The position numbers were made by a program, and so were the translations under genes. The notes beneath the pieces are model-generated. The model did no database searches and was not told the DNA's origin. It saw only the letters and a program-made list of their open reading frames with translations. A stretch of 64,000 bases of DNA from NCBI RefSeq assembly GCF_004365355.1, contig NZ_SODP01000001.1:2301473-2365472 (forward strand). Reading direction: 5' to 3'. This document shows, piece by piece, positions 1-64,000 of the stretch; positions within the stretch are counted from its first letter, which is position 1; the number at the start of each line of letters is the position of its first letter. The stretch comes from Kribbella pratensis (GTDB taxonomy: Bacteria > Actinomycetota > Actinomycetes > Propionibacteriales > Kribbellaceae).

Positions 1-1840
1 TGGCGAAGTCCCATACCCCGATGCCGCGCGCGCAATGCAGTGCGGCTGCTTCCGGAGCGAGCCAGTCGGCCTGCGGTTGCTTGCCCGCGACAACGACATT
101 GATGTAGTGCCTGCTGCGCAGGCAGTGGTCGGCGGTGGCGAGCAGCGTGTTGGTGTCCGGCGGCAGATACACCCGGACAACCTCGGCCTTCTTGTTCACC
201 ACATGGTCGATGAAGCCAGGATCCTGGTGCGAGAAGCCGTTGTGGTCCTGCCGCCACACATGCGAGGTCAGCAGGTAGTTGAGCGATGGGATCGATCGGC
301 GCCACCGCAGCCCGCGCGTGACCTTGAGCCACTTGGCGTGCTGGTTGACCATCGAGTCGACCAGGTGCACGAAGGCCTCGTAGCAGGAGAACCAGCCGTG
401 CCGCCCGGTCAGCAGGTATCCCTCGAGCCAACCCTGGCAGGTGTGCTCGCTGAGGATCTCCATCACTCTGCCGTCCACGGCCAGGTGCTCGTCGGTCGGC
501 AACACCTCGGCGTTCCAGGCCTTGTCGGTGACCTGATACAGCGCATCCAGGCGATTCGACGCCGTCTCGTCCGGGCCGAAGACGCGAAAGTTGCGTTCGG
601 TCGCGTTGGCACTCATCACGTCACGCAGATAGTCACCCAGAACCCGCGTCGGTTCGTGGTCGGTCGCCCCGGGGACTGGCACAGGTACGGCGTACGACGC
701 GAGGTCCGGCAGCTTCAGGTCTCGCGAAGCCGGCCCGCCGTTGCTGTGCGGGTTCGAGCCCATCCGGCGATCGCCCGAGGGCACCTGGTCGAGAAGGAGG
801 TCGATCGGTGAGCCCGCCTCGTCGAAGAGTTCCTCGGGGCGATAGCTCTGCAGCCACTGCTCCAGTAGCCGGCGATGGTCCGGGTTACCCCGCACGTCGC
901 TCACAGGCACTTGATGCGCCCGCCAGGTGCCTTCGACCTGCACGCCGTCGACCTCGTGCGGCCCGGTCCAGCCCTTCGGCGTACGCAGGACGATCATCGG
1001 CCACGGCCGCCGCGGCGTACCGCTCACCGCCCGGGCCTCGGACTGGATGGCGGCGATCTCGTCGAGCACCTGCTCGAGCGTCGCCGCGAGCTGCTGGTGC
1101 ACGTGCTCGGGCTCGTCGCCGTCGACGAGGTACGGCCGATAGCCGTAGCCCTCCAGCAGGCTGGTCAGCTCGTCGTCGCCGATCCGGGCCAGGATCGCCG
1201 GATTCGCGATCTTGTAGCCGTTGAGGTGCAGGATCGGCAGTACCGCGCCGTCGGTCCGCGGGTCGAGGAACTTGTTCGAGTGCCACGACGCGGCCAGCGG
1301 ACCGGTCTCGGCCTCGCCGTCACCGATCACACAGGCGACGACGAGATCCGGGTTGTCGAGCACCGCGCCGTACGCGTGGCTGAGCGAGTAGCCCAGCTCA
1401 CCGCCCTCGTGGATCGAGCCCGGCAGCTCCGGCGCCACGTGGCTCGGGATCCCACCCGGGAACGAGAACTGCCGGAAGAGCCGCTCCATCCCGGACGCAT
1501 CTTGCGGTACGTCGGGGTAGGTCTCGCTGTAGCTGCCCTCCAACCAGGTGTTGGCGGCGATCGCCGGACCACCATGGCCGGGGCCGATCACGTACATCAT
1601 GTTCAGGTCGCGCTGCCGGATGACCCGGTTCAAGTGCGCGTAGAGGATGTTCAGCCCCGGAGTGGTTCCCCAATGGCCCAGGAGGCGTGGCTTCACGTCC
1701 TCCGGCCGCAGCGGCTGGTGGAGCAGTGGATTGCGCATCAGGTAGATCTGTCCGACCGACAGGTAGTTCGCGGCACGCCAGTACGCGTCGAGCGCGTCCA
1801 CCTCGTCGGCGCTGAGCGGCTTCTCCAGGATCTCGTACAT
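1..1840 (-). CDS. xfp: Phosphoketolase (xylulose-5-P/fructose-6-P), C-terminus off the window
   Basis: A thiamine-diphosphate enzyme that cleaves xylulose-5-phosphate or fructose-6-phosphate with phosphate to give acetyl phosphate. About 613 residues are visible; the family is about 790-800 aa, so the 3' end lies beyond position 1. The N-terminus has the family features: [46 protein letters not shown] and the ThDP motif [13 protein letters not shown]. The start is ATG at 1840 with GGAGG about 7 nt upstream. It is divergent from the PNPOx-like gene at 2044 and has a very good DosR-type element (1912-1925) about 70 bp upstream. In a dormancy setting it would supply acetyl phosphate and ATP without oxygen; that role is an inference. 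Confidence 0.95.
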
Positions 1841-1911
1841 GCTTCGACGTCCTCCGAGCGATCGCTGAGTGGATTGCCTTCACTGTCGCGCCCGGGCATG
1901 ACCGGCAACTA

Positions 1912-1947
1912 GGGACCGACGTCCCGGCCGCGTTCGCCAGAGGTCCC
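1912..1947 (-). promoter_or_regulatory. DosR-type tandem box upstream of phosphoketolase
   Basis: GGGAC-CGAC-GTCCC at 1912-1925 is a perfect inverted repeat with the 4-bp spacer of the mycobacterial DosR consensus GGGAC-TWWA-GTCCC. A half-conserved copy, TCGCC-AGAG-GTCCC, starts 22 bp later at 1934. Both lie between the divergent phosphoketolase and PNPOx-like genes. Assignment to DevR is inferred from similarity. Confidence 0.65.
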
Positions 1948-1975
1948 ATTGCTCTGCACGAACGCCTGTGCACCG

Positions 1976-1989
1976 AGGACTTTCGGCCC
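1976..1989 (+). promoter_or_regulatory. DosR-type box upstream of PNPOx-like gene
   Basis: AGGAC-TTTC-GGCCC keeps the half-site spacing of the DosR consensus. It sits about 55 bp before the start at 2044. The same sequence recurs, usually as its reverse complement GGGCC-GAAA-GTCC, in several other island promoters. Confidence 0.6.
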
Positions 1990-2043
1990 TACTGCGACAA
2001 GGCGTGGCAGAACATCGTGGGTTTGTTCACCCGAGGAGGCCCC

Positions 2044-2493
2044 ATGACTGCGCAGCGACCGAGATCCGATCACTCCCGGCTGGAGGTGCTCAGCAATGCG
2101 GATTGTCTCCGCCTGCTCCAGTCGGTTCCGCTCGGGCGACTCGTCTACACGTACGGCGGCCTCCCCGCGATCCGCCTGGTCAACTTCCAGGTCGACGACG
2201 ACACGATCGTGTTCAACACCGGGCCAGGTGACAAGCTCCGGGCGGCCGAACGTGGCGACGTGGTCGGCTTCGAGGCGGACGACGTCGACCCGGAGCGCCA
2301 CACCGGCTGGACCGTCACAGCCGTCGGACACCTGTCGATGGTCACCGACGACGAGACCGCCGCGCTGCGCCGCAGGCTGCCACTGCATTCATGGCTGCCG
2401 ATGGACGACCCGGCGCTGGTCCGCCTGGGGATCGAGTCCGTCCACGGGCGGCGTCTGGTTCCGTGGGCACAGCGTCCACGTTCGGGCGCGTAG
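2044..2493 (+). CDS. Pyridoxamine 5'-phosphate oxidase-fold (flavin/F420-binding) protein
   Basis: A 149-residue split-barrel flavoprotein of the PNPOx-like superfamily. Features are an N-terminal helix with LRLLQSVPLGRLVYT, the barrel strands PAIRLVNFQVDDD and IVFNTGPGDKL, and the family segment VVGFEADDVD followed by HTGWTVTAVGHL. Related DosR-regulon proteins are annotated as PNPOx-like, with poorly known substrates. The start is ATG 2044, with GAGGAGG just upstream, rather than the longer in-frame 2017. A DosR-type box lies about 55 bp upstream. The sensor kinase gene follows 60 bp downstream on the same strand. The exact reaction cannot be told from sequence. Confidence 0.85.
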   Translation: MTAQRPRSDHSRLEVLSNADCLRLLQSVPLGRLVYTYGGLPAIRLVNFQVDDDTIVFNTGPGDKLRAAERGDVVGFEADDVDPERHTGWTVTAVGHLSMVTDDETAALRRRLPLHSWLPMDDPALVRLGIESVHGRRLVPWAQRPRSGA

Positions 2494-2553
2494 GCCATAC
2501 TGCTCACCGGCACGCCGGTTCACAGACACCGTGACTGTGCGTATGGTGAGTGG

Positions 2554-4293
2554 GTGGCTGAAGGCCCACAGGGGCGCGGGAAATGGGACGAGGGGGCGCT
2601 GGAGTACGCCGGTCTGTCCCGCGTGCGCCTCGATGCCCTGCTGCAGGAACTGCTCGGTCGCGTCGACGAGATCATGGACTATCAGGAACGCCTGCGGGCG
2701 TTGCTCGACGCGGTCGTCGGCATCGGCGCGGACCTCGACCTGAACAGCACCCTGGACCGCATCGTCACCGCCGCCTGCGAACTCGCCGGAGCCCGGTACG
2801 GCGCACTCGGCGTCGTCGGCCCCGACGGCAAACGGCTCGTCCGCTTCATCACCCACGGCGTGACCGACAAGGAGATCGCCGCCATCGGCCCGTACCCAGA
2901 AGGCCACGGCATCCTCGGACTCCTGATCGAACACCCCGAACCGATCCGCCTGCACGACCTCGCCGAACACCCGCGATCCTACGGCTTCCCGAGCAACCAC
3001 CCGCCGATGAAGAGCTTCCTCGGCGTCCCGATCCAGACCCGTGAACACGCCTTCGGCAACCTTTACCTGACCGAGAAGACCGGCGGCGCAGACTTCACCG
3101 AGGACGACGAACGCACGGTCACCGCTCTCGCTGCCGCCGCGGGCGTCGTGATCGACAACGCCCGCTTGTACGCCGATACCGAGCAGCGTCGGCGTGGCCA
3201 TGAGGTCACCGCGGAGATCACCCAGCTGATGCTCGGCGAGTTCGACGCCGAGCAGGCGCTCCAACTCATCGCCCAGCGATCCCGGGAACTCTCCAGGGCG
3301 CAGGTGGCAGCCGTACTGCTTGCGGACGGCGACGAGCTGGTTGTGCGCGCCGTCGACGGACCGCCCGAGTTCCACCGATTCCTGGGCCGTCACATCCCTG
3401 CCGACCTTCCCGTGCTCGGCCTGGCGACGACCAGGGACGAGCAGGTCGTGATCGAAGACCTGGCACAACTGCTGAAGGACGCCGGGGTGTCCGACTTCCC
3501 CGAAGGTGCGAATCTCGGCCGGACGACGATGGCGCCCCTGCCGGCCGGCAGCTCCGGTACCGGAGGCCTGCTCGTGGTAGCCGCCGAACAAGGATCAGCC
3601 ACCCGGGTTTCGGAGAGTGCCGACCTGGTCCGGATGTTCGCCGGTCAGGCCACCCTGGCGCTGGAACGCGCCCAGGCACAACACGACCGGGACATGCTGG
3701 CGGTGCTCGAGGACCGCGACCGGATCGCCCGCGACCTGCACGATCTCGTCATCCAGCGACTCTTCGCCACCGGGCTACAGCTCCAGGGCATGCAACGGCT
3801 CGTGCGACCGGAACACCGAGAGCGACTCAGCCGCGCCGTCGACGACATCGACATGACGATCCATGATCTTCGCGCCGCGATCTTCGAACTCCAGCAAGCA
3901 CCGGATGCCAGCTCATTGCGCGGCGACATCCAGACACTGGTCTCCGAATACGCCGAACCGCTCGGATTCAGGCCCCAACTGATCTGCACCGGCCCGATCG
4001 ACACCGTCGTACCTACCCCCGTCCGGCCACAGATCCTCGCCACGATCCGCGAATCGCTGTCCAACGTCGTGCGGCACGCGCAGGCCTCGCACGTGACCGT
4101 CGAGGTCACGGTCGGCGCCGGCCAAGTGATCGCCCGGATCTCCGACGACGGTGTCGGCATCGGCTCGGGCAGCCGCAGCAGTGGCCTGCGCAACCTCACC
4201 GAGCGCGCTCAATCACTCGGCGGCAGCGTGCAGATCAGCGACAACGAGCCGCATGGCACGGTGGTCGAGCTGACCGCGCCGACCGGCGACTGA
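2554..4293 (+). CDS. devS: DevS/DosS-type heme-GAF sensor histidine kinase
   Basis: A 579-residue cytoplasmic sensor kinase with two GAF domains (about 60-205 and 225-370), a HisKA_3 dimerisation segment and an HATPase domain. The GAF-A segment SNHPPMKSFLGVPI puts a histidine at residue 149, matching what I recall as the heme-ligand His149 of M. tuberculosis DosS. The phosphoacceptor is H396 in IARDLHDLVIQRLFATG. ATP-binding boxes are ESLSNVVRHA, DDGVGIG and GLRNLTERA. It starts at GTG 2554 without an obvious ribosome-binding site. No DosR-type box was seen directly upstream, so it may be cotranscribed with the PNPOx-like gene. It likely senses O2, NO, CO or redox and phosphorylates the regulator at 5421-6074; heme binding is inferred. 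Confidence 0.93.
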   Translation: MAEGPQGRGKWDEGALEYAGLSRVRLDALLQELLGRVDEIMDYQERLRALLDAVVGIGADLDLNSTLDRIVTAACELAGARYGALGVVGPDGKRLVRFITHGVTDKEIAAIGPYPEGHGILGLLIEHPEPIRLHDLAEHPRSYGFPSNHPPMKSFLGVPIQTREHAFGNLYLTEKTGGADFTEDDERTVTALAAAAGVVIDNARLYADTEQRRRGHEVTAEITQLMLGEFDAEQALQLIAQRSRELSRAQVAAVLLADGDELVVRAVDGPPEFHRFLGRHIPADLPVLGLATTRDEQVVIEDLAQLLKDAGVSDFPEGANLGRTTMAPLPAGSSGTGGLLVVAAEQGSATRVSESADLVRMFAGQATLALERAQAQHDRDMLAVLEDRDRIARDLHDLVIQRLFATGLQLQGMQRLVRPEHRERLSRAVDDIDMTIHDLRAAIFELQQAPDASSLRGDIQTLVSEYAEPLGFRPQLICTGPIDTVVPTPVRPQILATIRESLSNVVRHAQASHVTVEVTVGAGQVIARISDDGVGIGSGSRSSGLRNLTERAQSLGGSVQISDNEPHGTVVELTAPTGD

Positions 4294-4304
4294 TCGGCGA
4301 CCGG

Positions 4305-4340
4305 CAGCCGAAAGACCTTCCGACTCGGGACTCTTGCCTG
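4305..4340 (+). promoter_or_regulatory. Tandem DosR-type boxes upstream of Acg-like nitroreductase 1
   Basis: CAGCC-GAAA-GACCT (4305-4318) and GGGAC-TCTT-GCCTG (4327-4340) start 22 bp apart, about two helical turns. The second includes TCGGGACTC, which recurs upstream of 9658 and 28903. The pair lies 60-95 bp before GTG 4400 and inside the longer in-frame reading that begins at 4334, which argues against that earlier start. Confidence 0.6.
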
Positions 4341-4399
4341 CAGCGCCGCGCTCCTCTGACGGCGAGGCTGAAGGAGAGCACCAGTGGGAGGAGCCTCCA

Positions 4400-5377
4400 G
4401 TGGCTGACCAGCAGTTGCCGGCAGAACATGTCAACGCTTTGCTCGAGGCGGCCGTCGCCGCACCCAGCATGCACAACACCCAGCCCTGGCGGTTCGAGGT
4501 CAGCGGGCACGTGATCGACCTCTTCCTTGACGACTCACGCACTCTGCCCGCCGAAGACCCAACCGGCCGGGCCATGAGGATCGGCGCCGGCGCCGCGGCC
4601 TTCAACCTGCGCTGCGCGGCCGCCGCCCTGGGCTATGGCACCTGGTACGGACTCGCACCGTACGCCGAAGAGCCCGACCTCCTGGCCCGCATCGTCATCG
4701 AACCGAGCAGCACGACGGACGAGGCGTTGAGTGTGCTCGCCGAGGAGATCCCCCACCGCCGCACGGACCGTCGTCCGACCGATTCCACGCCGTTGGCGGA
4801 GAACGTCCGGATCGCTCTGCTGCACGCGGCGTACGTCGAAGGTGCCGAACTGAGCTGGCTCGGCGCGGCCGAGATCCACACCGTGCTCGATCTGGTGCTG
4901 GATACCGACCTGCGCGAGATCAGCGACTGGCATCGCCGCGCCGAACGGGCCCATTGGGTCGGCGGCGCGCGGACGACCGACGGCGTACCGAGTTCGGCGC
5001 TCGGGCCGCGATCGACCAGCTATCCGTCCACCGTCCGCGACCTTGCCACTCAGCCTCTGGACCGGATGCGCGAGCAGTCGGCCTTCGAGGCCGATCCGGA
5101 TCTCGCGGTCCTGTCGACCGCCTACGACGAGCCCGCGGATCAGGTCGCCGCCGGGGCCGCACTCGAACGAGTCCTGCTGACCGCGACCCGGGCCGGCGTC
5201 AGTGCGTCGTTCCTGAACCAGCCGCTCGAGTTCGAGGACCTGCGCCGCAAGGTGCAGAGCCTCACCGGGCAGCCCGGGCACGCCCACATGATCATCCGTT
5301 TCGCTCACAGCCGGCCGGGCCCGCACACAGCCCGTCGCCCGGTCGCCGACTTCGCTCCCACCGACGAGCAATCATGA
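4400..5377 (+). CDS. Acg-like nitroreductase-family protein
   Basis: A 325-residue protein of the Acg group of nitroreductases (M. tuberculosis Acg/Rv2032 type), a flavin-sequestering branch induced in hypoxia. Diagnostic features are the N-terminal APSMHNTQPWRFEV, DDSRTLPAEDPTGRAMRIG, the IPHRRTDRRPTDSTPL segment, and a C-terminal half with ERVLLTATRAGVSASFLNQPLE. Half the family's classical FMN site is normally missing in Acg proteins, so catalysis is uncertain. GTG 4400 is chosen because GGGAGGAG lies about 7 nt upstream and the 4334 alternative overlaps the promoter boxes. A paralogue lies at 9658-10632. The gene sits between the sensor kinase and the response regulator. Confidence 0.88.
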   Translation: MADQQLPAEHVNALLEAAVAAPSMHNTQPWRFEVSGHVIDLFLDDSRTLPAEDPTGRAMRIGAGAAAFNLRCAAAALGYGTWYGLAPYAEEPDLLARIVIEPSSTTDEALSVLAEEIPHRRTDRRPTDSTPLAENVRIALLHAAYVEGAELSWLGAAEIHTVLDLVLDTDLREISDWHRRAERAHWVGGARTTDGVPSSALGPRSTSYPSTVRDLATQPLDRMREQSAFEADPDLAVLSTAYDEPADQVAAGAALERVLLTATRAGVSASFLNQPLEFEDLRRKVQSLTGQPGHAHMIIRFAHSRPGPHTARRPVADFAPTDEQS

Positions 5378-5420
5378 CCACCTCTTCGGCGATGTTGCCG
5401 GGCCGACCAACAGTCGTGCG

Positions 5421-6074
5421 CTACGGCTGCTGGTTCTTCTTGGAGTGTTCGATAGCGAAGACGGCAGCCTCGGTACGACGTTCGAGGTTGAGTTTGCGCA
5501 GCAGCGACGACACGTAGTTCTTGACCGTCTTCTCGGCGAGATAGAGCGACTGGGCGATCTGCCGGTTCGTCTTCCCCTCGGCGATCTCGGCCAGGATGCG
5601 TCGTTCCTGGTCGGTCAGCGAGGCATACCTCGGGTCCTCGGCCTCGGCCGGATGGCGGAGCCGGTCAAGGACCTTCGCCGTCATCGCAGGGTCGAGCAGC
5701 GACTCGCCGGCAGCCAGGCTCCGGACCGCGTCGATCAGGGTCTGGCCGTGGACCTGCTTCAGCAGATACCCCGAGGCTCCGGCCATGATCGCGGTGAACA
5801 GCGCCTGGTCGTCCGAGTACGACGTCAGCATCAGGCAGGCCGGCGGCTCGTCCATCAGCGACCGGACCTCACGGCAGACGGTGATCCCGTCGCCGTCGGG
5901 CAGGCGGACGTCCAGCACGGCGACATCGGGACGTACGGCGGGGATCCGCGCGATCGCCTCCGCGGCGGTCCCAGCGTCACCGACGACCTCGATGTCAGGC
6001 TCCGCGTCGAGCAGCTGGTGCAGTCCCAGCCGGACCACCTCGTGGTCGTCGAGCAGAAACACCTTGATCGCCAT
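5421..6074 (-). CDS. devR: DevR/DosR-type response regulator (NarL/FixJ family)
   Basis: A 217-residue regulator. The receiver domain carries acidic pocket D9/D10, phosphoacceptor D55 in LDVRLPDG, T84 and K106. The C-terminal LuxR-type HTH contains LTDQERRILAEIAEGKTNRQIAQ. Its recognition helix AEKTVKNYVSSLLRKL is very close to that of mycobacterial DosR, including the DNA-contacting K and N residues of TVKNYVS. This supports reading the GGGAC-N4-GTCCC elements of the island as its sites. It is convergent with the Acg-like gene and divergent from 6277, with three candidate boxes between, so autoregulation is likely. Confidence 0.93.
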   Translation of the reverse strand: MAIKVFLLDDHEVVRLGLHQLLDAEPDIEVVGDAGTAAEAIARIPAVRPDVAVLDVRLPDGDGITVCREVRSLMDEPPACLMLTSYSDDQALFTAIMAGASGYLLKQVHGQTLIDAVRSLAAGESLLDPAMTAKVLDRLRHPAEAEDPRYASLTDQERRILAEIAEGKTNRQIAQSLYLAEKTVKNYVSSLLRKLNLERRTEAAVFAIEHSKKNQQP

Positions 6075-6160
6075 ACCGACTCCTTCGGATTCCGGACACT
6101 CCTCCGAAGGATCGCTCCCGCGGTCAGCCGAGGGCCAGGGTCAACGGTCCCGGGCCCACC

Positions 6161-6215
6161 GGGACCTTCGGCGGGAACGGGCCGAGCGGCCCTGGTCGCT
6201 CAGGACATCGGCCCC
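6161..6215. promoter_or_regulatory. Cluster of DosR-type boxes between devR and HTH-PNPOx gene
   Basis: Three 14-mers with the same layout lie in the 200-bp divergent gap: GGGAC-CTTC-GGCGG (6161-6174), GGGCC-GAGC-GGCCC (6179-6192, perfectly palindromic) and AGGAC-ATCG-GCCCC (6202-6215). A longer dyad GGTCCC...GGGACC overlaps at 6147-6166. Either or both flanking genes could be controlled. Confidence 0.5.
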
Positions 6216-6276
6216 TGCCCGCCCGGGCCCGGAATTGATTGTCTGAAGATGGCACATCGATGCGAAAGGGACTGCG

Positions 6277-6924
6277 ATGGACAGCAGGTCACAGACCACA
6301 CCAACGCCGAGCGACCTCGGCCTCCGGATCCGGCGGCGCCGGCTGGCGCTCGGCCTGAGTACCGCGGAAGTTGCCGAACGCACCGGCTCGAGCATCGAAC
6401 GCATCGAGCAGATCGAGACCGGCCCGTTCGCGCTGACCGGCGGCGGACTCGTCCGCCTGGCCCGCGCTCTCGACACCGACGTCGACGATCTCACCTCGCC
6501 GCGCCGTCCCCGGACTCCTCACCGCGCGCCGATCGCGCCGGTCCTCGATCCGATGCGCCGCGAGGAATGCATCACGCTGATCGACGCCCGTGACGTCGGC
6601 CGGATCGCGTACAACCGAGCCGACGAGCTGGTGGTGATCCCGGTCAACTACTGCCACCTCAACGGACTGATCATCTTCCGGACCGCGGCCGACAGCGCGG
6701 TCGCGCAGTACGACCTGGCCCCGGTCGCGTTCGAGCTGGACGACCTCGACGAAGGAATGCGAGAGGGCTGGAGCGTCCTGGTGAACGGGATCGTCCGTCC
6801 GGCCACGCCCGAGGAGAGCCAGCTCGCCCGCGGCCGGGTGGAGCCGTGGGCCGGCGGCACCCGCGAGACCTGCATGGTCGTCGAGCCCCACCGCATCACC
6901 GGCCGACGCATCCGGTCCGGGTGA
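6277..6924 (+). CDS. XRE-type HTH fused to PNPOx-fold flavin-binding domain
   Basis: A 215-residue two-domain protein. Residues 8-68 form a Cro/CI-type HTH (RIRRRRLALGLSTAEVAE, then a recognition helix around SSIERIEQIETG). Residues 85-215 form a PNPOx-like split barrel with ECITLIDARDVGRIAYN, VIPVNYCHLNGLIIFRTA and WSVLVNGIVRPAT. HTH-PNPOx fusions occur in actinobacteria and may be flavin- or F420-responsive regulators, but the ligand is unknown. Start ATG 6277. It reads away from devR over the shared box cluster. A hairpin terminator follows at 6935-6978. Confidence 0.87.
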   Translation: MDSRSQTTPTPSDLGLRIRRRRLALGLSTAEVAERTGSSIERIEQIETGPFALTGGGLVRLARALDTDVDDLTSPRRPRTPHRAPIAPVLDPMRREECITLIDARDVGRIAYNRADELVVIPVNYCHLNGLIIFRTAADSAVAQYDLAPVAFELDDLDEGMREGWSVLVNGIVRPATPEESQLARGRVEPWAGGTRETCMVVEPHRITGRRIRSG

Positions 6925-6934
6925 GCACGAGAAC

Positions 6935-6978
6935 ACGAAAGGGGTCGCACCGTCGCCGGACGGCGAGGCCCTTTTCGT
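6935..6978 (+). terminator. Rho-independent-like terminator
   Basis: An inverted repeat with arms ACGAAAGGGGTCGC and GCGAGGCCCTTTTCGT (one bulge/mismatch), followed by a short T-rich stretch. It lies 11 bp after the stop of the HTH-PNPOx gene, in the gap before the convergent stress-protein gene. Confidence 0.6.
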
Positions 6979-7089
6979 GCTTTGTCAGCGATCCAGCTCA
7001 TGCTCGCGCAGGCATCCCCGCGCCGACCATCCAGGCCGTGCCGGAACCGATCGAATGCATCATTGCTGCTCCTCACGGCTCCGATCGGA

Positions 7090-8016
7090 TCAGTACGTCG
7101 GCACGACGGCGTCGCTGTGCCGGGAGCTGTGCAGCTCGTGCCCACGCTCGGCCGTGGCCGGGTGATGCGGCACGACGGCAACCGGGCACGTCATCGCCGC
7201 GACCGAACGGCGCGCCACCGGGTCGATCGGCAACGGGCCCGCATGCGCCCCTACCACGACCAGCCCCACGTCGGCGCTCTCGCGCACGAGCGCGGCGGCC
7301 GGCTGGCGACTGCTCAGGAACCGCGTCACCTTGACGGCCGGGAACCGGCTCGTCCACCGCGCGAGTGTCTCCGAGAGCATGTGATCCGCCCGGCTGATCC
7401 AGGTGTGGTCCGGATCGCCGTCGTCGAAGGCGTGCTCAGCCGGCAGTCCGGCGTGTACGACGACCAGGTCGGCTTCACGGCCGGCGGCGACGCCGAACGC
7501 GAACTCGAGTGCTTCCGTGCACAGCGCCGTACCATCGATGCCCACGGCAACCTTCCGGTCGAGCAGCGACGGCTTCCAGGTTGCCGGTACGACGACCACC
7601 GGGCAGCCGGCCCGGCCGGCCAGCGTCAGGCTGACCTGCGTGTTGACAAGGCGCTGCGCGCCCCGGCTACGGGACCGCCTGACCACGAGCATCCGCGCGT
7701 TCCGTGCCGCGTGCGCGAGTACCCGCACCCGCGATCCCTCACCGGCGACCGCGGCCAGCTCGGTCGCATAGCCGTCACGATGCCGGACATGCGCGACAGC
7801 TGCCCGCAGCGCGTCGTCCGCGTGCTCGGCCGGAGACCTCGGGGCGTATCCCGGCATCATCGGCGTGTACGAACTGTGCGCGGAGTACGGCGCGACCAGT
7901 ACGAGTTCCGCACCGGCCCGAAGCGCCTCCGCGGACGCGTAGTCCACCACTCGCAGGTTCTCCGCACTGCCGTCGACCTCGACCACCACGGGTCCGGTCC
8001 GGTTCCAGGTACTCAT
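7090..8016 (-). CDS. Universal stress protein, tandem UspA domains
   Basis: A 308-residue protein of two UspA folds (about 1-145 and 160-305). The first opens with VVVEVDGSAENLRVVDYA, and the second with KVAVGIDGTALCTEALEFAFG. The ATP-binding GxxGxH/GS-type motifs of both halves are partly altered (MLVVRRSRSRGAQRLV in the first, LVVVGAHAGPLPID in the second). Tandem Usp proteins are the most common class of DosR-regulon products and may bind ATP or redox signals. It is the last gene of a three-gene set with another Usp (15 bp upstream) and DoxX. Confidence 0.9.
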   Translation of the reverse strand: MSTWNRTGPVVVEVDGSAENLRVVDYASAEALRAGAELVLVAPYSAHSSYTPMMPGYAPRSPAEHADDALRAAVAHVRHRDGYATELAAVAGEGSRVRVLAHAARNARMLVVRRSRSRGAQRLVNTQVSLTLAGRAGCPVVVVPATWKPSLLDRKVAVGIDGTALCTEALEFAFGVAAGREADLVVVHAGLPAEHAFDDGDPDHTWISRADHMLSETLARWTSRFPAVKVTRFLSSRQPAAALVRESADVGLVVVGAHAGPLPIDPVARRSVAAMTCPVAVVPHHPATAERGHELHSSRHSDAVVPTY

Positions 8017-8031
8017 CTCACGTGCCTTCCT

Positions 8032-8907
8032 TCAATTCACTCCGGCTGCCGAAACGATCGCCAGCGGGCAGGTTGCGTGGTGCAGGACACCTCGGGTCAC
8101 CGAGCCGAGGAGGAAGGACGCCACCTTGGTGTGGTGGCGGGTGCCGATTACCAGGAGCTGGGCGTCGGCCTGCTCGGCGGCGGTGATGATGCCGTCGATC
8201 GGGTGACCCCGGCGGACATCGGTCCGGATGGTCAGCTCCGGGTATTTCGCGCGCCACTCGGCGGCGACGTTCTCGAAGTGGCGCTCGGCGTTCTCGGACC
8301 ATTCGGCGCTCACCCCGGCCGAGTTCATCGCGTCCCAGCTGAGGACGACCGGCAGGTCCCAGACGTGCACCAGCCGGACCGGCAGGTCGCGCTCGATCGC
8401 CGCGGCGATCGCGAACTCGATGACGGCGGCGTTGTCGTCGCCGTCATCGAGGGCAACGAGCACCGGTCCGGCGTGATCGGCAGGCTTCCAGTGGTCGGGC
8501 ACGATGACGACGGGCACCGACGCGTACGCCGCGACCGCTTCCGAGGTCGACCCGATCAGCAGGCGTTTGAACGTCCCCATGCCCCGCCGGCCGACAACCA
8601 GCATCCGGCTGCCGGCGGCGAGCTCGACCAGCGTCCGGGCTGGTGCCCCGGCTCTGAGGTCGGCTTCGTGGTCGAGCCGGCCGGCGCTCTCGTCCAGGTA
8701 CTTCTGGACCTGGTCAACCAGCTCCATCGACGCGTCGTCCACCGCGTCCGGCTCCCAGCCCGGTGAGCGCCGGAGCTTCTCCTCGATGACGTGCACCGCG
8801 TGGAGGGGCTCCCGCCGGAGCAGACACTCCTGCAGGGCCCACTCCAGCGCGCCGGTGTCCCGCCAGGAGCCGTCGACTCCGACGTGGATGACCGGCTTCA
8901 CAGTCAT
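8032..8907 (-). CDS. Universal stress protein, tandem UspA domains
   Basis: A 291-residue tandem Usp. Domain 1 begins PVIHVGVDGSWRDTGALEWAL and carries MLVVGRRGMGTFKRLLIGS. Domain 2 begins GPVLVALDDGDDNAAVIEFA and carries LVIGTRHHTKVASFLLGS followed by VLHHATCPLAIV. Both have the G-2x-G-9x-G(S/T) ATP-site pattern. The start is ATG 8907. GTG 8916 is an alternative that would overlap the DoxX stop as GTGA, giving translational coupling. The gene is in an operon between DoxX and the third Usp gene. Confidence 0.9.
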   Translation of the reverse strand: MTVKPVIHVGVDGSWRDTGALEWALQECLLRREPLHAVHVIEEKLRRSPGWEPDAVDDASMELVDQVQKYLDESAGRLDHEADLRAGAPARTLVELAAGSRMLVVGRRGMGTFKRLLIGSTSEAVAAYASVPVVIVPDHWKPADHAGPVLVALDDGDDNAAVIEFAIAAAIERDLPVRLVHVWDLPVVLSWDAMNSAGVSAEWSENAERHFENVAAEWRAKYPELTIRTDVRRGHPIDGIITAAEQADAQLLVIGTRHHTKVASFLLGSVTRGVLHHATCPLAIVSAAGVN

Positions 8908-8912
8908 CTCGG

Positions 8913-9473
8913 TCACCGCAGCCACGGGTACTTGCGGACAAAGTTTAGGCTGCTCCACCACTTGCCCAGACCCCATACGTTGCCAGCGGCAACCAGCGCG
9001 AGAACGATCAGCGTGATGGCGCCGAGGATGTGGTCGTCCAGGACCGGGTTGTTCTCCGGCGGCAGGTTCGCCGACCACATCAGCAGGTACAGCAAGGTCC
9101 CGGCGACAGCCGCGATCCGCATCCCGATGCCGAGCGTCAGCGCGAGCCCGATGCCGGCCAGGCCGATCATGAACAGCGGCGTGACCCACCAGTCACCGAC
9201 CAGCGAGTGGTAGAAGCTGCTCATCGGGCCACTGGTGCCCTTGCCCAGGAAGCCGGCCGTCGGATCGCCACCGTCGATCCAGCCCTTGCCGGACGGGGTC
9301 GCGTAGCCGAGGCCGAACAGCTTGTCGACGAAAGCCCACAGGAACTCGAGCCCGAAGGCGATCCGCAGTACGGCGATCGCACGCCCGGCCGCCGTCGTGA
9401 TGACGGGGAGCCGATCGCCGTCAGGCTCCATCGCAGGAACCGGCAGGCGGCTCTGATGCGGCGTGGTGGTCAT
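8913..9473 (-). CDS. DoxX-like membrane protein
   Basis: A 186-residue integral membrane protein of the DoxX/SURF4-like group with about four helices: AIAVLRIAFGLEFLWAFVD, TPLFMIGLAGIGLALTLGIG, IAAVAGTLLYLLMWSAN and ILGAITLIVLALVAAG. DoxX proteins are linked to thiosulfate/quinone metabolism or to membrane redox complexes with SodA and rhodanese in mycobacteria; a specific role here is not known. ATG 9473 has AAAGGACGAG upstream. It is the first gene of the DoxX-Usp-Usp operon, divergent from the second Acg-like gene across the boxes at 9559-9595. Confidence 0.82.
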   Translation of the reverse strand: MTTTPHQSRLPVPAMEPDGDRLPVITTAAGRAIAVLRIAFGLEFLWAFVDKLFGLGYATPSGKGWIDGGDPTAGFLGKGTSGPMSSFYHSLVGDWWVTPLFMIGLAGIGLALTLGIGMRIAAVAGTLLYLLMWSANLPPENNPVLDDHILGAITLIVLALVAAGNVWGLGKWWSSLNFVRKYPWLR

Positions 9474-9558
9474 GATCTCGTCCTTTCGTTGATTCCGACA
9501 CTTCGATCGTGGCTGCTGGGAGCCGCCGCGGTCAGGGCCGTTGTCACCCGAGCGCCGC

Positions 9559-9595
9559 CAGCCAAAAGGCCCGTCGACTTCGGGACTCATGCCGC
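9559..9595. promoter_or_regulatory. Tandem DosR-type boxes between DoxX operon and Acg-like gene 2
   Basis: CAGCC-AAAA-GGCCC (9559-9572) and GGGAC-TCAT-GCCGC (9582-9595, preceded by TTC as in the mycobacterial TTCGGGACT) start 23 bp apart. The arrangement copies that upstream of the first Acg-like gene. The divergent position could serve both operons. Confidence 0.6.
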
Positions 9596-9657
9596 TGGGC
9601 CACGCCGCCGGCCGGGGCCAGGCTGGAGAGCACGAGACGACGACGATCGGACCGCAG

Positions 9658-10632
9658 ATGAACACGACCGCAGTTCTCACCGACGACGAGGTGGGCATCC
9701 TGCTCGCAGCCGCTGTGCAGGCGCCGTCGATCCACAACACACAGCCCTGGCGCTTCGAGGTCCAGGGCCCGGTGATCGACGTACTCCTCGACGAGGAACG
9801 CACGCTCGCCGTCGCCGACCCGGTGGGCCGTGCGGCCCGCATCGGGATCGGCGCAGCGGTCTTCAACCTCCGGGTGGCTGCCGGGATGCTCGGTCACGAG
9901 TCGCGCGGCGTGCCGAACCCGGACCCGATGCTCCCTCAGGTCGCGGCTCGCCTCTTCCTCGCCGCCCGGACGTCGCCGGTGCCCGACCTCAGCCGCCTGT
10001 ACGGCGAGGTCGGTCGACGGCATACGTACCGCGGTCCCCTGCTGAGCCGCAGCGTGCCGCCGAACGTGCTGCACAAGCTCGACGAGGCGGCCCACGCCGA
10101 GGGGGCCGACCTGCATTGGCTCGGTCCGGCCGAGGTGACCGAGCTCGGCTCCATGCTGCGGCGGGCCGACTCCGACGATCTGCACGACGAGGACCGCCTG
10201 CACGAACGCCTGCAGTGGATCGGCGGGGATCGGCCAGCTGACGGCATCCCTGCCAACGCGCTCGGTCCGCTCCCGGCTCGCCACTCGTTGGTCCGCGACC
10301 TGTCCGCCGGCTTCGACAGCGCTCAGCGCAGCCGGGCCGTGTACGAGCCGGACCCGACCATCGCCGTGCTCTGTACTCCGGACGAGGACACCGCCGCCTG
10401 GGTGCGAGCCGGCCTCGCCCTCCAGCGGGTCCTGCTGGTGGCGACGACGTACGACCTTGCCGCCTCGTTCCTCAACCAGGTGATCGAGCGCACCGAACCG
10501 CGGTACCAGCTCCGGGACCTGATCGGCGACCACTCCTGGCCGCAGATGGTGATCCGCATCGGTTACCCCGCACAACCCGCCGGCCGGACGCATCGCCGCG
10601 ACTGGCGCGAATCCTTCGACCAGTGGTTCTGA
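9658..10632 (+). CDS. Acg-like nitroreductase-family protein (second copy)
   Basis: A 324-residue paralogue of 4400-5377. It shares APSIHNTQPWRFEVQGPVID, DEERTLAVADPVGRAARIG, a VGRRHTYRGPL segment, LHWLGPAEV and the C-terminal LVATTYDLAASFLNQVIE. ATG 9658 is chosen because the longer in-frame extension back to 9541 runs through the promoter boxes. The ribosome-binding site is weak. A Usp gene follows 25 bp after its stop, so the two are probably cotranscribed. As with other Acg proteins, nitroreductase activity should not be assumed; flavin storage is an alternative. Confidence 0.88.
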   Translation: MNTTAVLTDDEVGILLAAAVQAPSIHNTQPWRFEVQGPVIDVLLDEERTLAVADPVGRAARIGIGAAVFNLRVAAGMLGHESRGVPNPDPMLPQVAARLFLAARTSPVPDLSRLYGEVGRRHTYRGPLLSRSVPPNVLHKLDEAAHAEGADLHWLGPAEVTELGSMLRRADSDDLHDEDRLHERLQWIGGDRPADGIPANALGPLPARHSLVRDLSAGFDSAQRSRAVYEPDPTIAVLCTPDEDTAAWVRAGLALQRVLLVATTYDLAASFLNQVIERTEPRYQLRDLIGDHSWPQMVIRIGYPAQPAGRTHRRDWRESFDQWF

Positions 10633-10657
10633 TCCATCCAGACCGAGGAGACCGATC

Positions 10658-11533
10658 ATGTCTGTCCAGTCCGCGCCCGTAGTCGTCGGATACGACGGCT
10701 CGCCGTCGAGTCATATCGCGGTCCGATGGGCGACCGCGGAAGCCGTCCGTCAACTGGCGCCGCTGCGGATCGTCGAAGCGTTCGAGCTGGTCGTCGTCTC
10801 GCGACCGTCACCCGGCGGAGCCGCACCGCTCGAAGCTCTGCGCGCGAACCGCCAGAAGGGCCTCGACGCCCTCGCTGAGAGGATCCGTCTCGAGCACCCG
10901 GGGCTACCGGTCGAAACGTGTCTCGAGGGCGGCATGGCTGCCCGGACGTTGGTCGAGCAGGCCGAGCAGGCCCGGCTGGTTGTTCTCGGTTCACGCGGTC
11001 TGGGCGGCTGGAGCGGGCTGATGGTCGGGGCGGTCGCGGCACAGGTGAGCACACATGCCCAATGCCCGGTCATCGTCGTTCCGACCGAGCGGCCCCCACA
11101 CACCGATGAAGGACGAACGGTGGTCGTCGGTGTCGACGGTTCGAAGGCGTCCGTGAAGGCGATCGACTTCGCCTTCGACCAGGCCGAGTGGATGCACGCG
11201 CAGGTGGTCGCCGTCCACGCGTGGACCTCGCCGTTCGTCACCTACACCGACGACGTGTCGATACTCCAGTTCGACGAGGAGAAGGTGAAGGAACAGGCCC
11301 GCCTGCTCGTCGCCGAGTCCCTGGCCGGCGCGGCCGCCGATCATCCCGATGTGCGGTGGACGACCGACCTCGTCAGCGGCTCAGCCGCCGAGGCGCTCAT
11401 CCGCCGGGCCGACTCGGCCGACCTGGTCGTCGTAGGCTCCCGCGGCCATGGCGGTTTCACCGGCCTGCTCCTCGGCTCCATCGGCCAAAGCGTCCTGCAC
11501 CACGCCCACTCCCCTGTCGCCATCGTCCGCTGA
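10658..11533 (+). CDS. Universal stress protein, tandem UspA domains
   Basis: A 291-residue tandem Usp with well-preserved ATP-binding signatures in both halves: VVVGYDGSPSSHIAVRWA with LVVLGSRGLGGWSGLMVGAV, and VVVGVDGSKASVKAIDFA with LVVVGSRGHGGFTGLLLGSI then VLHHAHSPVAIVR. ATG 10658 follows GAGGAGA. It lies 25 bp after the Acg-like gene and ends convergent to the CBS-BON gene 47 bp away. Confidence 0.92.
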   Translation: MSVQSAPVVVGYDGSPSSHIAVRWATAEAVRQLAPLRIVEAFELVVVSRPSPGGAAPLEALRANRQKGLDALAERIRLEHPGLPVETCLEGGMAARTLVEQAEQARLVVLGSRGLGGWSGLMVGAVAAQVSTHAQCPVIVVPTERPPHTDEGRTVVVGVDGSKASVKAIDFAFDQAEWMHAQVVAVHAWTSPFVTYTDDVSILQFDEEKVKEQARLLVAESLAGAAADHPDVRWTTDLVSGSAAEALIRRADSADLVVVGSRGHGGFTGLLLGSIGQSVLHHAHSPVAIVR

Positions 11534-11580
11534 CCTCGCGTACGACCTGGGAGTTCTGTCGTGGTCAACGTCGCGGGCTC

Positions 11581-12243
11581 CTAGTAGAACGGGCCGGCTG
11601 TAGGAGCAGTGTCGTCGAAGAGGAAGGTCAGCTGGTTCCGGACACCGACAACGCCGTCGACCGCGCCGATCAAATCCTCGGCGAACGTGACCGTACTGCG
11701 CTTCTCCACCTGACCCTTCAAGGTGACCACACCCTCGAGAACACTCACGTCGACCGCGAAGTGGTCATCCCACAGGTGCCGATCGACGACATCACGACGT
11801 ACCCGGGCGAGGATCTCCTGATCCGGGGCAAGGAAGGCGCTGAGCAGGTCGGACCGGGTCACGATGCCGGCGAGCTTGTCGTCGTCCATGACGACCAGAC
11901 GGGTGATCTTGCGAGTCGCCATCAGCCGAGCAGCCTCGTCGAGGGTGCATCTGCCTTCGATGGTGACGGCCGGGCTCGTCATCAGCTGGCCTGCGGTCAA
12001 GGCCTCGGCCTTGACCCGGTCCCTCCAGTGGAACCAGCTCTTCGCGGTCCGTTGGTACTGCTCCTTGCGCAGCAAGTCGGTCTCGGAGACGATTCCGGCC
12101 ACAGCGCCGTACCCGTCGTGGACCGGGACCGCGCTGATGTGGTGCTCCGCCAGCGTCGCGGCGACCGCCTTGAACGGTGTATCCGCGGCGACGGTCACGA
12201 CCTCGGTCGTCATCACGTCGGCAACTGTCAGCAGGTGCTTCAT
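11581..12243 (-). CDS. CBS-pair protein with C-terminal BON domain
   Basis: A 220-residue protein. Two CBS motifs cover about 8-130 (VADVMTTEVVTVAADTPFKA; GQLMTSPAVTIEGRCTLDEA), and a BON domain covers about 145-210 (VSVLEGVVTLKGQVEKRS). CBS pairs bind adenosyl ligands; BON domains may bind phospholipids or partner proteins. Related CBS proteins occur in mycobacterial DosR regulons (hypoxic response protein type). Its ATG overlaps the stop of the upstream Usp gene as TGATG, so the two are translationally coupled. Confidence 0.88.
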   Translation of the reverse strand: MKHLLTVADVMTTEVVTVAADTPFKAVAATLAEHHISAVPVHDGYGAVAGIVSETDLLRKEQYQRTAKSWFHWRDRVKAEALTAGQLMTSPAVTIEGRCTLDEAARLMATRKITRLVVMDDDKLAGIVTRSDLLSAFLAPDQEILARVRRDVVDRHLWDDHFAVDVSVLEGVVTLKGQVEKRSTVTFAEDLIGAVDGVVGVRNQLTFLFDDTAPTAGPFY

Positions 12244-13091
12244 CAGGACTCCTTGTGCCGGCGGACGACCGCGACCGGTGCGTCCGCGTGGTGTAACAGG
12301 CTTTGGCTGACGGATCCCAGCAGCAGACCGGTGACACCACCGCGGCCGCGAGAGCCGACCACCATCAGCGACGCGTCCTCCGACAGCTCGATCAGCCGAG
12401 CGCTCGCTCGGCCCTCGAGCAACGAAGCGGTCACCCTCACCGTCGGGAACTTGTCCCGGTACGGTTCGAGGCTCTCGGCCAGCCAGTTCGTCAGCAGCTC
12501 TTCCGTGCTCGCGATCGGCGACACGTGCTGGTCCAGCGGCTGCCAGCAGTACACGACCCGAAGCGGCTGACCGGTCCGGGCCGCCTCCTCGAAGGCGAAC
12601 TCCACTGCCTCGGCCGACTCTGTCGACCCGTCGCTGCCCACAACCACCGGTCCGGTACGCCGTTCACCGCGCACGACGACGACCGGGCAGGGCGCCTTCG
12701 CGGCGACCGACGTCGCCACCGACCCCATCACCGCGGCCGACACCTTGTTCCGCGACCGGGTCCCGACGACCACCAACTCGGCCTGACCCGCCTCGAGCAG
12801 GATCGCGTTCGCCGCATCCGAGTTCGCCAGCCAGCCCGAGCCGCCGTCGCGCCCGAGCCGGTCCCGCGCGTACTGCACCGCGTGGTCCAGCTCATGCTGG
12901 AACTTGTCCAGCGGCATCGGCGGTGGAACGTACCCTTCCACGCCCAGCGCCGGCCACCGGCTGAGTTCGTTCAGGTAGGCGCGGACCACCCGGACCGCCA
13001 GCCCGCGCCCCTCGGCCGCATCGACGGCCCAGTGCAACGCAAGCTGACTCTCGGACGTGTCATCGACACCCACGAGGATGTACTTCCTCAT
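12243..13091 (-). CDS. Universal stress protein, tandem UspA domains
   Basis: A 282-residue tandem Usp: KYILVGVDDTSESQLALHWA with LVVVGTRSRNKVSAAVMGSV, then GPVVVGSDGSTESAEAVEFA with LMVVGSRGRGGVTGLLLGSV and LLHHADAPVAVVRR. The start is taken as ATG 13091 (MRKYILVG), with AAAGGGAACAGG upstream; an ATG six codons earlier (13109) is possible. It couples to the CBS-BON gene by TGATG. It is part of the leftward series that begins with the DUF4389 gene at 16659. Confidence 0.9.
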   Translation of the reverse strand: MRKYILVGVDDTSESQLALHWAVDAAEGRGLAVRVVRAYLNELSRWPALGVEGYVPPPMPLDKFQHELDHAVQYARDRLGRDGGSGWLANSDAANAILLEAGQAELVVVGTRSRNKVSAAVMGSVATSVAAKAPCPVVVVRGERRTGPVVVGSDGSTESAEAVEFAFEEAARTGQPLRVVYCWQPLDQHVSPIASTEELLTNWLAESLEPYRDKFPTVRVTASLLEGRASARLIELSEDASLMVVGSRGRGGVTGLLLGSVSQSLLHHADAPVAVVRRHKES

Positions 13092-13105
13092 CGACCTGTT
13101 CCCTT

Positions 13106-13203
13106 TCATCGATTCGGGTGCTGGACGAGGATCTTCTTCAAGCCGTCGACGAAGCCCAGCGATTCGTCGTACCCGCGTTGCCGTGGATCCGGATCTCGAA
13201 CAT
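13106..13203 (-). pseudogene. Relic resembling the start of a 2-oxoacid oxidoreductase gamma subunit
   Basis: An ATG coupled as TGATG to the preceding gene opens MFEIRIHGNAG, matching the conserved start MFEIRIHGRGGQG of PorG/VorG-type pyruvate/2-oxoacid:acceptor oxidoreductase subunits. That frame stops after 21 codons. An overlapping frame continues as YDESLGFVDGLKKILVQHP and ends at 13106, which could be the tail of a deleted gene. The full subunit is about 180-200 aa. The N-terminal resemblance is from memory of the family; the deletion is an inference. Confidence 0.45.
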
Positions 13204-14168
13204 CACGTCACCCGGGCCCAGGCCCCGGAGTAGTCCGGGGCGTCGATGGTCACGGCGGGGATCGCCCGGCGCCGGACCTCGACCACGGACAGGTCGCCGG
13301 AGCAACCGTCCTTGGCCCATTCCAGCTCCATCGGATGCTTGAAGAGCCGGTCCGCGATGACCGACCAGCCGGCGATCTCCCGGATCTCGTCGTCGGTCAG
13401 CACCAGGCCGGTCTGCTCCGACGGTGTCGCCGGAACGGTGCGGGTTCCGCGCGGATCGGCGTACACGGTCTTGGCGCGCTTGGCGCCGCGGTGCTTCACG
13501 ATCAACGACCGGCCACCGGGGTGCACCGAATACAGATCGGCGTCGGTGGCCGGTGGCGATCCCAGTCCCCAACCGGCCATGATGCGGACGAACGTGCTCT
13601 CGCCGTACGCCGTTCCCGAGCCGCCGAGGTCCGAACGCACCATCCGTTGCACGGTCACCGGCATCACCGCCGCCAGCTGGTCGGCGCCGATCACCTCGCG
13701 GTTGCCAACGGCAACGGCACTGAACAGCGACGCGAAGCAGCGTCGGCACGCGGCCAGCACGTCGGCACCGCAACGCAGATGCAGGAACACCTCTTCGCGA
13801 CCGTCGTCCTGCGGTGCGACCGGGCTGCACCGGACGGCAACCTCTGTGCCCTCGCCACCCAGCGCGGCGTAGGCTCGCAGGATCTCGTCGGCCACCGTTG
13901 CCGGCAGCGACGCGTCCCGGAAGGCCGTCCGGATCGCCGCGGCGACCACGACCAGATCCCGGCCGGCCCGGAACCGGCGCATCTCCTGCGCGATCACCGG
14001 ACCGAGACGATTCGCCTCGACGAAGGAGCGGTACGCCGACGCGGTCACCACGAACCCCTCGGGCACCTGAACGCCCTCGTCGGCCAGTACGCCGAGGCGA
14101 GCGTTCTTCACGCCGACCTGATCCGGGTCCACCCCGTCCTGAAGCTGGACGATCGTCTTGCTGTTCAT
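13203..14168 (-). CDS. PEP synthase/PPDK N-terminal (ATP-grasp) domain protein, stand-alone
   Basis: A 321-residue protein matching only the nucleotide-binding half of phosphoenolpyruvate synthase/pyruvate phosphate dikinase: KNARLGVLADEGVQVPEGFVVT, EVAVRCSPVAPQDDGREE (SS of the usual RSSA replaced), PVTVQRMVRSDLGGSGTAY, FVRIMAGWGLG and ELEWAKDGCSGDLSVVEVR. The phosphohistidine swivelling domain and the PEP/pyruvate barrel (another about 450 residues) are absent, so the full reaction is not expected. ATG 14168 has GGGAG upstream; ATG 14180 overlaps the GAPDH stop. It lies between GAPDH and the oxidoreductase relic. Confidence 0.82.
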   Translation of the reverse strand: MNSKTIVQLQDGVDPDQVGVKNARLGVLADEGVQVPEGFVVTASAYRSFVEANRLGPVIAQEMRRFRAGRDLVVVAAAIRTAFRDASLPATVADEILRAYAALGGEGTEVAVRCSPVAPQDDGREEVFLHLRCGADVLAACRRCFASLFSAVAVGNREVIGADQLAAVMPVTVQRMVRSDLGGSGTAYGESTFVRIMAGWGLGSPPATDADLYSVHPGGRSLIVKHRGAKRAKTVYADPRGTRTVPATPSEQTGLVLTDDEIREIAGWSVIADRLFKHPMELEWAKDGCSGDLSVVEVRRRAIPAVTIDAPDYSGAWARVT

Positions 14169-14179
14169 GACTGCTCCCA

Positions 14180-15187
14180 TCACAACGACCTGGCGACGAG
14201 TTCGGTCAGGTCGACCAGGCGGCTCGTGTAGCCCCACTCGTTGTCGTACCAACCGAAGACCTTGACCAGGTGGTCCTGGACCTGCGTGAGTTGCGCGTCG
14301 AAGATGCACGACGCTGGGTCGCCGATGATGTCGCGGGACACGATCGGATCCGTGGTGTAGCGCAAGATGCCCTTGAGTGGTCCGGCCGCGGCGTCGGCGA
14401 AGGCCTGGTTGACCTGGTCGACGGTGACGGTTTCGGACAGTTCGACCGACAGGTCGGTGAGTGAGCCGTCCTCGACCGGGACGCGGACGGCGACGCCGTC
14501 GATCTTTCCCGCCATCGCGGGGATCACGAGGCCGACCGCCCGGGCCGCGCCGGTGCTCGTCGGGATGAGGTTCGTGGCGCCGGAGCGACCGCGGCGCAGA
14601 TCCTTGTGCGGCGAGTCCAGCAGCACCTGGTCGTTGGTGTAGCTGTGGATCGTCGTCATCAGTCCGCGCTCGATACCGAACGCGCTGTGCAGCACGGACA
14701 CCATCGGCGCGACGCAGTTCGTCGTACACGAGGCGTTCGAGATCACATGGTGAGCGGCCGGGTCGTAGCTGTCCTCGTTGACGCCGAGGACGACCGTGGT
14801 GTCGACGTCCTTGCCGGGCACCGACAGGATGACCTTGCGAGCGCCGGCGATCAGGTGCGCCCCGGCGGTTTCGCGAGTGCGGAACTTGCCGGTCGACTCG
14901 ATCACGATGTCGACGCCGACACCGGCCCAGTCGAGCTTGGCCGGATCACGCTCGGCGGTCGCCCGAAGGGTGCGTCCGCCGACCGTGATCGTGTCGTCGG
15001 TGTGCCCGACTTCTGCTTTCAGGGGCCCGTAGGTCGAGTCGTACCGCAGCAGGTGCGCGAGTGTCGCGGGTGCCGCGACATCGTTGATCGCGACCACCTC
15101 GATGCCGCTGGACGTCCGTTCGAGCACGCAGCGCAGGTAGTCCCGTCCGATCCGCCCGAACCCGTTGATTCCGACCCGTACGCTCAT
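14180..15187 (-). CDS. gap: Glyceraldehyde-3-phosphate dehydrogenase
   Basis: A 335-residue type I GAPDH. It has the NAD site VGINGFGRIGRDYLR, the active-site segment SNASCTTNC with nucleophile C154, general base H181 (TTIHSYTNDQ), the substrate loop NLIPTSTGAA, and the C-terminal GWYDNEWGYTSRL. It is full length. D36 after the second strand (AINDVA) suggests NAD preference. It lies inside the dormancy-type operon rather than in a pgk-tpi cluster, so it is probably a second, condition-specific copy; the main copy would be elsewhere. Confidence 0.95.
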   Translation of the reverse strand: MSVRVGINGFGRIGRDYLRCVLERTSSGIEVVAINDVAAPATLAHLLRYDSTYGPLKAEVGHTDDTITVGGRTLRATAERDPAKLDWAGVGVDIVIESTGKFRTRETAGAHLIAGARKVILSVPGKDVDTTVVLGVNEDSYDPAAHHVISNASCTTNCVAPMVSVLHSAFGIERGLMTTIHSYTNDQVLLDSPHKDLRRGRSGATNLIPTSTGAARAVGLVIPAMAGKIDGVAVRVPVEDGSLTDLSVELSETVTVDQVNQAFADAAAGPLKGILRYTTDPIVSRDIIGDPASCIFDAQLTQVQDHLVKVFGWYDNEWGYTSRLVDLTELVARSL

Positions 15188-15234
15188 GATCGACCCTTCA
15201 GTCGGTTGCTTCGTTCTCTTTCATTCGACCGGTG

Positions 15235-16659
15235 TCACCGAGGCGCCTGCAGAGTCGAAGGTCCCGCCTTCGGCCGCCGGACGACCGCCAGGCCGACAGT
15301 CAGCGTGCCGAGCAGCAGGAACAGGCCCGAACCGGCCAGAACTCCGATCCACAGCGCCTGCAGGCCAGGTGCGGTGGCGCCGACATCGGCCCGGACACTC
15401 ACGTCCTGACTGCCGTCCGGCGCCATCACGACAAGCGTCCAGTCGCCGTTCTCGAGCGGCCAGGTGATCGTCTGCATGCCTGTAACGGCCGCCTGCACAC
15501 GCCAGATGTTCAGCTGGGCCGGTGCCGTCGACGGCTCGCTGCCGGCATGCTCGGCGTACGTCGTGTGGCTCGGGCCGACGGCCTTGACCGTTGTGTACTC
15601 GACGCCGCTCAGATACCTCTGCACGTCCGTGGCCGACGCGAGCCCGACGAAAACCGGACTGCCGTCGACCGGCGCGACGCGCACCCGGGCATCACCGAAC
15701 CACCGGTGCGGAACCGTCGCGGAGCCGGCACTGATCGTCAGCCGCTCACTCGCCAGCGCATACCCGCCGGTGCTCAAAGTCACGGTGTCCGAAGTGACGA
15801 AGCCCGCGGTGTCACGGCGTCCCTGATCCAGCCAGGCCAGTGTTCCGCCGATTGCCAGCCCGACCACCGAAGCCAGGGTCACGAGGATGCCGGTGACCAG
15901 CGCGATGGTCCGTCCGGCCGACATCCGCAGCTCGGGTTCGTGCGGTGCCGGCTGTGGTGGTACGGCGGGCGTGGGGTGCCGCAACGGGTCGTCCAGCCTC
16001 GTCGTGCCCGGATCGTCGCCGCCCAGGTCCAGGCGGAACGGCGGGTACTGGTCGACCATCAGTCCGGCGTACGCCGCGACTCGCAAGGCCCAGCGGTCCA
16101 TGCCGAGGACGAGGTCGAAGATCGGCCGCGGATACCGGCCGGTGAACAGCAGCGCGACCGCGGCGATCAGGACGAGCAGACCGACCAGGCCCGAGGCCCA
16201 GCCCTGCTTGTCGGCCTGCACGGCGAACCAGGTCCCGCCGCCGAGGAAGAACCCGACCACCAGATAGTGCGGGATCGCGAGCAACCACCACTTGACCAGA
16301 ACCAGTCCGCGCGACAGGTGCTCCGGATACGCGATTTCCAGATGGGCCGGATAGTCCGGCACATCGTGCAGGGTGAACGGCGGGTAGCGGTCGGTGCCGA
16401 GCGCGCCGTAGGCGTAGAACTGCACGCGCCAGGTCCAACGCAGTACACCGACGTTGAAGTCGAAGATCCCGCGTGGGTACCGTCCGGTGAACAGGATCGC
16501 GAAGAAAGCCACGAAGCTCAGTGCCACGAACGCGATCCACAGCACCGCGAGCACGAACAGGTGCGGAATCACCAGCACCCACTTCACCAGCCACAGCCAC
16601 CGATTCAGCCGGTCGTCGAGTGCCCCGTCCACCCGGACCGGATACGTCGTCGTACTCAT
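15235..16659 (-). CDS. Membrane protein with duplicated DUF4389 region and C-terminal extracytoplasmic domain
   Basis: A 474-residue protein. Residues 1-210 hold two DUF4389-type units: RWLWLVKWVLVIPHLFVLAV with LFTGRYPRGIFDFNVG and GTDRYPPFTL, then LVLVKWWLLAIPHYLVVG with FTGRYPRPIFDLVLG and DQYPPFRLDL. A proline-rich linker, a membrane helix (ALVTGILVTLASVVGLAIGG), a soluble beta-rich domain and a last helix at about 440-460 follow. Function is unknown. A shorter paralogue lacking the C-terminal part lies at 24014-24742. It is the first gene of the leftward GAPDH/PPDK-N/Usp/CBS operon. A single DosR-type box lies 53 bp upstream. Confidence 0.8.
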   Translation of the reverse strand: MSTTTYPVRVDGALDDRLNRWLWLVKWVLVIPHLFVLAVLWIAFVALSFVAFFAILFTGRYPRGIFDFNVGVLRWTWRVQFYAYGALGTDRYPPFTLHDVPDYPAHLEIAYPEHLSRGLVLVKWWLLAIPHYLVVGFFLGGGTWFAVQADKQGWASGLVGLLVLIAAVALLFTGRYPRPIFDLVLGMDRWALRVAAYAGLMVDQYPPFRLDLGGDDPGTTRLDDPLRHPTPAVPPQPAPHEPELRMSAGRTIALVTGILVTLASVVGLAIGGTLAWLDQGRRDTAGFVTSDTVTLSTGGYALASERLTISAGSATVPHRWFGDARVRVAPVDGSPVFVGLASATDVQRYLSGVEYTTVKAVGPSHTTYAEHAGSEPSTAPAQLNIWRVQAAVTGMQTITWPLENGDWTLVVMAPDGSQDVSVRADVGATAPGLQALWIGVLAGSGLFLLLGTLTVGLAVVRRPKAGPSTLQAPR

Positions 16660-16711
16660 GACGCTCTCCTTCCGTCACTGCCAGGCTGTGCCGCCGCCGG
16701 CGACCTCAGCA

Positions 16712-16725
16712 GAGCCGAAGGTCCT
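16712..16725. promoter_or_regulatory. DosR-type box between DUF4389 operon and 2TM gene
   Basis: GAGCC-GAAG-GTCCT matches the recurrent island element GGGCC-GAAA-GTCCY at most positions with the 4-bp spacer. It lies 53 bp from the leftward start at 16659 and 77 bp from the rightward start at 16802. No good 22-bp partner is seen. Confidence 0.5.
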
Positions 16726-16801
16726 GCTGACAGCGCGCCTTGATGCCCTGTCCGGCCGACCGGCGCCGGCAGACGGTGAAGGTGAGAGGAAGGAGAGAGT
16801 C

Positions 16802-17104
16802 ATGAACGACGAGAGACTCGTCGACCGGGTCGATCCGCCGCCGACGGACGACCAACTGCGCGCACAGGCTCTGACCGAGCTCCGGAAGCGGCGCGAACTC
16901 GCCAGTCACGTCCTGGCGTTCGTCATGGTGAACACCTTCGTGGTGATCGTCTGGTACGCCAGTGGAGCTGGCTTCTTCTGGCCGGTGTTCCCGATCTTCG
17001 CCTGGGGCATCGGGATCGTCTTCCATGCCTGGGACGTGCTGTGGCCGCAGCCGAGTGAGACCGCGGTCCGGGCGACGATGGACCGGATCGCACACCGACA
17101 CTGA
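16802..17104 (+). CDS. Small 2TM-domain membrane protein
   Basis: A 100-residue protein with a charged N-terminus (about 1-35, including RAQALTELRKRRELASH) and two membrane helices, LAFVMVNTFVVIVWYASGAG and FWPVFPIFAWGIGIVFHAWD. It matches the bacterial 2TM family, in which the two helices often accompany histidine kinases or stand alone. ATG 16802 has a strong AGGAAGGAGAG upstream. The function is unknown. A GC-rich hairpin terminator follows. Confidence 0.8.
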   Translation: MNDERLVDRVDPPPTDDQLRAQALTELRKRRELASHVLAFVMVNTFVVIVWYASGAGFFWPVFPIFAWGIGIVFHAWDVLWPQPSETAVRATMDRIAHRH

Positions 17105-17116
17105 CGAGAACCGACT

Positions 17117-17142
17117 GGGCCGGCCCTGGAGCGGGCCGGCCC
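17117..17142 (+). terminator. GC-rich hairpin terminator
   Basis: GGGCCGGCC and GGCCGGCCC arms separated by a short CTGGAGC-type loop, starting 13 bp after the 2TM gene stop. There is no long T run, as is usual in high-GC actinobacteria. Confidence 0.6.
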
Positions 17143-17177
17143 CTTCGAGCGAACGCCGGGCCGATGGACGGCCGTAG

Positions 17178-17191
17178 CGCCCCAAAGACCC
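17178..17191 (+). promoter_or_regulatory. Weak DosR-type box upstream of PPK2
   Basis: CGCCC-CAAA-GACCC resembles GGGCC-GAAA-GTCCC with several mismatches. It lies 36-67 bp before the possible PPK2 starts. Supported mainly by position and by the many better copies nearby. Confidence 0.3.
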
Positions 17192-17226
17192 GTCCGGGCC
17201 ATGACCTGCTGTGATCTGGGTGACAG

Positions 17227-18054
17227 ATGCGAGATGGTTCGGGGATGAGTGCTGCGAAGAAGAAGCGGTTGCCGAGGAAGCTGTACGACCAGGAACTGCT
17301 GCGGCTGCAGGCGGAGCTGGTGAAGCTGCAGGAGTGGGTCCGCGTCGAGGGCGAGAGAGTGGTGGTGATCTTCGAGGGACGCGACGCCGCCGGGAAAGGC
17401 AGCACGATCAAACGGGTGACCGAGTTCCTGAATCCCCGCGTCGCGCGGATCGTCGCCCTCCCCGCGCCGACCGAGCGGCAGCGGACCGAGTGGTATTTCC
17501 AGCGGTACGTCGAGCACCTGCCGGCGGCCGGCGAGATCGCGCTGTTCGACCGCAGTTGGTACAACCGCGCCGGTGTCGAGCGCGTGATGGGGTTCTGCAC
17601 GAACCAGGAGTACGCGCGCTTCCTGCATCAGTGCCCGATCTTCGAGCGGCTGCTGGTCGAGGACGGAGTACTGCTCCGCAAGTACTGGTTCTCGGTCAGC
17701 GACAGCGAGCAGGAGAACCGGTTCCGCAGCCGCCTCGAAGACCCGATGCGACGCTGGAAACTCTCGCCGATGGACCTCGAATCGATCACCCGCTGGGAGG
17801 ACTACTCCCGCGCCAAGGACGAGATGTTCGTCCACACCGATATCCCCGAAGCACCCTGGTACGTGGTCGAGAGCGAGGACAAACGCTCCGCGCGGATCAA
17901 CATGATCGCCCACCTGCTGTCGACCGTGCCGTACCACGAGGTCCAGCGACCGCCGCTGGAACTACCACCGCGGCCGCCGACCAAGGGATACGAACGCACG
18001 CCCCGCGAGATGCAGACCCAGGTCCCGGACCACGCGGCCGAACTCCGGCGCTAG
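17227..18054 (+). CDS. ppk2: Polyphosphate kinase 2 (PPK2)
   Basis: A 275-residue PPK2, a P-loop kinase that moves phosphate between polyphosphate and nucleoside di- or monophosphates. It has Walker A GRDAAGKGSTIK, RVALPAPTE-type lid residues, Walker B LFDRSWYNRAGVERVM, the lid helix SDSEQENRFRSRLEDPMRRWKLSPMD, and VVESEDKRSARINMI. Single-domain length fits PPK2 class I (NDP kinase direction). ATG 17227 is annotated; ATG 17245 (MSAAKKKR) is an equally plausible start, as neither has a strong ribosome-binding site. In a dormancy island it would keep nucleotide pools up from stored polyphosphate (inference). Confidence 0.94.
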   Translation: MRDGSGMSAAKKKRLPRKLYDQELLRLQAELVKLQEWVRVEGERVVVIFEGRDAAGKGSTIKRVTEFLNPRVARIVALPAPTERQRTEWYFQRYVEHLPAAGEIALFDRSWYNRAGVERVMGFCTNQEYARFLHQCPIFERLLVEDGVLLRKYWFSVSDSEQENRFRSRLEDPMRRWKLSPMDLESITRWEDYSRAKDEMFVHTDIPEAPWYVVESEDKRSARINMIAHLLSTVPYHEVQRPPLELPPRPPTKGYERTPREMQTQVPDHAAELRR

Positions 18055-18090
18055 GGGTCCAAGGTCCCGGTCCGCGGGGACCGATCGGCC
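18055..18090 (+). promoter_or_regulatory. Tandem DosR-type boxes upstream of acyltransferase-like gene
   Basis: GGGTC-CAAG-GTCCC (18055-18068) and GGGAC-CGAT-CGGCC (18077-18090) start 22 bp apart, directly after the PPK2 stop and 58-93 bp before GTG 18148. Confidence 0.6.
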
Positions 18091-18147
18091 GGTGCGGAAG
18101 GCAGTGCGGGCGGCTCATGCTCGGAGCATCTGCTCTGGAGGTGGACC

Positions 18148-18957
18148 GTGCGTCAGCTGCATTCGAAGGTCGTCGCCGTGCCATGGGCGCGGCGCTTGGT
18201 GATCGATGCCGGTAGAGCTGCACGCCGCCGGCATGCCATTCATGGCTTGATCGAGGTCGACGTGACGTCGGCCCGCGGGGCGTTGCAGCGACACCTCGAG
18301 ACGACCGGGGAGAATCTCTCGTTCACCGCCTTCGTGACCAGCTGCGTTGCTCGTGCGGTCGCGGCAGACCCGACGGTGCAGGCGTATCGCGACTTCCGCG
18401 GCCGCGAGGTGATCTTCGATCAGGTCGATATCGGCCTGCCCGTTGAGGTCGATCTTGACGGAACGTCCTTTGCGTTCACTCACGTGCTGCGGGATGCCGG
18501 CCGCCGTACCGTGCCGGAGCTGTCTGAGGAAATCCGCGCGGTGAAGGCGGATCCGCAGCTCAGTCCATCGGTCCACAAGGCTCCCTGGGCACACGCCTAT
18601 CTGATGCTTCCGGGCTTCGCCCGCACCCGCTTGCTCGGCGCACTGCACCGGCTGCCCTACCGGCAGCGGGCACTCGCCGGGACTGTCGGCGTGACGGCCG
18701 TCGGAATGTTCGGCGCCGGCGGCGGCTGGGGCATCGCCTTCCAACTCCACACGCTCAGCATCGTCATCGGCGGCATCACACGCCGCCCGGTCCTCTTCCA
18801 AGGCCGCCTCGTCGAACGTGATTGGTTGCAGCTGACCATAAGCGTCGATCACGACGTCGTCGACGGTGCCCCCACGGCCCGCTTCGTACGCCGCCTCCGC
18901 GAGCTCCTGACCGCTAGCGACGGTATCCCCCTTGCGGCCCCGAGGAGATCGGCATGA
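18148..18957 (+). CDS. 2-oxoacid dehydrogenase E2-type acyltransferase catalytic domain, stand-alone
   Basis: A 269-residue protein matching the catalytic (CAT-like) domain of dihydrolipoamide acyltransferases: NLSFTAFVTSCVARAVAADP, FDQVDIGLPVEVDLDG, GMFGAGGGWGIAF, SIVIGGITRRPV and the active-site SVDHDVVDGAPTARFVRRL with the catalytic His of HxxxDG. No lipoyl or E1-binding domain is present (a usual E2 is over 400 aa), so the acceptor substrate is unknown. GTG 18148 has GGAGG a few bases upstream. Tandem boxes precede it. It ends convergent to the DsrE-like gene. Confidence 0.85.
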   Translation: MRQLHSKVVAVPWARRLVIDAGRAARRRHAIHGLIEVDVTSARGALQRHLETTGENLSFTAFVTSCVARAVAADPTVQAYRDFRGREVIFDQVDIGLPVEVDLDGTSFAFTHVLRDAGRRTVPELSEEIRAVKADPQLSPSVHKAPWAHAYLMLPGFARTRLLGALHRLPYRQRALAGTVGVTAVGMFGAGGGWGIAFQLHTLSIVIGGITRRPVLFQGRLVERDWLQLTISVDHDVVDGAPTARFVRRLRELLTASDGIPLAAPRRSA

Positions 18958-18984
18958 GCCCCCGACCATCCCTCGCGCCGGCGC

Positions 18985-19500
18985 TCAGATGAAGATGATC
19001 TGGGCGCCGTCGGTTTTTTCGATGAAGTCGGCGGCGCTGATGATGGCTTCTACGTCGTCGTACAGGTCGGACTCGTCCAGGTGCATCATGTCGGCGGACA
19101 TCCGGCAGGCCCAGAGGTGGCCGCCGGAGGCGACGATCTGCTCGAGGAACTCCGGCATGTCGGGGACGCCGATGTCGTGGATCTGCTTCTTCATCTGGTG
19201 GGTGGCCATCGCGGTCATCCCGGGCAGGCCGCCAAGCCCTTGCGGCAGGTGGGTGGCGGTGTTGCCGAGCATCGTGAACTTGAGGTCGTTCATCCGCGAC
19301 TTGGTGATCATGTCGAAGCCCCAGAACGTGAAGAACAGATGCGTCTCTACGCCTTCGCCGAGCGCCGCGTTGGCCAGGATCAGAGCCGGGTAGGCCATGT
19401 CGAGGTTGCCCTTCGAGCAGATGATCGCGAGCTTGCGGCCTTGCGTTGCCTCGTCGCCGAAGTCGGGGACGACCAGTGGAGTGCTGTCGGTGGTGGTCAT
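18985..19500 (-). CDS. DsrE/DsrF-like sulfur-relay family protein
   Basis: A 171-residue DsrE-like protein: RKLAIICSKGNLDMAYPALI, LANAALGEGVETHLFFTFWG, GMTAMATHQMKKQI and VASGGHLWACRMSADMM with a cysteine at the position used as sulfur acceptor in the DsrE/peroxiredoxin-like group. These proteins carry persulfide or bind partners of SQR and DsrC-type proteins. ATG 19500 is followed by MTTTDSTPL; AGAGAAGG lies upstream. It is the last of a set with TusE/DsrC-like (14 bp upstream) and SQR-like genes. Confidence 0.85.
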   Translation of the reverse strand: MTTTDSTPLVVPDFGDEATQGRKLAIICSKGNLDMAYPALILANAALGEGVETHLFFTFWGFDMITKSRMNDLKFTMLGNTATHLPQGLGGLPGMTAMATHQMKKQIHDIGVPDMPEFLEQIVASGGHLWACRMSADMMHLDESDLYDDVEAIISAADFIEKTDGAQIIFI

Positions 19501-19514
19501 GACGGTGCCTTCTC

Positions 19515-19808
19515 TCAGACGCAACCGCGGGGCTTCGGCAGGCCGGCGACGTACGCCATCTTCTTGGCCGGCTTGCCCGGGAACAGGGTGAACAGCTGCT
19601 TGATCGGCATCCCGGTCAGGACCGAGACCCTGCGCAGGGTGGCGGTCTCGCCGTGCGAGGGGTAGTCCGCGCGCAGGAAGCGGATCGCCTTCCAGTGCTC
19701 GTCGGTGAGTTCGATGCCGATCCTCGCGGCCAGTTCTGCCGCGAGATCCTCGCTCCATTCGCCGTACTCGGTCAGGAACCCCTCGGAGTCGACATGGATG
19801 GTGGTCAT
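19515..19808 (-). CDS. DsrC/TusE-like sulfur carrier protein
   Basis: A 97-residue member of the DsrC/TusE family. It contains TEYGEWSEDLAAELAARIGI, LTDEHWKAIRFLRADY, LTGMPIKQLFTLFPGKPAKK and the C-terminal arm AYVAGLPKPRGCV with the conserved penultimate cysteine. The second cysteine of true DsrC, about ten residues earlier, is absent, so it is closer to TusE-type carriers. Its ATG overlaps the SQR-like stop by four bases (ATGA), showing translational coupling. Together with SQR and DsrE proteins it suggests handling of sulfane sulfur or persulfide. Confidence 0.88.
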   Translation of the reverse strand: MTTIHVDSEGFLTEYGEWSEDLAAELAARIGIELTDEHWKAIRFLRADYPSHGETATLRRVSVLTGMPIKQLFTLFPGKPAKKMAYVAGLPKPRGCV

Positions 19809-21052
19809 GGTCGGACCTCCTCGCCCGGTCGGTGTTTGCCGGTCATGGACATCTTGTTCGGCACCGGCAGGCGCCGCCCGGGAAGCAGCAGGTGCCAGTA
19901 GATCCAGCGGAACGCGAGCTTCCCCCAGTGGTTCGCCTTGGTCTCGCGGAGCAGGGACAGCGGGCCGAGTCGCCCGAGCGGGTACCGTCCGGGCAGCGGT
20001 TCGGTGTCGTAGTTGAAGTCGATCAGCAGTCCCTTGCCGTCACCGGTCTCCACGAAGCAGTTCGCGTGGCCGTCGAAGCGGTGCGTCATCGCGCGGCCGT
20101 CGACGTACTGGAGGAAGTTCTCGACGAAGATCTCGCTCGAGAAATGTGCGACCGAGCCGGCCTTCGACGTCGGCAGATCGTTGGCGTCGCCAACGGCGAA
20201 GACGTCCGGGTGTGCTATCGACTGCAGCGTGCGCTTGTCGACCGGGACGTAGTTCAGCTCGTCGCCGAGACCGGAGTCGCCGAGGAAGTCCGCACCCATG
20301 TTCAGTGGAACGGTCACCAGCAGGTCGTATCCGATCTCACGCTCGTCGTAGCTGACCAGCGTCTTGCGCTCCGCATCGATCCGCTCCACCAGGAAGTCGG
20401 TCTCGACGGCGATCTTGCGTTCGTCCAGCAGACGGCCCAGGAAGCGCGACGCGACCGGTTTCGTGAAGGCGCCGTCCAGCGGCGTCACGTACACGATCTC
20501 GACCTGGTCCCGCATCCCTCGCCGACGGAAGAACGCCTCGGCAAGGAACGTGAACTCCAGCGGCGCCACCGGGCACTTGATCGGCTGATCCACCACGTGG
20601 ACGACGAGGCGGCCGCCGGGGAACGATTGCAGGGCATCGCGAACGGCCAACGCGCCGTCGTAGGTGTAGAAGTCGTGAATGCTTCGATGCCATTGAGGTC
20701 CCAGCATTCCCGGTGTCTGATCGGGTCGCGGGCTGGTGCCGGTGGCGATGACGAGGTAGTCGTAGCCGACCACTCCGCCGTCCGCGAGCCGGACCGTCTT
20801 GTTCTCCGTATCGAGCGCGCCGACCTCGCCGATCAGCAACTGGATCCCTCGCCGCAGCAAACCTCGCCGTGACTTCAGCAGGTCCGGCGGTTCCGGCTCG
20901 AACGGGACGAACAACAGTCCCGGCTGGTACAAGTGTTCCGGGTCGCGGTCGATGACAGTGATCTGCCATTCGTCGAGCGCCAGCCGGCGCCTCAGCTTGT
21001 TGGCCACCATCGTGCCGGCGGTGCCGGCACCCAATATCACCAACCGTCTCAT
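19805..21052 (-). CDS. Sulfide:quinone oxidoreductase-like FAD flavoprotein
   Basis: A 415-residue type II NADH dehydrogenase/SQR-fold protein. It has the FAD Rossmann motif LVILGAGTAGTMVANKLRRR, DYLVIATGTSPRPDQTPG, HVVDQPIKCPVAPLEFTFLA with a redox-type cysteine, and DVFAVGDANDLPTSKAGS in the C-terminal FAD-contact segment. A second conserved cysteine lies in ANCFVETGDGKG, and an amphipathic C-terminal segment (WGKLAFRWIYWHLLLPGRR) should sit on the membrane. The start is ATG 21052 with GAAGGG upstream; GTG 21091 is in frame but less likely. It is predicted to oxidise sulfide to persulfide and reduce quinone; this is from family membership. Confidence 0.87.
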   Translation of the reverse strand: MRRLVILGAGTAGTMVANKLRRRLALDEWQITVIDRDPEHLYQPGLLFVPFEPEPPDLLKSRRGLLRRGIQLLIGEVGALDTENKTVRLADGGVVGYDYLVIATGTSPRPDQTPGMLGPQWHRSIHDFYTYDGALAVRDALQSFPGGRLVVHVVDQPIKCPVAPLEFTFLAEAFFRRRGMRDQVEIVYVTPLDGAFTKPVASRFLGRLLDERKIAVETDFLVERIDAERKTLVSYDEREIGYDLLVTVPLNMGADFLGDSGLGDELNYVPVDKRTLQSIAHPDVFAVGDANDLPTSKAGSVAHFSSEIFVENFLQYVDGRAMTHRFDGHANCFVETGDGKGLLIDFNYDTEPLPGRYPLGRLGPLSLLRETKANHWGKLAFRWIYWHLLLPGRRLPVPNKMSMTGKHRPGEEVRP

Positions 21053-21110
21053 CACAGCCATCCCTTCGTGAGCCGGCCCGGTCAGGTGCACCTGACCGGG
21101 CCGGGATGTG

Positions 21111-21533
21111 TCAGTCGGTGTGGTCGATCGTGATCGAACGCGCCTCGGCAGCTTTCGCCGACAGCGGCACGGTCACCTCGAGGATTCCGGCCGTGTACTT
21201 CGCGACGACCGCCTGCTCGTCTGCACCGTCCGGTAGCAACACCCGGCGGGTGAGCGCGCCGTAGTGGAACTCCGAGCGCGCACCGTCGTGCTCCTCCTGT
21301 TGACGAGTCGCGGAGATGGTGAGCATCCCGTTCGCGACCTCGACCTTGATGTCCTTCGCCGGGTCCAGGCCGGGCAGCTCCGCGCGAACGACGTACTTGT
21401 CCTCTTCGGTGAACTCCTCGATCCGGACGCCACGCATCGTTACCGGCATGGTGAACAGGTTCGGCAAGCCCTCGGCCCACTCGAACAGGTCCGCGAGCTG
21501 CCGCCGGCCGTCCCTGCGCTGCAGCGTCGTCAT
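21111..21533 (-). CDS. hsp20: Hsp20/alpha-crystallin small heat shock protein
   Basis: A 140-residue small heat shock protein: a short N-terminal region (RRQLADLFEWAEGLPNLF), then an alpha-crystallin domain from about 38 (IEEFTEEDKYVVRAELPGLD, DIKVEVANGMLTISATRQ, YGALTRRVLLPDGAD, AGILEVTVPLS). The I-x-I/V tail motif appears as SITID. It is the analogue of HspX (Acr), the best-known DosR target in mycobacteria. It lies upstream of the SQR/DsrC/DsrE set, 58 bp before the SQR start, and has tandem boxes 65-100 bp upstream. Confidence 0.93.
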   Translation of the reverse strand: MTTLQRRDGRRQLADLFEWAEGLPNLFTMPVTMRGVRIEEFTEEDKYVVRAELPGLDPAKDIKVEVANGMLTISATRQQEEHDGARSEFHYGALTRRVLLPDGADEQAVVAKYTAGILEVTVPLSAKAAEARSITIDHTD

Positions 21534-21597
21534 GCTGTCTCCTTCCGCTCGTCTTTCTCGTCACCTCCACCACACCTCGCGCCAGGTCCGCACAGCA

Positions 21598-21633
21598 GGG
21601 CCGAACGCACCGCATTACACGGACCTTCGGCCC
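21598..21633 (-). promoter_or_regulatory. Tandem DosR-type boxes upstream of hsp20
   Basis: GGGCC-GAAC-GCACC (21598-21611) and CGGAC-CTTC-GGCCC (21620-21633) start 22 bp apart. The second is nearly the same as the box at 1976-1989. They precede the Hsp20-SQR-DsrC-DsrE series. Confidence 0.62.
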
Positions 21634-21748
21634 TGCGGCCGGACGCCACCCCGACCGCTCCTCCTCGAGATCATCGTCTGGATCGTGCTGTTTCCGTGGG
21701 TCCTGGCCACGGCTGTCTGGACCATCAGCTGGTCCGAAGGCCTCCGCC

Positions 21749-22261
21749 TCAGCCGACCGGGACACGGGAGCGGGCAAGGCTGGGCGTGCGCATCGCGAGA
21801 AGTGAGGTGCCGATGCCGTAGGTGAGGAAGTTGCCCTCGGGGAAGATCTCCACGATGCGGCACTCGGCCATCCGTTCGGCCGGAACCAGGGTCGCCAGTT
21901 CCGACGACACCGACGTGATGTCGGGTCGACCGGTCGTGTGTACGACTGCGCGCGCGTGGAAGCTGATCGTGGCCGGAGGGATCGGGAACAGCAGTGCGAG
22001 CAGGCCACCACGCCGTACGGGCACCGTCACCGCGACCTGATCTGTTGCGGGGATGTGCAGCGCCTTCCAGCTGTCCGGCGCGACCGCGACATACAGCCTG
22101 CCATGAGCGGCCGCGTACACGACTCCGCTCGAGCGCGGCTCACCGGTCGGTGTCACGTAGCTCAGCACCGCGAACGATGCTTTCGCGATCTGTCGCCAGA
22201 CCTGTTCCCTGGTCGGTTGCCCGTTGCCAGCGGCAATCTTTTGGGCTGCTGTTCTGGTCAT
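21749..22261 (-). CDS. PNPOx-fold flavin/F420-binding protein
   Basis: A 170-residue split-barrel protein: REQVWRQIAKASFAVLSYVT, GEPRSSGVVYAAAHGRLYVAV, KALHIPATDQVAVTVPVRRG and ISFHARAVVHTTG. The pattern is that of small PNPOx-like or F420-dependent oxidoreductase/biliverdin reductase families, with no diagnostic catalytic residues visible. A single GGGCC-TCAG-GCCCC element lies about 140 bp upstream (22400-22413). The C-terminal part after TYGIGTSLLAM is variable. Confidence 0.8.
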   Translation of the reverse strand: MTRTAAQKIAAGNGQPTREQVWRQIAKASFAVLSYVTPTGEPRSSGVVYAAAHGRLYVAVAPDSWKALHIPATDQVAVTVPVRRGGLLALLFPIPPATISFHARAVVHTTGRPDITSVSSELATLVPAERMAECRIVEIFPEGNFLTYGIGTSLLAMRTPSLARSRVPVG

Positions 22262-22399
22262 GCTCGCTCCTCGTGTCGTGCTGGTTGGGTCGCGGACGGT
22301 TCCAGCCCGGCGGAGGCCGCGGTGTGGCGCCGCCCACCGTGCTCATCACAACCTCCCTTTGGTACTTCGAGTCTCGGCCGAACATATGACTCGAACCAC

Positions 22400-22413
22400 G
22401 GGCCTCAGGCCCC
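22400..22413 (-). promoter_or_regulatory. Possible DosR-type box upstream of the 22261 gene
   Basis: GGGCC-TCAG-GCCCC is palindromic with the 4-bp spacer but departs from the consensus at several positions. The 300-bp gap 22262-22562 holds nothing else recognisable except the terminator at 22516-22552. Confidence 0.3.
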
Positions 22414-22515
22414 ACTCCGAAAGCCGGAGGACCCGCCTCCGATGGTCGTTGAGAGCCGCCACCCCAGGCCTTTCACCGCCACCGGACGGGACCGAGGACG
22501 ACTTCCCGGGCATGG

Positions 22516-22552
22516 CAGAACCGCCGAACCCTGAATCGGGCCGGCGGTTCTG
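22516..22552 (-). terminator. Strong hairpin terminator after the 22563-23147 gene
   Basis: A perfect 11-bp inverted repeat, CAGAACCGCCG and CGGCGGTTCTG, with a 15-base loop, located 11 bp beyond the leftward stop at 22563. Confidence 0.75.
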
Positions 22553-22562
22553 GCTGTGTGGG

Positions 22563-23147
22563 TCAGGCGGTGCTGGGTGTCGGGTTGGTGAGTTTCGGCA
22601 TGACCTCGGCTTCGGCCGGAACCCGGCGCAGGTGGGCGTAGCCCAGAGCTGACAGGACCAGCAGGAGCCCGGCCGCCACGAACGCGGTGATGGCGGCGAT
22701 CAGGGCGATCTGGCCCATCTTGCCGAACGCGTAGGCGTTGAGCAGCAGGCCACGCAGCGTCTCACCACGGAAGACGGTCTGGACCTGGCCGGCCAGCTTG
22801 GTGTCGTTGGGGTTGGCCAGCGACTCAGCCGACAGCTGCGAGTACGTCTTGCCACCGGCCATCTCGTTGATGTGCACGGCGATGAAGTGGTTCGCGTACG
22901 CCTCGGCCTGGGCGCCGGTCACCAGCTGCTGCCCGGCGTACTGCGACAGGTACGGCTTGACGGCCGGATCGTTGAGGGACTCGCTGCCTGCCTTCGGGAA
23001 GTAGATCTGCTGGGCGGCGAGCTGACTGTGGACCTGGTTGTCCACGAAGTTGTGGGCCCACAGCAACAGACCGCCCGCCGCGACCAAGACGATCGCGAGG
23101 ACAAGTCCGGCGGAGGTGAGCAACGCGTCGAAAGTCTTGCGGCGCAT
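22563..23147 (-). CDS. Hypothetical membrane protein with two helices
   Basis: A 194-residue protein with an N-terminal helix (GLVLAIVLVAAGGLLLWAH), an extracytoplasmic stretch of about 100 residues (QVHSQLAAQQIYFPKAGSES, then NHFIAVHINEMAGGKTYSQL) and a second helix (ALIAAITAFVAAGLLLVLSA). Similar proteins are common in actinobacteria without an assigned function. A pair of DosR-type elements lies 90-125 bp upstream, so it may be a member of the same regulon. A strong terminator follows it. Confidence 0.78.
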   Translation of the reverse strand: MRRKTFDALLTSAGLVLAIVLVAAGGLLLWAHNFVDNQVHSQLAAQQIYFPKAGSESLNDPAVKPYLSQYAGQQLVTGAQAEAYANHFIAVHINEMAGGKTYSQLSAESLANPNDTKLAGQVQTVFRGETLRGLLLNAYAFGKMGQIALIAAITAFVAAGLLLVLSALGYAHLRRVPAEAEVMPKLTNPTPSTA

Positions 23148-23235
23148 GATCGGTTCCTTTCGAGCCGCGAGGTGCGGCGGCAGAGTGGTGAACGTTGTTG
23201 CTTAGAGTCTTCGTCCATATCGCCGCCACCACTAC

Positions 23236-23271
23236 GCACCTAACGGCCCTCCTCCGTAGGCCTATAGACCC
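23236..23271 (-). promoter_or_regulatory. Tandem DosR-type boxes upstream of the 22563-23147 gene
   Basis: GCACC-TAAC-GGCCC (23236-23249) and AGGCC-TATA-GACCC (23258-23271) start 22 bp apart. The second overlaps the stop codon of the upstream DUF4386 gene. Confidence 0.5.
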
Positions 23272-23999
23272 GAATTCGTCCCGCCGACCGGCACGGCCAA
23301 CCTCGGCGACGGCTTGAATCCCTTGACGATGAGGTAGATGCCGAACGACAACTCCCAGAAGAACTCCGGGATCGTCGCGATGCCCTGGACCGTGCCGCCG
23401 CGCTCGATGACGTCGAACATGACGGCGATCCCCGAGATCACGATCAGCGGGCCGCCGATGAGCCCGAGCATCGCCATGCCGCGTGGCACCAGACCGGACC
23501 GGTACATCAGGTAGCCCAGGATGATTCCGTTCGCGAAGCCGGCGCAGAATCCGGGTCCGATCAGGAATGCCCGATCATAGATCGCGACGAAGACCTGGCC
23601 GAGTGCAGCGCCGGTGCCGGCCGTTCCTTGCTGCCGCATGAACACGAAGGTGAGCAGGCTGACGATGCCGATCGCGATGAACATGGCCTCGACCAGGCGC
23701 GCAGCGACGTACCCCAAGGCAAGGCTCTCGCTGAATCGCCGGTAGATCGCGTACGGCACGACAGCGGTGCCGATGTTGGCGATGATGACAATGAGTTCGA
23801 GGGTGGCGCCCAGAGCCACACTCGCGGTGGGGTCGGCGCCGACCCCGGTGATGTAGTCGGGATGATCCCGCACCGGCGCGTACAAGACGAAGTACGCCGG
23901 GATCGATGCGACGAAGGTGACGACCATCAACCACCCCGTCAGCGTGGCGACCTTCCGTGCGTGGACCGTGCTGGTCCCGCGATCTGTGTCAACGTCCAT
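23262..23999 (-). CDS. DUF4386 membrane protein
   Basis: A 245-residue polytopic protein of the DUF4386 family with about six or seven helices: TGWLMVVTFVASIPAYFVLY, LELIVIIANIGTAVVPYAIY, LVEAMFIAIGIVSLLTFVFM, GFCAGFANGIILGYLMYRSG and the C-terminal EFFWELSFGIYLIVKGFKPS. Family members contain the conserved SGLVPR turn. The function is unknown. Paralogues lie at 24746-25477 and 25739-26527, with a DUF4389 gene between, so this is a small paralogue cluster. Confidence 0.82.
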   Translation of the reverse strand: MDVDTDRGTSTVHARKVATLTGWLMVVTFVASIPAYFVLYAPVRDHPDYITGVGADPTASVALGATLELIVIIANIGTAVVPYAIYRRFSESLALGYVAARLVEAMFIAIGIVSLLTFVFMRQQGTAGTGAALGQVFVAIYDRAFLIGPGFCAGFANGIILGYLMYRSGLVPRGMAMLGLIGGPLIVISGIAVMFDVIERGGTVQGIATIPEFFWELSFGIYLIVKGFKPSPRLAVPVGGTNSGL

Positions 24000-24013
24000 C
24001 TGAACCCCTACCT

Positions 24014-24742
24014 CTACGTGAGCGTCTCGGGCGTTGCGCCGGAGGACGGAGGCGGTACGGAGAGGTCGGGATCGCTGCCGCCTTGGTCCAGGCGGAACGG
24101 CGGATAGACGTCAGTCATCAGGGCGGCATAGCCCGCGACTCGGAGAGCCCAACGGTTCAGTCCCAGGATCAGGTCGTACAGCGGCCGAGGGTACGCGCCG
24201 GTGAATGCCAGGATGATCGCGGCGATGAGCACCAGGATCCCGACCAGTCCACCGCCTCCGCTGATGTTCCATTGCCAGTTCTCGGAGCGGTTCGCGGCCC
24301 AGGCTCCACCGCCGACGAAGATGCCGACGATGATGTAGTGCGGTATCGCGAGCAGCCACCACTTCACCAGGACCAGCCCTCGGGACAGGCGCTCGGGGTA
24401 GTCGACCGACAGGTGCGCCGGATAGTCCTCCACCTCGGCAAGGGTGAACGGCGGGTACTGATCGGTGCCGAGTGCACCGTACGCGTAATACGTCACCCGC
24501 CAGGACCAGCGCATCACGCCGACGTTGTAGTTGAAGAGAGCGCGGGGATAGCGACCGGTGAAGAGGATCCCGAAGAACGCAACCACCGAAACGACCATGA
24601 AGCCGAGCCACAGAAACGCCAGTACGACGAAGTGCGGGATCACGAGGATCCATTTGACCAGCCACAGCCACCGCGACGATCTCGGATCCGTCGCCGCGTT
24701 CACATGCACCGGGTATGCCACAGATGTTGTCACCAGAACCAA
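24014..24742 (-). CDS. DUF4389 membrane protein
   Basis: A 242-residue paralogue of residues 1-210 of the protein at 15235-16659. It has RWLWLVKWILVIPHFVVLAF, LFTGRYPRALFNYNVGVMRW, GTDQYPPFTL, LVLVKWWLLAIPHYIIVG, FTGAYPRPLYDLILGLNRW and DVYPPFRLDQG. It lacks the C-terminal extracytoplasmic domain of the longer copy. It is encoded 14 bp upstream of the leftward DUF4386 gene and 3 bp after another one, so all three are probably one operon. The function is unknown. Confidence 0.83.
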   Translation of the reverse strand: MVLVTTSVAYPVHVNAATDPRSSRWLWLVKWILVIPHFVVLAFLWLGFMVVSVVAFFGILFTGRYPRALFNYNVGVMRWSWRVTYYAYGALGTDQYPPFTLAEVEDYPAHLSVDYPERLSRGLVLVKWWLLAIPHYIIVGIFVGGGAWAANRSENWQWNISGGGGLVGILVLIAAIILAFTGAYPRPLYDLILGLNRWALRVAGYAALMTDVYPPFRLDQGGSDPDLSVPPPSSGATPETLT

Positions 24743-24745
24743 CTC

Positions 24746-25477
24746 TCAAAGGTTTTGTAGCGGGATGTGTTCTTCTACGCCGGAAGAGCTGATCGCAGTG
24801 ATCGCTGACGGCTTGAACCCCTTGACGATGAGCCAGAGGGCGAAGCTGACCTCCCATGCGAACACAGGGAGCGCCAGGACTGTGTGGACGCTCTGGCCGT
24901 AGACGCCGAACAGCATCGCCGTCGCCGACAAGGTGACCAGCGTGCCTCCGCTCATCCCCAGTACGGCGATCGCGCGTGGCACGAGCCCCGCTCGGTACAC
25001 CAGGTAGGCCAGGAGGAAGCTGTTGAATCCCAGTACCCAGCTCGGTCCGAGCAGGAAGGTCCAGTCGTGGATCGCCACGAGAGACCGCTCGATCGCGGCG
25101 ACCGCCGGGTTGCCCGCATCCGCAGTACCGGCCAGGTCCTGTCTCAATGTCACGGCAACGAGAACGCTGACAGCGCCAACGATGATGATCGCCGACTCGA
25201 GGACCCGGCCGCAGACGTAGCCGAGCGCGATGCTGTGGTTCTGCCGCTTGACCACCGGATAGAGGGTGACTGCGCTGCCGACGCAGGCGACAACGAGCAA
25301 GAGCTCGAGAAACCCTCCGAACAGCAGCCTGTTGTCCGCATTCGCGCCGGCGATGTAGTTGCCGTCACGCAGAACCGGTCGGTACAGCAGCAAGGCCGGG
25401 ATCGAGGTGATCTCGGTGGCCAGATAGAAGACGCCCGCAACAATCGCAGTACGTCTCAAAGCGCTCACAGTCGCCAT
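24746..25477 (-). CDS. DUF4386 membrane protein
   Basis: A 243-residue DUF4386 protein with helices TAIVAGVFYLATEITSIPAL, LELLLVVACVGSAVTLYPVV, VLESAIIIVGAVSVLVAVTL, FLLGPSWVLGFNSFLLAYLV and VFAWEVSFALWLIVKGFKPS. ATG 25477 is chosen because GGGGGAG lies about 9 nt upstream; the in-frame extension to 25597 looks non-coding. It is the first gene of the leftward DUF4386-DUF4389-DUF4386 set, divergent from the third DUF4386 gene. Confidence 0.83.
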   Translation of the reverse strand: MATVSALRRTAIVAGVFYLATEITSIPALLLYRPVLRDGNYIAGANADNRLLFGGFLELLLVVACVGSAVTLYPVVKRQNHSIALGYVCGRVLESAIIIVGAVSVLVAVTLRQDLAGTADAGNPAVAAIERSLVAIHDWTFLLGPSWVLGFNSFLLAYLVYRAGLVPRAIAVLGMSGGTLVTLSATAMLFGVYGQSVHTVLALPVFAWEVSFALWLIVKGFKPSAITAISSSGVEEHIPLQNL

Positions 25478-25738
25478 GCGTCGGAGCTCCCCCTGCAGGC
25501 AGCCCAAGACCACGGCGCCCAGGACCGTCAACGACGGACCTGCCCGGAGCCCCCACCCGCTTACGCCCCGTGCTGCCCACCATCCTCGGGAGTACACGAA
25601 CTGTCAACGATGCTGGGCGTCCTGGTCATGGACAGCCGTGGTGGGAGGGCACATGCTGGGCACAGCGCGGTCAGATCTTGCGCAGAGTGGCTCCTTCAGG
25701 GTCGCCGCGGGTTCGTGTCCGCGCCGGGGGCGGTTCGC

Positions 25739-26527
25739 ATGGGCACAGTCAGTGGTCGGAGGCAGGGTAGCGAGGCAACAGAGCGGACGATCGCGGTAGG
25801 GCTTTCGTCGTCCGGTCCGCGGCGTAGAACGGCTGTGGTGACCGGCAGCCTGTTCATCGCCTCCACCATCGCATTCATGATCGCGGCGACGGTGCTGTCG
25901 ATGACGTTCGACTGGCCCGACATCCTGCGGGAACCGCCGGACGTCGTTCTGCCCGAGTTCGCGGCAGGTGGGGCGAGTCTGGTGTGGACCTGGTTCGCGG
26001 TGGCCTGGACGTACGCCGTACTCGCGGTCCCGATCTTGTTGCTGCCGACCGCATTGGCCCGTCGCCGGGACGCCGCCTTGCGGGCAGCCACCTATCTCGG
26101 CGCTGCCTCTGTCCTCTTGTCGGTGATCGGCTTCCTGCGCTGGGTCTTCGTCGTACCGCCCCTGGCCGACTCGTACATGAGTGGCGACGAAACCACCCGC
26201 TCGGCCGTGGCTGCCGCCTGGACAGCACAGCACCAGTACGGCGGCGCGCTCCTGGGCGAGCACCTCGGGCAACTGCTGGCCATCGCCTGGTCGGTCACCG
26301 TCAGCGTCATCATCTTGCGCTCCCACGTGATCCCCGCCTGGGCCGGCTGGCTCGGCCTCATCGCAAGCGCCCTTTACCTCATCAACCAAGGCGACATCCT
26401 GGCCACAGCAGTCTCCGGATTCCCCGTCTGGGACCTGGGCGGCCTCCTCGGCAGCTACCTGTGGGCACTGTGGCTGATCGTGATCGGCGTCCTACTCGTC
26501 AGGCGGGTGAAGGTCGATGCCTCCTGA
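25739..26527 (+). CDS. DUF4386-like membrane protein
   Basis: A 262-residue protein with a short charged N-terminus and about seven helices: TGSLFIASTIAFMIAATVLS, FAVAWTYAVLAVPILLLPTA, YLGAASVLLSVIGFLRWVFV, HLGQLLAIAWSVTVSVIILR, AWAGWLGLIASALYLINQGD and LGSYLWALWLIVIGVLLVRR. The layout matches the DUF4386 family, though it is more divergent than the two leftward copies. ATG 25739 is taken, with GGGGGCGG upstream. The gap 25478-25738 between the divergent genes shows no clear regulatory box. Confidence 0.75.
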   Translation: MGTVSGRRQGSEATERTIAVGLSSSGPRRRTAVVTGSLFIASTIAFMIAATVLSMTFDWPDILREPPDVVLPEFAAGGASLVWTWFAVAWTYAVLAVPILLLPTALARRRDAALRAATYLGAASVLLSVIGFLRWVFVVPPLADSYMSGDETTRSAVAAAWTAQHQYGGALLGEHLGQLLAIAWSVTVSVIILRSHVIPAWAGWLGLIASALYLINQGDILATAVSGFPVWDLGGLLGSYLWALWLIVIGVLLVRRVKVDAS

Positions 26528-26562
26528 TCCCGACCTGGTTGGGATAGCCGCACCTTTTGGGG

Positions 26563-27189
26563 CTACTGGTTCTTGAGGAATCTGGTCGGGTCGCCGGCGG
26601 CGCTGGCGGCGGAGGCCAACCAAGCCTGCAGACCTTCCGGGTCGCGCCGGTCGAGCTCGTCGAGGCATCGCTGGCGTTCCATGACGATGCGGAGGCGCTG
26701 CGCGTCCGTTCTCGCCAGCCGTAGTGCGTCGTAGCTTTCACGCCATTGCCGGCAGAGGTCCGCGGTACTGCGTTCCGGCACATCGCGGCATCCGGACGTG
26801 CCACCCCTTCCTCGCATCCCGCGACCCCACCGCACGACGGGAGGCGACGTCGCACCCAGGAGAAGCACAAGCCAAAGCACGCTCGCACCGAGAACGACCG
26901 CGAGGCCGGCGGCCAGGACGACGACCGCGGCTCCGGCAGCGGCGGCCATCATGACCTGCCGTCTCGTCCAGCGAATGGTGTCGCTCCCGCTGTACATAGC
27001 CGCAGCCGTCGCTCCGGCCAGAGCACTGATCAGAAGTGCGAGAGCCAGCAGCTGCGGAGAAAGCAACAGCGCGGCAGCAAGGCCGATCAGCAGAGAAACG
27101 CTGCAGAACGCCCGCCAAACAGTGCGGTAGAACACGGCGAACTGGCCTACCGCCGCGTTGCCGTCGGAAGAGAATCCCCCTGACCCCAT
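26563..27189 (-). CDS. Hypothetical membrane protein with C-terminal charged helical tail
   Basis: A 208-residue protein. Residues 20-120 hold four helices in two hairpins (FCSVSLLIGLAAALLLSPQL, ALALLISALAGATAAAMYS, MMAAAAGAAVVVLAAGLAVV, LWLVLLLGATSPPVV). The C-terminal 70 residues are charged and helical (DLCRQWRESYDALRLARTDA, QRLRIVMERQRCLDELDRRD). I do not recognise a family. A DosR-type element lies 35 bp upstream of ATG 27189. It is convergent with the 25739 gene. Confidence 0.7.
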   Translation of the reverse strand: MGSGGFSSDGNAAVGQFAVFYRTVWRAFCSVSLLIGLAAALLLSPQLLALALLISALAGATAAAMYSGSDTIRWTRRQVMMAAAAGAAVVVLAAGLAVVLGASVLWLVLLLGATSPPVVRWGRGMRGRGGTSGCRDVPERSTADLCRQWRESYDALRLARTDAQRLRIVMERQRCLDELDRRDPEGLQAWLASAASAAGDPTRFLKNQ

Positions 27190-27224
27190 TCCCTCAGTGC
27201 AGCCGCTTCCCCGTGCCCTGACCA

Positions 27225-27238
27225 GGGCCGAAAGTCAC
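27225..27238 (-). promoter_or_regulatory. DosR-type box near the 27189 gene start
   Basis: GGGCC-GAAA-GTCAC is close to the consensus seen across the island. It lies 36 bp upstream of the leftward start at 27189. Confidence 0.5.
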
Positions 27239-27469
27239 CAGTCGAACGCAAACGCCGTGCGGCCGGTGAGGTCACGGTCGCACGGCGTTCGGCGGTTGGA
27301 GCGGCGCGCCCCTCGACCCGCTCTCCAACCGATGCTGACGAGGAGAATCCGCTTCCATTCTCGCGGTTCGGGGCCTCTTGGTCCGTTGCTCTCTCCGCTC
27401 GCGGAACCGTGGCCCTCGACGAGTCCTCCTCGCCCCTTCCAGTGCACCGCGGACCCACGTCCGACCGCA

Positions 27470-27505
27470 GGGCCGAAAGTCCGGACCGGCAGGGACCAAA
27501 GTCTC
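27470..27505 (+). promoter_or_regulatory. Tandem DosR-type boxes upstream of short-chain dehydrogenase
   Basis: GGGCC-GAAA-GTCCG (27470-27483) and GGGAC-CAAA-GTCTC (27492-27505) start 22 bp apart. They lie 86-121 bp before ATG 27591. This is one of the best-preserved pairs in the window. Confidence 0.65.
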
Positions 27506-27590
27506 GACTTGCAGGCCCCAACGGAATCTGCCCGCGTCCGCGGTCCGCTGAAACTCTGAAGCCGTGACACCTACCGAAGGGGCGAACGAC

Positions 27591-28343
27591 ATGGGCAGAC
27601 TTGATGATCGCGTCGCGCTGGTGACCGGCGCGGCGAGCGGTATCGGGCAGGCGACCGCCTGGCGACTCGCGGCCGAGGGCGCGGCCGTGGTGTTGACCGA
27701 CGTCGCGGTCGAGGCCGGTGAAGCAGTCGCGGAAGCCCTGCGGGACTCCGAGGCGCAGGCAGTGTTCGTACGGCACGACGTCGCGAGCGAAGCGGACTGG
27801 GAGATCGTCTGCGCAACGGCTGCCGAGCAGTTCGGTGGCATCGACATCCTGGTCAACAACGCGGGAATGGGTGACCTGGAAACGATCGAGGAGACGACGC
27901 TGAAGGACTGGCAGCGCACCATCGACGTCGACCAGACCGGTGTCTTCCTGGGAATGCGGACCAGCGCGCCGTACCTGAAGTCCTCCGGCCACGCGTCGGT
28001 GATCAACATCAGCTCGATCTTCGGCACAAGCGGCGGCTTCGGCACGTCGCCGGCGTACCACGCTGCCAAGGGAGCGGTCCGGACCCTCACCAAGAACGCC
28101 GCGCTGCACTGGGCGCCCGAGGGCATCCGGGTGAACTCGATCCACCCGGGATTCATCGACACCCCGATCCTGGATTCGGCCCGCGGGACGCCGTTCTGGA
28201 ACACGATGACCGAGCTGACGCCGATGGGACGCCTCGGCCGCCCCGACGAGATCGCAGCCGGCGTCGCCTACCTGGCGAGCGACGACGCCTCGTTCGTCAC
28301 CGGACTCGAGCTGTACATCGACGGCGGGTACCTGGCCCGGTGA
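27591..28343 (+). CDS. Short-chain dehydrogenase/reductase
   Basis: A 250-residue classical SDR. It has the cofactor motif VTGAASGIGQA, NNAG in ILVNNAGMGD, catalytic S in INISSIFG, and YxxxK in YHAAKGAV, then RVNSIHPGFIDTPIL and the C-terminal YIDGGYLA. An acidic residue after strand 2 (LTDVAV) suggests NAD(H) preference. The substrate is unknown; it resembles 3-alpha/20-beta hydroxysteroid-type and 3-oxoacyl reductase-like SDRs. ATG 27591 has GAAGGGGCG upstream. The 400-bp region before it holds three DosR-type elements and nothing else recognisable. Confidence 0.9.
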   Translation: MGRLDDRVALVTGAASGIGQATAWRLAAEGAAVVLTDVAVEAGEAVAEALRDSEAQAVFVRHDVASEADWEIVCATAAEQFGGIDILVNNAGMGDLETIEETTLKDWQRTIDVDQTGVFLGMRTSAPYLKSSGHASVINISSIFGTSGGFGTSPAYHAAKGAVRTLTKNAALHWAPEGIRVNSIHPGFIDTPILDSARGTPFWNTMTELTPMGRLGRPDEIAAGVAYLASDDASFVTGLELYIDGGYLAR

Positions 28344-28583
28344 TCACCTCGGCGTCACGCGCTGGTCGAGCTCACGCCGCAGCCGCTGGCGGTAGATCTG
28401 GAACCGGATGTTGAGTACCCTCGGCTCGCCGTCCGGCGGCTCCGGGCGCTCGCCGATCTCGTCGTCGACCAAGGCCAGCGCGGCCGCCAGCTCCTCGGTC
28501 CGCCACGAGTCCAGTCGCGCCGAGTGCGCCAGGCGATCCAGGTACGCGCCATCCGCAGCAAATACTGAATGATCAGGCGACAT
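28344..28583 (-). CDS. Small hypothetical protein
   Basis: A predicted 79-residue protein, convergent with the SDR gene whose stop is adjacent. It contains DRLAHSARLDSWRTEELAAA, ALVDDEIGERPEPPDGEP and a basic end IRFQIYRQRLRRELDQR, consistent with a small helical protein. ATG 28583 has GGGAG about 10 nt upstream. Longer in-frame readings upstream look non-coding. No family is recognised. Confidence 0.5.
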   Translation of the reverse strand: MSPDHSVFAADGAYLDRLAHSARLDSWRTEELAAALALVDDEIGERPEPPDGEPRVLNIRFQIYRQRLRRELDQRVTPR

Positions 28584-28784
28584 GAGTACCAGACTCCCAA
28601 ACCGAGCGCCGTCGGGCACCGTGGTCCAGGGCCACCTCGAAGTGGTTTCGACGCTACCACTCGACGGTCCAACACAACAGGCAGGAACGCTTGCCGCGGC
28701 CGGCGGATCAGGGACCGCTGCGGACGGCAACACGGCCGGTGTTCTCGCGGGGCATGGCCCGGAAGACCCCAATACCGCCTACTA

Positions 28785-28820
28785 CTGACGAACGGCCTCT
28801 CAGGTCGGGACTCTCGCCTC
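28785..28820 (+). promoter_or_regulatory. Tandem DosR-type boxes upstream of the 28903 gene
   Basis: CTGAC-GAAC-GGCCT (28785-28798) and GGGAC-TCTC-GCCTC (28807-28820) start 22 bp apart. The second shares TCGGGACTC-nn-GCC with the boxes of both Acg-like genes. Confidence 0.55.
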
Positions 28821-28902
28821 CAGCGGCGCCCGGCTCCCGGGGCGAAGCTGAAATCGGAGAACCAGTCGGCCGGTTTGCCGACCTCCGATTGAAGGAGCCA
28901 CC

Positions 28903-29256
28903 ATGACCGCACTGCGCGCGGAGATCGACCGCTGGCAGGCCGACCTCGACAACATCGCCGACGCCAGCCAGACCGACAACTGGTTCCTCGAAGAGCGCCG
29001 ACTGGCCGAGGCCCAGCACACGATTCTCGCCTTCCGCGGCCGGATCCTGCCGATGCTGAGCGCCCAGCAGCAGCACGACACGATCATCGCGGACGAGATC
29101 GAACACCTCGTCGACGACCTCGAAGACCTCCGCAACGACACCTTCCAGGCAGCCCACCCCAGGGAATCCCACCGGCAGATCGCCGAGGCCGTCGCTACCC
29201 TGCGCGCCCTCACCCGCGTCGCCTTGCGCTTCGAGCGAACCCTCGAAGACGCCTGA
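28903..29256 (+). CDS. Hypothetical helical protein, likely dormancy-regulon member
   Basis: A 117-residue, almost wholly alpha-helical, acidic protein (LRAEIDRWQADLDNIADASQ, RLAEAQHTILAFRGRILPML, IADEIEHLVDDLEDLRNDTF, IAEAVATLRALTRVALRFER). ATG 28903 follows a strong GAAGGAG. No family is recognised. The promoter carries the same tandem elements as the Acg-like genes, so it is expected to be co-induced with them. Confidence 0.72.
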   Translation: MTALRAEIDRWQADLDNIADASQTDNWFLEERRLAEAQHTILAFRGRILPMLSAQQQHDTIIADEIEHLVDDLEDLRNDTFQAAHPRESHRQIAEAVATLRALTRVALRFERTLEDA

Positions 29257-29386
29257 TGAGCTCAGCAGAAGATCGGTTGCCTAGATCGCCGGACGGCCTG
29301 GCGGTTCCGGGACGTATCCCGCTGTCCCGCGTCCTTCAGCGAACCGCCGCGGGAATCGCAATGGCCCCAGTCCCAGGGAGGTAGCG

Positions 29387-29566
29387 ATGCCGACCGACGA
29401 GCCGACCTCCGCACCGGTTAGAGCCCGGTCGCCCGCGCAACGGCGAGCAACTCGGCCACCGCCCCAGCGCCTTGAAGAACTCCGCCTTCAACTGGTGCAG
29501 CGGCGTGGTCGTCGATCTACCTTCCATCACTCCACGTCCTGCGCGATGTATGCGATCGTGAATTGA
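29387..29566 (+). CDS. Possible small basic protein
   Basis: A 59-codon ORF with a near-perfect ribosome-binding site, GGGAGGT then 4 nt before ATG 29387. The product is proline/arginine-rich (SPAQRRATRPPPQRLEELRL, QLVQRRGRRS) and has no recognisable family. GGGAC-GTAT-CCCGC lies upstream at 29309. The unusual composition makes it uncertain; it may be a relic. Confidence 0.35.
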   Translation: MPTDEPTSAPVRARSPAQRRATRPPPQRLEELRLQLVQRRGRRSTFHHSTSCAMYAIVN

Positions 29567-29621
29567 AAGAATCCGCAACTCTTGTGCAGTGTGTCCACAG
29601 CGCACGGCCCGACGGGAGACC

Positions 29622-29807
29622 ATGGACACCTTCAGCGCGGAACTGCGACAGCGGATCGCCGCTGCTCGTCACGCACTCCGGGCGGCCCAGAGGGACGGTG
29701 ACCTCGACGCCGAGCGGGTGTACTCGGGCGAACTCGACAGCCTTCTCCACCTCGCAAGGGAAAACGACGTGACAGTGCCGCCGGACCAACCCGAGGACAA
29801 GAACTGA
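29622..29807 (+). CDS. Small hypothetical helical protein
   Basis: A 61-residue protein: FSAELRQRIAAARHALRAAQ, DGDLDAERVYSGELDSLLHL and a polar tail. ATG 29622 has GGGAG upstream. The single predicted amphipathic helical hairpin and acidic tail are typical of small actinobacterial proteins of unknown function. A second small ORF may follow at 29840. Confidence 0.55.
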   Translation: MDTFSAELRQRIAAARHALRAAQRDGDLDAERVYSGELDSLLHLARENDVTVPPDQPEDKN

Positions 29808-29839
29808 ACGGACCGGATCCAGGCCGAGAAGCCGACGCC

Positions 29840-30007
29840 GTGCTCTACGAGGTGACCTGTACCTCGCCCGAGCACGACGCACCGACCCGCACGGTGACGG
29901 ACGCCGCAGGCGTCACCGACCTCGTGGGCCGAGCCGCGGCCACCGGCACGCGTGTCCACGTCCGCCCGCTCCCGGACAGCGACGCGGACGCAGGCGCCTC
30001 ATTGTGA
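29840..30007 (+). CDS. Possible small protein
   Basis: A 55-codon ORF starting at GTG: VLYEVTCTSPEHDAPTRTVT, DAAGVTDLVGRAAATGTRVH, then VRPLPDSDADAGASL. The frame stays open further upstream, over the end of the preceding gene. The alternation of strands and helix looks protein-like. No strong ribosome-binding site is seen; supported by coding-like codon pattern only. Confidence 0.4.
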   Translation: MLYEVTCTSPEHDAPTRTVTDAAGVTDLVGRAAATGTRVHVRPLPDSDADAGASL

Positions 30008-30222
30008 GCCGGCTCGGTCAGAAGTCGATCCGCAGATCGTCAAGGTTATAGGGCAGATTGCGGCATACGGCGACGGCACCGGCGAGCGGTGATCTCGTCC
30101 AGGTCGTTACCCGTTGATGAATCCCGGGACCGTTGCCTTGGGGCGGCCTCGATGGTCTCGGCTGTTCCCATTACTGTCGAAGACCTATATGGTGACGGAC
30201 GGTAGGCGGTATAGTCCGCTGT

Positions 30223-30267
30223 CGGTGCGCGGGGAACGGGCCAGGTTCGAGTCCTGGCCGCACCGCA
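30223..30267 (+). other. tRNA-like hairpin: T-arm and acceptor-like stem without D or anticodon arms
   Basis: GCCAGG-TTCGAGT-CCTGGC (30240-30258) is a perfect T-arm-like hairpin with the invariant TTCGA loop. It is enclosed by CGGTGCG (30223-30229) and CGCACCG (30259-30265), a perfect 7-bp stem, then CA. Only 10 bases separate the 5' stem strand from the T-arm, so a normal tRNA is excluded. It could be a degenerate tRNA, an attachment-site duplication of a tRNA 3' end, or a regulatory hairpin in the leader of the next gene. Confidence 0.5.
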
Positions 30268-30300
30268 ATTCCGCCCGTTCGGGTGGAAGCAAGGGGAATC

Positions 30301-31257
30301 ATGTCCAACTCGAAGAACCGCCTCGTGGCGGCAGGATCCGCATTCACGCTGGCCGTCACCGCAGTCGGTATTTCGCTGCTCGGTGGTGGTGCGGCCGACG
30401 CCGGCGTCACCGGCGTCACCGGCCTGACTGCAACGGCGATCACTTACCCGCTGGTCCGCAACTCGGTGGCCGAGAGCCAGGTGGTCAACTACAGCCTCGG
30501 CGAGAGCGACCTGCAGAAGGCGTTCGTCGCGAAGATGCTCGCGGTCCCGGCGAACGGGGTCGACACGTCGGCCAAGCTGAAGGACGGCGTAGTGGCAGAG
30601 GTCGACCTCGCCCCAGCGGTGCAGAGCAAGTTGAACAAGGCGGGCCCGGCGTACCTGAAGCACTGGGGCACGGTGCACCGCAACGTGATCGGCGCGGCAG
30701 ACGCCGAACTCGCCACGACATCCACCCAATCACCACTCGGTGACGGCGCCCTGGATCTACACACCGCATCCGCGAACGACAAGGTGGCGTTCGGCAACGA
30801 AGTCGACTTCGCCGGCCAGAACGTGAAAGACCTCGGCACGGTCGGCTTCTCGGTCTACACGACCGGCGAGAACAATGCCCTGGGCAACAACATGCCGAGT
30901 ATCGCCTTCGAGATCGACCCGAATGTGGCGGCGGTGACGTCGAACTACGCGTCGCTGGTGTACACACCGGCCAACGGCGCAGCCAACCAGTGGACAGCCT
31001 TCAATGCCACCACCGACGCGGACAAGCACTGGGGGCTGACCGGCACCGCGTTCAACGGCACGACGTGCTCGATCAACGGCGCCCGCTGCACCTGGACCGA
31101 GGTGCTCAACTACCTGGACGACGGCGGCGACGACGCCAAGGTGCTCACGGCAACCGTCAGCAAGGGCCGCGACTACGCGTTCTCCGGCGCGGTCGACGCA
31201 CTCAAGTTCGGCGGCAAGACCTACGACTTCGAAGCCGCCGGAGTCACCGTCAGCTAG
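30301..31257 (+). CDS. Secreted hypothetical protein
   Basis: A 318-residue protein with a signal peptide (basic start, then AAGSAFTLAVTAVGISLLGG and an AxA-type site near AADA). The mature part contains ITYPLVRNSVAESQVVNYSL, LQKAFVAKMLAVPANGVDTS, VEVDLAPAVQ-like segments and a C-terminal beta-rich domain with a single disulfide candidate (TTCSINGARCTW). I do not recognise the family. ATG 30301 follows AAGGGGAATC. The tRNA-like hairpin lies 34 bp upstream, and a TATAGT hexamer about 90 bp upstream could be a promoter -10. Confidence 0.75.
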   Translation: MSNSKNRLVAAGSAFTLAVTAVGISLLGGGAADAGVTGVTGLTATAITYPLVRNSVAESQVVNYSLGESDLQKAFVAKMLAVPANGVDTSAKLKDGVVAEVDLAPAVQSKLNKAGPAYLKHWGTVHRNVIGAADAELATTSTQSPLGDGALDLHTASANDKVAFGNEVDFAGQNVKDLGTVGFSVYTTGENNALGNNMPSIAFEIDPNVAAVTSNYASLVYTPANGAANQWTAFNATTDADKHWGLTGTAFNGTTCSINGARCTWTEVLNYLDDGGDDAKVLTATVSKGRDYAFSGAVDALKFGGKTYDFEAAGVTVS

Positions 31258-31383
31258 TTGTACCGACCACATCATCAGATGCGGCAGCACGTCGATGATG
31301 TCGGCGTTGCGCAGCCCTGCGGAGCCTGATCGGTTCGCTTCGGCAACTACTTCGACCAGTTGCAGAATGCATCCATCGATCCG

Positions 31384-31412
31384 TTGACAGCGCGCAATCC
31401 TTCACCTAACGT
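31384..31412 (+). promoter_or_regulatory. Sigma-70-type promoter for the ice-binding-like gene
   Basis: TTGACA (31384-31389), 17-bp spacer, TAACGT (31407-31412). It lies about 270 bp before ATG 31683, in a 425-bp gap that otherwise shows no gene. Confidence 0.45.
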
Positions 31413-31682
31413 CAAAGCTCAGTAACAAATTGTGATCGGCGCAGGCGCTGCTGCACCGCCGGTCCAACGGGGTGTGAACACGCCATCAAGATGGCGGGGC
31501 CGCAACGGTCCTGCTGCTCGTGGCGGTCTCTCCTGATGTCCTGTTGCCAGGCCCGGACCCGCCTGGATCGCTCGATGTCGTTCTTGCGACCGCGGATCCT
31601 CCTTCACCACGAATTGCCTGGTAACAAAGCCGCGCCGATCGATCCGGTGCGGTACATCGATGGACTGAGGGTGAAATCGATC

Positions 31683-32846
31683 ATGAAGTTGTCCACCTAC
31701 GCGACCTCGATCGGCCGGGTGCGTCTGAGCGTTCTGGCCGTCGCGGCCGCGCTCGTCGTCTCCGCCGGCGGTCTGCTGGCCACCGGCGGCACTGCTCAGG
31801 CGGCGGCCGTGGTGGTGCCACTCGGCACCGCCGAGAGTTTCGTCATCCTGGCCGGGGCCGGCATCACCAACACCGGTCCGACCGTGCTGACCGGGGATAT
31901 CGGGTCCTTCCCGAATCCGGCGATCAGCGGCACCGGGACGATGACGATCACCGGCACCAACCACGCCGGCGACAACGTGACCCAGGGGGCGAAGGACGAT
32001 CTGGTCACGGCGTACAACGTCGCCGCCGGCGAATCGCCGCCGACGCCGATCACCGACGACCTCGGCGGCAAGACGCTGACCCAGGGCGTCTACAACTCGG
32101 CGTCCTCGATCGGACTGACCGGCGCGCTGACGTTGGACGCGGAGGGCGACGCGGGAGCGGTCTTCGTGTTCCAGGCAGGTTCGACCCTCACCACCGCGCC
32201 CAGCAGCAGCGTCGTACTGACCAACGGAGCCCAAGCCTGCAACGTGTTCTGGCAGGTGGGCAGCTCAGCCACCCTTGGTACGGCGACGCAGTTCCGCGGG
32301 ACCATCATGGCGTTGACGTCCATCACCATGAACACCGCGGCCACAGCCGTCGGCCGGATGCTGGCCCGCAACGGGTCCGTCACGCTCGACACCAACACCC
32401 TCACCAAACCGTCCTGCACCCCCACCACTCCGCCCACCACACCGCCGACGACGCCCCCCACAACCCCACCAACATCACCTCCTACTTCGCCTCCGACCAC
32501 ACCGCCCACGACTCCCCCCACCACGCCCCCCACTTCACCGCCCACCACACCGCCCACGACGCCGCCCACCACTCCCCCCACTTCACCGCCCACCACGCCC
32601 CCCACTACGCCGTCCACGACTCCACCGACATCGCCTCCCACGTCCCCGCCGTCATCTCCCACGACCCCACCACCGACGTCGCCTCCGACCTCCCCGCCGG
32701 TGCCCACGGTCTCGCCCGGACCGCCCCAGGTCACCGACACCCCGCAAGGCCCTGTCAATACAGGCGATGCCTCCGGCCCGTCGATCTGGCTCGTCGAGCC
32801 GCCGACCGCGCCATGGTTCGGCTGGATCGGGGCCGGCACCCCATGA
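31683..32846 (+). CDS. DUF3494 ice-binding-like surface protein with Pro/Thr-rich stalk
   Basis: A 387-residue secreted protein. It has a signal peptide (VRLSVLAVAAALVVSAGGLL, cleavage near AQA), then a DUF3494 beta-helix domain (LGTAESFVILAGAGITNTGP, VLTGDIGSFPNPAISGTGTM, AFVFQ-type strand VFVFQAGSTL, NVFWQVGSSATLGTATQFRG, TIMALTSITMN). A stalk of about 95 residues built of TPPTTPP/TSPP repeats follows. The end reads PQGPVNTGDASGPS, then a weakly hydrophobic tail. DUF3494 proteins include antifreeze/ice-binding proteins and adhesins; ice binding here is unproven. The stop overlaps the start of a sortase gene by ATGA, suggesting the sortase acts on this protein. Confidence 0.87.
   Translation: MKLSTYATSIGRVRLSVLAVAAALVVSAGGLLATGGTAQAAAVVVPLGTAESFVILAGAGITNTGPTVLTGDIGSFPNPAISGTGTMTITGTNHAGDNVTQGAKDDLVTAYNVAAGESPPTPITDDLGGKTLTQGVYNSASSIGLTGALTLDAEGDAGAVFVFQAGSTLTTAPSSSVVLTNGAQACNVFWQVGSSATLGTATQFRGTIMALTSITMNTAATAVGRMLARNGSVTLDTNTLTKPSCTPTTPPTTPPTTPPTTPPTSPPTSPPTTPPTTPPTTPPTSPPTTPPTTPPTTPPTSPPTTPPTTPSTTPPTSPPTSPPSSPTTPPPTSPPTSPPVPTVSPGPPQVTDTPQGPVNTGDASGPSIWLVEPPTAPWFGWIGAGTP
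32418..32703 (+). repeat. Pro/Thr/Ser codon repeat (stalk of DUF3494 protein)
   Basis: In-frame degenerate repeats of ACN-CCN-CCN-ACN units coding TPPT/TSPP. Such tracts form extended, wall-spanning stalks and are prone to length change. Confidence 0.85.
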
Positions 32847-33553
32847 GGACCGGCGCAGCGGTTCTGCTCCTCGCGACCGCGTCGGCTGTGACCGGGTGCA
32901 GTATTGAGTCAGGCACGGGGCCGACTCAGCCCGGCCCCACCGCAGCCGGCGTCGCGAGCGAGCGAACCGCTGCGCCTACTACCACCGTGATCACACCCAC
33001 GCCCAGGCACGCCCCTGCAGCAGGAGGGCCCAGCCCAACACACAGCTCCGGGCCACCCGCTCGGCCGTCGACGCCACCAGGCCAGAGGCGCGGACCGTCG
33101 GCACCAATGCCGAAGTCGGCTCCGATCCGCGTGATCATCCCGGCGATCGGGGTGGACTCGGGTCTTGTGCGTCTCGGCCTCAACCGCAACGGCACCCTGC
33201 AGGTACCACGGAACGGATTCCCGGCCGGTTGGTTCACCGGTGCTCCCACGCCCGGCGAGAAGGGTCCGGCCATCATCGCCGGTCATGTCCACTGGGCCGG
33301 CCGGGCCGGAGTCTTCGCCAGGCTGGCGCGGCTCGAGCGGGGCGACACGATCACGGTGACGCGGCAAGACCGCTCCACCGCGCTGTTCCGGGTGAGCCGG
33401 GTGCAGCAGTATCCGAAGGCCACCTTCCCCAGCGCCGCGGTGTACGGCGATATCGACCACCCCGGGCTGCGGCTGATCACCTGCGGCGGACTCGACACCG
33501 TGTCGGCGAAGTACGAGGCCAACCTGGTGGTCTTCGCCGACCTGAGCAAGTAG
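32843..33553 (+). CDS. Class F-type sortase, probable lipoprotein
   Basis: A 236-residue sortase. The N-terminus is a lipoprotein signal with lipobox AVTGC (Cys19), then a Pro/Thr-rich linker to about 90. The catalytic domain carries VIIPAIGVDSGLVRLGL, His148 in IIAGHVHW, and Cys214 in LRLITCGG followed by YEANLVVFAD. The usual catalytic arginine near the end is not evident at that spot. ATG 32843 overlaps the preceding stop as ATGA, so the two genes are translationally coupled. Class F sortases of actinobacteria are poorly studied; the upstream surface protein is the obvious candidate substrate. Confidence 0.88.
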   Translation: MRTGAAVLLLATASAVTGCSIESGTGPTQPGPTAAGVASERTAAPTTTVITPTPRHAPAAGGPSPTHSSGPPARPSTPPGQRRGPSAPMPKSAPIRVIIPAIGVDSGLVRLGLNRNGTLQVPRNGFPAGWFTGAPTPGEKGPAIIAGHVHWAGRAGVFARLARLERGDTITVTRQDRSTALFRVSRVQQYPKATFPSAAVYGDIDHPGLRLITCGGLDTVSAKYEANLVVFADLSK

Positions 33554-33715
33554 CGCACCCAGCTCCGTCTGGTGGAGTCGTCGGAAGCCAGATCCATCGC
33601 CGCGCGACCAGGCCGAGCCGCGCCTCGACGAGGTGCGACGGGACACGACAGCCAGACATCCCGTCGAGGCGTACGCATCGACGGGGCTCACAACGCCGGA
33701 GGGGGCGCTAAGAAA

Positions 33716-33756
33716 GCGTCAAGATGCGACGGGTGGGCGTCAAGACGGCGTCAAGA
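33716..33756 (+). promoter_or_regulatory. Three GCGTCAAGA direct repeats upstream of the potassium-type permease
   Basis: GCGTCAAGA occurs at 33716-33724, 33737-33745 and 33748-33756, with start spacings of 21 and 11 bp. Eleven-bp phasing of direct repeats is typical of OmpR/PhoB/KdpE-class regulators. A KdpE-like regulator gene lies downstream (37269). The pattern also shows that the long reading from ATG 33724 is unlikely to be coding. Confidence 0.6.
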
Positions 33757-33795
33757 GCGGGCCCTTCAGGTATCGGGCAACGGTTGGCTGGTGGC

Positions 33796-35772
33796 GTGAA
33801 GGTGCTGGAGCTGCCGAAACGATTCCTGGTCGGGCGACCGCTGCGCAGTGAGCGGTTGGGCGATACGTTGCTGCCCAAGAGGCTTGCGCTGCCGGTGTTC
33901 TGCAGCGACCCGCTGTCCTCGAACGCGTACGCGACCGAGGAGATCCTGCTCATGCTGAGCCTTGGTGGGCTGACGCTGCTCCATCTGACGCCCTGGCTGG
34001 CTGCCGTGGTCATCGCGTTGCTGATCGTGGTCGTCGCGTCGTACCGGCAGACCTGCTACGCCTACCCGAACGGCGGCGGTGCCTACGCGGTCAGCCGGGC
34101 CAATCTCGGGCGCAATGCTTCGCTGGTCGCCGCCAGTGCGCTGCTGGTGGACTACGTGCTGACGGTCGCGGTCTCGGTGGCCGCCGGCGTGCAGAACATC
34201 GTGTCCGCGGTTCCGGCGCTCGGTCCGCATGCGGTGCTGGTGTCGATCGGGATGATCGCGCTGCTTGCGGTGATGAACCTGCGCGGCGTGAAGGAGTCCG
34301 GTACGGCGTTCGCGATCCCGACGTACGGGTTCATCGCGGTGGTGCTGGCAATGATCGCGGTCGGGCTGGTCAAGGTCGTCATTGGTGACCCGCCGCGGGC
34401 GGAGTCGGCGCCGTACGGGATCACTCAGGCGTCGCACGCGACCGGGCTGGTGGCCGTACTGATCGGGATGCGTGCCTTCGCCTCGGGCTGTACGGCACTT
34501 ACCGGAGTCGAAGCCGTGAGCAACGGTGTGCCGAACTTCAAGCCGCCGAAGAGCAAGAACGCGGCCGGCACGCTCGCGATCATGGGGTCGATCACGATCG
34601 CGATGTTCGCCGGGATCACCGCACTGGCGATTGTTTCGCAGGTACACGTGGCCGCCGATCCGGCCCGGCTGACCGGTACACCGGCGGGGTACGACCAGCG
34701 CACGGTGATCGCACAGGTAGCCGGTTCGGTCTTCGGCGGCTATCACTCGATCGGGTTCTTCGCCGTGCAGGCGTTCACCGCGGCGATCCTGATCCTGGCC
34801 GCGAACACGGCGTTCAACGGCTTCCCGATCCTCGCGTCGTTGCTCGGCCACGACGGATTCCTGCCTCGGCAGTTCTCCCGGCGTGGTGACCGGCTGGTGT
34901 TCAGCAACGGCATCCTGATCCTGTCCGGGTTGGCTTGCCTGCTGATCTGGTTGTTCGACGCCAGTACGACGCGACTCATCCAGCTGTACATCATCGGGGT
35001 GTTCGTGTCGTTCACTCTGAGCCAGGCCGGCATGGTCGTGCACTGGACCCGGTTGTTGCGCGGGGACGTGCTGTCACCGAGCCGAACGCACCTGCAGCGG
35101 TCGCGCGCGATCAATGCGCTCGGAGCGGTCTTCACCGCAGTGATCCTGGTCGTGGTACTGATCACGAAGTTCACCCACGGCGCGTGGATCGTGGTGCTGG
35201 CAATGCCCGGGCTGTTCCTGTTGATGAAGGGGATCCGGCGGCACTACGACCGCGTGGAGGTAGAGCTCCGCCCCACCCCTGGAGGTACGACGCTACCGCC
35301 GCGAGTCTTCGCGATCGTCCTGGTGTCGAAGCTGCACACCCCGACCCTGCGCGCGTTGGCGTATGCCCGGGCGACCCGCCCGACCACGCTGACGGCGGTG
35401 ACCGTCAGCACTGACCTCGCCGCGTCTGATGCGTTGCTGCAGGAGTGGAGTGACCGGGACATCCCGGTGCCGTTGAAGGTGCTGCACTCCCCGTACCGCG
35501 ATGTGACCGGGCCGGTCCTGGAGTACGTCAAGGATGTTCGCCGGACAAGCCCTCGTGACCTGGTCGCGGTGTTCATTCCGGAGTACGTCGTGGGGCATTG
35601 GTGGGAGGCACTGCTCCACAATCAGAGCGCACTGCGATTGAAGGCCAGACTGCTGTTCCAGCCCGGGGTCATGGTCATCAACGTGCCGTGGCAGCTGGGT
35701 TCCGCGGAGGGGCTCGAGTCCAGGCGCGTGGAGACGGCGGCGGAAGACGACCTCCCGTCCGTGCATGTCTGA
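33796..35772 (+). CDS. APC-superfamily permease, KimA-like potassium importer candidate
   Basis: A 658-residue protein with about 12 helices and a C-terminal cytoplasmic domain. It starts with KRLALPVFCSDPLSSNAYAT, the signature of the KimA/YdaO branch of APC transporters. It continues with YPNGGGAYAVSRANLG, LVDYVLTVAVSVAAGVQNIV, RAFASGCTALTGVEAVSNGV and NTAFNGFPILASLLGHDGFL, and ends with a Usp-like cytoplasmic region (HTPTLRALAYARATRPTTLT, PLKVLHSPYRDVTGPV). KimA proteins import potassium with protons and are often under c-di-AMP control. GTG 33796 is chosen because the earlier in-frame ATG 33724 overlaps operator-like repeats. The KdpD/KdpE-like pair follows. Confidence 0.86.
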   Translation: MKVLELPKRFLVGRPLRSERLGDTLLPKRLALPVFCSDPLSSNAYATEEILLMLSLGGLTLLHLTPWLAAVVIALLIVVVASYRQTCYAYPNGGGAYAVSRANLGRNASLVAASALLVDYVLTVAVSVAAGVQNIVSAVPALGPHAVLVSIGMIALLAVMNLRGVKESGTAFAIPTYGFIAVVLAMIAVGLVKVVIGDPPRAESAPYGITQASHATGLVAVLIGMRAFASGCTALTGVEAVSNGVPNFKPPKSKNAAGTLAIMGSITIAMFAGITALAIVSQVHVAADPARLTGTPAGYDQRTVIAQVAGSVFGGYHSIGFFAVQAFTAAILILAANTAFNGFPILASLLGHDGFLPRQFSRRGDRLVFSNGILILSGLACLLIWLFDASTTRLIQLYIIGVFVSFTLSQAGMVVHWTRLLRGDVLSPSRTHLQRSRAINALGAVFTAVILVVVLITKFTHGAWIVVLAMPGLFLLMKGIRRHYDRVEVELRPTPGGTTLPPRVFAIVLVSKLHTPTLRALAYARATRPTTLTAVTVSTDLAASDALLQEWSDRDIPVPLKVLHSPYRDVTGPVLEYVKDVRRTSPRDLVAVFIPEYVVGHWWEALLHNQSALRLKARLLFQPGVMVINVPWQLGSAEGLESRRVETAAEDDLPSVHV

Positions 35773-35784
35773 GTCTCCGCCGTC

Positions 35785-35828
35785 CTCGTACGACGCTGTC
35801 TCGTATGCGCTGTCTCGTACGGCGCTGT
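35785..35828 (+). repeat. Three tandem 14-15 bp repeats before the KdpD-like gene
   Basis: CTCGTACGACGCTGT, CTCGTATGCGCTGT and CTCGTACGGCGCTGT follow one another between the permease stop and the kinase start. They nearly fill the 70-bp gap. They may be an operator, an RNA element or slippage. Confidence 0.7.
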
Positions 35829-35842
35829 GCAACAGTTGATCC

Positions 35843-37264
35843 GTGGTGGAGAACGACGTGCCTGCGTCACCGTCCCCCGAGCGGCAGGAGGCGCGCCACT
35901 CCCGTCTCAGGAGGCGCGTTTGGGCAGGACTGGGCCTCGTGGTGGCGGGGCTGCCGGCCTTGACGGTCGCGCTGCTCCCGATCCGCGACAGCCTGGCACT
36001 TGAGAGCGTTCTCCTGCTCTACCTGCTCGCCGTGGTTCTGATCGCCGTGACCGGCGGTCTGCTGCCCGGGGTCACGGCCGCGTTCGCGGCAGTCGTGCTG
36101 GCCAACTTCTTCTTCACCACGCCGTACCACACGCTGGTGGTCGACCAGCAGGACAGCATCATCGCGTTGTTCGTCTTCGTCCTGGTCGCGGTGACGGTCA
36201 GTGTCACTGTCGAAGTGGCCACGCGCTACCGGCTCGCGGCGGTACGGAGCCGGAGCGAGACGGAGGTGCTGTCCCGCCTGACGACCGAGCCCGTGTCGGG
36301 TGATTCGCTGATGGCGGTGCTGGAGGAGGTGCGCGAATCGTTCGGGATGGAGTCCGTCGCGTTGATGGAACGTCACGGTGACATCGATCAGGTAGCCGCG
36401 TTCGCCGGACGGCCCTTGCACGGCAACGCGGTCATCTCGGTCCCGGCCCGCGACGGCCTACGACTGGTTGCCGAGGGCCCCGAGCTCTTCGCGGAGGACC
36501 GGAAGCTGCTGACCCGGCTGGCCTCGGCGGCCGCACGGGCCTGGGAGGGGCAGCAGCTCGCCGGCGAGGCAGCGCAGGCGCGGCAGCTGGCCGAGATCGA
36601 CCGGCTACGCGCAGCGTTGCTGGCCGCCGTCGGTCACGATCTCAGAACACCGCTGGCCGGCATCAAGGCGGCCGTGTCCAGCCTCCGCCAGCAAGACGTG
36701 ACCTGGAGCCCGGCCGAGCACGACGAACTGCTGGAGACCATCGAGGAGTCGGCGGATCGCCTCGACGACCTGATCGCGAACCTGCTGGCGATGAGCCGGT
36801 TGCAGGCCGGTGCGCTGTCGGTCGACGTACGCCGGATCGTGCTCCAGGAGGTCGTCGCCAAGGCGCTGGTCGGTGTCCCGGCCGACGTCGTCGTTGTCGA
36901 CGTACCTGACGACCTGCCGCTCGTTCTCGCCGACCCGGGACTCCTCGAGCGCGCGATCGCCAATCTGGTCGACAACGCGTGCCGGTTCACACCCAGCGGT
37001 GTGCCGGTCCTGGTCAGAGCCTGGGCAGACGATGTCGCGCATCTCAGCGTGGCTGATTCCGGACCAGGCGTTCCGGCGGCGGACTGGGAGCGGATGTTCA
37101 CGCCGTTCCAGCGGCTCGGCGATCAGCGGCCCGACACCGGGGTCGGTCTCGGCCTGGCGATCGCCCGCGGCTTCAGCGAGGCAATCGGAGGATCGCTCAA
37201 CCCGTCATCGACCCCCGGCGGAGGCCTGACCATGACGATCCAGCTGCCGTTGACGGGCGATTGA
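35843..37264 (+). CDS. KdpD-like sensor histidine kinase lacking the N-terminal Usp/KdpD domain
   Basis: A 473-residue kinase. It has four membrane helices of the DUF4118 type (about 25-125; LLLYLLAVVLIAVTGGLLPG, VVLANFFFTTPYHTLVV), a GAF-like region (150-240), HisKA with phosphoacceptor H265 in LAAVGHDLRTPLAGIKAAVS, and HATPase boxes NLVDNACRFTP, DSGPGVP and GVGLGLAIARGF. Classical KdpD is about 850-900 aa, with an extra N-terminal sensor half that is missing here. GTG 35843. The stop is 4 bp before the regulator gene. It likely reads potassium or ionic strength for the adjacent permease. Confidence 0.9.
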   Translation: MVENDVPASPSPERQEARHSRLRRRVWAGLGLVVAGLPALTVALLPIRDSLALESVLLLYLLAVVLIAVTGGLLPGVTAAFAAVVLANFFFTTPYHTLVVDQQDSIIALFVFVLVAVTVSVTVEVATRYRLAAVRSRSETEVLSRLTTEPVSGDSLMAVLEEVRESFGMESVALMERHGDIDQVAAFAGRPLHGNAVISVPARDGLRLVAEGPELFAEDRKLLTRLASAAARAWEGQQLAGEAAQARQLAEIDRLRAALLAAVGHDLRTPLAGIKAAVSSLRQQDVTWSPAEHDELLETIEESADRLDDLIANLLAMSRLQAGALSVDVRRIVLQEVVAKALVGVPADVVVVDVPDDLPLVLADPGLLERAIANLVDNACRFTPSGVPVLVRAWADDVAHLSVADSGPGVPAADWERMFTPFQRLGDQRPDTGVGLGLAIARGFSEAIGGSLNPSSTPGGGLTMTIQLPLTGD

Positions 37265-37268
37265 TGCC

Positions 37269-37946
37269 ATGAGCAAGGTTCTGATCGTCGACGACGACCG
37301 GCAGTTACTGCGTGCGCTGGCCATCAACCTGCGCGCTCGCCAGTACGACGTCGAGACCGCGGCCGACGGCACCGCGGCGCTCGAAGCCGCGAGGCGCCGG
37401 CCGCCGGACCTTGTGATCCTCGACCTCGGCCTGCCCGACATGAACGGCGTCGAGGTGGTGTACGGACTGCGCGGCTGGTTCTCGGCCCCGATCATCATCC
37501 TGTCCGCCCGCGAGGCCCAGGCCGACAAGGTCGAGGCGCTCGACGCCGGGGCGGACGACTACGTCACGAAACCCTTCGGCATGGACGAACTGCTCGCCCG
37601 CGTCCGCGCCGCACTTCGCCGTACGACGCCCACCACCGGCGGAGTCGTGACCGTACAGACCGACGCCTTCACCATCGACCTCGCCGCGAAGCAGGTCACC
37701 ACGACCGACGGGCCCGTGCGGCTGACACCCACCGAATGGAGCCTCCTCGAGGTTCTCGTCCGCAACACCGGCAAGCTGGTCAGCCAGAAGCAACTGCTCC
37801 AGGAGGTGTGGGGCCCCACCTACGAGGCCGAGACGAACTATCTCCGCGTCTACATGGCCCAACTCCGCCGCAAGCTCGAACTCGACCCGTCCCGCCCCGA
37901 ACACCTGATCACCGAACCGGGCATCGGCTACCGCTTCCAGCCCTAG
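37269..37946 (+). CDS. kdpE: KdpE-like OmpR-family response regulator
   Basis: A 225-residue regulator. The receiver domain has D9/D10, D52 in VILDLGLPD, and K102-type switch residue in DDYVTKPFGMDELLAR. The winged-helix effector has LTPTEWSLLEVLVRNTGKLV, LLQEVWGPTYEAETNYLRVY and MAQLRRKLELDPSRPEHLIT, ending in TEPGIGYRFQ. This matches KdpE closely. The gene lies 4 bp after its kinase. No kdpFABC genes are present nearby, so the permease at 33796 is its likely target through the GCGTCAAGA repeats. Confidence 0.92.
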   Translation: MSKVLIVDDDRQLLRALAINLRARQYDVETAADGTAALEAARRRPPDLVILDLGLPDMNGVEVVYGLRGWFSAPIIILSAREAQADKVEALDAGADDYVTKPFGMDELLARVRAALRRTTPTTGGVVTVQTDAFTIDLAAKQVTTTDGPVRLTPTEWSLLEVLVRNTGKLVSQKQLLQEVWGPTYEAETNYLRVYMAQLRRKLELDPSRPEHLITEPGIGYRFQP

Positions 37947-37990
37947 CCAAGCCTGGGAACGAGGTTGCGTGGCTGACGCCCGCGGTCGAC

Positions 37991-38022
37991 TTGACCTTGA
38001 CGCAGCGTCAACCCTCCATCCT
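37991..38022 (+). promoter_or_regulatory. MerR-type promoter/operator of the ABC exporter operon
   Basis: TTGACC (37991-37996) as -35, CATCCT (38017-38022) as -10 with a long 20-bp spacer, and a perfect odd palindrome TTGACGC-A-GCGTCAA (37997-38011) in the spacer. This is the classic layout of MerR-family activation. The operon ends with a MerR-type gene at 39632. Confidence 0.72.
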
Positions 38023-38072
38023 GTGTGGCAAGCCCTTCCTCGGTGACGGGAACGGCTCCACGAAGGAGACAG

Positions 38073-38861
38073 ATGATGACGACGTTGATCGAGAAGAACC
38101 GGCAAAGCGCCGGTCCGGCGATCCGTGTGCGGGGCCTGGAGAAGTCGTACGGGAAGCTGGAGGTCCTGCGTGGCGTCGACTTCGACGTGGCGCGAGGCAG
38201 CATCTTCGCGTTGCTCGGGTCCAACGGCGCCGGCAAGACCACCACCATCAGGATTCTCGCCACCCTCCTGAAGGCCGACGCGGGGACCGCGGCCGTCAAC
38301 GGCTTCGATGTCACCACGCAGGGCGGGCAGGTGCGCGGCTCCATCAGCCTGACCGGACAGTTCGCCGCGGTCGACGAGATCCTCAGCGGTCGGGAGAACC
38401 TCATACTCGTAGCCAAGCTGCGGCACCTCGAGGACCCGGCCGCGATCGCGGACAGCCTGCTGGATCGTTTCTCGCTGACCGACGCGGCCACCCGCAGGGT
38501 GTCGACGTACTCCGGTGGCATGCGCCGCCGGTTGGACATTGCGATGAGCTTGATCGGGGATTCGCCGGTGATCTTCCTGGACGAGCCGACCGCGGGTCTC
38601 GACCCGGAGGCGCGGATCGAGGTCTGGCAGATGGTCAAGGAGCTCGCCGGCTCCGGTACGACGGTGTTGCTCACCACGCAGTACCTCGACGAGGCCGAGC
38701 AACTCGCGGACCGGATCGCGATCCTGCACCAGGGCCGGATCATCGCCAACGGCACGCTGGCCGAACTCAAACAGCTCTTCCCACCCGCCGAGGTCGAGTA
38801 CGTCGAGAAGCAGCCCACGCTCGAGGAGATCTTCCTGGCCATCATCGGAGACCGCCGATGA
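38073..38861 (+). CDS. ABC transporter ATP-binding protein (DrrA-like)
   Basis: A 262-residue nucleotide-binding protein: Walker A GSNGAGKTTT, Q-loop in SLTGQFAAVDEILSGREN, signature YSGGMRRRLDIAMSL, Walker B VIFLDEPTAGLD, H-loop variant LTTQYLDEAEQLADR (Q in place of His). The C-terminal QPTLEEIFLAIIG is typical of DrrA-type drug-exporter subunits. The start is ATG 38073, with GAAGGAG upstream. The stop overlaps the permease ATG (ATGA). Confidence 0.93.
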   Translation: MMTTLIEKNRQSAGPAIRVRGLEKSYGKLEVLRGVDFDVARGSIFALLGSNGAGKTTTIRILATLLKADAGTAAVNGFDVTTQGGQVRGSISLTGQFAAVDEILSGRENLILVAKLRHLEDPAAIADSLLDRFSLTDAATRRVSTYSGGMRRRLDIAMSLIGDSPVIFLDEPTAGLDPEARIEVWQMVKELAGSGTTVLLTTQYLDEAEQLADRIAILHQGRIIANGTLAELKQLFPPAEVEYVEKQPTLEEIFLAIIGDRR

Positions 38862-39616
38862 ACACGTACTTCCTCAGCGACACGCTCGCCCTGACCGTCC
38901 GGACGTTGCGCCACATCACCCGCAGCCTGGACACGATCATCACGACCGTACTCACCCCGGTCGCGCTGATGCTGATGTTCGTGTACGTGTTCGGCGGGGC
39001 GATCTCCACCGGATCGAAGTACATCAACTTCATGCTGCCCGGCATTCTGCTGATCACGATCGCGTCCGGCATCTCCTACACCGCATTCCGCCTTTTCATG
39101 GACCTGAAGAGCGGGATTCTCGAGCGCTTCCAGTCCATGCCGATCGCCCGGTCGGGCCTGCTGTGGGCCCATGTCGTCACGTCGATGGTCGCCAACCTGA
39201 TCGCGCTGGTGATCGTCGTCGGTGTCGCTCTGCTCATGGGCTTCCGCTCGAGCGCAGGTGTCCTGGCCTGGCTCGCGGTCACCGGCATCCTGCTCCTGTC
39301 GACACTGGCGTTGACCTGGCTCGCCGTGATCCCCGGACTCACTGCGGGATCGGTGGAGAGCGCGGGCGCCTTCGCCTACCCGCTCATCTTTCTGCCGTTC
39401 GTGAGTTCGGCGTTCGTGCCCACGGAAACCATGCCCGGCCCGGTGCGGTGGTTCGCCGAGCACCAGCCGGTCACATCGATCGTCGACACGATCCGTGCCT
39501 TGTTCGCCGAGCAGCCGGTCGGCAACGCCATCTGGACAGCGCTGGCGTGGTGCGTCGGCGTGCTCGTCGCGGCGTACGTCCTGGCGATGGTCGCGTATCG
39601 CCGGAAGTCCGCCTGA
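38858..39616 (+). CDS. ABC-2 type permease (DrrB-like)
   Basis: A 252-residue permease with six helices: LDTIITTVLTPVALMLMFVY, FMLPGILLITIASGISYTAF, VVTSMVANLIALVIVVGVAL, WLAVTGILLLSTLALTWLAV, AYPLIFLPFVSSAFVPTETM and LAWCVGVLVAAYVLAMVAYR. The SRG-type ERFQSMPIARSGLLW and the SAFVPTETMP segments are standard for the family. It is translationally coupled to the ATP-binding subunit; together they should export a lipophilic drug-like compound. Confidence 0.92.
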   Translation: MNTYFLSDTLALTVRTLRHITRSLDTIITTVLTPVALMLMFVYVFGGAISTGSKYINFMLPGILLITIASGISYTAFRLFMDLKSGILERFQSMPIARSGLLWAHVVTSMVANLIALVIVVGVALLMGFRSSAGVLAWLAVTGILLLSTLALTWLAVIPGLTAGSVESAGAFAYPLIFLPFVSSAFVPTETMPGPVRWFAEHQPVTSIVDTIRALFAEQPVGNAIWTALAWCVGVLVAAYVLAMVAYRRKSA

Positions 39617-39631
39617 GGCAGGCTTGGACGC

Positions 39632-40435
39632 ATGCTCACTATCAGCCAGCTGGCGACGTACGCCGGTGTGACGGTGCGGGCCGTGCGGCATTATCACAAG
39701 ATCGCGCTGCTGCCGGAGCCCGCGCGCGACCGGTCCGGGTACCGGTCGTACGACTCGGCTGCCGTCGTACGGCTGATCCGGATCCGCACCCTGACGGACG
39801 CCGGTGTACCGCTGGCCCGAGTACAGAAGCTCCTCGACGCCGCGCCGCAGGAGTTCGAGGACGGCGTACACGACATCGACAAGGAGCTGCGCGCGGAGAT
39901 CCGGCGGTTGGAGGCCAGCCGCCGACGGCTCGCCAGGCTGGCGGCCGGCGAACAGCTGGCGCTCCCCCAGAGTGTCATCGACTACCTGGACCGGCTGCGC
40001 CGTCACGGCGTCAGCGAGCGCTACCTCGAGATGGAGCGCGACGCGTGGATCATGATCGCCGCGCAGGTACCGGACCTGATCGACACCGTGATCGCCGCGA
40101 AGCACGAGCAGCTGGAGGATCCCGATGCGCAGAAGCTCTACAGCCTGGTGAGCGAGGCCGTCGACAATCAGGGTGACGAGGCCTTGCTCGTCGAGATCGC
40201 CGACATCCTGGAACGCCTGTACATCCGCGCCGCCGAAGCCGGTCAGCTGGGCGACGAGCCCTTCGACGACCAACTCGTCAAACTGCTGGACGCCGTCATG
40301 CTCGAGTCCGCACCCGAAGCAGCGCGGCTACTCGCGATCATGGAGAAACGCGGCTGGAAGGGCTGGACCCGCATCGAGCAAGTGCCCCCACCCGGGCAGC
40401 GCCAGTTCGGATCGCGGACCGCGCCGGCAGGTTGA
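39632..40435 (+). CDS. MerR-family transcriptional regulator
   Basis: A 267-residue regulator. The N-terminal MerR wing-HTH has LTISQLATYAGVTVRAVRHY, HKIALLPEPARDRSGYRSYD and AAVVRLIRIRTLTDAGVPLA. A dimerisation coiled coil (about 75-115) and a helical ligand domain follow. The C-terminal part resembles TipA-L/multidrug-binding regulators in length only. It lies 15 bp after the permease and is the probable regulator of the operon through the palindrome at 37997. Confidence 0.92.
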   Translation: MLTISQLATYAGVTVRAVRHYHKIALLPEPARDRSGYRSYDSAAVVRLIRIRTLTDAGVPLARVQKLLDAAPQEFEDGVHDIDKELRAEIRRLEASRRRLARLAAGEQLALPQSVIDYLDRLRRHGVSERYLEMERDAWIMIAAQVPDLIDTVIAAKHEQLEDPDAQKLYSLVSEAVDNQGDEALLVEIADILERLYIRAAEAGQLGDEPFDDQLVKLLDAVMLESAPEAARLLAIMEKRGWKGWTRIEQVPPPGQRQFGSRTAPAG

Positions 40436-40482
40436 CCCTCAGTTAGCTTGCCGAAGGCAACCGTTTCAGGCACTGTGGTGAG

Positions 40483-41409
40483 GTGGAGCTGGACCCGGTG
40501 CTCACGTTGTACGGGCTGCCGCCCGAGCAGTTCACTGCTGCCCGCAACCAGATCGCGAAGACGCTCCGCGACGCGGGCGACACGCGCGGCAGTGAATCGA
40601 TACGGGCTCTGCGGAAGCCGACCATCGCAGCATGGTTGGCCAACCGTCTCGTCCGAACGGCGCCGGATCAGATCGCGGAACTGACCGAGTTCGGAGAAGA
40701 CCTGCGCGAAGCCCATCGTCGCGGTGACCGCATCAGGCTCAAGGTGCTCACCCCTGGCCGACACGAACTGGTCGACCGTCTCGTACAGATCGCGAAGGCG
40801 AACGCGGCCGACGATGGACGTTCGATCACCGTGAGCACAGCCGAGCGACTCGCGGCCACCCTGGACGCCGCGCTGGTGGACCCCGGTGCTGCCCAGATGC
40901 TGCGCAGCGGACGCCTCAGCAGCGGTCTCCGCCACGTCGGATTCGGCGTCGTCGACGAGACCGGTGCGCCGGTTCCGATTACCGGGGCGATGCGTGACCG
41001 GCCGACACCCACGGCGACTGCCGGCAAGACGTCTCCGCGCAAGTCGGGACCGAAGAAGAAGGCGCCCGGCGTGAGGACAAGAAAGCTCCCGCAGGACGAG
41101 CTGCTCCGCAGGCAACGCGCGGAGCTGCAGGAGCGGCTGCGAGAGGTCGAGGCCGATTACGAAGCAGCCGAGAACGAGCGAGCGGCTGCCGAGTCCGAAC
41201 TGGACGCCAACGAGCACCACATCGCCGACATGCAGACCGCGATCGAACGGCTGACCGACGAGCTGGAACAAGCCCGCCGCGAACTACGCCAAGCCCAGAG
41301 CCGCACCCGAAAGCTCGAACGCGCACTCACCCACGCCGCGCGATTCGCCGCTGCCGCACGCCGACGCCGCGACGCTCAGCACCAACGCCTCGACGCCTTC
41401 AACGCGTGA
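40483..41409 (+). CDS. Hypothetical coiled-coil protein
   Basis: A 308-residue protein. Residues 1-150 are a folded helical region (TLYGLPPEQFTAARNQIAKT, GSESIRALRKPTIAAWLANR). A basic linker (about 175-200, KTSPRKSGPKKKAPGVRTRK) follows, then a long coiled coil to the end (LQERLREVEADYEAAENERA, IERLTDELEQARRELRQAQS). Related actinobacterial proteins are often annotated as hypothetical or transposase-like, without evidence. GTG start 40483. It may bind nucleic acid through the basic stretch (inference). Confidence 0.75.
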   Translation: MELDPVLTLYGLPPEQFTAARNQIAKTLRDAGDTRGSESIRALRKPTIAAWLANRLVRTAPDQIAELTEFGEDLREAHRRGDRIRLKVLTPGRHELVDRLVQIAKANAADDGRSITVSTAERLAATLDAALVDPGAAQMLRSGRLSSGLRHVGFGVVDETGAPVPITGAMRDRPTPTATAGKTSPRKSGPKKKAPGVRTRKLPQDELLRRQRAELQERLREVEADYEAAENERAAAESELDANEHHIADMQTAIERLTDELEQARRELRQAQSRTRKLERALTHAARFAAAARRRRDAQHQRLDAFNA

Positions 41410-41428
41410 GGCCACGTCGGGCCGTTGG

Positions 41429-42031
41429 CTAGCCGGGGCTGGTGTCGTCGAGCGCGGTGGCGGCTTCGTGTCCTGCGTGGCGCACGGTGAAGGCCATGAC
41501 GATCTGGGAGAAGCCCCGGAACAGCGCCAGGAACCCGACCCAGAACAAGATCAGGAAGGCCCGCTGACCCAGGTTGTACACCCGGTCCGAGCCCGATACC
41601 CAGAACGCCAGCAGGACCAGCAGGATCCCGGTGATCAGGCTGAGCCACCAGTAGGGGTTCACCGGTCGCGAGAAGATGGCCTGGACAATGTCGAAGGCGC
41701 CGTACAAGAAGAGGACCAGCCCGAGCACCGAGGCAAGCGCGAAGAAGGTGTTGACCGGCCGGATGAAGCCATACAGCGCACCCAGGAAGAAGATGACGGC
41801 CAGGATGTAGTGCCAGACCTTCCAGCCGCCGGGGGTCAGGGTCGCCACCCCGACCTCGTTGATCCCGGCCAGGAGGAACACCACCCCCAACAGCACTCCG
41901 ACGGTGGCGATCGAGGTGCTGTTCAGGCGTAGCACCAGCCAGGCGATCAGCAGCCACAGGACCCCCGAGATCAGGAAGACCCACCAGTAGCGGGCTGCCT
42001 CCCGCACGATCATCCGCTCTCCGGTCACCAT
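41429..42031 (-). CDS. HdeD/DUF308-like membrane protein
   Basis: A 200-residue protein with six helices in three repeats: WWVFLISGVLWLLIAWLVLR, IATVGVLLGVVFLLAGINEV, WHYILAVIFFLGALYGFIRP, FFALASVLGLVLFLYGAFDI, YWWLSLITGILLVLLAFWVS and AFLILFWVGFLALFRGFSQI. The repeats match the HdeD acid-resistance/DUF308 family. ATG 42031 with GGGGGATC upstream is preferred over the longer 42061 reading. It is 77 bp downstream of the CMD-family gene. Confidence 0.84.
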   Translation of the reverse strand: MVTGERMIVREAARYWWVFLISGVLWLLIAWLVLRLNSTSIATVGVLLGVVFLLAGINEVGVATLTPGGWKVWHYILAVIFFLGALYGFIRPVNTFFALASVLGLVLFLYGAFDIVQAIFSRPVNPYWWLSLITGILLVLLAFWVSGSDRVYNLGQRAFLILFWVGFLALFRGFSQIVMAFTVRHAGHEAATALDDTSPG

Positions 42032-42108
42032 GTGGATCCCCCTTTGTCCCAGTTCCACCAAGCGAGACCGTCGCTATGCCGGGACGGTATGCCCGCAGAG
42101 AGAGCGAA

Positions 42109-42486
42109 TCAAGAGGCCGCGGATCCGTCCGACTGTGCGGCGCGGGACTCGGCGGCTTCCTCGGCGGCGGCTGTCAGTACGGCTTCGCTGAGGGCAACCG
42201 CGACGCCGAGCGACTGGACGATCTTCGTGGTGGCCGCCAGCACCCGGGGTGCGCCGACGATGGGTGCGACGGTGACGAGCACCGATTGGGCGGTCTCGAG
42301 GGTCAGGCCGGCTTCGGCCGCCGGGCCGATGTTCAGCAGGTAGGACTCGGCGGGTGCGTCGACTGCGACGAGTGCGGCCAATCGCGCCACCATCAGTGTC
42401 TGCGGGTCGAGGTCGGACTCGATGAGCGATGCAGTCGTCATCGCGCTCAGAGTGTCGAGGATCGGTGTCGCGGCCTGGTCGTCCAT
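42109..42486 (-). CDS. Carboxymuconolactone decarboxylase-family protein without CxxC
   Basis: A 125-residue protein matching the AhpD/CMD helical fold: LMVARLAALVAVDAPAESYL, LLNIGPAAEAGLTLETAQSV, VTVAPIVGAPRVLAATTKIV. The AhpD-type redox CxxC is absent, so peroxidase-linked activity is unlikely. The start ATG 42486 has GGAAGGGAG upstream. The gap 42487-42817 holds no other convincing gene, though a short leftward reading with VKFRADHPLRVTYLTGG ends near 42539. Confidence 0.78.
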   Translation of the reverse strand: MDDQAATPILDTLSAMTTASLIESDLDPQTLMVARLAALVAVDAPAESYLLNIGPAAEAGLTLETAQSVLVTVAPIVGAPRVLAATTKIVQSLGVAVALSEAVLTAAAEEAAESRAAQSDGSAAS

Positions 42487-42817
42487 GAGCTGAGCACTCC
42501 CTTCCGGGTCGCGGACACGTGACCCGTGGCTGTCGTCATCACGGCCCTTCGATGAGATCGCGGCCACCGGTCAGATACGTCACCCGGAGCGGATGATCCG
42601 CGCGGAACTTCACCTCCCGCCGGGCGCAGCCCTCCGGTTCGGGCGGGTTCGACTCCAGCCGGCGCAGAGGAGGCGTGGACACTGGGCCTTGTGGCATCAG
42701 AAGACGATGAGCACAAGCGCGGGGCATTCTCGGGACGATTCGCTCGGCGGTTCGGCCGTGTCCGGCTGCCGATCATCGGCCCGTCGTCCCGACAGCGTGA
42801 CGAGGGGAGGGACGACG

Positions 42818-43447
42818 ATGGCGACACAGTCAGAGAGCCGAGTCACCAACGGGGTCTGCAGCCTGGAGGTGCGCTGGATCTTTCCGGGCCGGCCGGCGGA
42901 CGCAGTGACCAGATGGTTCGGGCGGTTCCCCGCCGAGGCGAGGTTGGTGGAAGACGTCTACCTGCTCGATCCGTACCTGCCTGGGCTGTCGGTGAAGGTA
43001 CGCGGGAGCCGGGCGCTGGAGGTGAAGGCGTACGGCGGCAGTCCCGGATTGTTCGAGGTGGCCGGGCGTGCCCGCGGACGCCTGGAGTCTTGGCAGAAGT
43101 GGTCGTTTCCGCATGGCCCGCCCGGGTACGGCAGCGGCGATCCGGCCTGTTGGCGACCGGTGCAGAAGAAGCGCTCGATCAGCCGGTTCTCGCAGACCGG
43201 GGCGCGTGGTCCGGGACTGGGCCAGGAGCCAGGGTGCGCGGTGGAACTAACCGAGTTCCGTGTTCGCGGCGAGCCCTGGTGGACCCTGGGGTTCGAGGCA
43301 ACCGGCCCCACTCTTGCACTGCGCAGCGAACTCGAGGGCGCCGCAGCGGCCGTGTTCACCCACCCTTTGCCCGCGGGGGTGGAACTGGGTATAGCCGACT
43401 CCCAGTCCTACGCCCAGTGGCTGCGCCTGCGACCCGGTACCGGGTGA
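42818..43447 (+). CDS. Hypothetical protein, single soluble domain
   Basis: A 209-residue protein without signal or helices. It opens CSLEVRWIFPGRPADAVTRW, contains EDVYLLDPYLPGLSVKVRGS and KAYGGSPGLFEVAGRARGRL, then AVELTEFRVRGEPWWTLGFE, and ends with PLPAGVELGIADSQSYAQWL. Alternating charged strands suggest a tunnel or barrel like the CYTH/triphosphate-tunnel group, but the key ExExK signature is not evident. ATG 42818 follows GAGGGGAGGG. No assignment is made. Confidence 0.68.
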   Translation: MATQSESRVTNGVCSLEVRWIFPGRPADAVTRWFGRFPAEARLVEDVYLLDPYLPGLSVKVRGSRALEVKAYGGSPGLFEVAGRARGRLESWQKWSFPHGPPGYGSGDPACWRPVQKKRSISRFSQTGARGPGLGQEPGCAVELTEFRVRGEPWWTLGFEATGPTLALRSELEGAAAAVFTHPLPAGVELGIADSQSYAQWLRLRPGTG

Positions 43448-43454
43448 CCGAAGA

Positions 43455-43506
43455 CGGTCCGGGCCGACCCTGCACGTTCTCGGTCCGGGCCGACCCTGCA
43501 CGTTCT
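43455..43506 (+). repeat. Perfect 26-bp tandem duplication
   Basis: The 26-bp unit starting CGGTCCGGGCCGACC is repeated exactly at 43455-43480 and 43481-43506, and a third partial copy starts at 43507. It lies just past the 42818-43447 gene. The rest of the 370-bp gap to 43820 shows no gene. Confidence 0.85.
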
Positions 43507-43819
43507 CGGCCTGGCGACCCGCATGTGCTCCTCTCCAGTCCTCGACGCCGACCCGGCCGAGCCGCACCCATCGCCTAGAACCACCAACCGGGCGGCAGTG
43601 GTCGCGGTTGACGCCGACGACGGCGCGGAGCCATCCGTGGAGCGAACTACCCGATACGGAGGAGAAACTCCGGCACCGGAGATAGCTTCCTTGCAACAAA
43701 TCCCGCCTGAAGACGGCAGATGTGACCGTGACCTCTGCATCGGATCTCCCAACGGAAGTTCGAGGTGGACCGACCCCCCGCTCATGGGCAGTTCGCTGGG
43801 ACGCTCGGGTCCGGTCTGT

Positions 43820-44287
43820 TCAGTGGGGGCAGTAGTAGTCGGCCAGGTCGACACCGACCGACGGGTGGGGGCCGCGAACCGTCGAGACATCGCCGTCGGC
43901 GTTGAACGAGATCCAGCCCGCATCGAGGAGCAGCGTGCCGCCGTCGGGGGCGATCAGCTGGATCGGCTTGCCCACGACCCGCCAAGAACCGTCTGCGGCG
44001 TAGAAGGCCGTCGCGGCGCCCTTTTCCACCGGAAGTCGCGGGTCAGCGGACCTGAAGGTGCGCTCATCGTGAAACACCTGCGACCCGTCCGGATAGGTCA
44101 TCAGCGACCAGCGCTCGGTGACCGTCGTCTTCGTGGTGATTCCGCACAGGTCGAGGTACAGATCATCGTCGAATGTGTCGTGCACGGTCCCTCGCTCGAT
44201 CTCGGGACCTTGGGCAGCCGCCGGCGCGGAAGCGGCGAACTGCAGCGCGAAGACGACCGCAGTGCCGAGCGCGAGGATTCGGATCAA
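43820..44287 (-). CDS. Secreted hypothetical protein
   Basis: A 155-residue protein with a signal peptide (RILALGTAVVFALQFAASAP, cleavage near AAA-QG). The mature domain is beta-rich: GTVHDTFDDDLYLDLCGITT, YPDGSQVFHDERTFRSADPR, RVVGKPIQLIAPDGGTLLLD and a Cys near each end (LCGI, YYCPH) that could form a disulfide. TTG 44287 is chosen because GGAGG lies 7 nt upstream; the reading to 44395 is less likely. No family is recognised beyond a resemblance to small secreted actinobacterial proteins. Confidence 0.68.
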   Translation of the reverse strand: MIRILALGTAVVFALQFAASAPAAAQGPEIERGTVHDTFDDDLYLDLCGITTKTTVTERWSLMTYPDGSQVFHDERTFRSADPRLPVEKGAATAFYAADGSWRVVGKPIQLIAPDGGTLLLDAGWISFNADGDVSTVRGPHPSVGVDLADYYCPH

Positions 44288-44563
44288 GGCGCACCTCCAG
44301 GAGACAGGCCCGAAACAGGGCCTCCGAACAGCTGCGACGGAATCAAGGGGCCCTCTTGGGACGAGCGCTCCGCGCGGCTCACTATGTACCGACACGGTCG
44401 CGCGTGGTCAGGCCCGGGGCAAGAGACCGGCGTCCCGGCCACGCGGGATATGCCCCGGCTCAGCCGGGACCTTCTTCCCGTGAGGATCGTCTATTTGTCC
44501 CAAGAGGACGGTCTCGGGACCGCGCCTCCTGGTCGAGATCAACGCGCAAGCCCAGATCGAGAC

Positions 44564-45190
44564 TCAGATCGGCGTCAGCCGCGAAAGGCACGAATCTGGT
44601 GCAGTCACTCCGGAGGCTAGCTCGTACTGTCCCAGCGTGTAGGTGAGGCCGACCAACGTGCTTCGGGACCTGAAGTCGTGGCCGGCCAGGTGGGCGGCGA
44701 TCAGCGCGTCCGAGGCGACGAAGAGCGCTCCGCCGATAGCGGCGCGACGGTTGTACGAGCTGGCCGTCACCGCGGTCGCCGAGAGCATCGCGGCGTACGT
44801 CGCGACCGGGCCCCGGAGACGACCGAGGTCTGGCCACAGCCACGCGACCAAGCCGGCCCCGCCGGCAGCGTAGACCGCGAGTGCCCGCCGGGACACCCGG
44901 GCCTGCCCACGGAGGAACAGGATCGTGTAACACGTGTGCGCTGCGCCGTACGCCACCATCCCAGGCATCAGCAGCTGCTGTTCCATCAGCGAATCACCGA
45001 CTGCGGAGAGCAGCAACGCGCCGACAAGTGGACGCGGGCCGCCCTGACGATAGGACCGCATCGCAAGCGCCGGCATCATCGCGCTCTTCGAGACGACGCG
45101 CAGGCCTCTCCCTTTGGTGAGATGGCCCAGCGCGTGCGCGACCGCGCAGCCCCAGTACGCCGACGCCCAAGTCCTCGAGCTGCTGCTCAC
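44564..45190 (-). CDS. YhhN/TMEM86-type lysoplasmalogenase-like membrane protein
   Basis: A 208-residue protein with seven or eight helices and YhhN-family features: LRVVSKSAMMPALAMRSY, VGALLLSAVGDSLMEQQLLM, GMVAYGAAHTCYTILFLRGQ, SYNRRAAIGGALFVASDALI. The conserved GD, H and SD residues of the family are present. YhhN proteins hydrolyse the vinyl ether bond of lysoplasmalogens in mammals; the bacterial substrate is less certain. GTG 45190 with GGGGG upstream gives the usual length of about 210 aa. It starts next to the ctaD relic. Confidence 0.8.
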   Translation of the reverse strand: MSSSSRTWASAYWGCAVAHALGHLTKGRGLRVVSKSAMMPALAMRSYRQGGPRPLVGALLLSAVGDSLMEQQLLMPGMVAYGAAHTCYTILFLRGQARVSRRALAVYAAGGAGLVAWLWPDLGRLRGPVATYAAMLSATAVTASSYNRRAAIGGALFVASDALIAAHLAGHDFRSRSTLVGLTYTLGQYELASGVTAPDSCLSRLTPI

Positions 45191-45232
45191 CGGATCAGCC
45201 CCCGAGCCACCGCTCACGACCCGCCGCGGATC

Positions 45233-45516
45233 GCCACCGGCAGCAAGCTGCACCTCTGGCGTTTGTTCATCGGCTTCCACACCACCTTCCTGGTGCAGCA
45301 TTGGCTCGGTGTCGAGGGCATGCCTCGCCGGTCCGCCGACTACAGTCCGCGCGGGGAGTTCACGGTCCTGCATCAGGTGTTCTGGGTCGGTGAGCTCATC
45401 CGCGGGATCTCCAGCCTGCCGCTCTTCCACAACCTGTACAAGTGCCGGAAGTCGCCGCGCGTCGAGATTGACGACCCAGGGGATCTCCGCGGCTTGGATT
45501 GCGCCACTCTGGACGG
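45233..45516 (+). pseudogene. ctaD relic: C-terminal piece of cytochrome c oxidase subunit I
   Basis: One frame reads RLFIGFHTTFLVQHWLGVEG, then MPRRSADYSPRGEFTVLHQV, then ISSLPLFHNLYKCRKSPRVE followed by IDDP. This matches the end of actinobacterial CtaD (IGFHTTFLVQHWLG, MPRRYADY, VTVDDPWG). Only about 95 of roughly 560-590 residues remain, with no start and a divergent end. It abuts the lysoplasmalogenase start and the two-gene unit at 45567. Confidence 0.8.
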
Positions 45517-45566
45517 CCCGTCACAGAGCGTGCATCCTGGTCCACGGGAACAACGTTGGGGGGACT

Positions 45567-45746
45567 ATGGCGGGTGTGTATTGCCGCTGGGAACGGCAGC
45601 GCTATCAGGAGTCGGACTTTGAGCTGGGCACGGGCGGGGTTCTCGTACACATCGACAGCGTTCCATTGCACACCGTGACAGGCAGACTCGTCGACAGCGG
45701 CGAACTCGAGGCCGACGTCGCCGAGCCGAACGATTCGGATGGATAA
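45567..45746 (+). CDS. Small protein coupled to the next membrane protein
   Basis: A 59-residue acidic protein: MAGVYCRWERQRYQESDFEL, then GTGGVLVHIDSVPLHTVTGR and an acidic end. GGGGGG lies 3-4 nt before ATG 45567. Its stop overlaps the next ATG by eight bases, which suggests translational coupling. The frame stays open upstream into the ctaD relic region, so the true start could be earlier. No family is recognised. Confidence 0.5.
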   Translation: MAGVYCRWERQRYQESDFELGTGGVLVHIDSVPLHTVTGRLVDSGELEADVAEPNDSDG

Positions 45747-46785
45747 GGCTCGGCCCGGCCGACTGATGCGAGCACGCTACGGGCTCAACTCGTCGTTGCC
45801 GATGCCTCGGAACAAGGACGAGAAAGCTGCTGTCTTCGCCGCCCGGATCACGCTCGCGACCCAGCGGGACGAGTCGGCGCGAGCCGCCGACCAATCGAGG
45901 CTCGAAGCTGCATTGAGTGAACTGGCCGCCGCAGAAGCCGCCGACAGAGCTGAGGCAAAGGCCGAGCTGGATGCGGATCGCGCATCGTCGGCTGCCTTCA
46001 ACGATGCGGTGATGACAGTTGCCAAGGGCGGCATCGATCGTGCGCGGGCAAGTTCCGAGTTCGTGCAGAAGGCTGCTACGGCGATCTTCGCGCTCTACAC
46101 CGGAGCGCTGACACTCGCCTTCTCCGTAACGAACAACCCGTTGCCTGCTCGCGGCATCCTTCCCAGCTTGTTCCTGGGGTTCGCGGTGCTGCTTGCAACG
46201 GCGTATCTCGCCTTCCTGACCAAGGGCGACCGGGTGAAGGACCCTGCCGACGCATCGGGCACACTGCAGGCCCAGTTGAACCGCAGCCGAACCTTCGTGC
46301 AATGGACCAACACCAGCGTGCTCAATCGCGCGCCCCTGCTCCGTTGTGCAGTGGTTGCCCTGGGCATCGGAGTCGTGTCACTGCCCGCTCCGTTCCTTAC
46401 GCCACCCAGTCACCACGCCGTCGCCGACGTGGTCTGCGCGGCCGACCAGCAGAAAGATCCGACGACGGGAGCGTGCCTGGCCGCCTGGCCGACGATCCCG
46501 ACGGGCAACGCGGCAGATGCCACACTGCGGCAGAAGCTGTTCGAGGCACAACTTGCCGAGGTGACGGCGAGCCGAGCCGCAGCCCGGACCGGGGCAACAG
46601 CCCCACCTGATGACACGGGCTGGGTCGTCGGGACTGCCGTGGTCGGCGTTCTACTCATCTTCCTGCCCTTGATCCTGGCCGGCCTGCGCAGAGCCGGGCC
46701 GAAGATCAAGGACTCGGCTTCATCGGGCTTCCTCGGAAGCCTCGCCAGCCTCACCGGCTTGAACACTCTCTTCAAGACGGGCTGA
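45739..46785 (+). CDS. Hypothetical protein: coiled coil plus four membrane helices
   Basis: A 348-residue protein. Residues 25-110 are a charged coiled coil (LEAALSELAAAEAADRAEAK). Two helices follow (AATAIFALYTGALTLAFSVT; LPSLFLGFAVLLATAYLAFL), then a short loop, a third helix (APLLRCAVVALGIGVVSLPA), an outside loop with two cysteines (DVVCAADQQKDPTTGACLAA), and a last helix (VVGTAVVGVLLIFLPLILAG). The two-helix-plus-coil plan recalls membrane effectors such as SLATT proteins, but there is no family motif I can name. Possible hairpin terminator 46790-46808. Confidence 0.68.
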   Translation: MDKARPGRLMRARYGLNSSLPMPRNKDEKAAVFAARITLATQRDESARAADQSRLEAALSELAAAEAADRAEAKAELDADRASSAAFNDAVMTVAKGGIDRARASSEFVQKAATAIFALYTGALTLAFSVTNNPLPARGILPSLFLGFAVLLATAYLAFLTKGDRVKDPADASGTLQAQLNRSRTFVQWTNTSVLNRAPLLRCAVVALGIGVVSLPAPFLTPPSHHAVADVVCAADQQKDPTTGACLAAWPTIPTGNAADATLRQKLFEAQLAEVTASRAAARTGATAPPDDTGWVVGTAVVGVLLIFLPLILAGLRRAGPKIKDSASSGFLGSLASLTGLNTLFKTG

Positions 46786-46789
46786 CTCG

Positions 46790-46808
46790 ACCGCGCCGCT
46801 GGGCGCGA
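46790..46808 (+). terminator. Short GC hairpin
   Basis: CGCGCC and GGCGCG arms around a GCTG loop, directly after the stop at 46785 and before the convergent enoyl-CoA hydratase gene. Confidence 0.4.
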
Positions 46809-46823
46809 TCAGGCCAATCCCCC

Positions 46824-47681
46824 TCAGGACGCTGTCTCCGGCGTCGCCGGTAGCGTGGCGACCACGCGGCCGAGGTCCTGTTCCGCGCCGGTCGGTGTCT
46901 GGAGGCCGTTGTCGAACAGCGCCTTCGCGCGGACGGCGTTCTCCGGGCGGGCCGACGTACGGAAGAAGGCGGCCAGGCCGGGGCCGAACTCGTCGTCGGG
47001 TGGCAGCGTGGCGACGTCCAGAAGGGCCTTGGTACTGGCGACTGCGTCCTTGTCGAAGCCCGCGATCCGCCGGGCGAACGCGTCGACGTACCCGGCCAGC
47101 CCGACGTCGGGCAGGACGCGGTTGACGTAGCCGTAGCGTTCGGCGACGGCTGCCGGGATGTCATCGCCGCCGAACAGGATCTCAGCGGCCCGACCGCGGC
47201 CGACCAACCGACCGAGGCGTGCCATCGGGCCGCCACCCGGGACAGCACCGACGCCTACCTCGAACTGCCCCAGGACGGCCCGATCACCGGCGAACCGGAT
47301 ATCGGTCGCGAGCACGAACTCGCTTCCCGCGCCCCGCGCCCGGCCGCGGATCGACGAGATCGTCACCGCCGGGACCTTGCTCAGCCGGATCAGGTTGTCG
47401 ACGTACGGGTGCAGGCCGGTCGGCCCAGGCTGCATCGCGGCGACCCGGGCCTTGTCGGCCGTGAAATCCCAGTGCGCCATGAAGTACTCGGGGTTCGCGC
47501 TGTCGAACACGACCACGGTGACGGTCGGCGACTGCTCGATCCGGGTCACCAGAGCCGCCAGCTCGTCGACCGAGTCCGGATCGAGCAGGTTCACCGGGCC
47601 GTTCTCGAAGGTCACCCGCCAGTACGACGGGGACATCTCGTCGACCACGAACTGACTCTTGGCTGCATCTCCACTGGCCAT
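46824..47681 (-). CDS. Enoyl-CoA hydratase/isomerase family protein
   Basis: A 285-residue crotonase-fold protein: FENGPVNLLDPDSVDELAAL, VVVFDSANPEYFMAHWDFTA, ISSIRGRARGAGSEFVLATD (oxyanion-hole loop), FAGDRAVLGQFEVGVGAVPG and GGDDIPAAVAERYGYVNRVL. The glutamates of classic hydratase (positions 144 and 164 in rat enzyme) are not both clear, so hydratase activity is uncertain. ATG 47681 has GAGGAGG upstream. It stands alone, divergent from the protease gene. Confidence 0.85.
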   Translation of the reverse strand: MASGDAAKSQFVVDEMSPSYWRVTFENGPVNLLDPDSVDELAALVTRIEQSPTVTVVVFDSANPEYFMAHWDFTADKARVAAMQPGPTGLHPYVDNLIRLSKVPAVTISSIRGRARGAGSEFVLATDIRFAGDRAVLGQFEVGVGAVPGGGPMARLGRLVGRGRAAEILFGGDDIPAAVAERYGYVNRVLPDVGLAGYVDAFARRIAGFDKDAVASTKALLDVATLPPDDEFGPGLAAFFRTSARPENAVRAKALFDNGLQTPTGAEQDLGRVVATLPATPETAS

Positions 47682-47886
47682 CTCGCCTCCTCGAGCCTTC
47701 ATCATGCGACGCACTCTTGTGACTTGCACTAGCCAGCGCCACGACCCCGAGGAAAGTACGCCGAGGCCGGTACTGCGTGCCCATTCTTGCCAAATCCCGG
47801 CGTTGCTGGCGAAAAAGGGCAACTCGTTTACATCGGTCCCCCGGCGCTGATCAGATTCGGTCACTCCAGACCACCGAGAGGACACC

Positions 47887-50800
47887 ATGCGTTCTTCTGC
47901 CCGTCGGCTGCTCGTGCCGGGCGCCGCGTTTCTCCTGGTCGTCGGTCTCGCCACTCCGACGAGGGCCGGCGCCGAACCTCCTCCCCCATCGCTCCCCACC
48001 GCCGGCGGCGCGGCCGCGGCAGGAGGGACACCTCTCGACCTCACGCTCATCACCGGCGACAAGGTCACGGTCGCGCCCGGTCCCGGCCGGGCCGTGTCGG
48101 TGCAGGCCGTCGAACGCGCTCCGCGGTCGACCGGACCGGTACGGGTCAGCGTCGAGAACGGCGACACGTTCGTCTACCCCGGCGTCGCGATGCCGTACCT
48201 GGCGACCGGGCAGCTCGACAAGCAGCTGTTTAACGTCAGCGAGCTGGTGGCCCAGGGGTACGACAACGCCCGGAGCAAGGACCTGCCGCTGGTCGTCACC
48301 GGCTCGCCCGGCGTGGCCGCCAAGACCGCGCGCCGCTCGGCGCTGCCGGGCACGACCACCACACTCGCCCTGCCGTCGGTCGACGGCGCGGCCGTCAAGG
48401 CCGAGAAGGCCGAAGCGCCCGCGCTCTGGTCGGCGCTGACCGGGCAGAGCGGTCTGCGGGCGAAGGCGAGCGCCGCCGCGGCGCCCTCGTTCGCGGCGGG
48501 GATCGGCAAGGTCTGGCTCGACACCAAGGCGCAAACGATGCTCGCGGACACCACCGCACAGATCGGCGCGCCCGCGGCGTGGGCGGCGGGCGAGACCGGC
48601 AAGGGCGTGCGGGTCGCGGTGCTGGACTCCGGTGTGGACCTCGGGCACCCGGACCTGGCACCGCGGATCGTGGCGACCAAGAGCTTCGTGGCCGGTGAGG
48701 ATGTCGTCGACCGCAACGGTCACGGCACGCACACCGCGTCGACCGTCGCCGGTACCGGCGCGGCCTCGGACGGCAAAGAGCGTGGCGTCGCACCGGACGC
48801 CGATCTGATCGTGGGCAAGGTGCTCGGCGACAGCGGCTCCGGCCCGATCTCCGGCATCATCGCCGGGATGGAGTGGGCGACGCGGACCGAGCACGCCAAG
48901 GTGATCAACATGAGCCTGGGTACGGCGGCCTGGCACACCCAGGACGATCCGCTGAGTCAGGCCGTGAACGAGCTGAGCGCCGAGACCGGTGCGCTGTTCG
49001 TGATCGCCGCGGGCAACTCGGGGAGCATCCCGTACAGCGTCAGCTCACCGGGTACCGCGGACGCCGCCCTGACCGTTGGCGCGGTGGACAGTTCGGACCA
49101 GCTGGCCGACTTCTCCAGCGTCGGGCCGCGGCTGATGGACGACGGCCTCAAGCCCGATCTGACGGCACCCGGCGTCGACGTCCTGGCCGCGCGGTCGCAG
49201 TACACGAACGACGGCGGCGAGGGCTACTACCGGACCGACAGCGGTACGTCGATGGCGGCTCCGCACGTCGCCGGCGCGGCCGTCCTGCTCGCCGCGCAGC
49301 ACCCGGACTGGACCGGGCAGCAGCTCAAGGACGCGCTGATGAGCACCAGCAAGCTGACGCCCGCGTACACGCCGTACCAGGCGGGGACCGGACGCGTCGA
49401 CGTCGCGGCCGCCTCGCTGCACGGCCAGATCATCGCCAGCGGATCGGTCGACGCCGGGCTCGTCCCGTGGTCGCCCAAGCCGACCCGGACGCCGGTCACG
49501 CGCCAGATCAGCTACCGCAACACCACGGACAAGCCGCTCACGCTGCAGCTGTCCACCGACCATGCCGGGATCTTCCGTCTCGCCGCGACCCAGGTGACAG
49601 TGCCCGCGAACGGCACAGCCGCGGTCGGCTTCACGGCGGACCCGAACGGACTGGCTCCCGGCCAGTACGCCGCCCAGGTCCTCGCGAGTTCTTCGACCGG
49701 CACCGTGCACACGGCCGTCGGGCTGGCCGTCGAGCCCAAAAAGTACACACTCACCGTCCACCTGAAGGACCAGACCGGCAAGCCGGTCAGCGGCGAGGTC
49801 GAGGTCACCGGCGCGGACGGGAAGTCGACGATGTTGTGGGCAACGGACGGCGAGCTCACCAGCCGGTGGGCGCCCGGCTCGTACACGATCGTCTCGACCC
49901 TGGACGTGCCCGGCAGCAACGGCCCGCACTCGCTCGGCCTGGCCTTCCTGACCGCGCCCGAGGTCGACCTCACCGCGGACCGGGACGTCGTCCTGGACGC
50001 ATCGCGGAGCCGTCCGATCAAGGTCGACACGCCCAAGCCGACGACCGTCACCACGAGCAGGTTCGACCTCTTCCGGTCCTTCACCTCGGCGCAACCGACC
50101 CCCGACGACAGGTCGGCGCTGCACGAGATCTTCATGCCGCCGCCGGACTACGACAGCTTCTGGGCGCTGCCGACCAAGAACAAGGTCCGCACCGGCAGCT
50201 TCGTGCTGACCACGCGGTTCCGGGCCGAACAGACGCCGCTGACGATCAGCTACGACGGCCGCAGCCTCGACGACTCGTTGCTCGTTCAGCCCGGCTCCCC
50301 GGCGTTCCGCGCCGGCACGACGCACGTCACGGCCGTCTTCGCCGGCACCGGCACTCCCGCCGAGTACGCCGCACTGGACGCGCGCGGCAAAGCGGTCGTC
50401 GTCCGCAACAGCATCGACGTACCGCCCGCGGACCGCGCCGCCGCGGCGCACGCTGCCGGCGCGGCCATGCTGCTCGTGGTCAACGACGGCATCGGCCGCT
50501 ACAACGACTGGTACGGCGGAACCGACGGCCAGACCCTCGGCCCGATCCCGACGGCGTCGCTCACCCTCGACGACGGCGAGGCCTTGATCAAGAAGCTCAC
50601 CACGCACAGGACCGAGCTGACCGTCGCGGCCAACCCGGTGCCGTCGTACCTGTACGACCTGGTCGACTACCACCAGGGCAAGGTCCCGGACGACCCGTCC
50701 GCGGCCACGGACCCCGGCAGTCTGGCCAGGATCGAGAACGACTTCGCTCCCCCGAACGGGCAGCAGGTCCTGGAGAGCCGCGAGGACAGCCCGGCGTACG

Positions 50801-51648
50801 AGTACTTCCCGGCCGCCTTCCCGTACGCCGTCTTCGGGTCGATCCGGGTACCGCGGTTCCCGGCGAAGCCCGCGGTGGGGCACCGGACGGACTGGGTGTC
50901 GGCGGGCGCGAAGTGGCAGCAGTACGCCGCGATCAACGGCTGGGCGACGTTCACAGACATCACGAGCTACCAGCCGCGCAGCGTGCAGAGCCAGCGGTGG
51001 TTCGGTCCGATCGTGCGGCCGCGGATGCTCGAGTTCGAGCTCCCGCACCGGGTCGGCAACGCGATGGGCGGCATGATCGCCGGGTTCGGTGACGGCGGGT
51101 CCGCGCACAGCGGCGACTCGATGATGACGCGCAGCTTCGCGCTGTACCAGGGCGAGGAGAAGCTGGTCGGGAACGGCCCGCGGCCGGACTTCGGCGTGGG
51201 CGACCTGGCGCCGGAGAAGCGGCCGTACCGGTTGGTGGCCGACACCGCCGGGAACGCCGAGCTGACGCCGTACTCGACGACCACGCACACCGAGTGGACC
51301 TTCACATCCGGGGAGGCGGAGAACCAGCCGCTGCCGCTGGCCCAGCTCGACTACGGGGTGGACGTCGACGCGGCAGGACGGGCGAAACGGAACTCTGTCT
51401 TCGCCGTCAAGCCGGTGGTGCTGGGCAGCAGTGCCCGGCAGGACGCGGTGGTCTCGGTCGGGCTGGAGGTCTCGTACGACGACGGGGCAACTTGGCAACG
51501 GCTGCAACTGAAGGAGAGCAAGGGCAGCTGGGAGACCCGGCTGCAGGCGCCGCCGCGGGCCGGGCAGGTCTCGGTGCGCGTCACAGCCAAGCAGCGCAAC
51601 GGCGGCGGCATCACCCAGACAATCATCCGAGCCTTCGGCCTCAGATAG
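47887..51648 (+). CDS. Large secreted subtilisin-like (S8) serine protease
   Basis: A 1253-residue protein. It has a signal peptide (1-29), a propeptide region with LTLITGDKVTV, and a subtilase domain with D247 (VAVLDSGVDLGHPDL), H279 (RNGHGTHTASTVAG), N377 (VIAAGNSG) and S455 (SGTSMAAPHVAGAAVLL). Beta-sandwich repeats follow. A PA-like domain is likely near 800-870 (YAALDARGKAVVVRNSIDVP), and a long C-terminal region of several hundred residues follows. Such S8 enzymes of Kribbella and Streptomyces are extracellular. ATG 47887. A strong hairpin terminator follows at 51654. Confidence 0.95.
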   Translation: MRSSARRLLVPGAAFLLVVGLATPTRAGAEPPPPSLPTAGGAAAAGGTPLDLTLITGDKVTVAPGPGRAVSVQAVERAPRSTGPVRVSVENGDTFVYPGVAMPYLATGQLDKQLFNVSELVAQGYDNARSKDLPLVVTGSPGVAAKTARRSALPGTTTTLALPSVDGAAVKAEKAEAPALWSALTGQSGLRAKASAAAAPSFAAGIGKVWLDTKAQTMLADTTAQIGAPAAWAAGETGKGVRVAVLDSGVDLGHPDLAPRIVATKSFVAGEDVVDRNGHGTHTASTVAGTGAASDGKERGVAPDADLIVGKVLGDSGSGPISGIIAGMEWATRTEHAKVINMSLGTAAWHTQDDPLSQAVNELSAETGALFVIAAGNSGSIPYSVSSPGTADAALTVGAVDSSDQLADFSSVGPRLMDDGLKPDLTAPGVDVLAARSQYTNDGGEGYYRTDSGTSMAAPHVAGAAVLLAAQHPDWTGQQLKDALMSTSKLTPAYTPYQAGTGRVDVAAASLHGQIIASGSVDAGLVPWSPKPTRTPVTRQISYRNTTDKPLTLQLSTDHAGIFRLAATQVTVPANGTAAVGFTADPNGLAPGQYAAQVLASSSTGTVHTAVGLAVEPKKYTLTVHLKDQTGKPVSGEVEVTGADGKSTMLWATDGELTSRWAPGSYTIVSTLDVPGSNGPHSLGLAFLTAPEVDLTADRDVVLDASRSRPIKVDTPKPTTVTTSRFDLFRSFTSAQPTPDDRSALHEIFMPPPDYDSFWALPTKNKVRTGSFVLTTRFRAEQTPLTISYDGRSLDDSLLVQPGSPAFRAGTTHVTAVFAGTGTPAEYAALDARGKAVVVRNSIDVPPADRAAAAHAAGAAMLLVVNDGIGRYNDWYGGTDGQTLGPIPTASLTLDDGEALIKKLTTHRTELTVAANPVPSYLYDLVDYHQGKVPDDPSAATDPGSLARIENDFAPPNGQQVLESREDSPAYEYFPAAFPYAVFGSIRVPRFPAKPAVGHRTDWVSAGAKWQQYAAINGWATFTDITSYQPRSVQSQRWFGPIVRPRMLEFELPHRVGNAMGGMIAGFGDGGSAHSGDSMMTRSFALYQGEEKLVGNGPRPDFGVGDLAPEKRPYRLVADTAGNAELTPYSTTTHTEWTFTSGEAENQPLPLAQLDYGVDVDAAGRAKRNSVFAVKPVVLGSSARQDAVVSVGLEVSYDDGATWQRLQLKESKGSWETRLQAPPRAGQVSVRVTAKQRNGGGITQTIIRAFGLR

Positions 51649-51653
51649 TCCAA

Positions 51654-51685
51654 GGCGGGCGGCCGGTGTACTCCGGTCGCCCGCC
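51654..51685 (+). terminator. Hairpin terminator after the protease gene
   Basis: Perfect 8-bp arms GGCGGGCG and CGCCCGCC, with an inner CCGG pairing in the loop, six bases after the stop at 51648. Confidence 0.7.
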
Positions 51686-51727
51686 TACCGTAGGGCTGCG
51701 CGTACCGGCCTGGGTCATCCTGGCTCT

Positions 51728-52840
51728 TCAGGTGCCGCCGGTGGCGTTTGATTTCGGGTGCAGGATCGGGACGCCTCGCTCGGTCATGGACGCGACGGTG
51801 TACTCGCTGGCATGCCAGATGCGTACTGCGCCGCCCACGAGTTGCTCGAGCTCGTCATGGGTGAGTTGCCGCCACCGCGGACGCCCGTACGGCTTCTCGA
51901 ACCTGACAGCTTGGATTACGCCGGACTCCGAATAAGGACCACGAAACTCGCCCGGCGGAGAGACCTGCACCCACTGGACCGAGTCGTGCGCCGCGCCGGC
52001 GAGCAGTTCCGCGGCCACGACGGCTGCGACCTCTTCAACGACGTTGGTGATCGACTGAGAGTGGTTGTCGCCCATATCGCCTATCACCACGACCGGTAGC
52101 TCGCCGGAGGGTCTGAACACACGGATGTGGAACCGGCTCTCGTTGACCATGCCCAGCATCCGCCACGCCATGACCACCTCCGTGTCCAGGGTCCGGCCGT
52201 CGCATTGGCTGGCTCCCGGTACTGCGATGGGCGTGTGCTGCAGGTACGAGACCTGCCCTGACAGATCCTCCAGCTTCGCGGCGACCTCACCGAGCAGTCC
52301 CGCGATCGTCTCAGCCGTCTCTCGGTGACAGGCAGCAAGTGCGGGCTGATTCGGGACGTCCTTGGTACCTGCTGGCGGCAGAGCAACGACGCTGCCGTGG
52401 TCGAGTTTGTCGAGCACGGGTCCGGTGGCGTATCTGACGAGGTCGGCCAGCCGTTCGCTGACCCGGGAAGCCTCGTGGAGGGCGGTGGCGGCGTCGACCG
52501 GCCAGCCCCGGTCGACGCCGCCCGACGAGAGCTCGCTGATGCTGGTCAGCTGGTCCAGCCGGGCCGCGGCGTGACGCAGTTCTTCGCCGGCGTCGGGCTT
52601 GGCGCCGTACTGCTGATCACGGCTGACTGGGTCACCGCCGGCGCGCGCTGAGGCGTCCGTGCACAGCACGTATCTGAGCTCGTTGCTGACCAGCTCCCTC
52701 AACTGCAGCCCGAGCGTGGGTTCCTCGTGGCGGGGATCCCGCAGTACCAAGTCAACGACAGCCATCCCGGCACCGCCCTGGTCGAAGCTATCGACCCACG
52801 CTCTAACGGCGAGACAGGCCTCACGTATGTACTCGTTCAC
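51728..52840 (-). CDS. Hypothetical protein
   Basis: A 370-residue soluble protein. The N-terminal part has an acidic helical region (NEYIREACLAVRAWVDSFDQ; VVDLVLRDPRHEEPTLGLQL). A central region covers RLADLVRYATGPVLDKLDHG and LLGEVAAKLEDLSGQVSYLQ. The C-terminal 130 residues are beta-rich: MAWRMLGMVNESRFHIRVFR, VVVIGDMGDNHSQSITNVVE, DSVQWVQVSPPGEFRGPYSE. I recognise no family. GTG 52840 has GAGCGGGGG upstream; GTG 52882 is the longer alternative. Confidence 0.65.
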   Translation of the reverse strand: MNEYIREACLAVRAWVDSFDQGGAGMAVVDLVLRDPRHEEPTLGLQLRELVSNELRYVLCTDASARAGGDPVSRDQQYGAKPDAGEELRHAAARLDQLTSISELSSGGVDRGWPVDAATALHEASRVSERLADLVRYATGPVLDKLDHGSVVALPPAGTKDVPNQPALAACHRETAETIAGLLGEVAAKLEDLSGQVSYLQHTPIAVPGASQCDGRTLDTEVVMAWRMLGMVNESRFHIRVFRPSGELPVVVIGDMGDNHSQSITNVVEEVAAVVAAELLAGAAHDSVQWVQVSPPGEFRGPYSESGVIQAVRFEKPYGRPRWRQLTHDELEQLVGGAVRIWHASEYTVASMTERGVPILHPKSNATGGT

Positions 52841-52957
52841 GATCCCCCGCTCTCGATCCCACCTTGGACAACTCCTTGGCACGACCAGGGAGACCGCACA
52901 GTTGGTTCAGTGCCGTCGGGTGGCGGAGTTCTTACCTCGGTGCCGTCGAGACGGTGC

Positions 52958-53626
52958 TCAGGCGATCTGCTGTTCCGGCAGGTAGCCGGCGTCGGCCAGC
53001 GCGATCCGCAGCTTGCGGCGGGCGTCGAACATCATCTTGTAGATCGCGTTGTGGGTCGCACCGAGCTGATCGGCGAGTACGTCGGTGGACATCCCGTTCA
53101 GCACCAGCGCGACGAAAACCATCCGCTGCTTCGCGGTCAGCTTCTCGTCGACGGCTCGGTGTACGGCATTCATCAGATCCCAGCTTTCGGCATGCGACTC
53201 CGGTTCGATACCGAGCCGGGCCGGTAGGCGCTCCCAGTCTTCGTCGTCGAACGCGACATCGGCCCGCTGCCAGAAGTGCCGGTTGACCTTGCCAGCCACG
53301 TCCAAGATCACGAACTTGTACGCCCAGGTGGTGAACTTGCAGTCCCCGCGGAAGGTCTTGACCTTGCCGCAGATCGCCAGCAGGGCGTCCGCGGCAGCGT
53401 GATGCGCGATGTCGTCCAGCTCCGGGCCGACGAGTCGCAGCCTCGCTGCCCGCCGCCCGACTTCTGCCCTCGCGGCCCGCAGGAGAACCTCGTACAAACG
53501 CTGGCTGGCAAGCTCACGCCGGGCCCCATCGCTACTCAGGTCACGAACCCATACACGGTTCTCCCGAGCCACCTCTGAAGCGACGACCCGCACGGGCGGC
53601 AACGACTCGGAACATTGGCTCTTCAT
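52958..53626 (-). CDS. Sigma-70 family RNA polymerase sigma factor
   Basis: A 222-residue sigma factor. Region 2 lies at about 60-130 (DDIAHHAAADALLAICGKVK, TFRGDCKFTTWAYKFVILDV), followed by a linker with NRHFWQRADVAFDDEDWERL. Region 4 is near the end (KLTAKQRMVFVALVLNGMST, DVLADQLGATHNAIYKMMFD, ARRKLRIAL). It resembles ECF-like sigma factors with an unusual N-terminal extension. ATG 53626. A small ORF with a strong ribosome-binding site lies 13 bp upstream and could be a partner. Confidence 0.88.
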   Translation of the reverse strand: MKSQCSESLPPVRVVASEVARENRVWVRDLSSDGARRELASQRLYEVLLRAARAEVGRRAARLRLVGPELDDIAHHAAADALLAICGKVKTFRGDCKFTTWAYKFVILDVAGKVNRHFWQRADVAFDDEDWERLPARLGIEPESHAESWDLMNAVHRAVDEKLTAKQRMVFVALVLNGMSTDVLADQLGATHNAIYKMMFDARRKLRIALADAGYLPEQQIA

Positions 53627-53639
53627 GGATCTCTGACCA

Positions 53640-53903
53640 TCAGCGCAACGTAGTGAGCACAGGTCGGACACGTCTGTGTCGACCGATGAGACAACAGGGC
53701 GACGGCCGAGCCGACGCTTTCGGCATGAGGCCGGCCGACACCGGATCATCGCGCAGCGATCGGCGCGGATCCTCACAATGCCGGCGGGCTGCGACGCCAC
53801 GCGCACCACTGCACAACTTCACGAAGAGGTCGGCTGCGGCAAAGTCCGGGAACGCGAGCGCAGTCAAGTTGGCCTGCGCCTTGGTGAGACTCTGTTTGCT
53901 CAT
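53640..53903 (-). CDS. Small protein upstream of the sigma factor
   Basis: An 87-residue ORF with a textbook start, GGAGGTAATCC then ATG 53903. The N-terminal 40 residues (SLTKAQANLTALAFPDFAAA; DLFVKLCSGARGVA) look helical. The C-terminal half is basic with two adjacent cysteines (PSPCCLIGRHRRVRP). It ends 13 bp before the sigma-factor start. No anti-sigma motif is evident. It could be a coupled regulator or only a leader ORF. Confidence 0.5.
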   Translation of the reverse strand: MSKQSLTKAQANLTALAFPDFAAADLFVKLCSGARGVAARRHCEDPRRSLRDDPVSAGLMPKASARPSPCCLIGRHRRVRPVLTTLR

Positions 53904-53994
53904 GGATTACCTCCAGGCTCGGGAGCCGCCCGGTGTGGAACGGTTCCGGCGGTGGGCGTTAGAGCGATCAAAGCGCGGCGACGACGAACTTCCG

Positions 53995-54007
53995 TCTCAC
54001 TGTGAGA
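53995..54007 (-). promoter_or_regulatory. Palindrome TCTCA-CTG-TGAGA
   Basis: A perfect 13-bp dyad 92 bp before the leftward start at 53903. Identical arms recur at 55946-55958 next to the start of the regulator gene 54155-55927. Probable operator. Confidence 0.5.
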
Positions 54008-54154
54008 TAAGGGCCCACCCCCGCTCGGGTTCGCCCGACTCAGCAGTGTGAAGGGCGCGGATGGGTGATGGCCGTGCCCGCGCATCAGGTCTGCGGGGCT
54101 GGCTGGTGCGCGTCCGTCGGCCGGTAGGAGAGGCGGATCGCAGTACTGACCGGA

Positions 54155-55927
54155 TCAGATGTATTCGGCCGGGGTGATCTCGAAGAGCTTGAGCTTGCGG
54201 TAGATCGACGCCCGCGAGATCCCGAGGGACGTGGCTGCCACGTCCTTGTGACCCTCGGCGGCACGCAGCGACTGCACAATGGCCCCTCGCTCGAGCCACT
54301 CCATGGGAGTAAGCCGGCGGCGCAGCCCGCGGCCGAAGCGAGCCGGCAGGTCGGAAATGTCGAGCTTGTGGAGATCGGTGGCGCGCAGCATCTCGGCTAG
54401 CAGGTCGTTGAGCTCGGTCACGTTCCCTGGCCAGCGTTCGTGCTGGAGCCTGGTCATCAACTGGTCGGTGACCGCCAAGGAACGCGTTCCGGGCTGCCGG
54501 GCGAGCAGCACCGCGACGATCGCCGGCAGATCCTCGAGCCGATCCCGCAGCGGCGGTACCAGCACGGTCGGAATGCCGGTGGTGCCCAGTTCGGGCGTGA
54601 TCGGGTCGCCCTCATTGACACGGACTGTCAGTGCCAGCCAGCCGGCGTCGGTGACCGCTCGTACTTCGCTGCACAGCCGGCCGAGTGCGTCGGCCGTCAG
54701 GCGCTCGCCGTGCTTGACCACGACCGGCGACCCTACGTGGAGCGCTTCGCCGACGTCGGCGATCAACCGGTCGAGATCCTCCGGCCCGGCATTCCGGACC
54801 GCGTCACGAATGACGACCATCTTGTCCGCGGCATGCAGTTGCAGCGCCGCCTCCACCAAGGCTGCCTTGCCGACCCCGGGCTCGCCGATCACCGCGACCG
54901 GGTCGCGTTGCGCGCAATGCCGGCTCACCCTTCGGGCCGCATCCAGCATCGCCGGGGTGCCGGCGGCGAATCGGGAGAACATGCCTGCTACCGGTCGCCT
55001 CAGGGCGGGCGGCCGGTGCGTCGTACCGGACGGAAAGGCGAGCGCGCCGACAAGCTCGTTGCCGCGGCGCACCGCCCGGAGCCGGAGCATCGTCTCCGTG
55101 CCGTCGGACATGGTCAGCGGCGTTTCCGCGGCGTCCGCCCGCCCGAGGGCGTCCCGCACCATGGTCCATGTGTCACAGTGCTCGACCGCGCCCAGCACCC
55201 GCGCCGCCTCCGGCGTCGACATCCAGACGCTGTCGCCGATCGCGAGCACAGCGGATCCGGACCGCCGCGAGGCACCGAGGTACTCGTCCAGCAGCATCCG
55301 CTCGCCCTGTCCGCCGAGTTCGGCCAGCCGTGCCTCGACCACCGCCACCGCCTGTCGTACCAGCGCCGCGAGGGCCGGGTTGGCGCACGCGGCCCAGGTG
55401 GTGACATCCAGCACGCCGACGAATCGGTGGCTGAACGGGTCACGGACCGGGACGCCGAAACAGGCGAAGTCCTGCAGTCGCTCGGAGAAGTGCTCGTGTC
55501 CGCGAACCGCATACGCACCCCGGCCCTCGAGGGCGCTGCCGATGCCGTTGGTCCCGACCTGGTGCTCGGCGTAGCTGAACCCTGGCGCGAGTAGCACCGA
55601 GTCGAGCCGGCGCTCGAGCTCAGCGTCCCCGGAACGGCGAACCAGTACCCGCCCGCGACTGTCGGCCAGGATCGCCGAGACCGGGCTGCCGGCCACGTCC
55701 TGCGCGACCCCGTCGATGACGGAGCTTGCCGCCCTGGCCAGACGTGAGGCGAGGTTGACGTTCTCGACGTACGACGTGGTCACATCCCTGGCGTCGACAC
55801 CGCCGTCGGACGAGCGGCGCCACGAGGCGAGGATCTCCGCGCTCGGCCCCTCGATCTCCTCGATCCGCCCACCGGTCAGCAGCCGCTCCCTGGCGCGGAG
55901 CAGCATCGCGTCCCAGTCGTCCGTCAT
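54155..55927 (-). CDS. MimR/AcoR-like GAF-Fis transcriptional activator with degenerate AAA+ domain
   Basis: A 590-residue regulator. An N-terminal GAF-type domain (about 40-205) has EIEGPSAEILASWRRSSDGG, SVLLAPGFSYAEHQVGTNGI and SERLQDFACFGVPVRDPFSH. A weak AAA+-like region (about 330-480) keeps a Walker A-like GEPGVGKAALVEAA but lacks the sigma-54 GAFTGA loop. The C-terminal Fis-type HTH is KDVAATSLGISRASIYRKLK. This matches actinobacterial MimR/AcoR-type regulators of propane, acetone, alcohol or acetoin use. No target oxygenase genes are nearby. ATG 55927 has GTGAGG upstream. Confidence 0.88.
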   Translation of the reverse strand: MTDDWDAMLLRARERLLTGGRIEEIEGPSAEILASWRRSSDGGVDARDVTTSYVENVNLASRLARAASSVIDGVAQDVAGSPVSAILADSRGRVLVRRSGDAELERRLDSVLLAPGFSYAEHQVGTNGIGSALEGRGAYAVRGHEHFSERLQDFACFGVPVRDPFSHRFVGVLDVTTWAACANPALAALVRQAVAVVEARLAELGGQGERMLLDEYLGASRRSGSAVLAIGDSVWMSTPEAARVLGAVEHCDTWTMVRDALGRADAAETPLTMSDGTETMLRLRAVRRGNELVGALAFPSGTTHRPPALRRPVAGMFSRFAAGTPAMLDAARRVSRHCAQRDPVAVIGEPGVGKAALVEAALQLHAADKMVVIRDAVRNAGPEDLDRLIADVGEALHVGSPVVVKHGERLTADALGRLCSEVRAVTDAGWLALTVRVNEGDPITPELGTTGIPTVLVPPLRDRLEDLPAIVAVLLARQPGTRSLAVTDQLMTRLQHERWPGNVTELNDLLAEMLRATDLHKLDISDLPARFGRGLRRRLTPMEWLERGAIVQSLRAAEGHKDVAATSLGISRASIYRKLKLFEITPAEYI

Positions 55928-55945
55928 CGCCGGAACCTCACCGCC

Positions 55946-55958
55946 TCTCAAGGTGAGA
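55946..55958 (-). promoter_or_regulatory. Palindrome TCTCA-AGG-TGAGA upstream of the MimR-like gene
   Basis: A perfect-arm 13-bp dyad 19 bp before ATG 55927, with the same arms as the site at 53995-54007. This points to autoregulation. Confidence 0.5.
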
Positions 55959-56036
55959 CGCGGACCACACTGCCTGGCCACTTTACTCCCATGAAGACGC
56001 GATCTCGCCAGCTGCCGGCCGACAGAAAGGGCAACG

Positions 56037-56174
56037 ATGACCGTCGATCTCTCCCCCGGGACCTCGCTGTCAGCCGTGGCTGGCTACGGGTCGGCGCCGA
56101 GCCGCGAGATCCTGAACAGCACCGCTGACGAGCCAGTCACGACCATGGCCTCCCCGATGGGCTCGGTCCGGTGA
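56037..56174 (+). CDS. Tiny ORF coupled to the next
   Basis: A 45-codon ORF, TVDLSPGTSLSAVAGYGSAP then SREILNSTADEPVTT..., with AAAGGG before ATG 56037. Its stop overlaps the next start as GTGA. It might be a leader peptide or relic; no family is recognised. Confidence 0.35.
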   Translation: MTVDLSPGTSLSAVAGYGSAPSREILNSTADEPVTTMASPMGSVR

Positions 56175-56326
56175 ACGATCACGACCACGGCTACTACCGG
56201 CGCCTGGACGAGACCTGCAGTTACTGTGCCGACACCCACCCGACCGAGCCCGACATCCCAATGCAGGTCTTCGACCACGCGACCGGCTCCTGGATCGTCG
56301 AGTCAGACCTGAGCGAGGCAGCATGA
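56171..56326 (+). CDS. Small acidic/His-rich protein with CxxC-like pair
   Basis: A 51-codon ORF: NDHDHGYYRRLDETCSYCAD, THPTEPDIPMQVFDHATGSW, IVESDLSEAA. It contains CSYC, a possible metal-binding pair, and several histidines. The GTG start overlaps the preceding stop (GTGA). The protein looks real by composition but is unassigned. Confidence 0.4.
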   Translation: MNDHDHGYYRRLDETCSYCADTHPTEPDIPMQVFDHATGSWIVESDLSEAA

Positions 56327-56369
56327 CGCGCCATCCCGGATGCGGTACGTCGTTGTCGAAACTGTTGCT

Positions 56370-56575
56370 CTCGGCAACGCTTTCCTGCACTCGGTCATCC
56401 GCCGCAAGTACTCGGCACGCAGTACGTTGCTCCCGGCCGGATCAACACCAATGTGGTCGGCTACGCGCTGTGGCCGGTCTCGACGGCCAAGGCCGGCGGC
56501 TTCTTCTTCGTGGTCTTCGGCATCACCGCGCCGATGCAGATCAACCCAGTCTGGCTGTGCGCCCGTGCAAGCAGA
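56370..56575 (+). pseudogene. qcrB relic: piece of the cytochrome bc1 b-subunit
   Basis: One frame reads TQYVAPGRINTNVVGYALWP, VSTAKAGGFFFVVFGITAPM, then QINPVWL. This matches the QcrB region GRTETNVVGYPLFP / TAKAGGFFFIVFG / QINPVWLYGPY of actinobacterial bc1 complexes. The upstream part (ALGNAFLHSVIRRKYSAR) is in another frame, so a frameshift and large deletions are present. The fragment ends before the usual QPDWY motif. Confidence 0.72.
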
Positions 56576-56593
56576 CTGGGGTACGGCTTTGGG

Positions 56594-57142
56594 TCAGGCG
56601 GTGGTGCGGCGCGGGAGGACCCAGTTCGGGCGTACGAAGTGGCAGGTGTAACCAGCTGGGTAGTTGAGCAGGTAGTCCTGGTGCTCGGGTTCGGCCTCCC
56701 AGAACGGGCCTGCGGGCTCGATCGTCGTCACGGCCTTGGCCGGCCAGAGGCCTGACGCATCGACGTCGGCGATCGTCTCGCGGGCGACTTTTTCCTGCTC
56801 GGGAGAGAGCGGGAAGATCGCCGAGCGGTAGCTCGTGCCGACATCGTTGCCCTGGCGGTTCACGGTCGAGGGGTCGTGGATCTGGAAGAAGAACGCCAGA
56901 ATGTCACGGTAGGTCGTCTGTTCCGGGTCGAAGACGATCTCGACCGCTTCGGCGTGCCCTGGGTGATTGCGGTACGTCGCGTGGTCGTTCTGGCCACCCG
57001 TGTATCCAACCCGCGTCTCGAGTACGCCGGGCTGACGGCGGATGAGATCCTCCATACCCCAGAAGCACCCGCCCGCGAGGACGGCTGTCTCAGTGCCGGG
57101 CCTGCGAGTGATCTGTCCGGTGTCGTGAATCCCGCTGGTCAT
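56594..57142 (-). CDS. msrA: Peptide methionine (S)-S-oxide reductase MsrA
   Basis: A 182-residue MsrA. It has [18 protein letters not shown] with catalytic C26, [58 protein letters not shown] and [13 protein letters not shown] resolving cysteine lies in AGYTCHF near the C-terminus. It is full length. The ATG overlaps the tail of an msrB relic (TCATGA), which suggests an ancestral msrBA operon. Confidence 0.94.
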
Positions 57143-57275
57143 GATGCATGCTCCTCCGTGCTCGTGGTGTCAGCCGCCTCGAACAGCGACTGGTACTCAC
57201 CGTAGCCCTGCGCCGCGAGCTCGGCGGCCGGGATGAACCGCAGCGCCGCGGAGTTCAGCGGGTCAGGGGCCGGCT
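57139..57275 (-). pseudogene. msrB relic: C-terminal piece of peptide methionine (R)-S-oxide reductase
   Basis: A frame reading LNSAALRFIPAAELAAQGYG, then [19 protein letters not shown] and stop, matches the C-terminal end of MsrB (INSAALRFIPxxELxxxGYGEY). Everything before it, including the catalytic RYCINS cysteine, is missing. The end of the homology coincides with a run of AT-richer sequence (57276-57330). The stop overlaps msrA. Confidence 0.72.
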
Positions 57276-57450
57276 TCCCTGTAGATAAACGGTTAGTGGT
57301 TGGACAGAGGCGGATCTTACGTCGTGCATCGATACGATCCCGCGCCGTACTCCGGTCGCTTGCGTAGTAAGACGTCGAGGGTGTGGCGCCGCCAACGCAT
57401 ACAGGCTGAAAAAGCCACGTCAGCGAAGATTAGATAGCAGGAGGTGCCGA

Positions 57451-58368
57451 GTGAGAGCGATTGTGGTCACGGAACAGGCCGCGGGAACGGCCGGGATGAC
57501 GCTGCGAGAGTGTCCTGAACCGACGCCGGCGATCAATGACGTCGTCGTGGAGGTTCGTGCGTCGGGCTGGGTCCCGACCGAGGTGGAGTGGCCTTCGACC
57601 TGGACCGATCGTGCCAACCGTGCCCGGACGCCGTCGGTCCTCGGGCACGAGCTGGCCGGTGTGATCACCGCCCTCGGCTACGGCACGACGGGGCTGTCCG
57701 TGGGACAGCGGGTGTTCGGCCTCGCCGACTGGCATCGCGACGGCACCCTGGCGGACTACGTCGCGATCGAGGCACGCAATCTCGCGCCGCTGCCGGGCGA
57801 CGTCGACTTCACGGTAGGTGCGAGCCTGCCGATTTCAGGGCTGACCGCGTGGCAGGGACTGTTCCAGCACGGCCGCCTTCAATCGGGCCAGAGCGTCCTC
57901 GCCCACGGTGCGGCCGGCGCAGTCGGAACGATGGTGACCCAGCTCGCACGCGAAGCCGGCGCCTACGTCATCGGCACCGGACGCGCCGCCGACCGTGAGA
58001 AGGCGCTCGACTTCGGCGCCCACGAGTTCGTCGACCTCGCCAACGACTCGCTGGAAGACGTCGGACCAGTGGACCTGGTGTTCGATGTCATCGGCGGCCA
58101 CATCCAGAAGAGCTCCGCGGCCTTGATCAAGACCGGAGGCACGCTGGTGTCGATCGTGGGCCCGGTCGAGTCGCGACCCGCGGACGGCCTGTCGGTCGAC
58201 TTCGTCGTCGAGGCCGATCGCGCGCAACTGAACGAGATCGTCCAGCGGGTGCGCGACGGCCGGCTGCGGACGAACATCGGCACCGTGGCCGATCTCGACG
58301 ACGCGGTCACAGCTCTCAATCCCACCGACCGCATCAAGGGAAAGACGATCATCCAGGTACGCCGGTAA
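57451..58368 (+). CDS. Quinone oxidoreductase-like (zinc-free MDR) NADP enzyme
   Basis: A 305-residue medium-chain reductase: VLGHELAGVITALGYGTTGL, QRVFGLADWHRDGTLADYVA, LPISGLTAWQGLFQHGRL, VLAHGAAGAVGTMVTQLARE (cofactor motif) and DVIGGHIQKSSAALIKTGG. Zinc ligands of alcohol dehydrogenases are absent, as in QorA-type enzymes. GTG 57451 has GGAGG upstream. It is preceded by a 300-bp region with the msrB relic. A strong hairpin terminator follows. Confidence 0.9.
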   Translation: MRAIVVTEQAAGTAGMTLRECPEPTPAINDVVVEVRASGWVPTEVEWPSTWTDRANRARTPSVLGHELAGVITALGYGTTGLSVGQRVFGLADWHRDGTLADYVAIEARNLAPLPGDVDFTVGASLPISGLTAWQGLFQHGRLQSGQSVLAHGAAGAVGTMVTQLAREAGAYVIGTGRAADREKALDFGAHEFVDLANDSLEDVGPVDLVFDVIGGHIQKSSAALIKTGGTLVSIVGPVESRPADGLSVDFVVEADRAQLNEIVQRVRDGRLRTNIGTVADLDDAVTALNPTDRIKGKTIIQVRR

Positions 58369-58380
58369 GACCACGCCGGT

Positions 58381-58414
58381 GCTGAAGGACGGCCGTCCGA
58401 CGCCGTTCTTCAGC
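58381..58414 (+). terminator. Hairpin terminator
   Basis: GCTGAAGGACGGC and GCCGTTCTTCAGC form a 13-bp stem with one G-T pair, 12 bp after the stop at 58368. The rest of the gap to 58622 shows nothing recognisable. Confidence 0.72.
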
Positions 58415-58621
58415 GCTCCGGGGCTTCACGCGAAGTTATGCAGTCAGGCCGCGCTCTCGAGGTTTGTGATCAAGTCGTTGGCGAGCGTGAAGCGGTACTG
58501 ACGTCGACGACGCCACCAGGGAACTCGAGGAACTCCCACAGGCTCACAATCGGGAACGCTCGTCGGATGCCGGCCCGGAGGTTAGGTTGAGGATGATGGC
58601 CGGAGGACGGAGCGTTGAATC

Positions 58622-60937
58622 ATGCCTGACGCGCGAGACGGAACGCCGAACGACGGCGGCGACGGACCGGTCACGGACGCGCCGTGGTCGCAGCTGGACT
58701 ATCACCACCCTGCGGCGGGGTGGGGCGCGGCGAAGTCGGTGGCGCAGGTTCTCCGACGGCAACACGCCGTGGTGGCAGGTACGCGCGCCATGCTCAGGAT
58801 GAACCACGAGAACGGCGGGTTCGACTGTCCCGGGTGCGCTTGGCCGGATGCGATCGACGGGCTGAAGCTGGACCTGTGCGAGAACGGCGTCAAGCACGTC
58901 GTCTGGGAGATGACGCCGAAACGCGCCGACCCTGAGTTCTTCGCTCAGCACACCGTCACCGAACTGGAGACCTGGACCGACTTCGCACTCGAGGACGTCG
59001 GTCGGCTCACCGAACCGATGGCGTACGACGCCGCGACCGACCACTACGTCCCGATCAGCTGGTCAGGCGCCTTCGACCTGATCGGCACCCGGCTCCGCGC
59101 CCTCGGCTCCCCCGACCAGGCCTCGTTCTACACCTCGGGCCGGTTGAGCAACGAGGCAACGTTCCTCTATCAACTGTTCGCGCGGGAGTACGGGACGAAC
59201 AACCTGCCGGACTGCTCGAACATGTGCCACGAAGCCTCCGGCCGCGCTCTGCAGGCCGCCCTCGGAACGGGCAAGGGTACGGCGGATCTGCGCGACTGGG
59301 AGACCGCCGAAGCGATCTTCGTTCTCGGCGTGAACGCGGCATCGAACGCGCCCCGGATGCTGACCGCGCTGTCCGACGCGTACCGGCGTGGCGCGCAGGT
59401 CGTGCACATCAACCCGCTCGTCGAGGCGGCGGCAACGCGCACGATCGTGCCGCACGAGGTCGTCGACATGGCGTTGTTCAAGGCCACGCCGACCAGCACA
59501 TTCAATCTTCAGGTCCGGGTCGGCGGCGACCTGGCTCTGCTGCGCGGCATCGCGAAGGCAGTCCTCGAGGAAGCGCGGACCGACCGGAAAGCGCTCGACG
59601 AGGTCTTCCTGGAGCGCTACACCGACGGCTTCGCGGCGTACCAGAAGCTCTGCGAGGAGACCGAGTGGGCCGAACTCGAGCGGCAGTCCGGCCTGTCCGA
59701 GGCCGACATCCGTCGAGCCGCCACGATCTACTCGCAGTCGCGGTGCACGCTGATCAGCTGGTGTCTCGGTCTCACCCAGCACGAGCACGGCGTCGACACC
59801 GTCCGGGAGATCGTCAACCTGCTGTTGCTGCGCGGGAACCTCGGCCGCGAGGGCGCCGGACCGTCGCCTGTCCGCGGCCACAGCAACGTCCAGGGCAACC
59901 GCACGTGTGGCATCGACCATCGGCCCAGCCAGGAGTTCCTCGACCGGTTGGGCGCCGCCTGCGGTATCGACCCGCCGCGCGACCACGGCCTCGACACGGT
60001 TCGCACGATCGCCGCGATGCGCGACGGATCCGTCAAAGCGTTCGTCGGCATGGGCGGGAACTTCGCACTCGCCGCTCCTGACACCGCTGCGACCGCCGAA
60101 GGACTGCGGCGCTGCGAACTCACCGTCCACGTCAGCACCAAGCTCAATCGCAGTCACCTCGTGCACGGCCGCCAGGCGCTGATCCTGCCCTGCCTCGGCC
60201 GGACCGAGCTCGACGTACAAGCGGGCGGCCCGCAGTCGGTGTCGGTCGAGGACTCGATGAGCATGGTCCACCTGTCCATCGGCCGTAAACGTCCCGCGTC
60301 GCCGCACCTGCTGTCCGAGCCGGCGATCATCGCCGGCATCGCGCAGGCGACGCTTCCCGCGACGCAGACACCGTGGAACAGCTACGTCGAGGACTACGAC
60401 CGGATCCGCGACATCATGGCCAAGGCTCTGGACGGTTTCGAGGACTTCAACCGCCGCGTCCGCCATCCGCTCGGCTTCCGGTTGCGTCAGCCCGCCCGCG
60501 AACTCGTCTTCCTCACCCCGTCCCGCCGCGCCGAATTCTCCACCGCGGACCTGCCCGACGTGGTGCCCGCCGACGACGACGTACTGATCCTGCAAACCAT
60601 GCGGTCCCACGACCAGTGGAACACCACCATCTATTCCGACAACGACCGCTACCGCGGTGTGCGGAACCTTCGCACACTGATCCTGATGAACCCCGGCGAC
60701 ATGGCCGCCCGCGGCATCCAGCAGGGAGACCTCGTCGACATCACCGCCACCGCACGCGATGGATCCGTCCGGGTGCTTCGTGCGTACCGCGCTTTGGGCT
60801 ATGCGATGCCCAGCGGCAACGCCGCCGGCTACATGCCCGAGATGAACGTGCTCGTCGCCGCCGACGACTACAGCACCCAGAGCGACCAACCTCTGATGAA
60901 GAACATCAAGGTCCGCGTCACGCCGTCTACTCAGTGA
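58622..60937 (+). CDS. FdhF/YdeP-type molybdopterin oxidoreductase
   Basis: A 771-residue enzyme of the YdeP/FdhF branch of the DMSO-reductase superfamily. It has GGFDCPGCAWPDAIDG near 65-80 in place of the 4Fe-4S CxxCxxxC pattern, FYTSGRLSNEATFLYQLFAR, NLPDCSNMCHEASGRALQ, ADLRDWETAEAIFVLGVNAA, SPVRGHSNVQGNRTCGIDHR, and a C-terminal molydopterin-binding domain (MRSHDQWNTTIYSDNDRYRG). YdeP proteins have been linked to acid resistance; the reaction is unknown. ATG 58622. It is followed by an alpha/beta hydrolase. Confidence 0.93.
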   Translation: MPDARDGTPNDGGDGPVTDAPWSQLDYHHPAAGWGAAKSVAQVLRRQHAVVAGTRAMLRMNHENGGFDCPGCAWPDAIDGLKLDLCENGVKHVVWEMTPKRADPEFFAQHTVTELETWTDFALEDVGRLTEPMAYDAATDHYVPISWSGAFDLIGTRLRALGSPDQASFYTSGRLSNEATFLYQLFAREYGTNNLPDCSNMCHEASGRALQAALGTGKGTADLRDWETAEAIFVLGVNAASNAPRMLTALSDAYRRGAQVVHINPLVEAAATRTIVPHEVVDMALFKATPTSTFNLQVRVGGDLALLRGIAKAVLEEARTDRKALDEVFLERYTDGFAAYQKLCEETEWAELERQSGLSEADIRRAATIYSQSRCTLISWCLGLTQHEHGVDTVREIVNLLLLRGNLGREGAGPSPVRGHSNVQGNRTCGIDHRPSQEFLDRLGAACGIDPPRDHGLDTVRTIAAMRDGSVKAFVGMGGNFALAAPDTAATAEGLRRCELTVHVSTKLNRSHLVHGRQALILPCLGRTELDVQAGGPQSVSVEDSMSMVHLSIGRKRPASPHLLSEPAIIAGIAQATLPATQTPWNSYVEDYDRIRDIMAKALDGFEDFNRRVRHPLGFRLRQPARELVFLTPSRRAEFSTADLPDVVPADDDVLILQTMRSHDQWNTTIYSDNDRYRGVRNLRTLILMNPGDMAARGIQQGDLVDITATARDGSVRVLRAYRALGYAMPSGNAAGYMPEMNVLVAADDYSTQSDQPLMKNIKVRVTPSTQ

Positions 60938-61008
60938 CCCAACAGGAAGACCGGAGTGCGTCACCAAGCGACCGCGGAAACCACGCTCGCCGCCGGGATG
61001 ATGGAGTA

Positions 61009-61824
61009 GTGAGTACTTCGTCGCGCGGTTGGCCTGTTGTGCTTCTGCATGGGTGGCCGGTTACCGAGATGCACTGGCGAGGTCTGCTGCCGGTCCTGCG
61101 TCGCGGCGGGTTCGCGCCGGTGCCGGTCGCGTTGCCAGGGCTGGGCAAGCGACCGGGGAGCACACCAAGTTTCAGGAAGAGCGATCTTGCCGACGTCCTC
61201 GGCAGCGAGCTCAGCCAACGTGGGCTCGGACGATTCTCACTGGTCGGCCATGACTGGGGAGGCACGGTCGCGCTTCTCCTGGCCGCCGCTATGCCCGACG
61301 CGGTGAACGCGATCGTGATCGAAGAGGAGATCCTGCCAGGGATCGACATCGACATCCCCGCACCGGGCGCCGAGCACTACCCGTCCTGGCACGGGCCGTT
61401 CAACCGTGCACCCGGCCTTGCCGAACAACTCGTCCCAGGACGCGAAGACGCGTACTACGGAACCTTCCTCCGGCAAAGCGCCGGTCCCGCCGGGCTCGAC
61501 CCGGACGCAGTGCGCGCCTACATCGACGCGTACACGACGTACGACGTACTGGAAGCTGGGCTCGGCTACTACCGAACCAGGGCCGACGACAGGTCGGACG
61601 TTCAACGACTCCAACAGAACCCGATCCACACGCCCGTCCTCGCGATCGGAGGACACTACGCGATGGGCTCCGCTGTCGCGGACGGCCTCCGCACCCTCGC
61701 AAAAGACGTCACCGGCCTCGTCCTGGACCGATCCGGCCACTACCCCACCGAACAAGAACCCGAATCCACAGCCCAAGCCATCACCAACTTCCTCCAGCAA
61801 CACCGCGACCAGCCACCCCACTGA
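61009..61824 (+). CDS. Alpha/beta hydrolase (epoxide hydrolase-like)
   Basis: A 271-residue hydrolase: oxyanion-hole HGWPVTEMHW, nucleophile elbow VGHDWGGTVALL with Asp (epoxide hydrolase/haloalkane dehalogenase type), a cap region with FNRAPGLAEQLVPGREDAYY, and a late catalytic His in SGHYPTEQEP. The tyrosines of the cap would be the epoxide-polarising pair if it is an epoxide hydrolase; this is not certain. GTG 61009. Confidence 0.9.
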   Translation: MSTSSRGWPVVLLHGWPVTEMHWRGLLPVLRRGGFAPVPVALPGLGKRPGSTPSFRKSDLADVLGSELSQRGLGRFSLVGHDWGGTVALLLAAAMPDAVNAIVIEEEILPGIDIDIPAPGAEHYPSWHGPFNRAPGLAEQLVPGREDAYYGTFLRQSAGPAGLDPDAVRAYIDAYTTYDVLEAGLGYYRTRADDRSDVQRLQQNPIHTPVLAIGGHYAMGSAVADGLRTLAKDVTGLVLDRSGHYPTEQEPESTAQAITNFLQQHRDQPPH

Positions 61825-61974
61825 ACGCGCCCCAGCGGGCAGCCGGTGGGATCGCTCGAGGTCTCGCCAGCGCGGTCCTCAGGTGCGATGCTCGGTTGAG
61901 GGCGTGTCGGAGGGGATGGGGTGCGCGCCGGCGTGGCCTGAGGGTGGGACTTGCACCCCGCAGGGGGAATCGGC

Positions 61975-63171
61975 ATGACTGATACGACGGATGCCGCTGC
62001 GCGGCCGCGTGCTGAGGAATTCGCGCCCATGAGCCCGGTCCGGCCCGGGCCGGATGCGGGTCCTACTGTTCCGCAGGTAGGGGTTGGGTTGTGTTTGTCG
62101 GGCGGAGGCTTTCGGGCGATGCTGTTCCATGTCGGTGTCCTCGCGCGGCTGAACCTCGCCGGACGGTTGCGGACACTGAATCGGATCTCCAGCGTTTCCG
62201 GTGGGTCCATCACCGCTGGGATGCTCGGGCTTCGGTGGAATGAGCTGAAGTTCGCCGGTGACGTCGCCACCAACTTCGACGAGTTGGTCACGGAACCGCT
62301 CCGCGCGTTCGCCCACCTGAAGGTCGATCTGCCGGCCATGGCGACCGGTGCACTGCTGCCCTTCGTCACGATCTCCGACCGGGTGGTCGCCAAGCTCAAC
62401 AAGCATCTGTACAAGAACGCGACGCTCCAGGACCTGCCGGGTACGCCGGAGTTCGTCATCAACGCCACGAACCTGGAGTCCGGTGTCCTGATGCGGTTCA
62501 GCAAGGCGTACGTCGCCGACTACACGGTGGGGCGCGTACTTCATCCCGACGTACCGCTGGCTGACGCTGTCGCCGCATCATCGGCATTTCCGCCGTTACT
62601 CTCGCCGTTCGAGCTGGACCTGTCGGATGCGAACTGGACGACTGAGAACGGCAACGTCTACACGGGTCGTGGTTATCGGTCCGACATCCTGCTCAGCGAC
62701 GGTGGCGTGTACGACAACCTCGGGATCGAGACGGTCTGGAAGCGGTACGAGACTGTCTTCATCAGCGATGCGGGCGGACACCTCGGCGCGGACCCGGAGC
62801 CCGGACGGGACTGGGCGCGCGGCACCCTGCGCGTGCTGCACATCCTGGACTCGCAGGTCAGATCGCTCCGACGGAGTGCGGTCGTCAGCGCGTTCAAGAA
62901 CCCGAACGACCCGCACAAAGGCTTCTTCATCAGCACGATCACCGATCTGAGTGGCTGGCCGAAGCCGGCGAAAAGGCCTTATATGACGGTCGATCCCGCG
63001 GTCACCCACGGTCTGGCCACGATCAGCACCCGGCTGACCGGCATGCCCGACGACCAGCAGGAGCGGCTGATCAACTGGGGGTTCGCCGCCGCCGACGCCG
63101 GCCTGCTCGCGTTCATCGACAAGGACCTTCCAGCGGTCCCACTGCCGTATCCGAACCGTCCCTTGGGCTGA
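61975..63171 (+). CDS. Patatin-like phospholipase
   Basis: A 398-residue patatin-family protein: glycine-rich oxyanion segment CLSGGGFRAMLFHVGVLARL, nucleophile in the GxSxG-variant SSVSGGSITAG (Ser75), and catalytic D in LSDGGVYDNLG. The rest is typical of bacterial patatins without membrane helices. ATG 61975 follows GGGGGA. The gene ends 1 bp before a zinc-peptidase gene, so the two form an operon; no signal peptide is seen in either. Confidence 0.9.
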   Translation: MTDTTDAAARPRAEEFAPMSPVRPGPDAGPTVPQVGVGLCLSGGGFRAMLFHVGVLARLNLAGRLRTLNRISSVSGGSITAGMLGLRWNELKFAGDVATNFDELVTEPLRAFAHLKVDLPAMATGALLPFVTISDRVVAKLNKHLYKNATLQDLPGTPEFVINATNLESGVLMRFSKAYVADYTVGRVLHPDVPLADAVAASSAFPPLLSPFELDLSDANWTTENGNVYTGRGYRSDILLSDGGVYDNLGIETVWKRYETVFISDAGGHLGADPEPGRDWARGTLRVLHILDSQVRSLRRSAVVSAFKNPNDPHKGFFISTITDLSGWPKPAKRPYMTVDPAVTHGLATISTRLTGMPDDQQERLINWGFAAADAGLLAFIDKDLPAVPLPYPNRPLG

Positions 63172-63172
63172 C

Positions 63173-64000
63173 ATGCCCGAGCGCAACCTGCTGCTGCAGG
63201 ACACGGTGTCGATGACGGTGTTCGCTCAGGATCCGATCGTCATGGACGCCTCGAAGGGCCCGATCTTCGCCGAGATCGCCGTACCGGCGGAGCGCCTGCA
63301 GCGTGGGCCGCGCGGGCACCGCTTCCACGTGGTCGACATCGCAGTCGGCACGAACGCCGCGGCGGAGCCGGTCACTCTCACGGACGGTGATCCGTGGGTG
63401 TACCACGACCGCTGGGCCGACGGTCTCCGCCCGAAGGATCCGGCCGAGCTGGTCGACAACGCAGGGTTCCGGGCACAGAACGTCTTCGCGGTCGCCTCGC
63501 ACACGCTCGCGCTGTTCGAGCAGCACCTCGGCCGACCGATCCCGTGGTACTCCCGCTTCCCGCAGCTGTACCTGATCCCGAAGGCACGGGTCGAGGCCAA
63601 CGCGTTCTACTCCCGCGAGCACAACGCCGTCCTGTTCGGTTGGCTACCCGCGGCAGCGGGTCTGCCGAGTCTGTACACGGCACTCTCGTACGACGTCATC
63701 GCGCACGAAGTCACGCACGCGATCCTGGACGGGCTCCGGCCCCGCTACACCGAACCCGGGCTCCCGGACCAGCTCGCGTTCCACGAGGCACTCGCCGACC
63801 TCGTCGCCTTGCTGTCGGTCTTCAGCATGCCGCACGTCGCGGAACGCCTGCTGGACGACGGCTCCGGCCGGATCCGGTTCGAGACCGACATCGAGGCCAT
63901 GGCGAACCCCGACCAGAAGGAAGGGCAGCGGCAGTTCACCGAGGGACGCGCAACCAAGCTGAAGTCGTTGCCGCTCGCAAGTTTGGCAGAACAGATCGGC
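63173..64000 (+). CDS. Thermolysin-like zinc metallopeptidase, C-terminus off the window
   Basis: 276 residues are visible to the window end, with no signal peptide. HEVTH at 178-182 and E205 in LAFHEALADLVALLS fit the gluzincin zinc site (HExxH then E in a helix), as in the M4/thermolysin group. The segment before it (SREHNAVLFGWLP...YDVIAHEVTHAIL) matches the NAxW and HExxH helix spacing. The cytoplasmic location and the coupling to a patatin are unusual for a thermolysin. It may act on a cellular target rather than secreted food protein (inference). Confidence 0.85.
   Translation, partial: MPERNLLLQDTVSMTVFAQDPIVMDASKGPIFAEIAVPAERLQRGPRGHRFHVVDIAVGTNAAAEPVTLTDGDPWVYHDRWADGLRPKDPAELVDNAGFRAQNVFAVASHTLALFEQHLGRPIPWYSRFPQLYLIPKARVEANAFYSREHNAVLFGWLPAAAGLPSLYTALSYDVIAHEVTHAILDGLRPRYTEPGLPDQLAFHEALADLVALLSVFSMPHVAERLLDDGSGRIRFETDIEAMANPDQKEGQRQFTEGRATKLKSLPLASLAEQIG

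Follow-up and report, generated by a model that had tools for sequence, protein, structure and literature searches.

We describe a gene pair in the soil actinobacterium Kribbella in which a class F sortase seems to be dedicated to a neighbouring secreted DUF3494 (ice-binding-like) protein whose C-terminal motif is conserved, but which has no membrane helix or basic tail. The canonical cell-wall sorting signal consists of a motif, a membrane helix and a basic tail; the protein in our window, i.e. the whole 64,000-nucleotide stretch of DNA under analysis, has the C-terminal motif and lacks the other two elements. We propose that the sortase anchors the DUF3494 protein to the wall via VxT|G even though this substrate has no tether of the usual kind, and we put the probability of this reading at about 65%. 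Among the points against it is the substrate itself, which is without the helix and basic tail by which known sorting signals are in part defined.

The gene pair and its conservation in Kribbella

In the window genome (8.37 Mb), the Pfam sortase model finds five matches, and there is a single DUF3494 gene. The latter encodes a protein of 387 aa (31683-32846, + strand; ORF and PF11999 match, E 7.3e-63, 212.4 bits against a gathering cut-off of 28.7). A probable Sec signal peptide, with cleavage at about AQA|AA as judged by eye (31683-31802, +), precedes the DUF3494 domain (aa 55-241; 31845-32405, +; PF11999 match) and a Pro/Thr/Ser-rich repeat linker evident in the translation (32406-32720, +), which would serve as a wall-spanning stalk. 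Conservation and pN/pS then mark the putative sorting motif PQGPVNTGDAS, with the consensus PxGx[V/I]x[T/A]G[D/G] (32742-32774, +), and we take PQGPVNTGDASG as the candidate sorting-motif peptide. The remaining short distal tail, GPSIWLVEPPTAPWFGWIGAGTP (32775-32843, +), is without membrane helix or basic end. A preliminary description of this DNA had the protein end at ...ASGPS, which is wrong, as 20 more residues, IWLVEPPTAPWFGWIGAGTP, follow PQGPVNTGDASGPS. Upstream of the pair lies an ORF (30283-31257, +) whose product begins like a signal peptide and matches nothing in Pfam or NCBIfam.

The TGA stop of the DUF3494 gene overlaps the ATG of the sortase gene in the sequence ATGA (32843-32846, +). 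The sortase comprises 236 aa with the N-terminus MRTGAAVLLLATASAVTGC (32843-33553, +; NF033748), and includes a lipobox, VTGC within AVTGC (32888-32899, +; by eye and regex), and a catalytic domain delimited by profile match, alignment and model (33107-33550, +). The codons of the catalytic His (GHV; 33284-33286, +) and Cys (ITC; 33482-33484, +) fall in invariant alignment columns. Thus, the preliminary description was correct in reporting an overlapping pair, as seen from ORFs, coordinates and profile matches, and in stating that LPxTG is absent from the DUF3494 protein. Its assignment of the enzyme to the class F type with a lipobox also holds, by the NF033748 score and by the regex and visual inspection.

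Our analysis of the genus Kribbella demonstrates that an orthologous sortase (at least 67% identity) is present in 18 of 38 genomes, all of which are among the 19 that possess a DUF3494 gene. This recurrence suggests that the pair is more than a chance arrangement, although the co-occurrence of sortase and DUF3494 gene within the genus could be explained by loss of one locus. The sole DUF3494 genome without the orthologous sortase, a 590-contig draft (G069), encodes another DUF3494 protein, which stops right behind its domain and so has no motif tail; no sortase was found within the 10.5 kb around the gene. A second genome, G043, was considered as the carrier of a decaying ortholog and rejected, since its sortase gene reads as an uninterrupted frame and codes for a different class F enzyme (44% identity).

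Read by eye, every one of the 18 paired tails has PPQVxx[T/I]PxGxV[G/N]TGD close to the C-terminus; the 22-48 residues beyond it vary but always include WF. The preliminary description had expected a sorting sequence that differs from LPxTG, has an end resembling TGD and would be handled by a lipid-anchored sortase; the conserved tails, together with the tracking of class F adjacency described below, support that prediction. In the G057 copy (L044), the motif tail lies in a different frame from the DUF3494 domain, after indels in the repeats. The stop/start overlap is 4 bases at each of the 17 paired loci measured, where the start nearest that position was taken and four loci have an alternative in-frame start further upstream. 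Six named Kribbella loci (L206-L211) contain sortase relatives at 77-86% identity and share their DUF3494 tails with six genomes of the window's genus, the basis on which that genus is taken to be Kribbella.

Association of the motif with class F sortases

According to the accessible text of PMC13251363, class F sortases were first reported in Propionibacterium acnes and have unknown physiological roles. They are common in actinobacteria: the class F model matches 281 of the 394 genomes of the class, 162 of them above the cut-off. The window sortase passes the curated cut-off of NCBIfam NF033748 (178.2 bits versus 166) and matches the Pfam Sortase model with E 7e-22; in the sortase alignment, the H60 and C126 columns are invariant. 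AlphaFold modelling of the sortase domain only gave a pLDDT of 87.7 and a predicted fold that resembles solved sortases. A PDB profile search with the sortase alignment yielded nothing at 1e-6, and a larger alignment gave 16 matches at E <= 1, the best being 4d70 (9.7e-6) and one being an acetate kinase. Family score, His/Cys and predicted fold are therefore shared with the class F sortases, whereas the lipobox start and a dedicated neighbour without canonical sorting signal set the window enzyme apart. The lipobox is found in 18/18 genus sortases, L044 included (regex and eye), and from its sequence the window sortase is probably a lipoprotein; other class F sortases in the sample start with either a lipobox or a membrane helix.

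A probable lipoprotein that is adjacent to and co-conserved with the DUF3494 gene might instead act as a membrane anchor, with the motif as a non-covalent docking peptide for a merely sortase-like protein. This reading could also draw on Asn139 of the window sortase, which, matched by eye and sequence, occupies the position of the strand-8 catalytic Arg of classes A and E. However, among the DUF3494-linked sortases the catalytic His is present in 100/100 and the Cys in 98/100, the two misses being gaps, and both residues are found in all 40 general class F sortases (L166-L205). Because 39 of the same 40 share the Asn, it is a class F trait and not a ground for exclusion. We regard docking as distinctly improbable. 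In 38 of the 40 general class F sortases, an Arg is located four residues before the Cys.

To relate the motif to its neighbourhood, DUF3494 loci were drawn irrespective of sortases from the order (49 of 293 genomes matching) and the class (65 of 394). Six listed matches were left out (G177, the additional copy in G035, and the matches in G597, G334, G443 and G357, which are partial or weak), eight loci were dropped from the adjacency count for open ends, N runs or short flanks, and one fusion was set apart. A DUF3494 gene counted as adjacent when a class F sortase domain began no more than 700 bases downstream of it. The tail motif PxGx[VIPA]x[TSA]G occurs in 39/39 DUF3494 proteins that adjoin a class F sortase, 16 of which are from Kribbella, and in 1/74 of those without such a neighbour, a group that includes L044 as the frameshifted copy having both motif and sortase. 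A loose LPxTG-like pattern flags 27 of these 74 proteins, with at least one of them, L048, apparently a chance match. Of 40 general class F sortases, taken from the top of the class-wide match list, 26 have a neighbouring ORF whose tail contains a stricter form of the motif, versus 1 of 216 background ORFs from the same loci, many of which are possibly not genes. Since both patterns were defined after inspection of the tails, and since common descent of the sequences inflates every count given here, these motif counts overstate the case.

When 96 DUF3494-linked sortases are placed on a tree, the fifth residue of the motif is V or I in 80 rows and P in 14, with one change between them; the motif of the two remaining rows lies outside the 60-residue segment used. 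Within the limits of a tree built from few columns, with 41 of its 93 forks open, this residue of the motif segregates with the sortase clade, to judge from the sequences. Outside the DUF3494 family, a VWA protein at L198 (333-1514, +) has the tail-less end IPRGGVATGGGTVVP, with PRGGVATGGG, and an adjacent class F sortase.

Tails without a membrane helix or basic end

In the window tail after TG, the best 17-residue Kyte-Doolittle mean is 0.64, in keeping with the absence of a membrane helix, and the last 14 residues contain no Arg, Lys or His and hence no basic end. The corresponding best hydropathy ranges from 0.47 to 1.43 in 17 genus tails, compared with 1.66 to 2.69 in 44 helix-bearing pairs. 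This missing part of the signal was overlooked in the preliminary description. Tail-less pairs are found in Kribbella, Blastococcus, Modestobacter, Williamsia, genomes of family f29 and uncultured lineages. The locus labelled Kitasatospora arboriphila (L263) is nearly identical to that of Williamsia muralis (L262) in sortase and tail; the contig may carry the wrong label, the record may be contaminated, or the locus may have been transferred very recently.

The DNA coding for the helix appears to be missing rather than shifted, because the distance from TG to the lipobox Cys is shorter in tail-less pairs (median 140 bases, n=45) than in pairs with a helix (242 bases, n=19). No hidden helix was found in the remaining frame of 50 tail-less pairs, each frame being followed for at most 180 bases, until its first stop. 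Many tail-less pairs have a sortase frame that extends uninterrupted from the motif into the sortase signal peptide. A programmed frameshift joining substrate and sortase was considered but is not supported, as L025 and L026 of the Kribbella rows have a stop in that stretch and the ends of the tails vary from species to species. Nor do we claim that a lipobox predicts the missing helix: the raw counts are 46 lipobox and 4 other without helix, and 19 and 25 with helix, and only two independent pairs lie on supported branches, which leaves the association dependent on phylogeny. These counts follow removal of L074 and recoding of L078 as lipobox by eye (uncorrected, 45/6 and 19/25), and Rhodococcus and others combine a lipobox with a helix.

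The loss of the helix would also fit secretion, with the enzyme processing its substrate instead of anchoring it: hydrolysis at the motif would release the DUF3494 protein, or the protein would be moved to a soluble amine. Among 95 pairs with distinct sortase domains, of which 94 were usable after L074 was dropped (its tail consists of N), 50 are without helix and basic end and 44 have them. This favours processing, although 50/94 should not be taken as a prevalence: up to 80 loci were picked for likeness to the window sortase, which enriches the sample for its relatives. In addition, 15 of the 50 tails stop only 3-10 residues past TG. On the other hand, Pro/Thr- or Gly-rich linkers persist in the tail-less proteins, as in wall proteins, and relatives in Rhodococcus and Nocardioides with the same motif retain both helix and basic tail. 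Processing is therefore, in our estimation, unlikely.

Selection along the tail bears on whether the helix was simply lost by decay, leaving a relic that is merely secreted. The distal tail is fast-evolving (pN/pS 0.73), and the DUF3494 gene is missing from 19 of the 38 genus genomes, both of which would fit such decay. In contrast, the 19-codon motif segment, at a pN/pS of about 0.19, is on this codon comparison under purifying selection, and the sortase is retained with intact His and Cys. Moreover, tail-less proteins turn up repeatedly across the sortase tree, where the fewest changes of tail state amount to 9, albeit on poorly resolved branching. We consider a relic highly improbable.

In the dedicated pair that we favour, Sec would export the DUF3494 protein, and translational coupling would yield the lipobox sortase from the overlapping gene. 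The sortase would recognise P-x-G-x-V-x-T-G-D near the C-terminus and cleave between T and G; by analogy with sortase chemistry, the acyl-enzyme would hold the protein before its transfer to a cell-wall precursor. The protein would thereby become covalently anchored to the wall, with the ice-binding-like domain displayed at the cell surface on its Pro/Thr stalk. The missing tether may be replaced by the lipid anchor of the sortase, by overlapping translation and, in Kribbella, by the short aromatic tail.

Both partners also occur as one polypeptide. In L121 and L148, which come from two genera of family f29 and measure 577 and 523 codons from stop to stop, one ORF combines DUF3494, a Pro/Thr stalk, the motif (KPIGFVATGGGS and KPKGFVATGEGD, respectively) and a class F sortase, and no membrane helix was seen by eye between the domains. 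L239 (Rhodococcus), where the locus end truncates DUF3494, carries motif, helix and sortase on a single ORF, and L266 likewise joins an Excalibur domain, the motif, a hydrophobic stretch and a sortase. A further DUF3494-sortase fusion, L150 (247-1770, -), is without the PxGxVxTG motif, and its sortase is more distant (under the cut-off of the class F model, at 96 bits). Since all five fusions are from multi-contig assemblies (G479, G698, G656 and the L239 and L266 records), sequencing error is possible for each of them; L236 was discounted as a fusion owing to an N run between its domains. In an AlphaFold model of the L266 fusion, residues 1-50 and 52-68 have pLDDT <50, and the motif is disordered and outside the active site, so that the model predicts no docking. 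These forms bring up a broader, tether-free pathway, in which lipid-anchored or soluble class F sortases would take exported proteins by PxGxVxTG alone and L121 and L148 could anchor themselves. We put this forward only tentatively, as an idea with somewhat worse than even odds.

Relation to known sorting signals

The motif is not wholly new, because NCBI already curates the full signal of motif, membrane helix and basic end as NF058571 (GVDTG_CTERM, GVDTG sorting domain; 44 positions, cut-off 29 bits). What is unusual is the truncated form, the motif family being known to curators. When applied to eight helix-bearing proteins, the model scored above its cut-off for L218 (44.5), L187 (32.8), L092 (32.6) and L167 (30.2) and below it for L200 (27.7) and L202 (19.5), with no match to L188 and L039. 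It covers the same motif region as that of the window protein, but by its length and matches it also spans the helix and basic end that the latter lacks. The window DUF3494 protein gives no match with the threshold relaxed to E 10, and L217, a tail-less protein from Modestobacter, aligns with positions 1-14 of the model only (14.5 bits). Across the window genome, no NF058571 match exceeds the cut-off and 25 fall below it at E <= 10, as do matches in 10 of 14 control genomes; tail-less carriers would escape the model, and other proteins of this genome may use the sortase as well.

In related actinobacteria, some DUF3494 proteins carry LPxTG together with a helix and a basic tail; they have the same surface domain and stalk, and would presumably use another sortase. 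Class E sortases of Streptomyces recognise LAxTG, likewise a non-LPxTG actinobacterial signal though for a different sortase class, and the accessible text of PMC5148588 describes it as a motif, hydrophobic segment and basic cluster. Among the titles and abstract openings covered, with most subscription journals outside that coverage, there was no DUF3494-sortase pair, no helix-less class F substrate and nothing combining GVDTG with sortase. In the accessible part of PMC9957290, the terms sortase and LPXTG are absent, and PMC8286594, as far as its accessible text goes, reports that nearly half of adhesin-like proteins have no known anchor.

The motif, already contained in an NCBI model, offers a direct means of predicting substrates for class F sortases. 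According to the available portion of an mBio 2026 paper (PMC13251363), two genes beside class F sortases were set aside for having no known pentapeptide and may encode substrates, and the survey criteria required a membrane helix. Surveys with this demand would miss tail-less substrates, if these are true substrates. If so, substrates without helix or basic tail, together with the one-polypeptide forms, would contradict the textbook three-part sorting signal, and tail-less substrates might permit simpler ligation tags.

Two other loci of the window genome contain sortases beside secreted proteins. At L008 (C1:185000-196000), two tandem secreted proteins (2578-5629) end in VDAG, a membrane helix and RRRG.H and adjoin a different sortase, which may represent a further non-LPxTG signal. 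At L010 (C1:3405000-3417000), a secreted protein that we take to be a DUF4397 protein (5703-7210) ends in PTGVPGGTGG and a helix, and directly precedes a sortase with a lipobox-like start.
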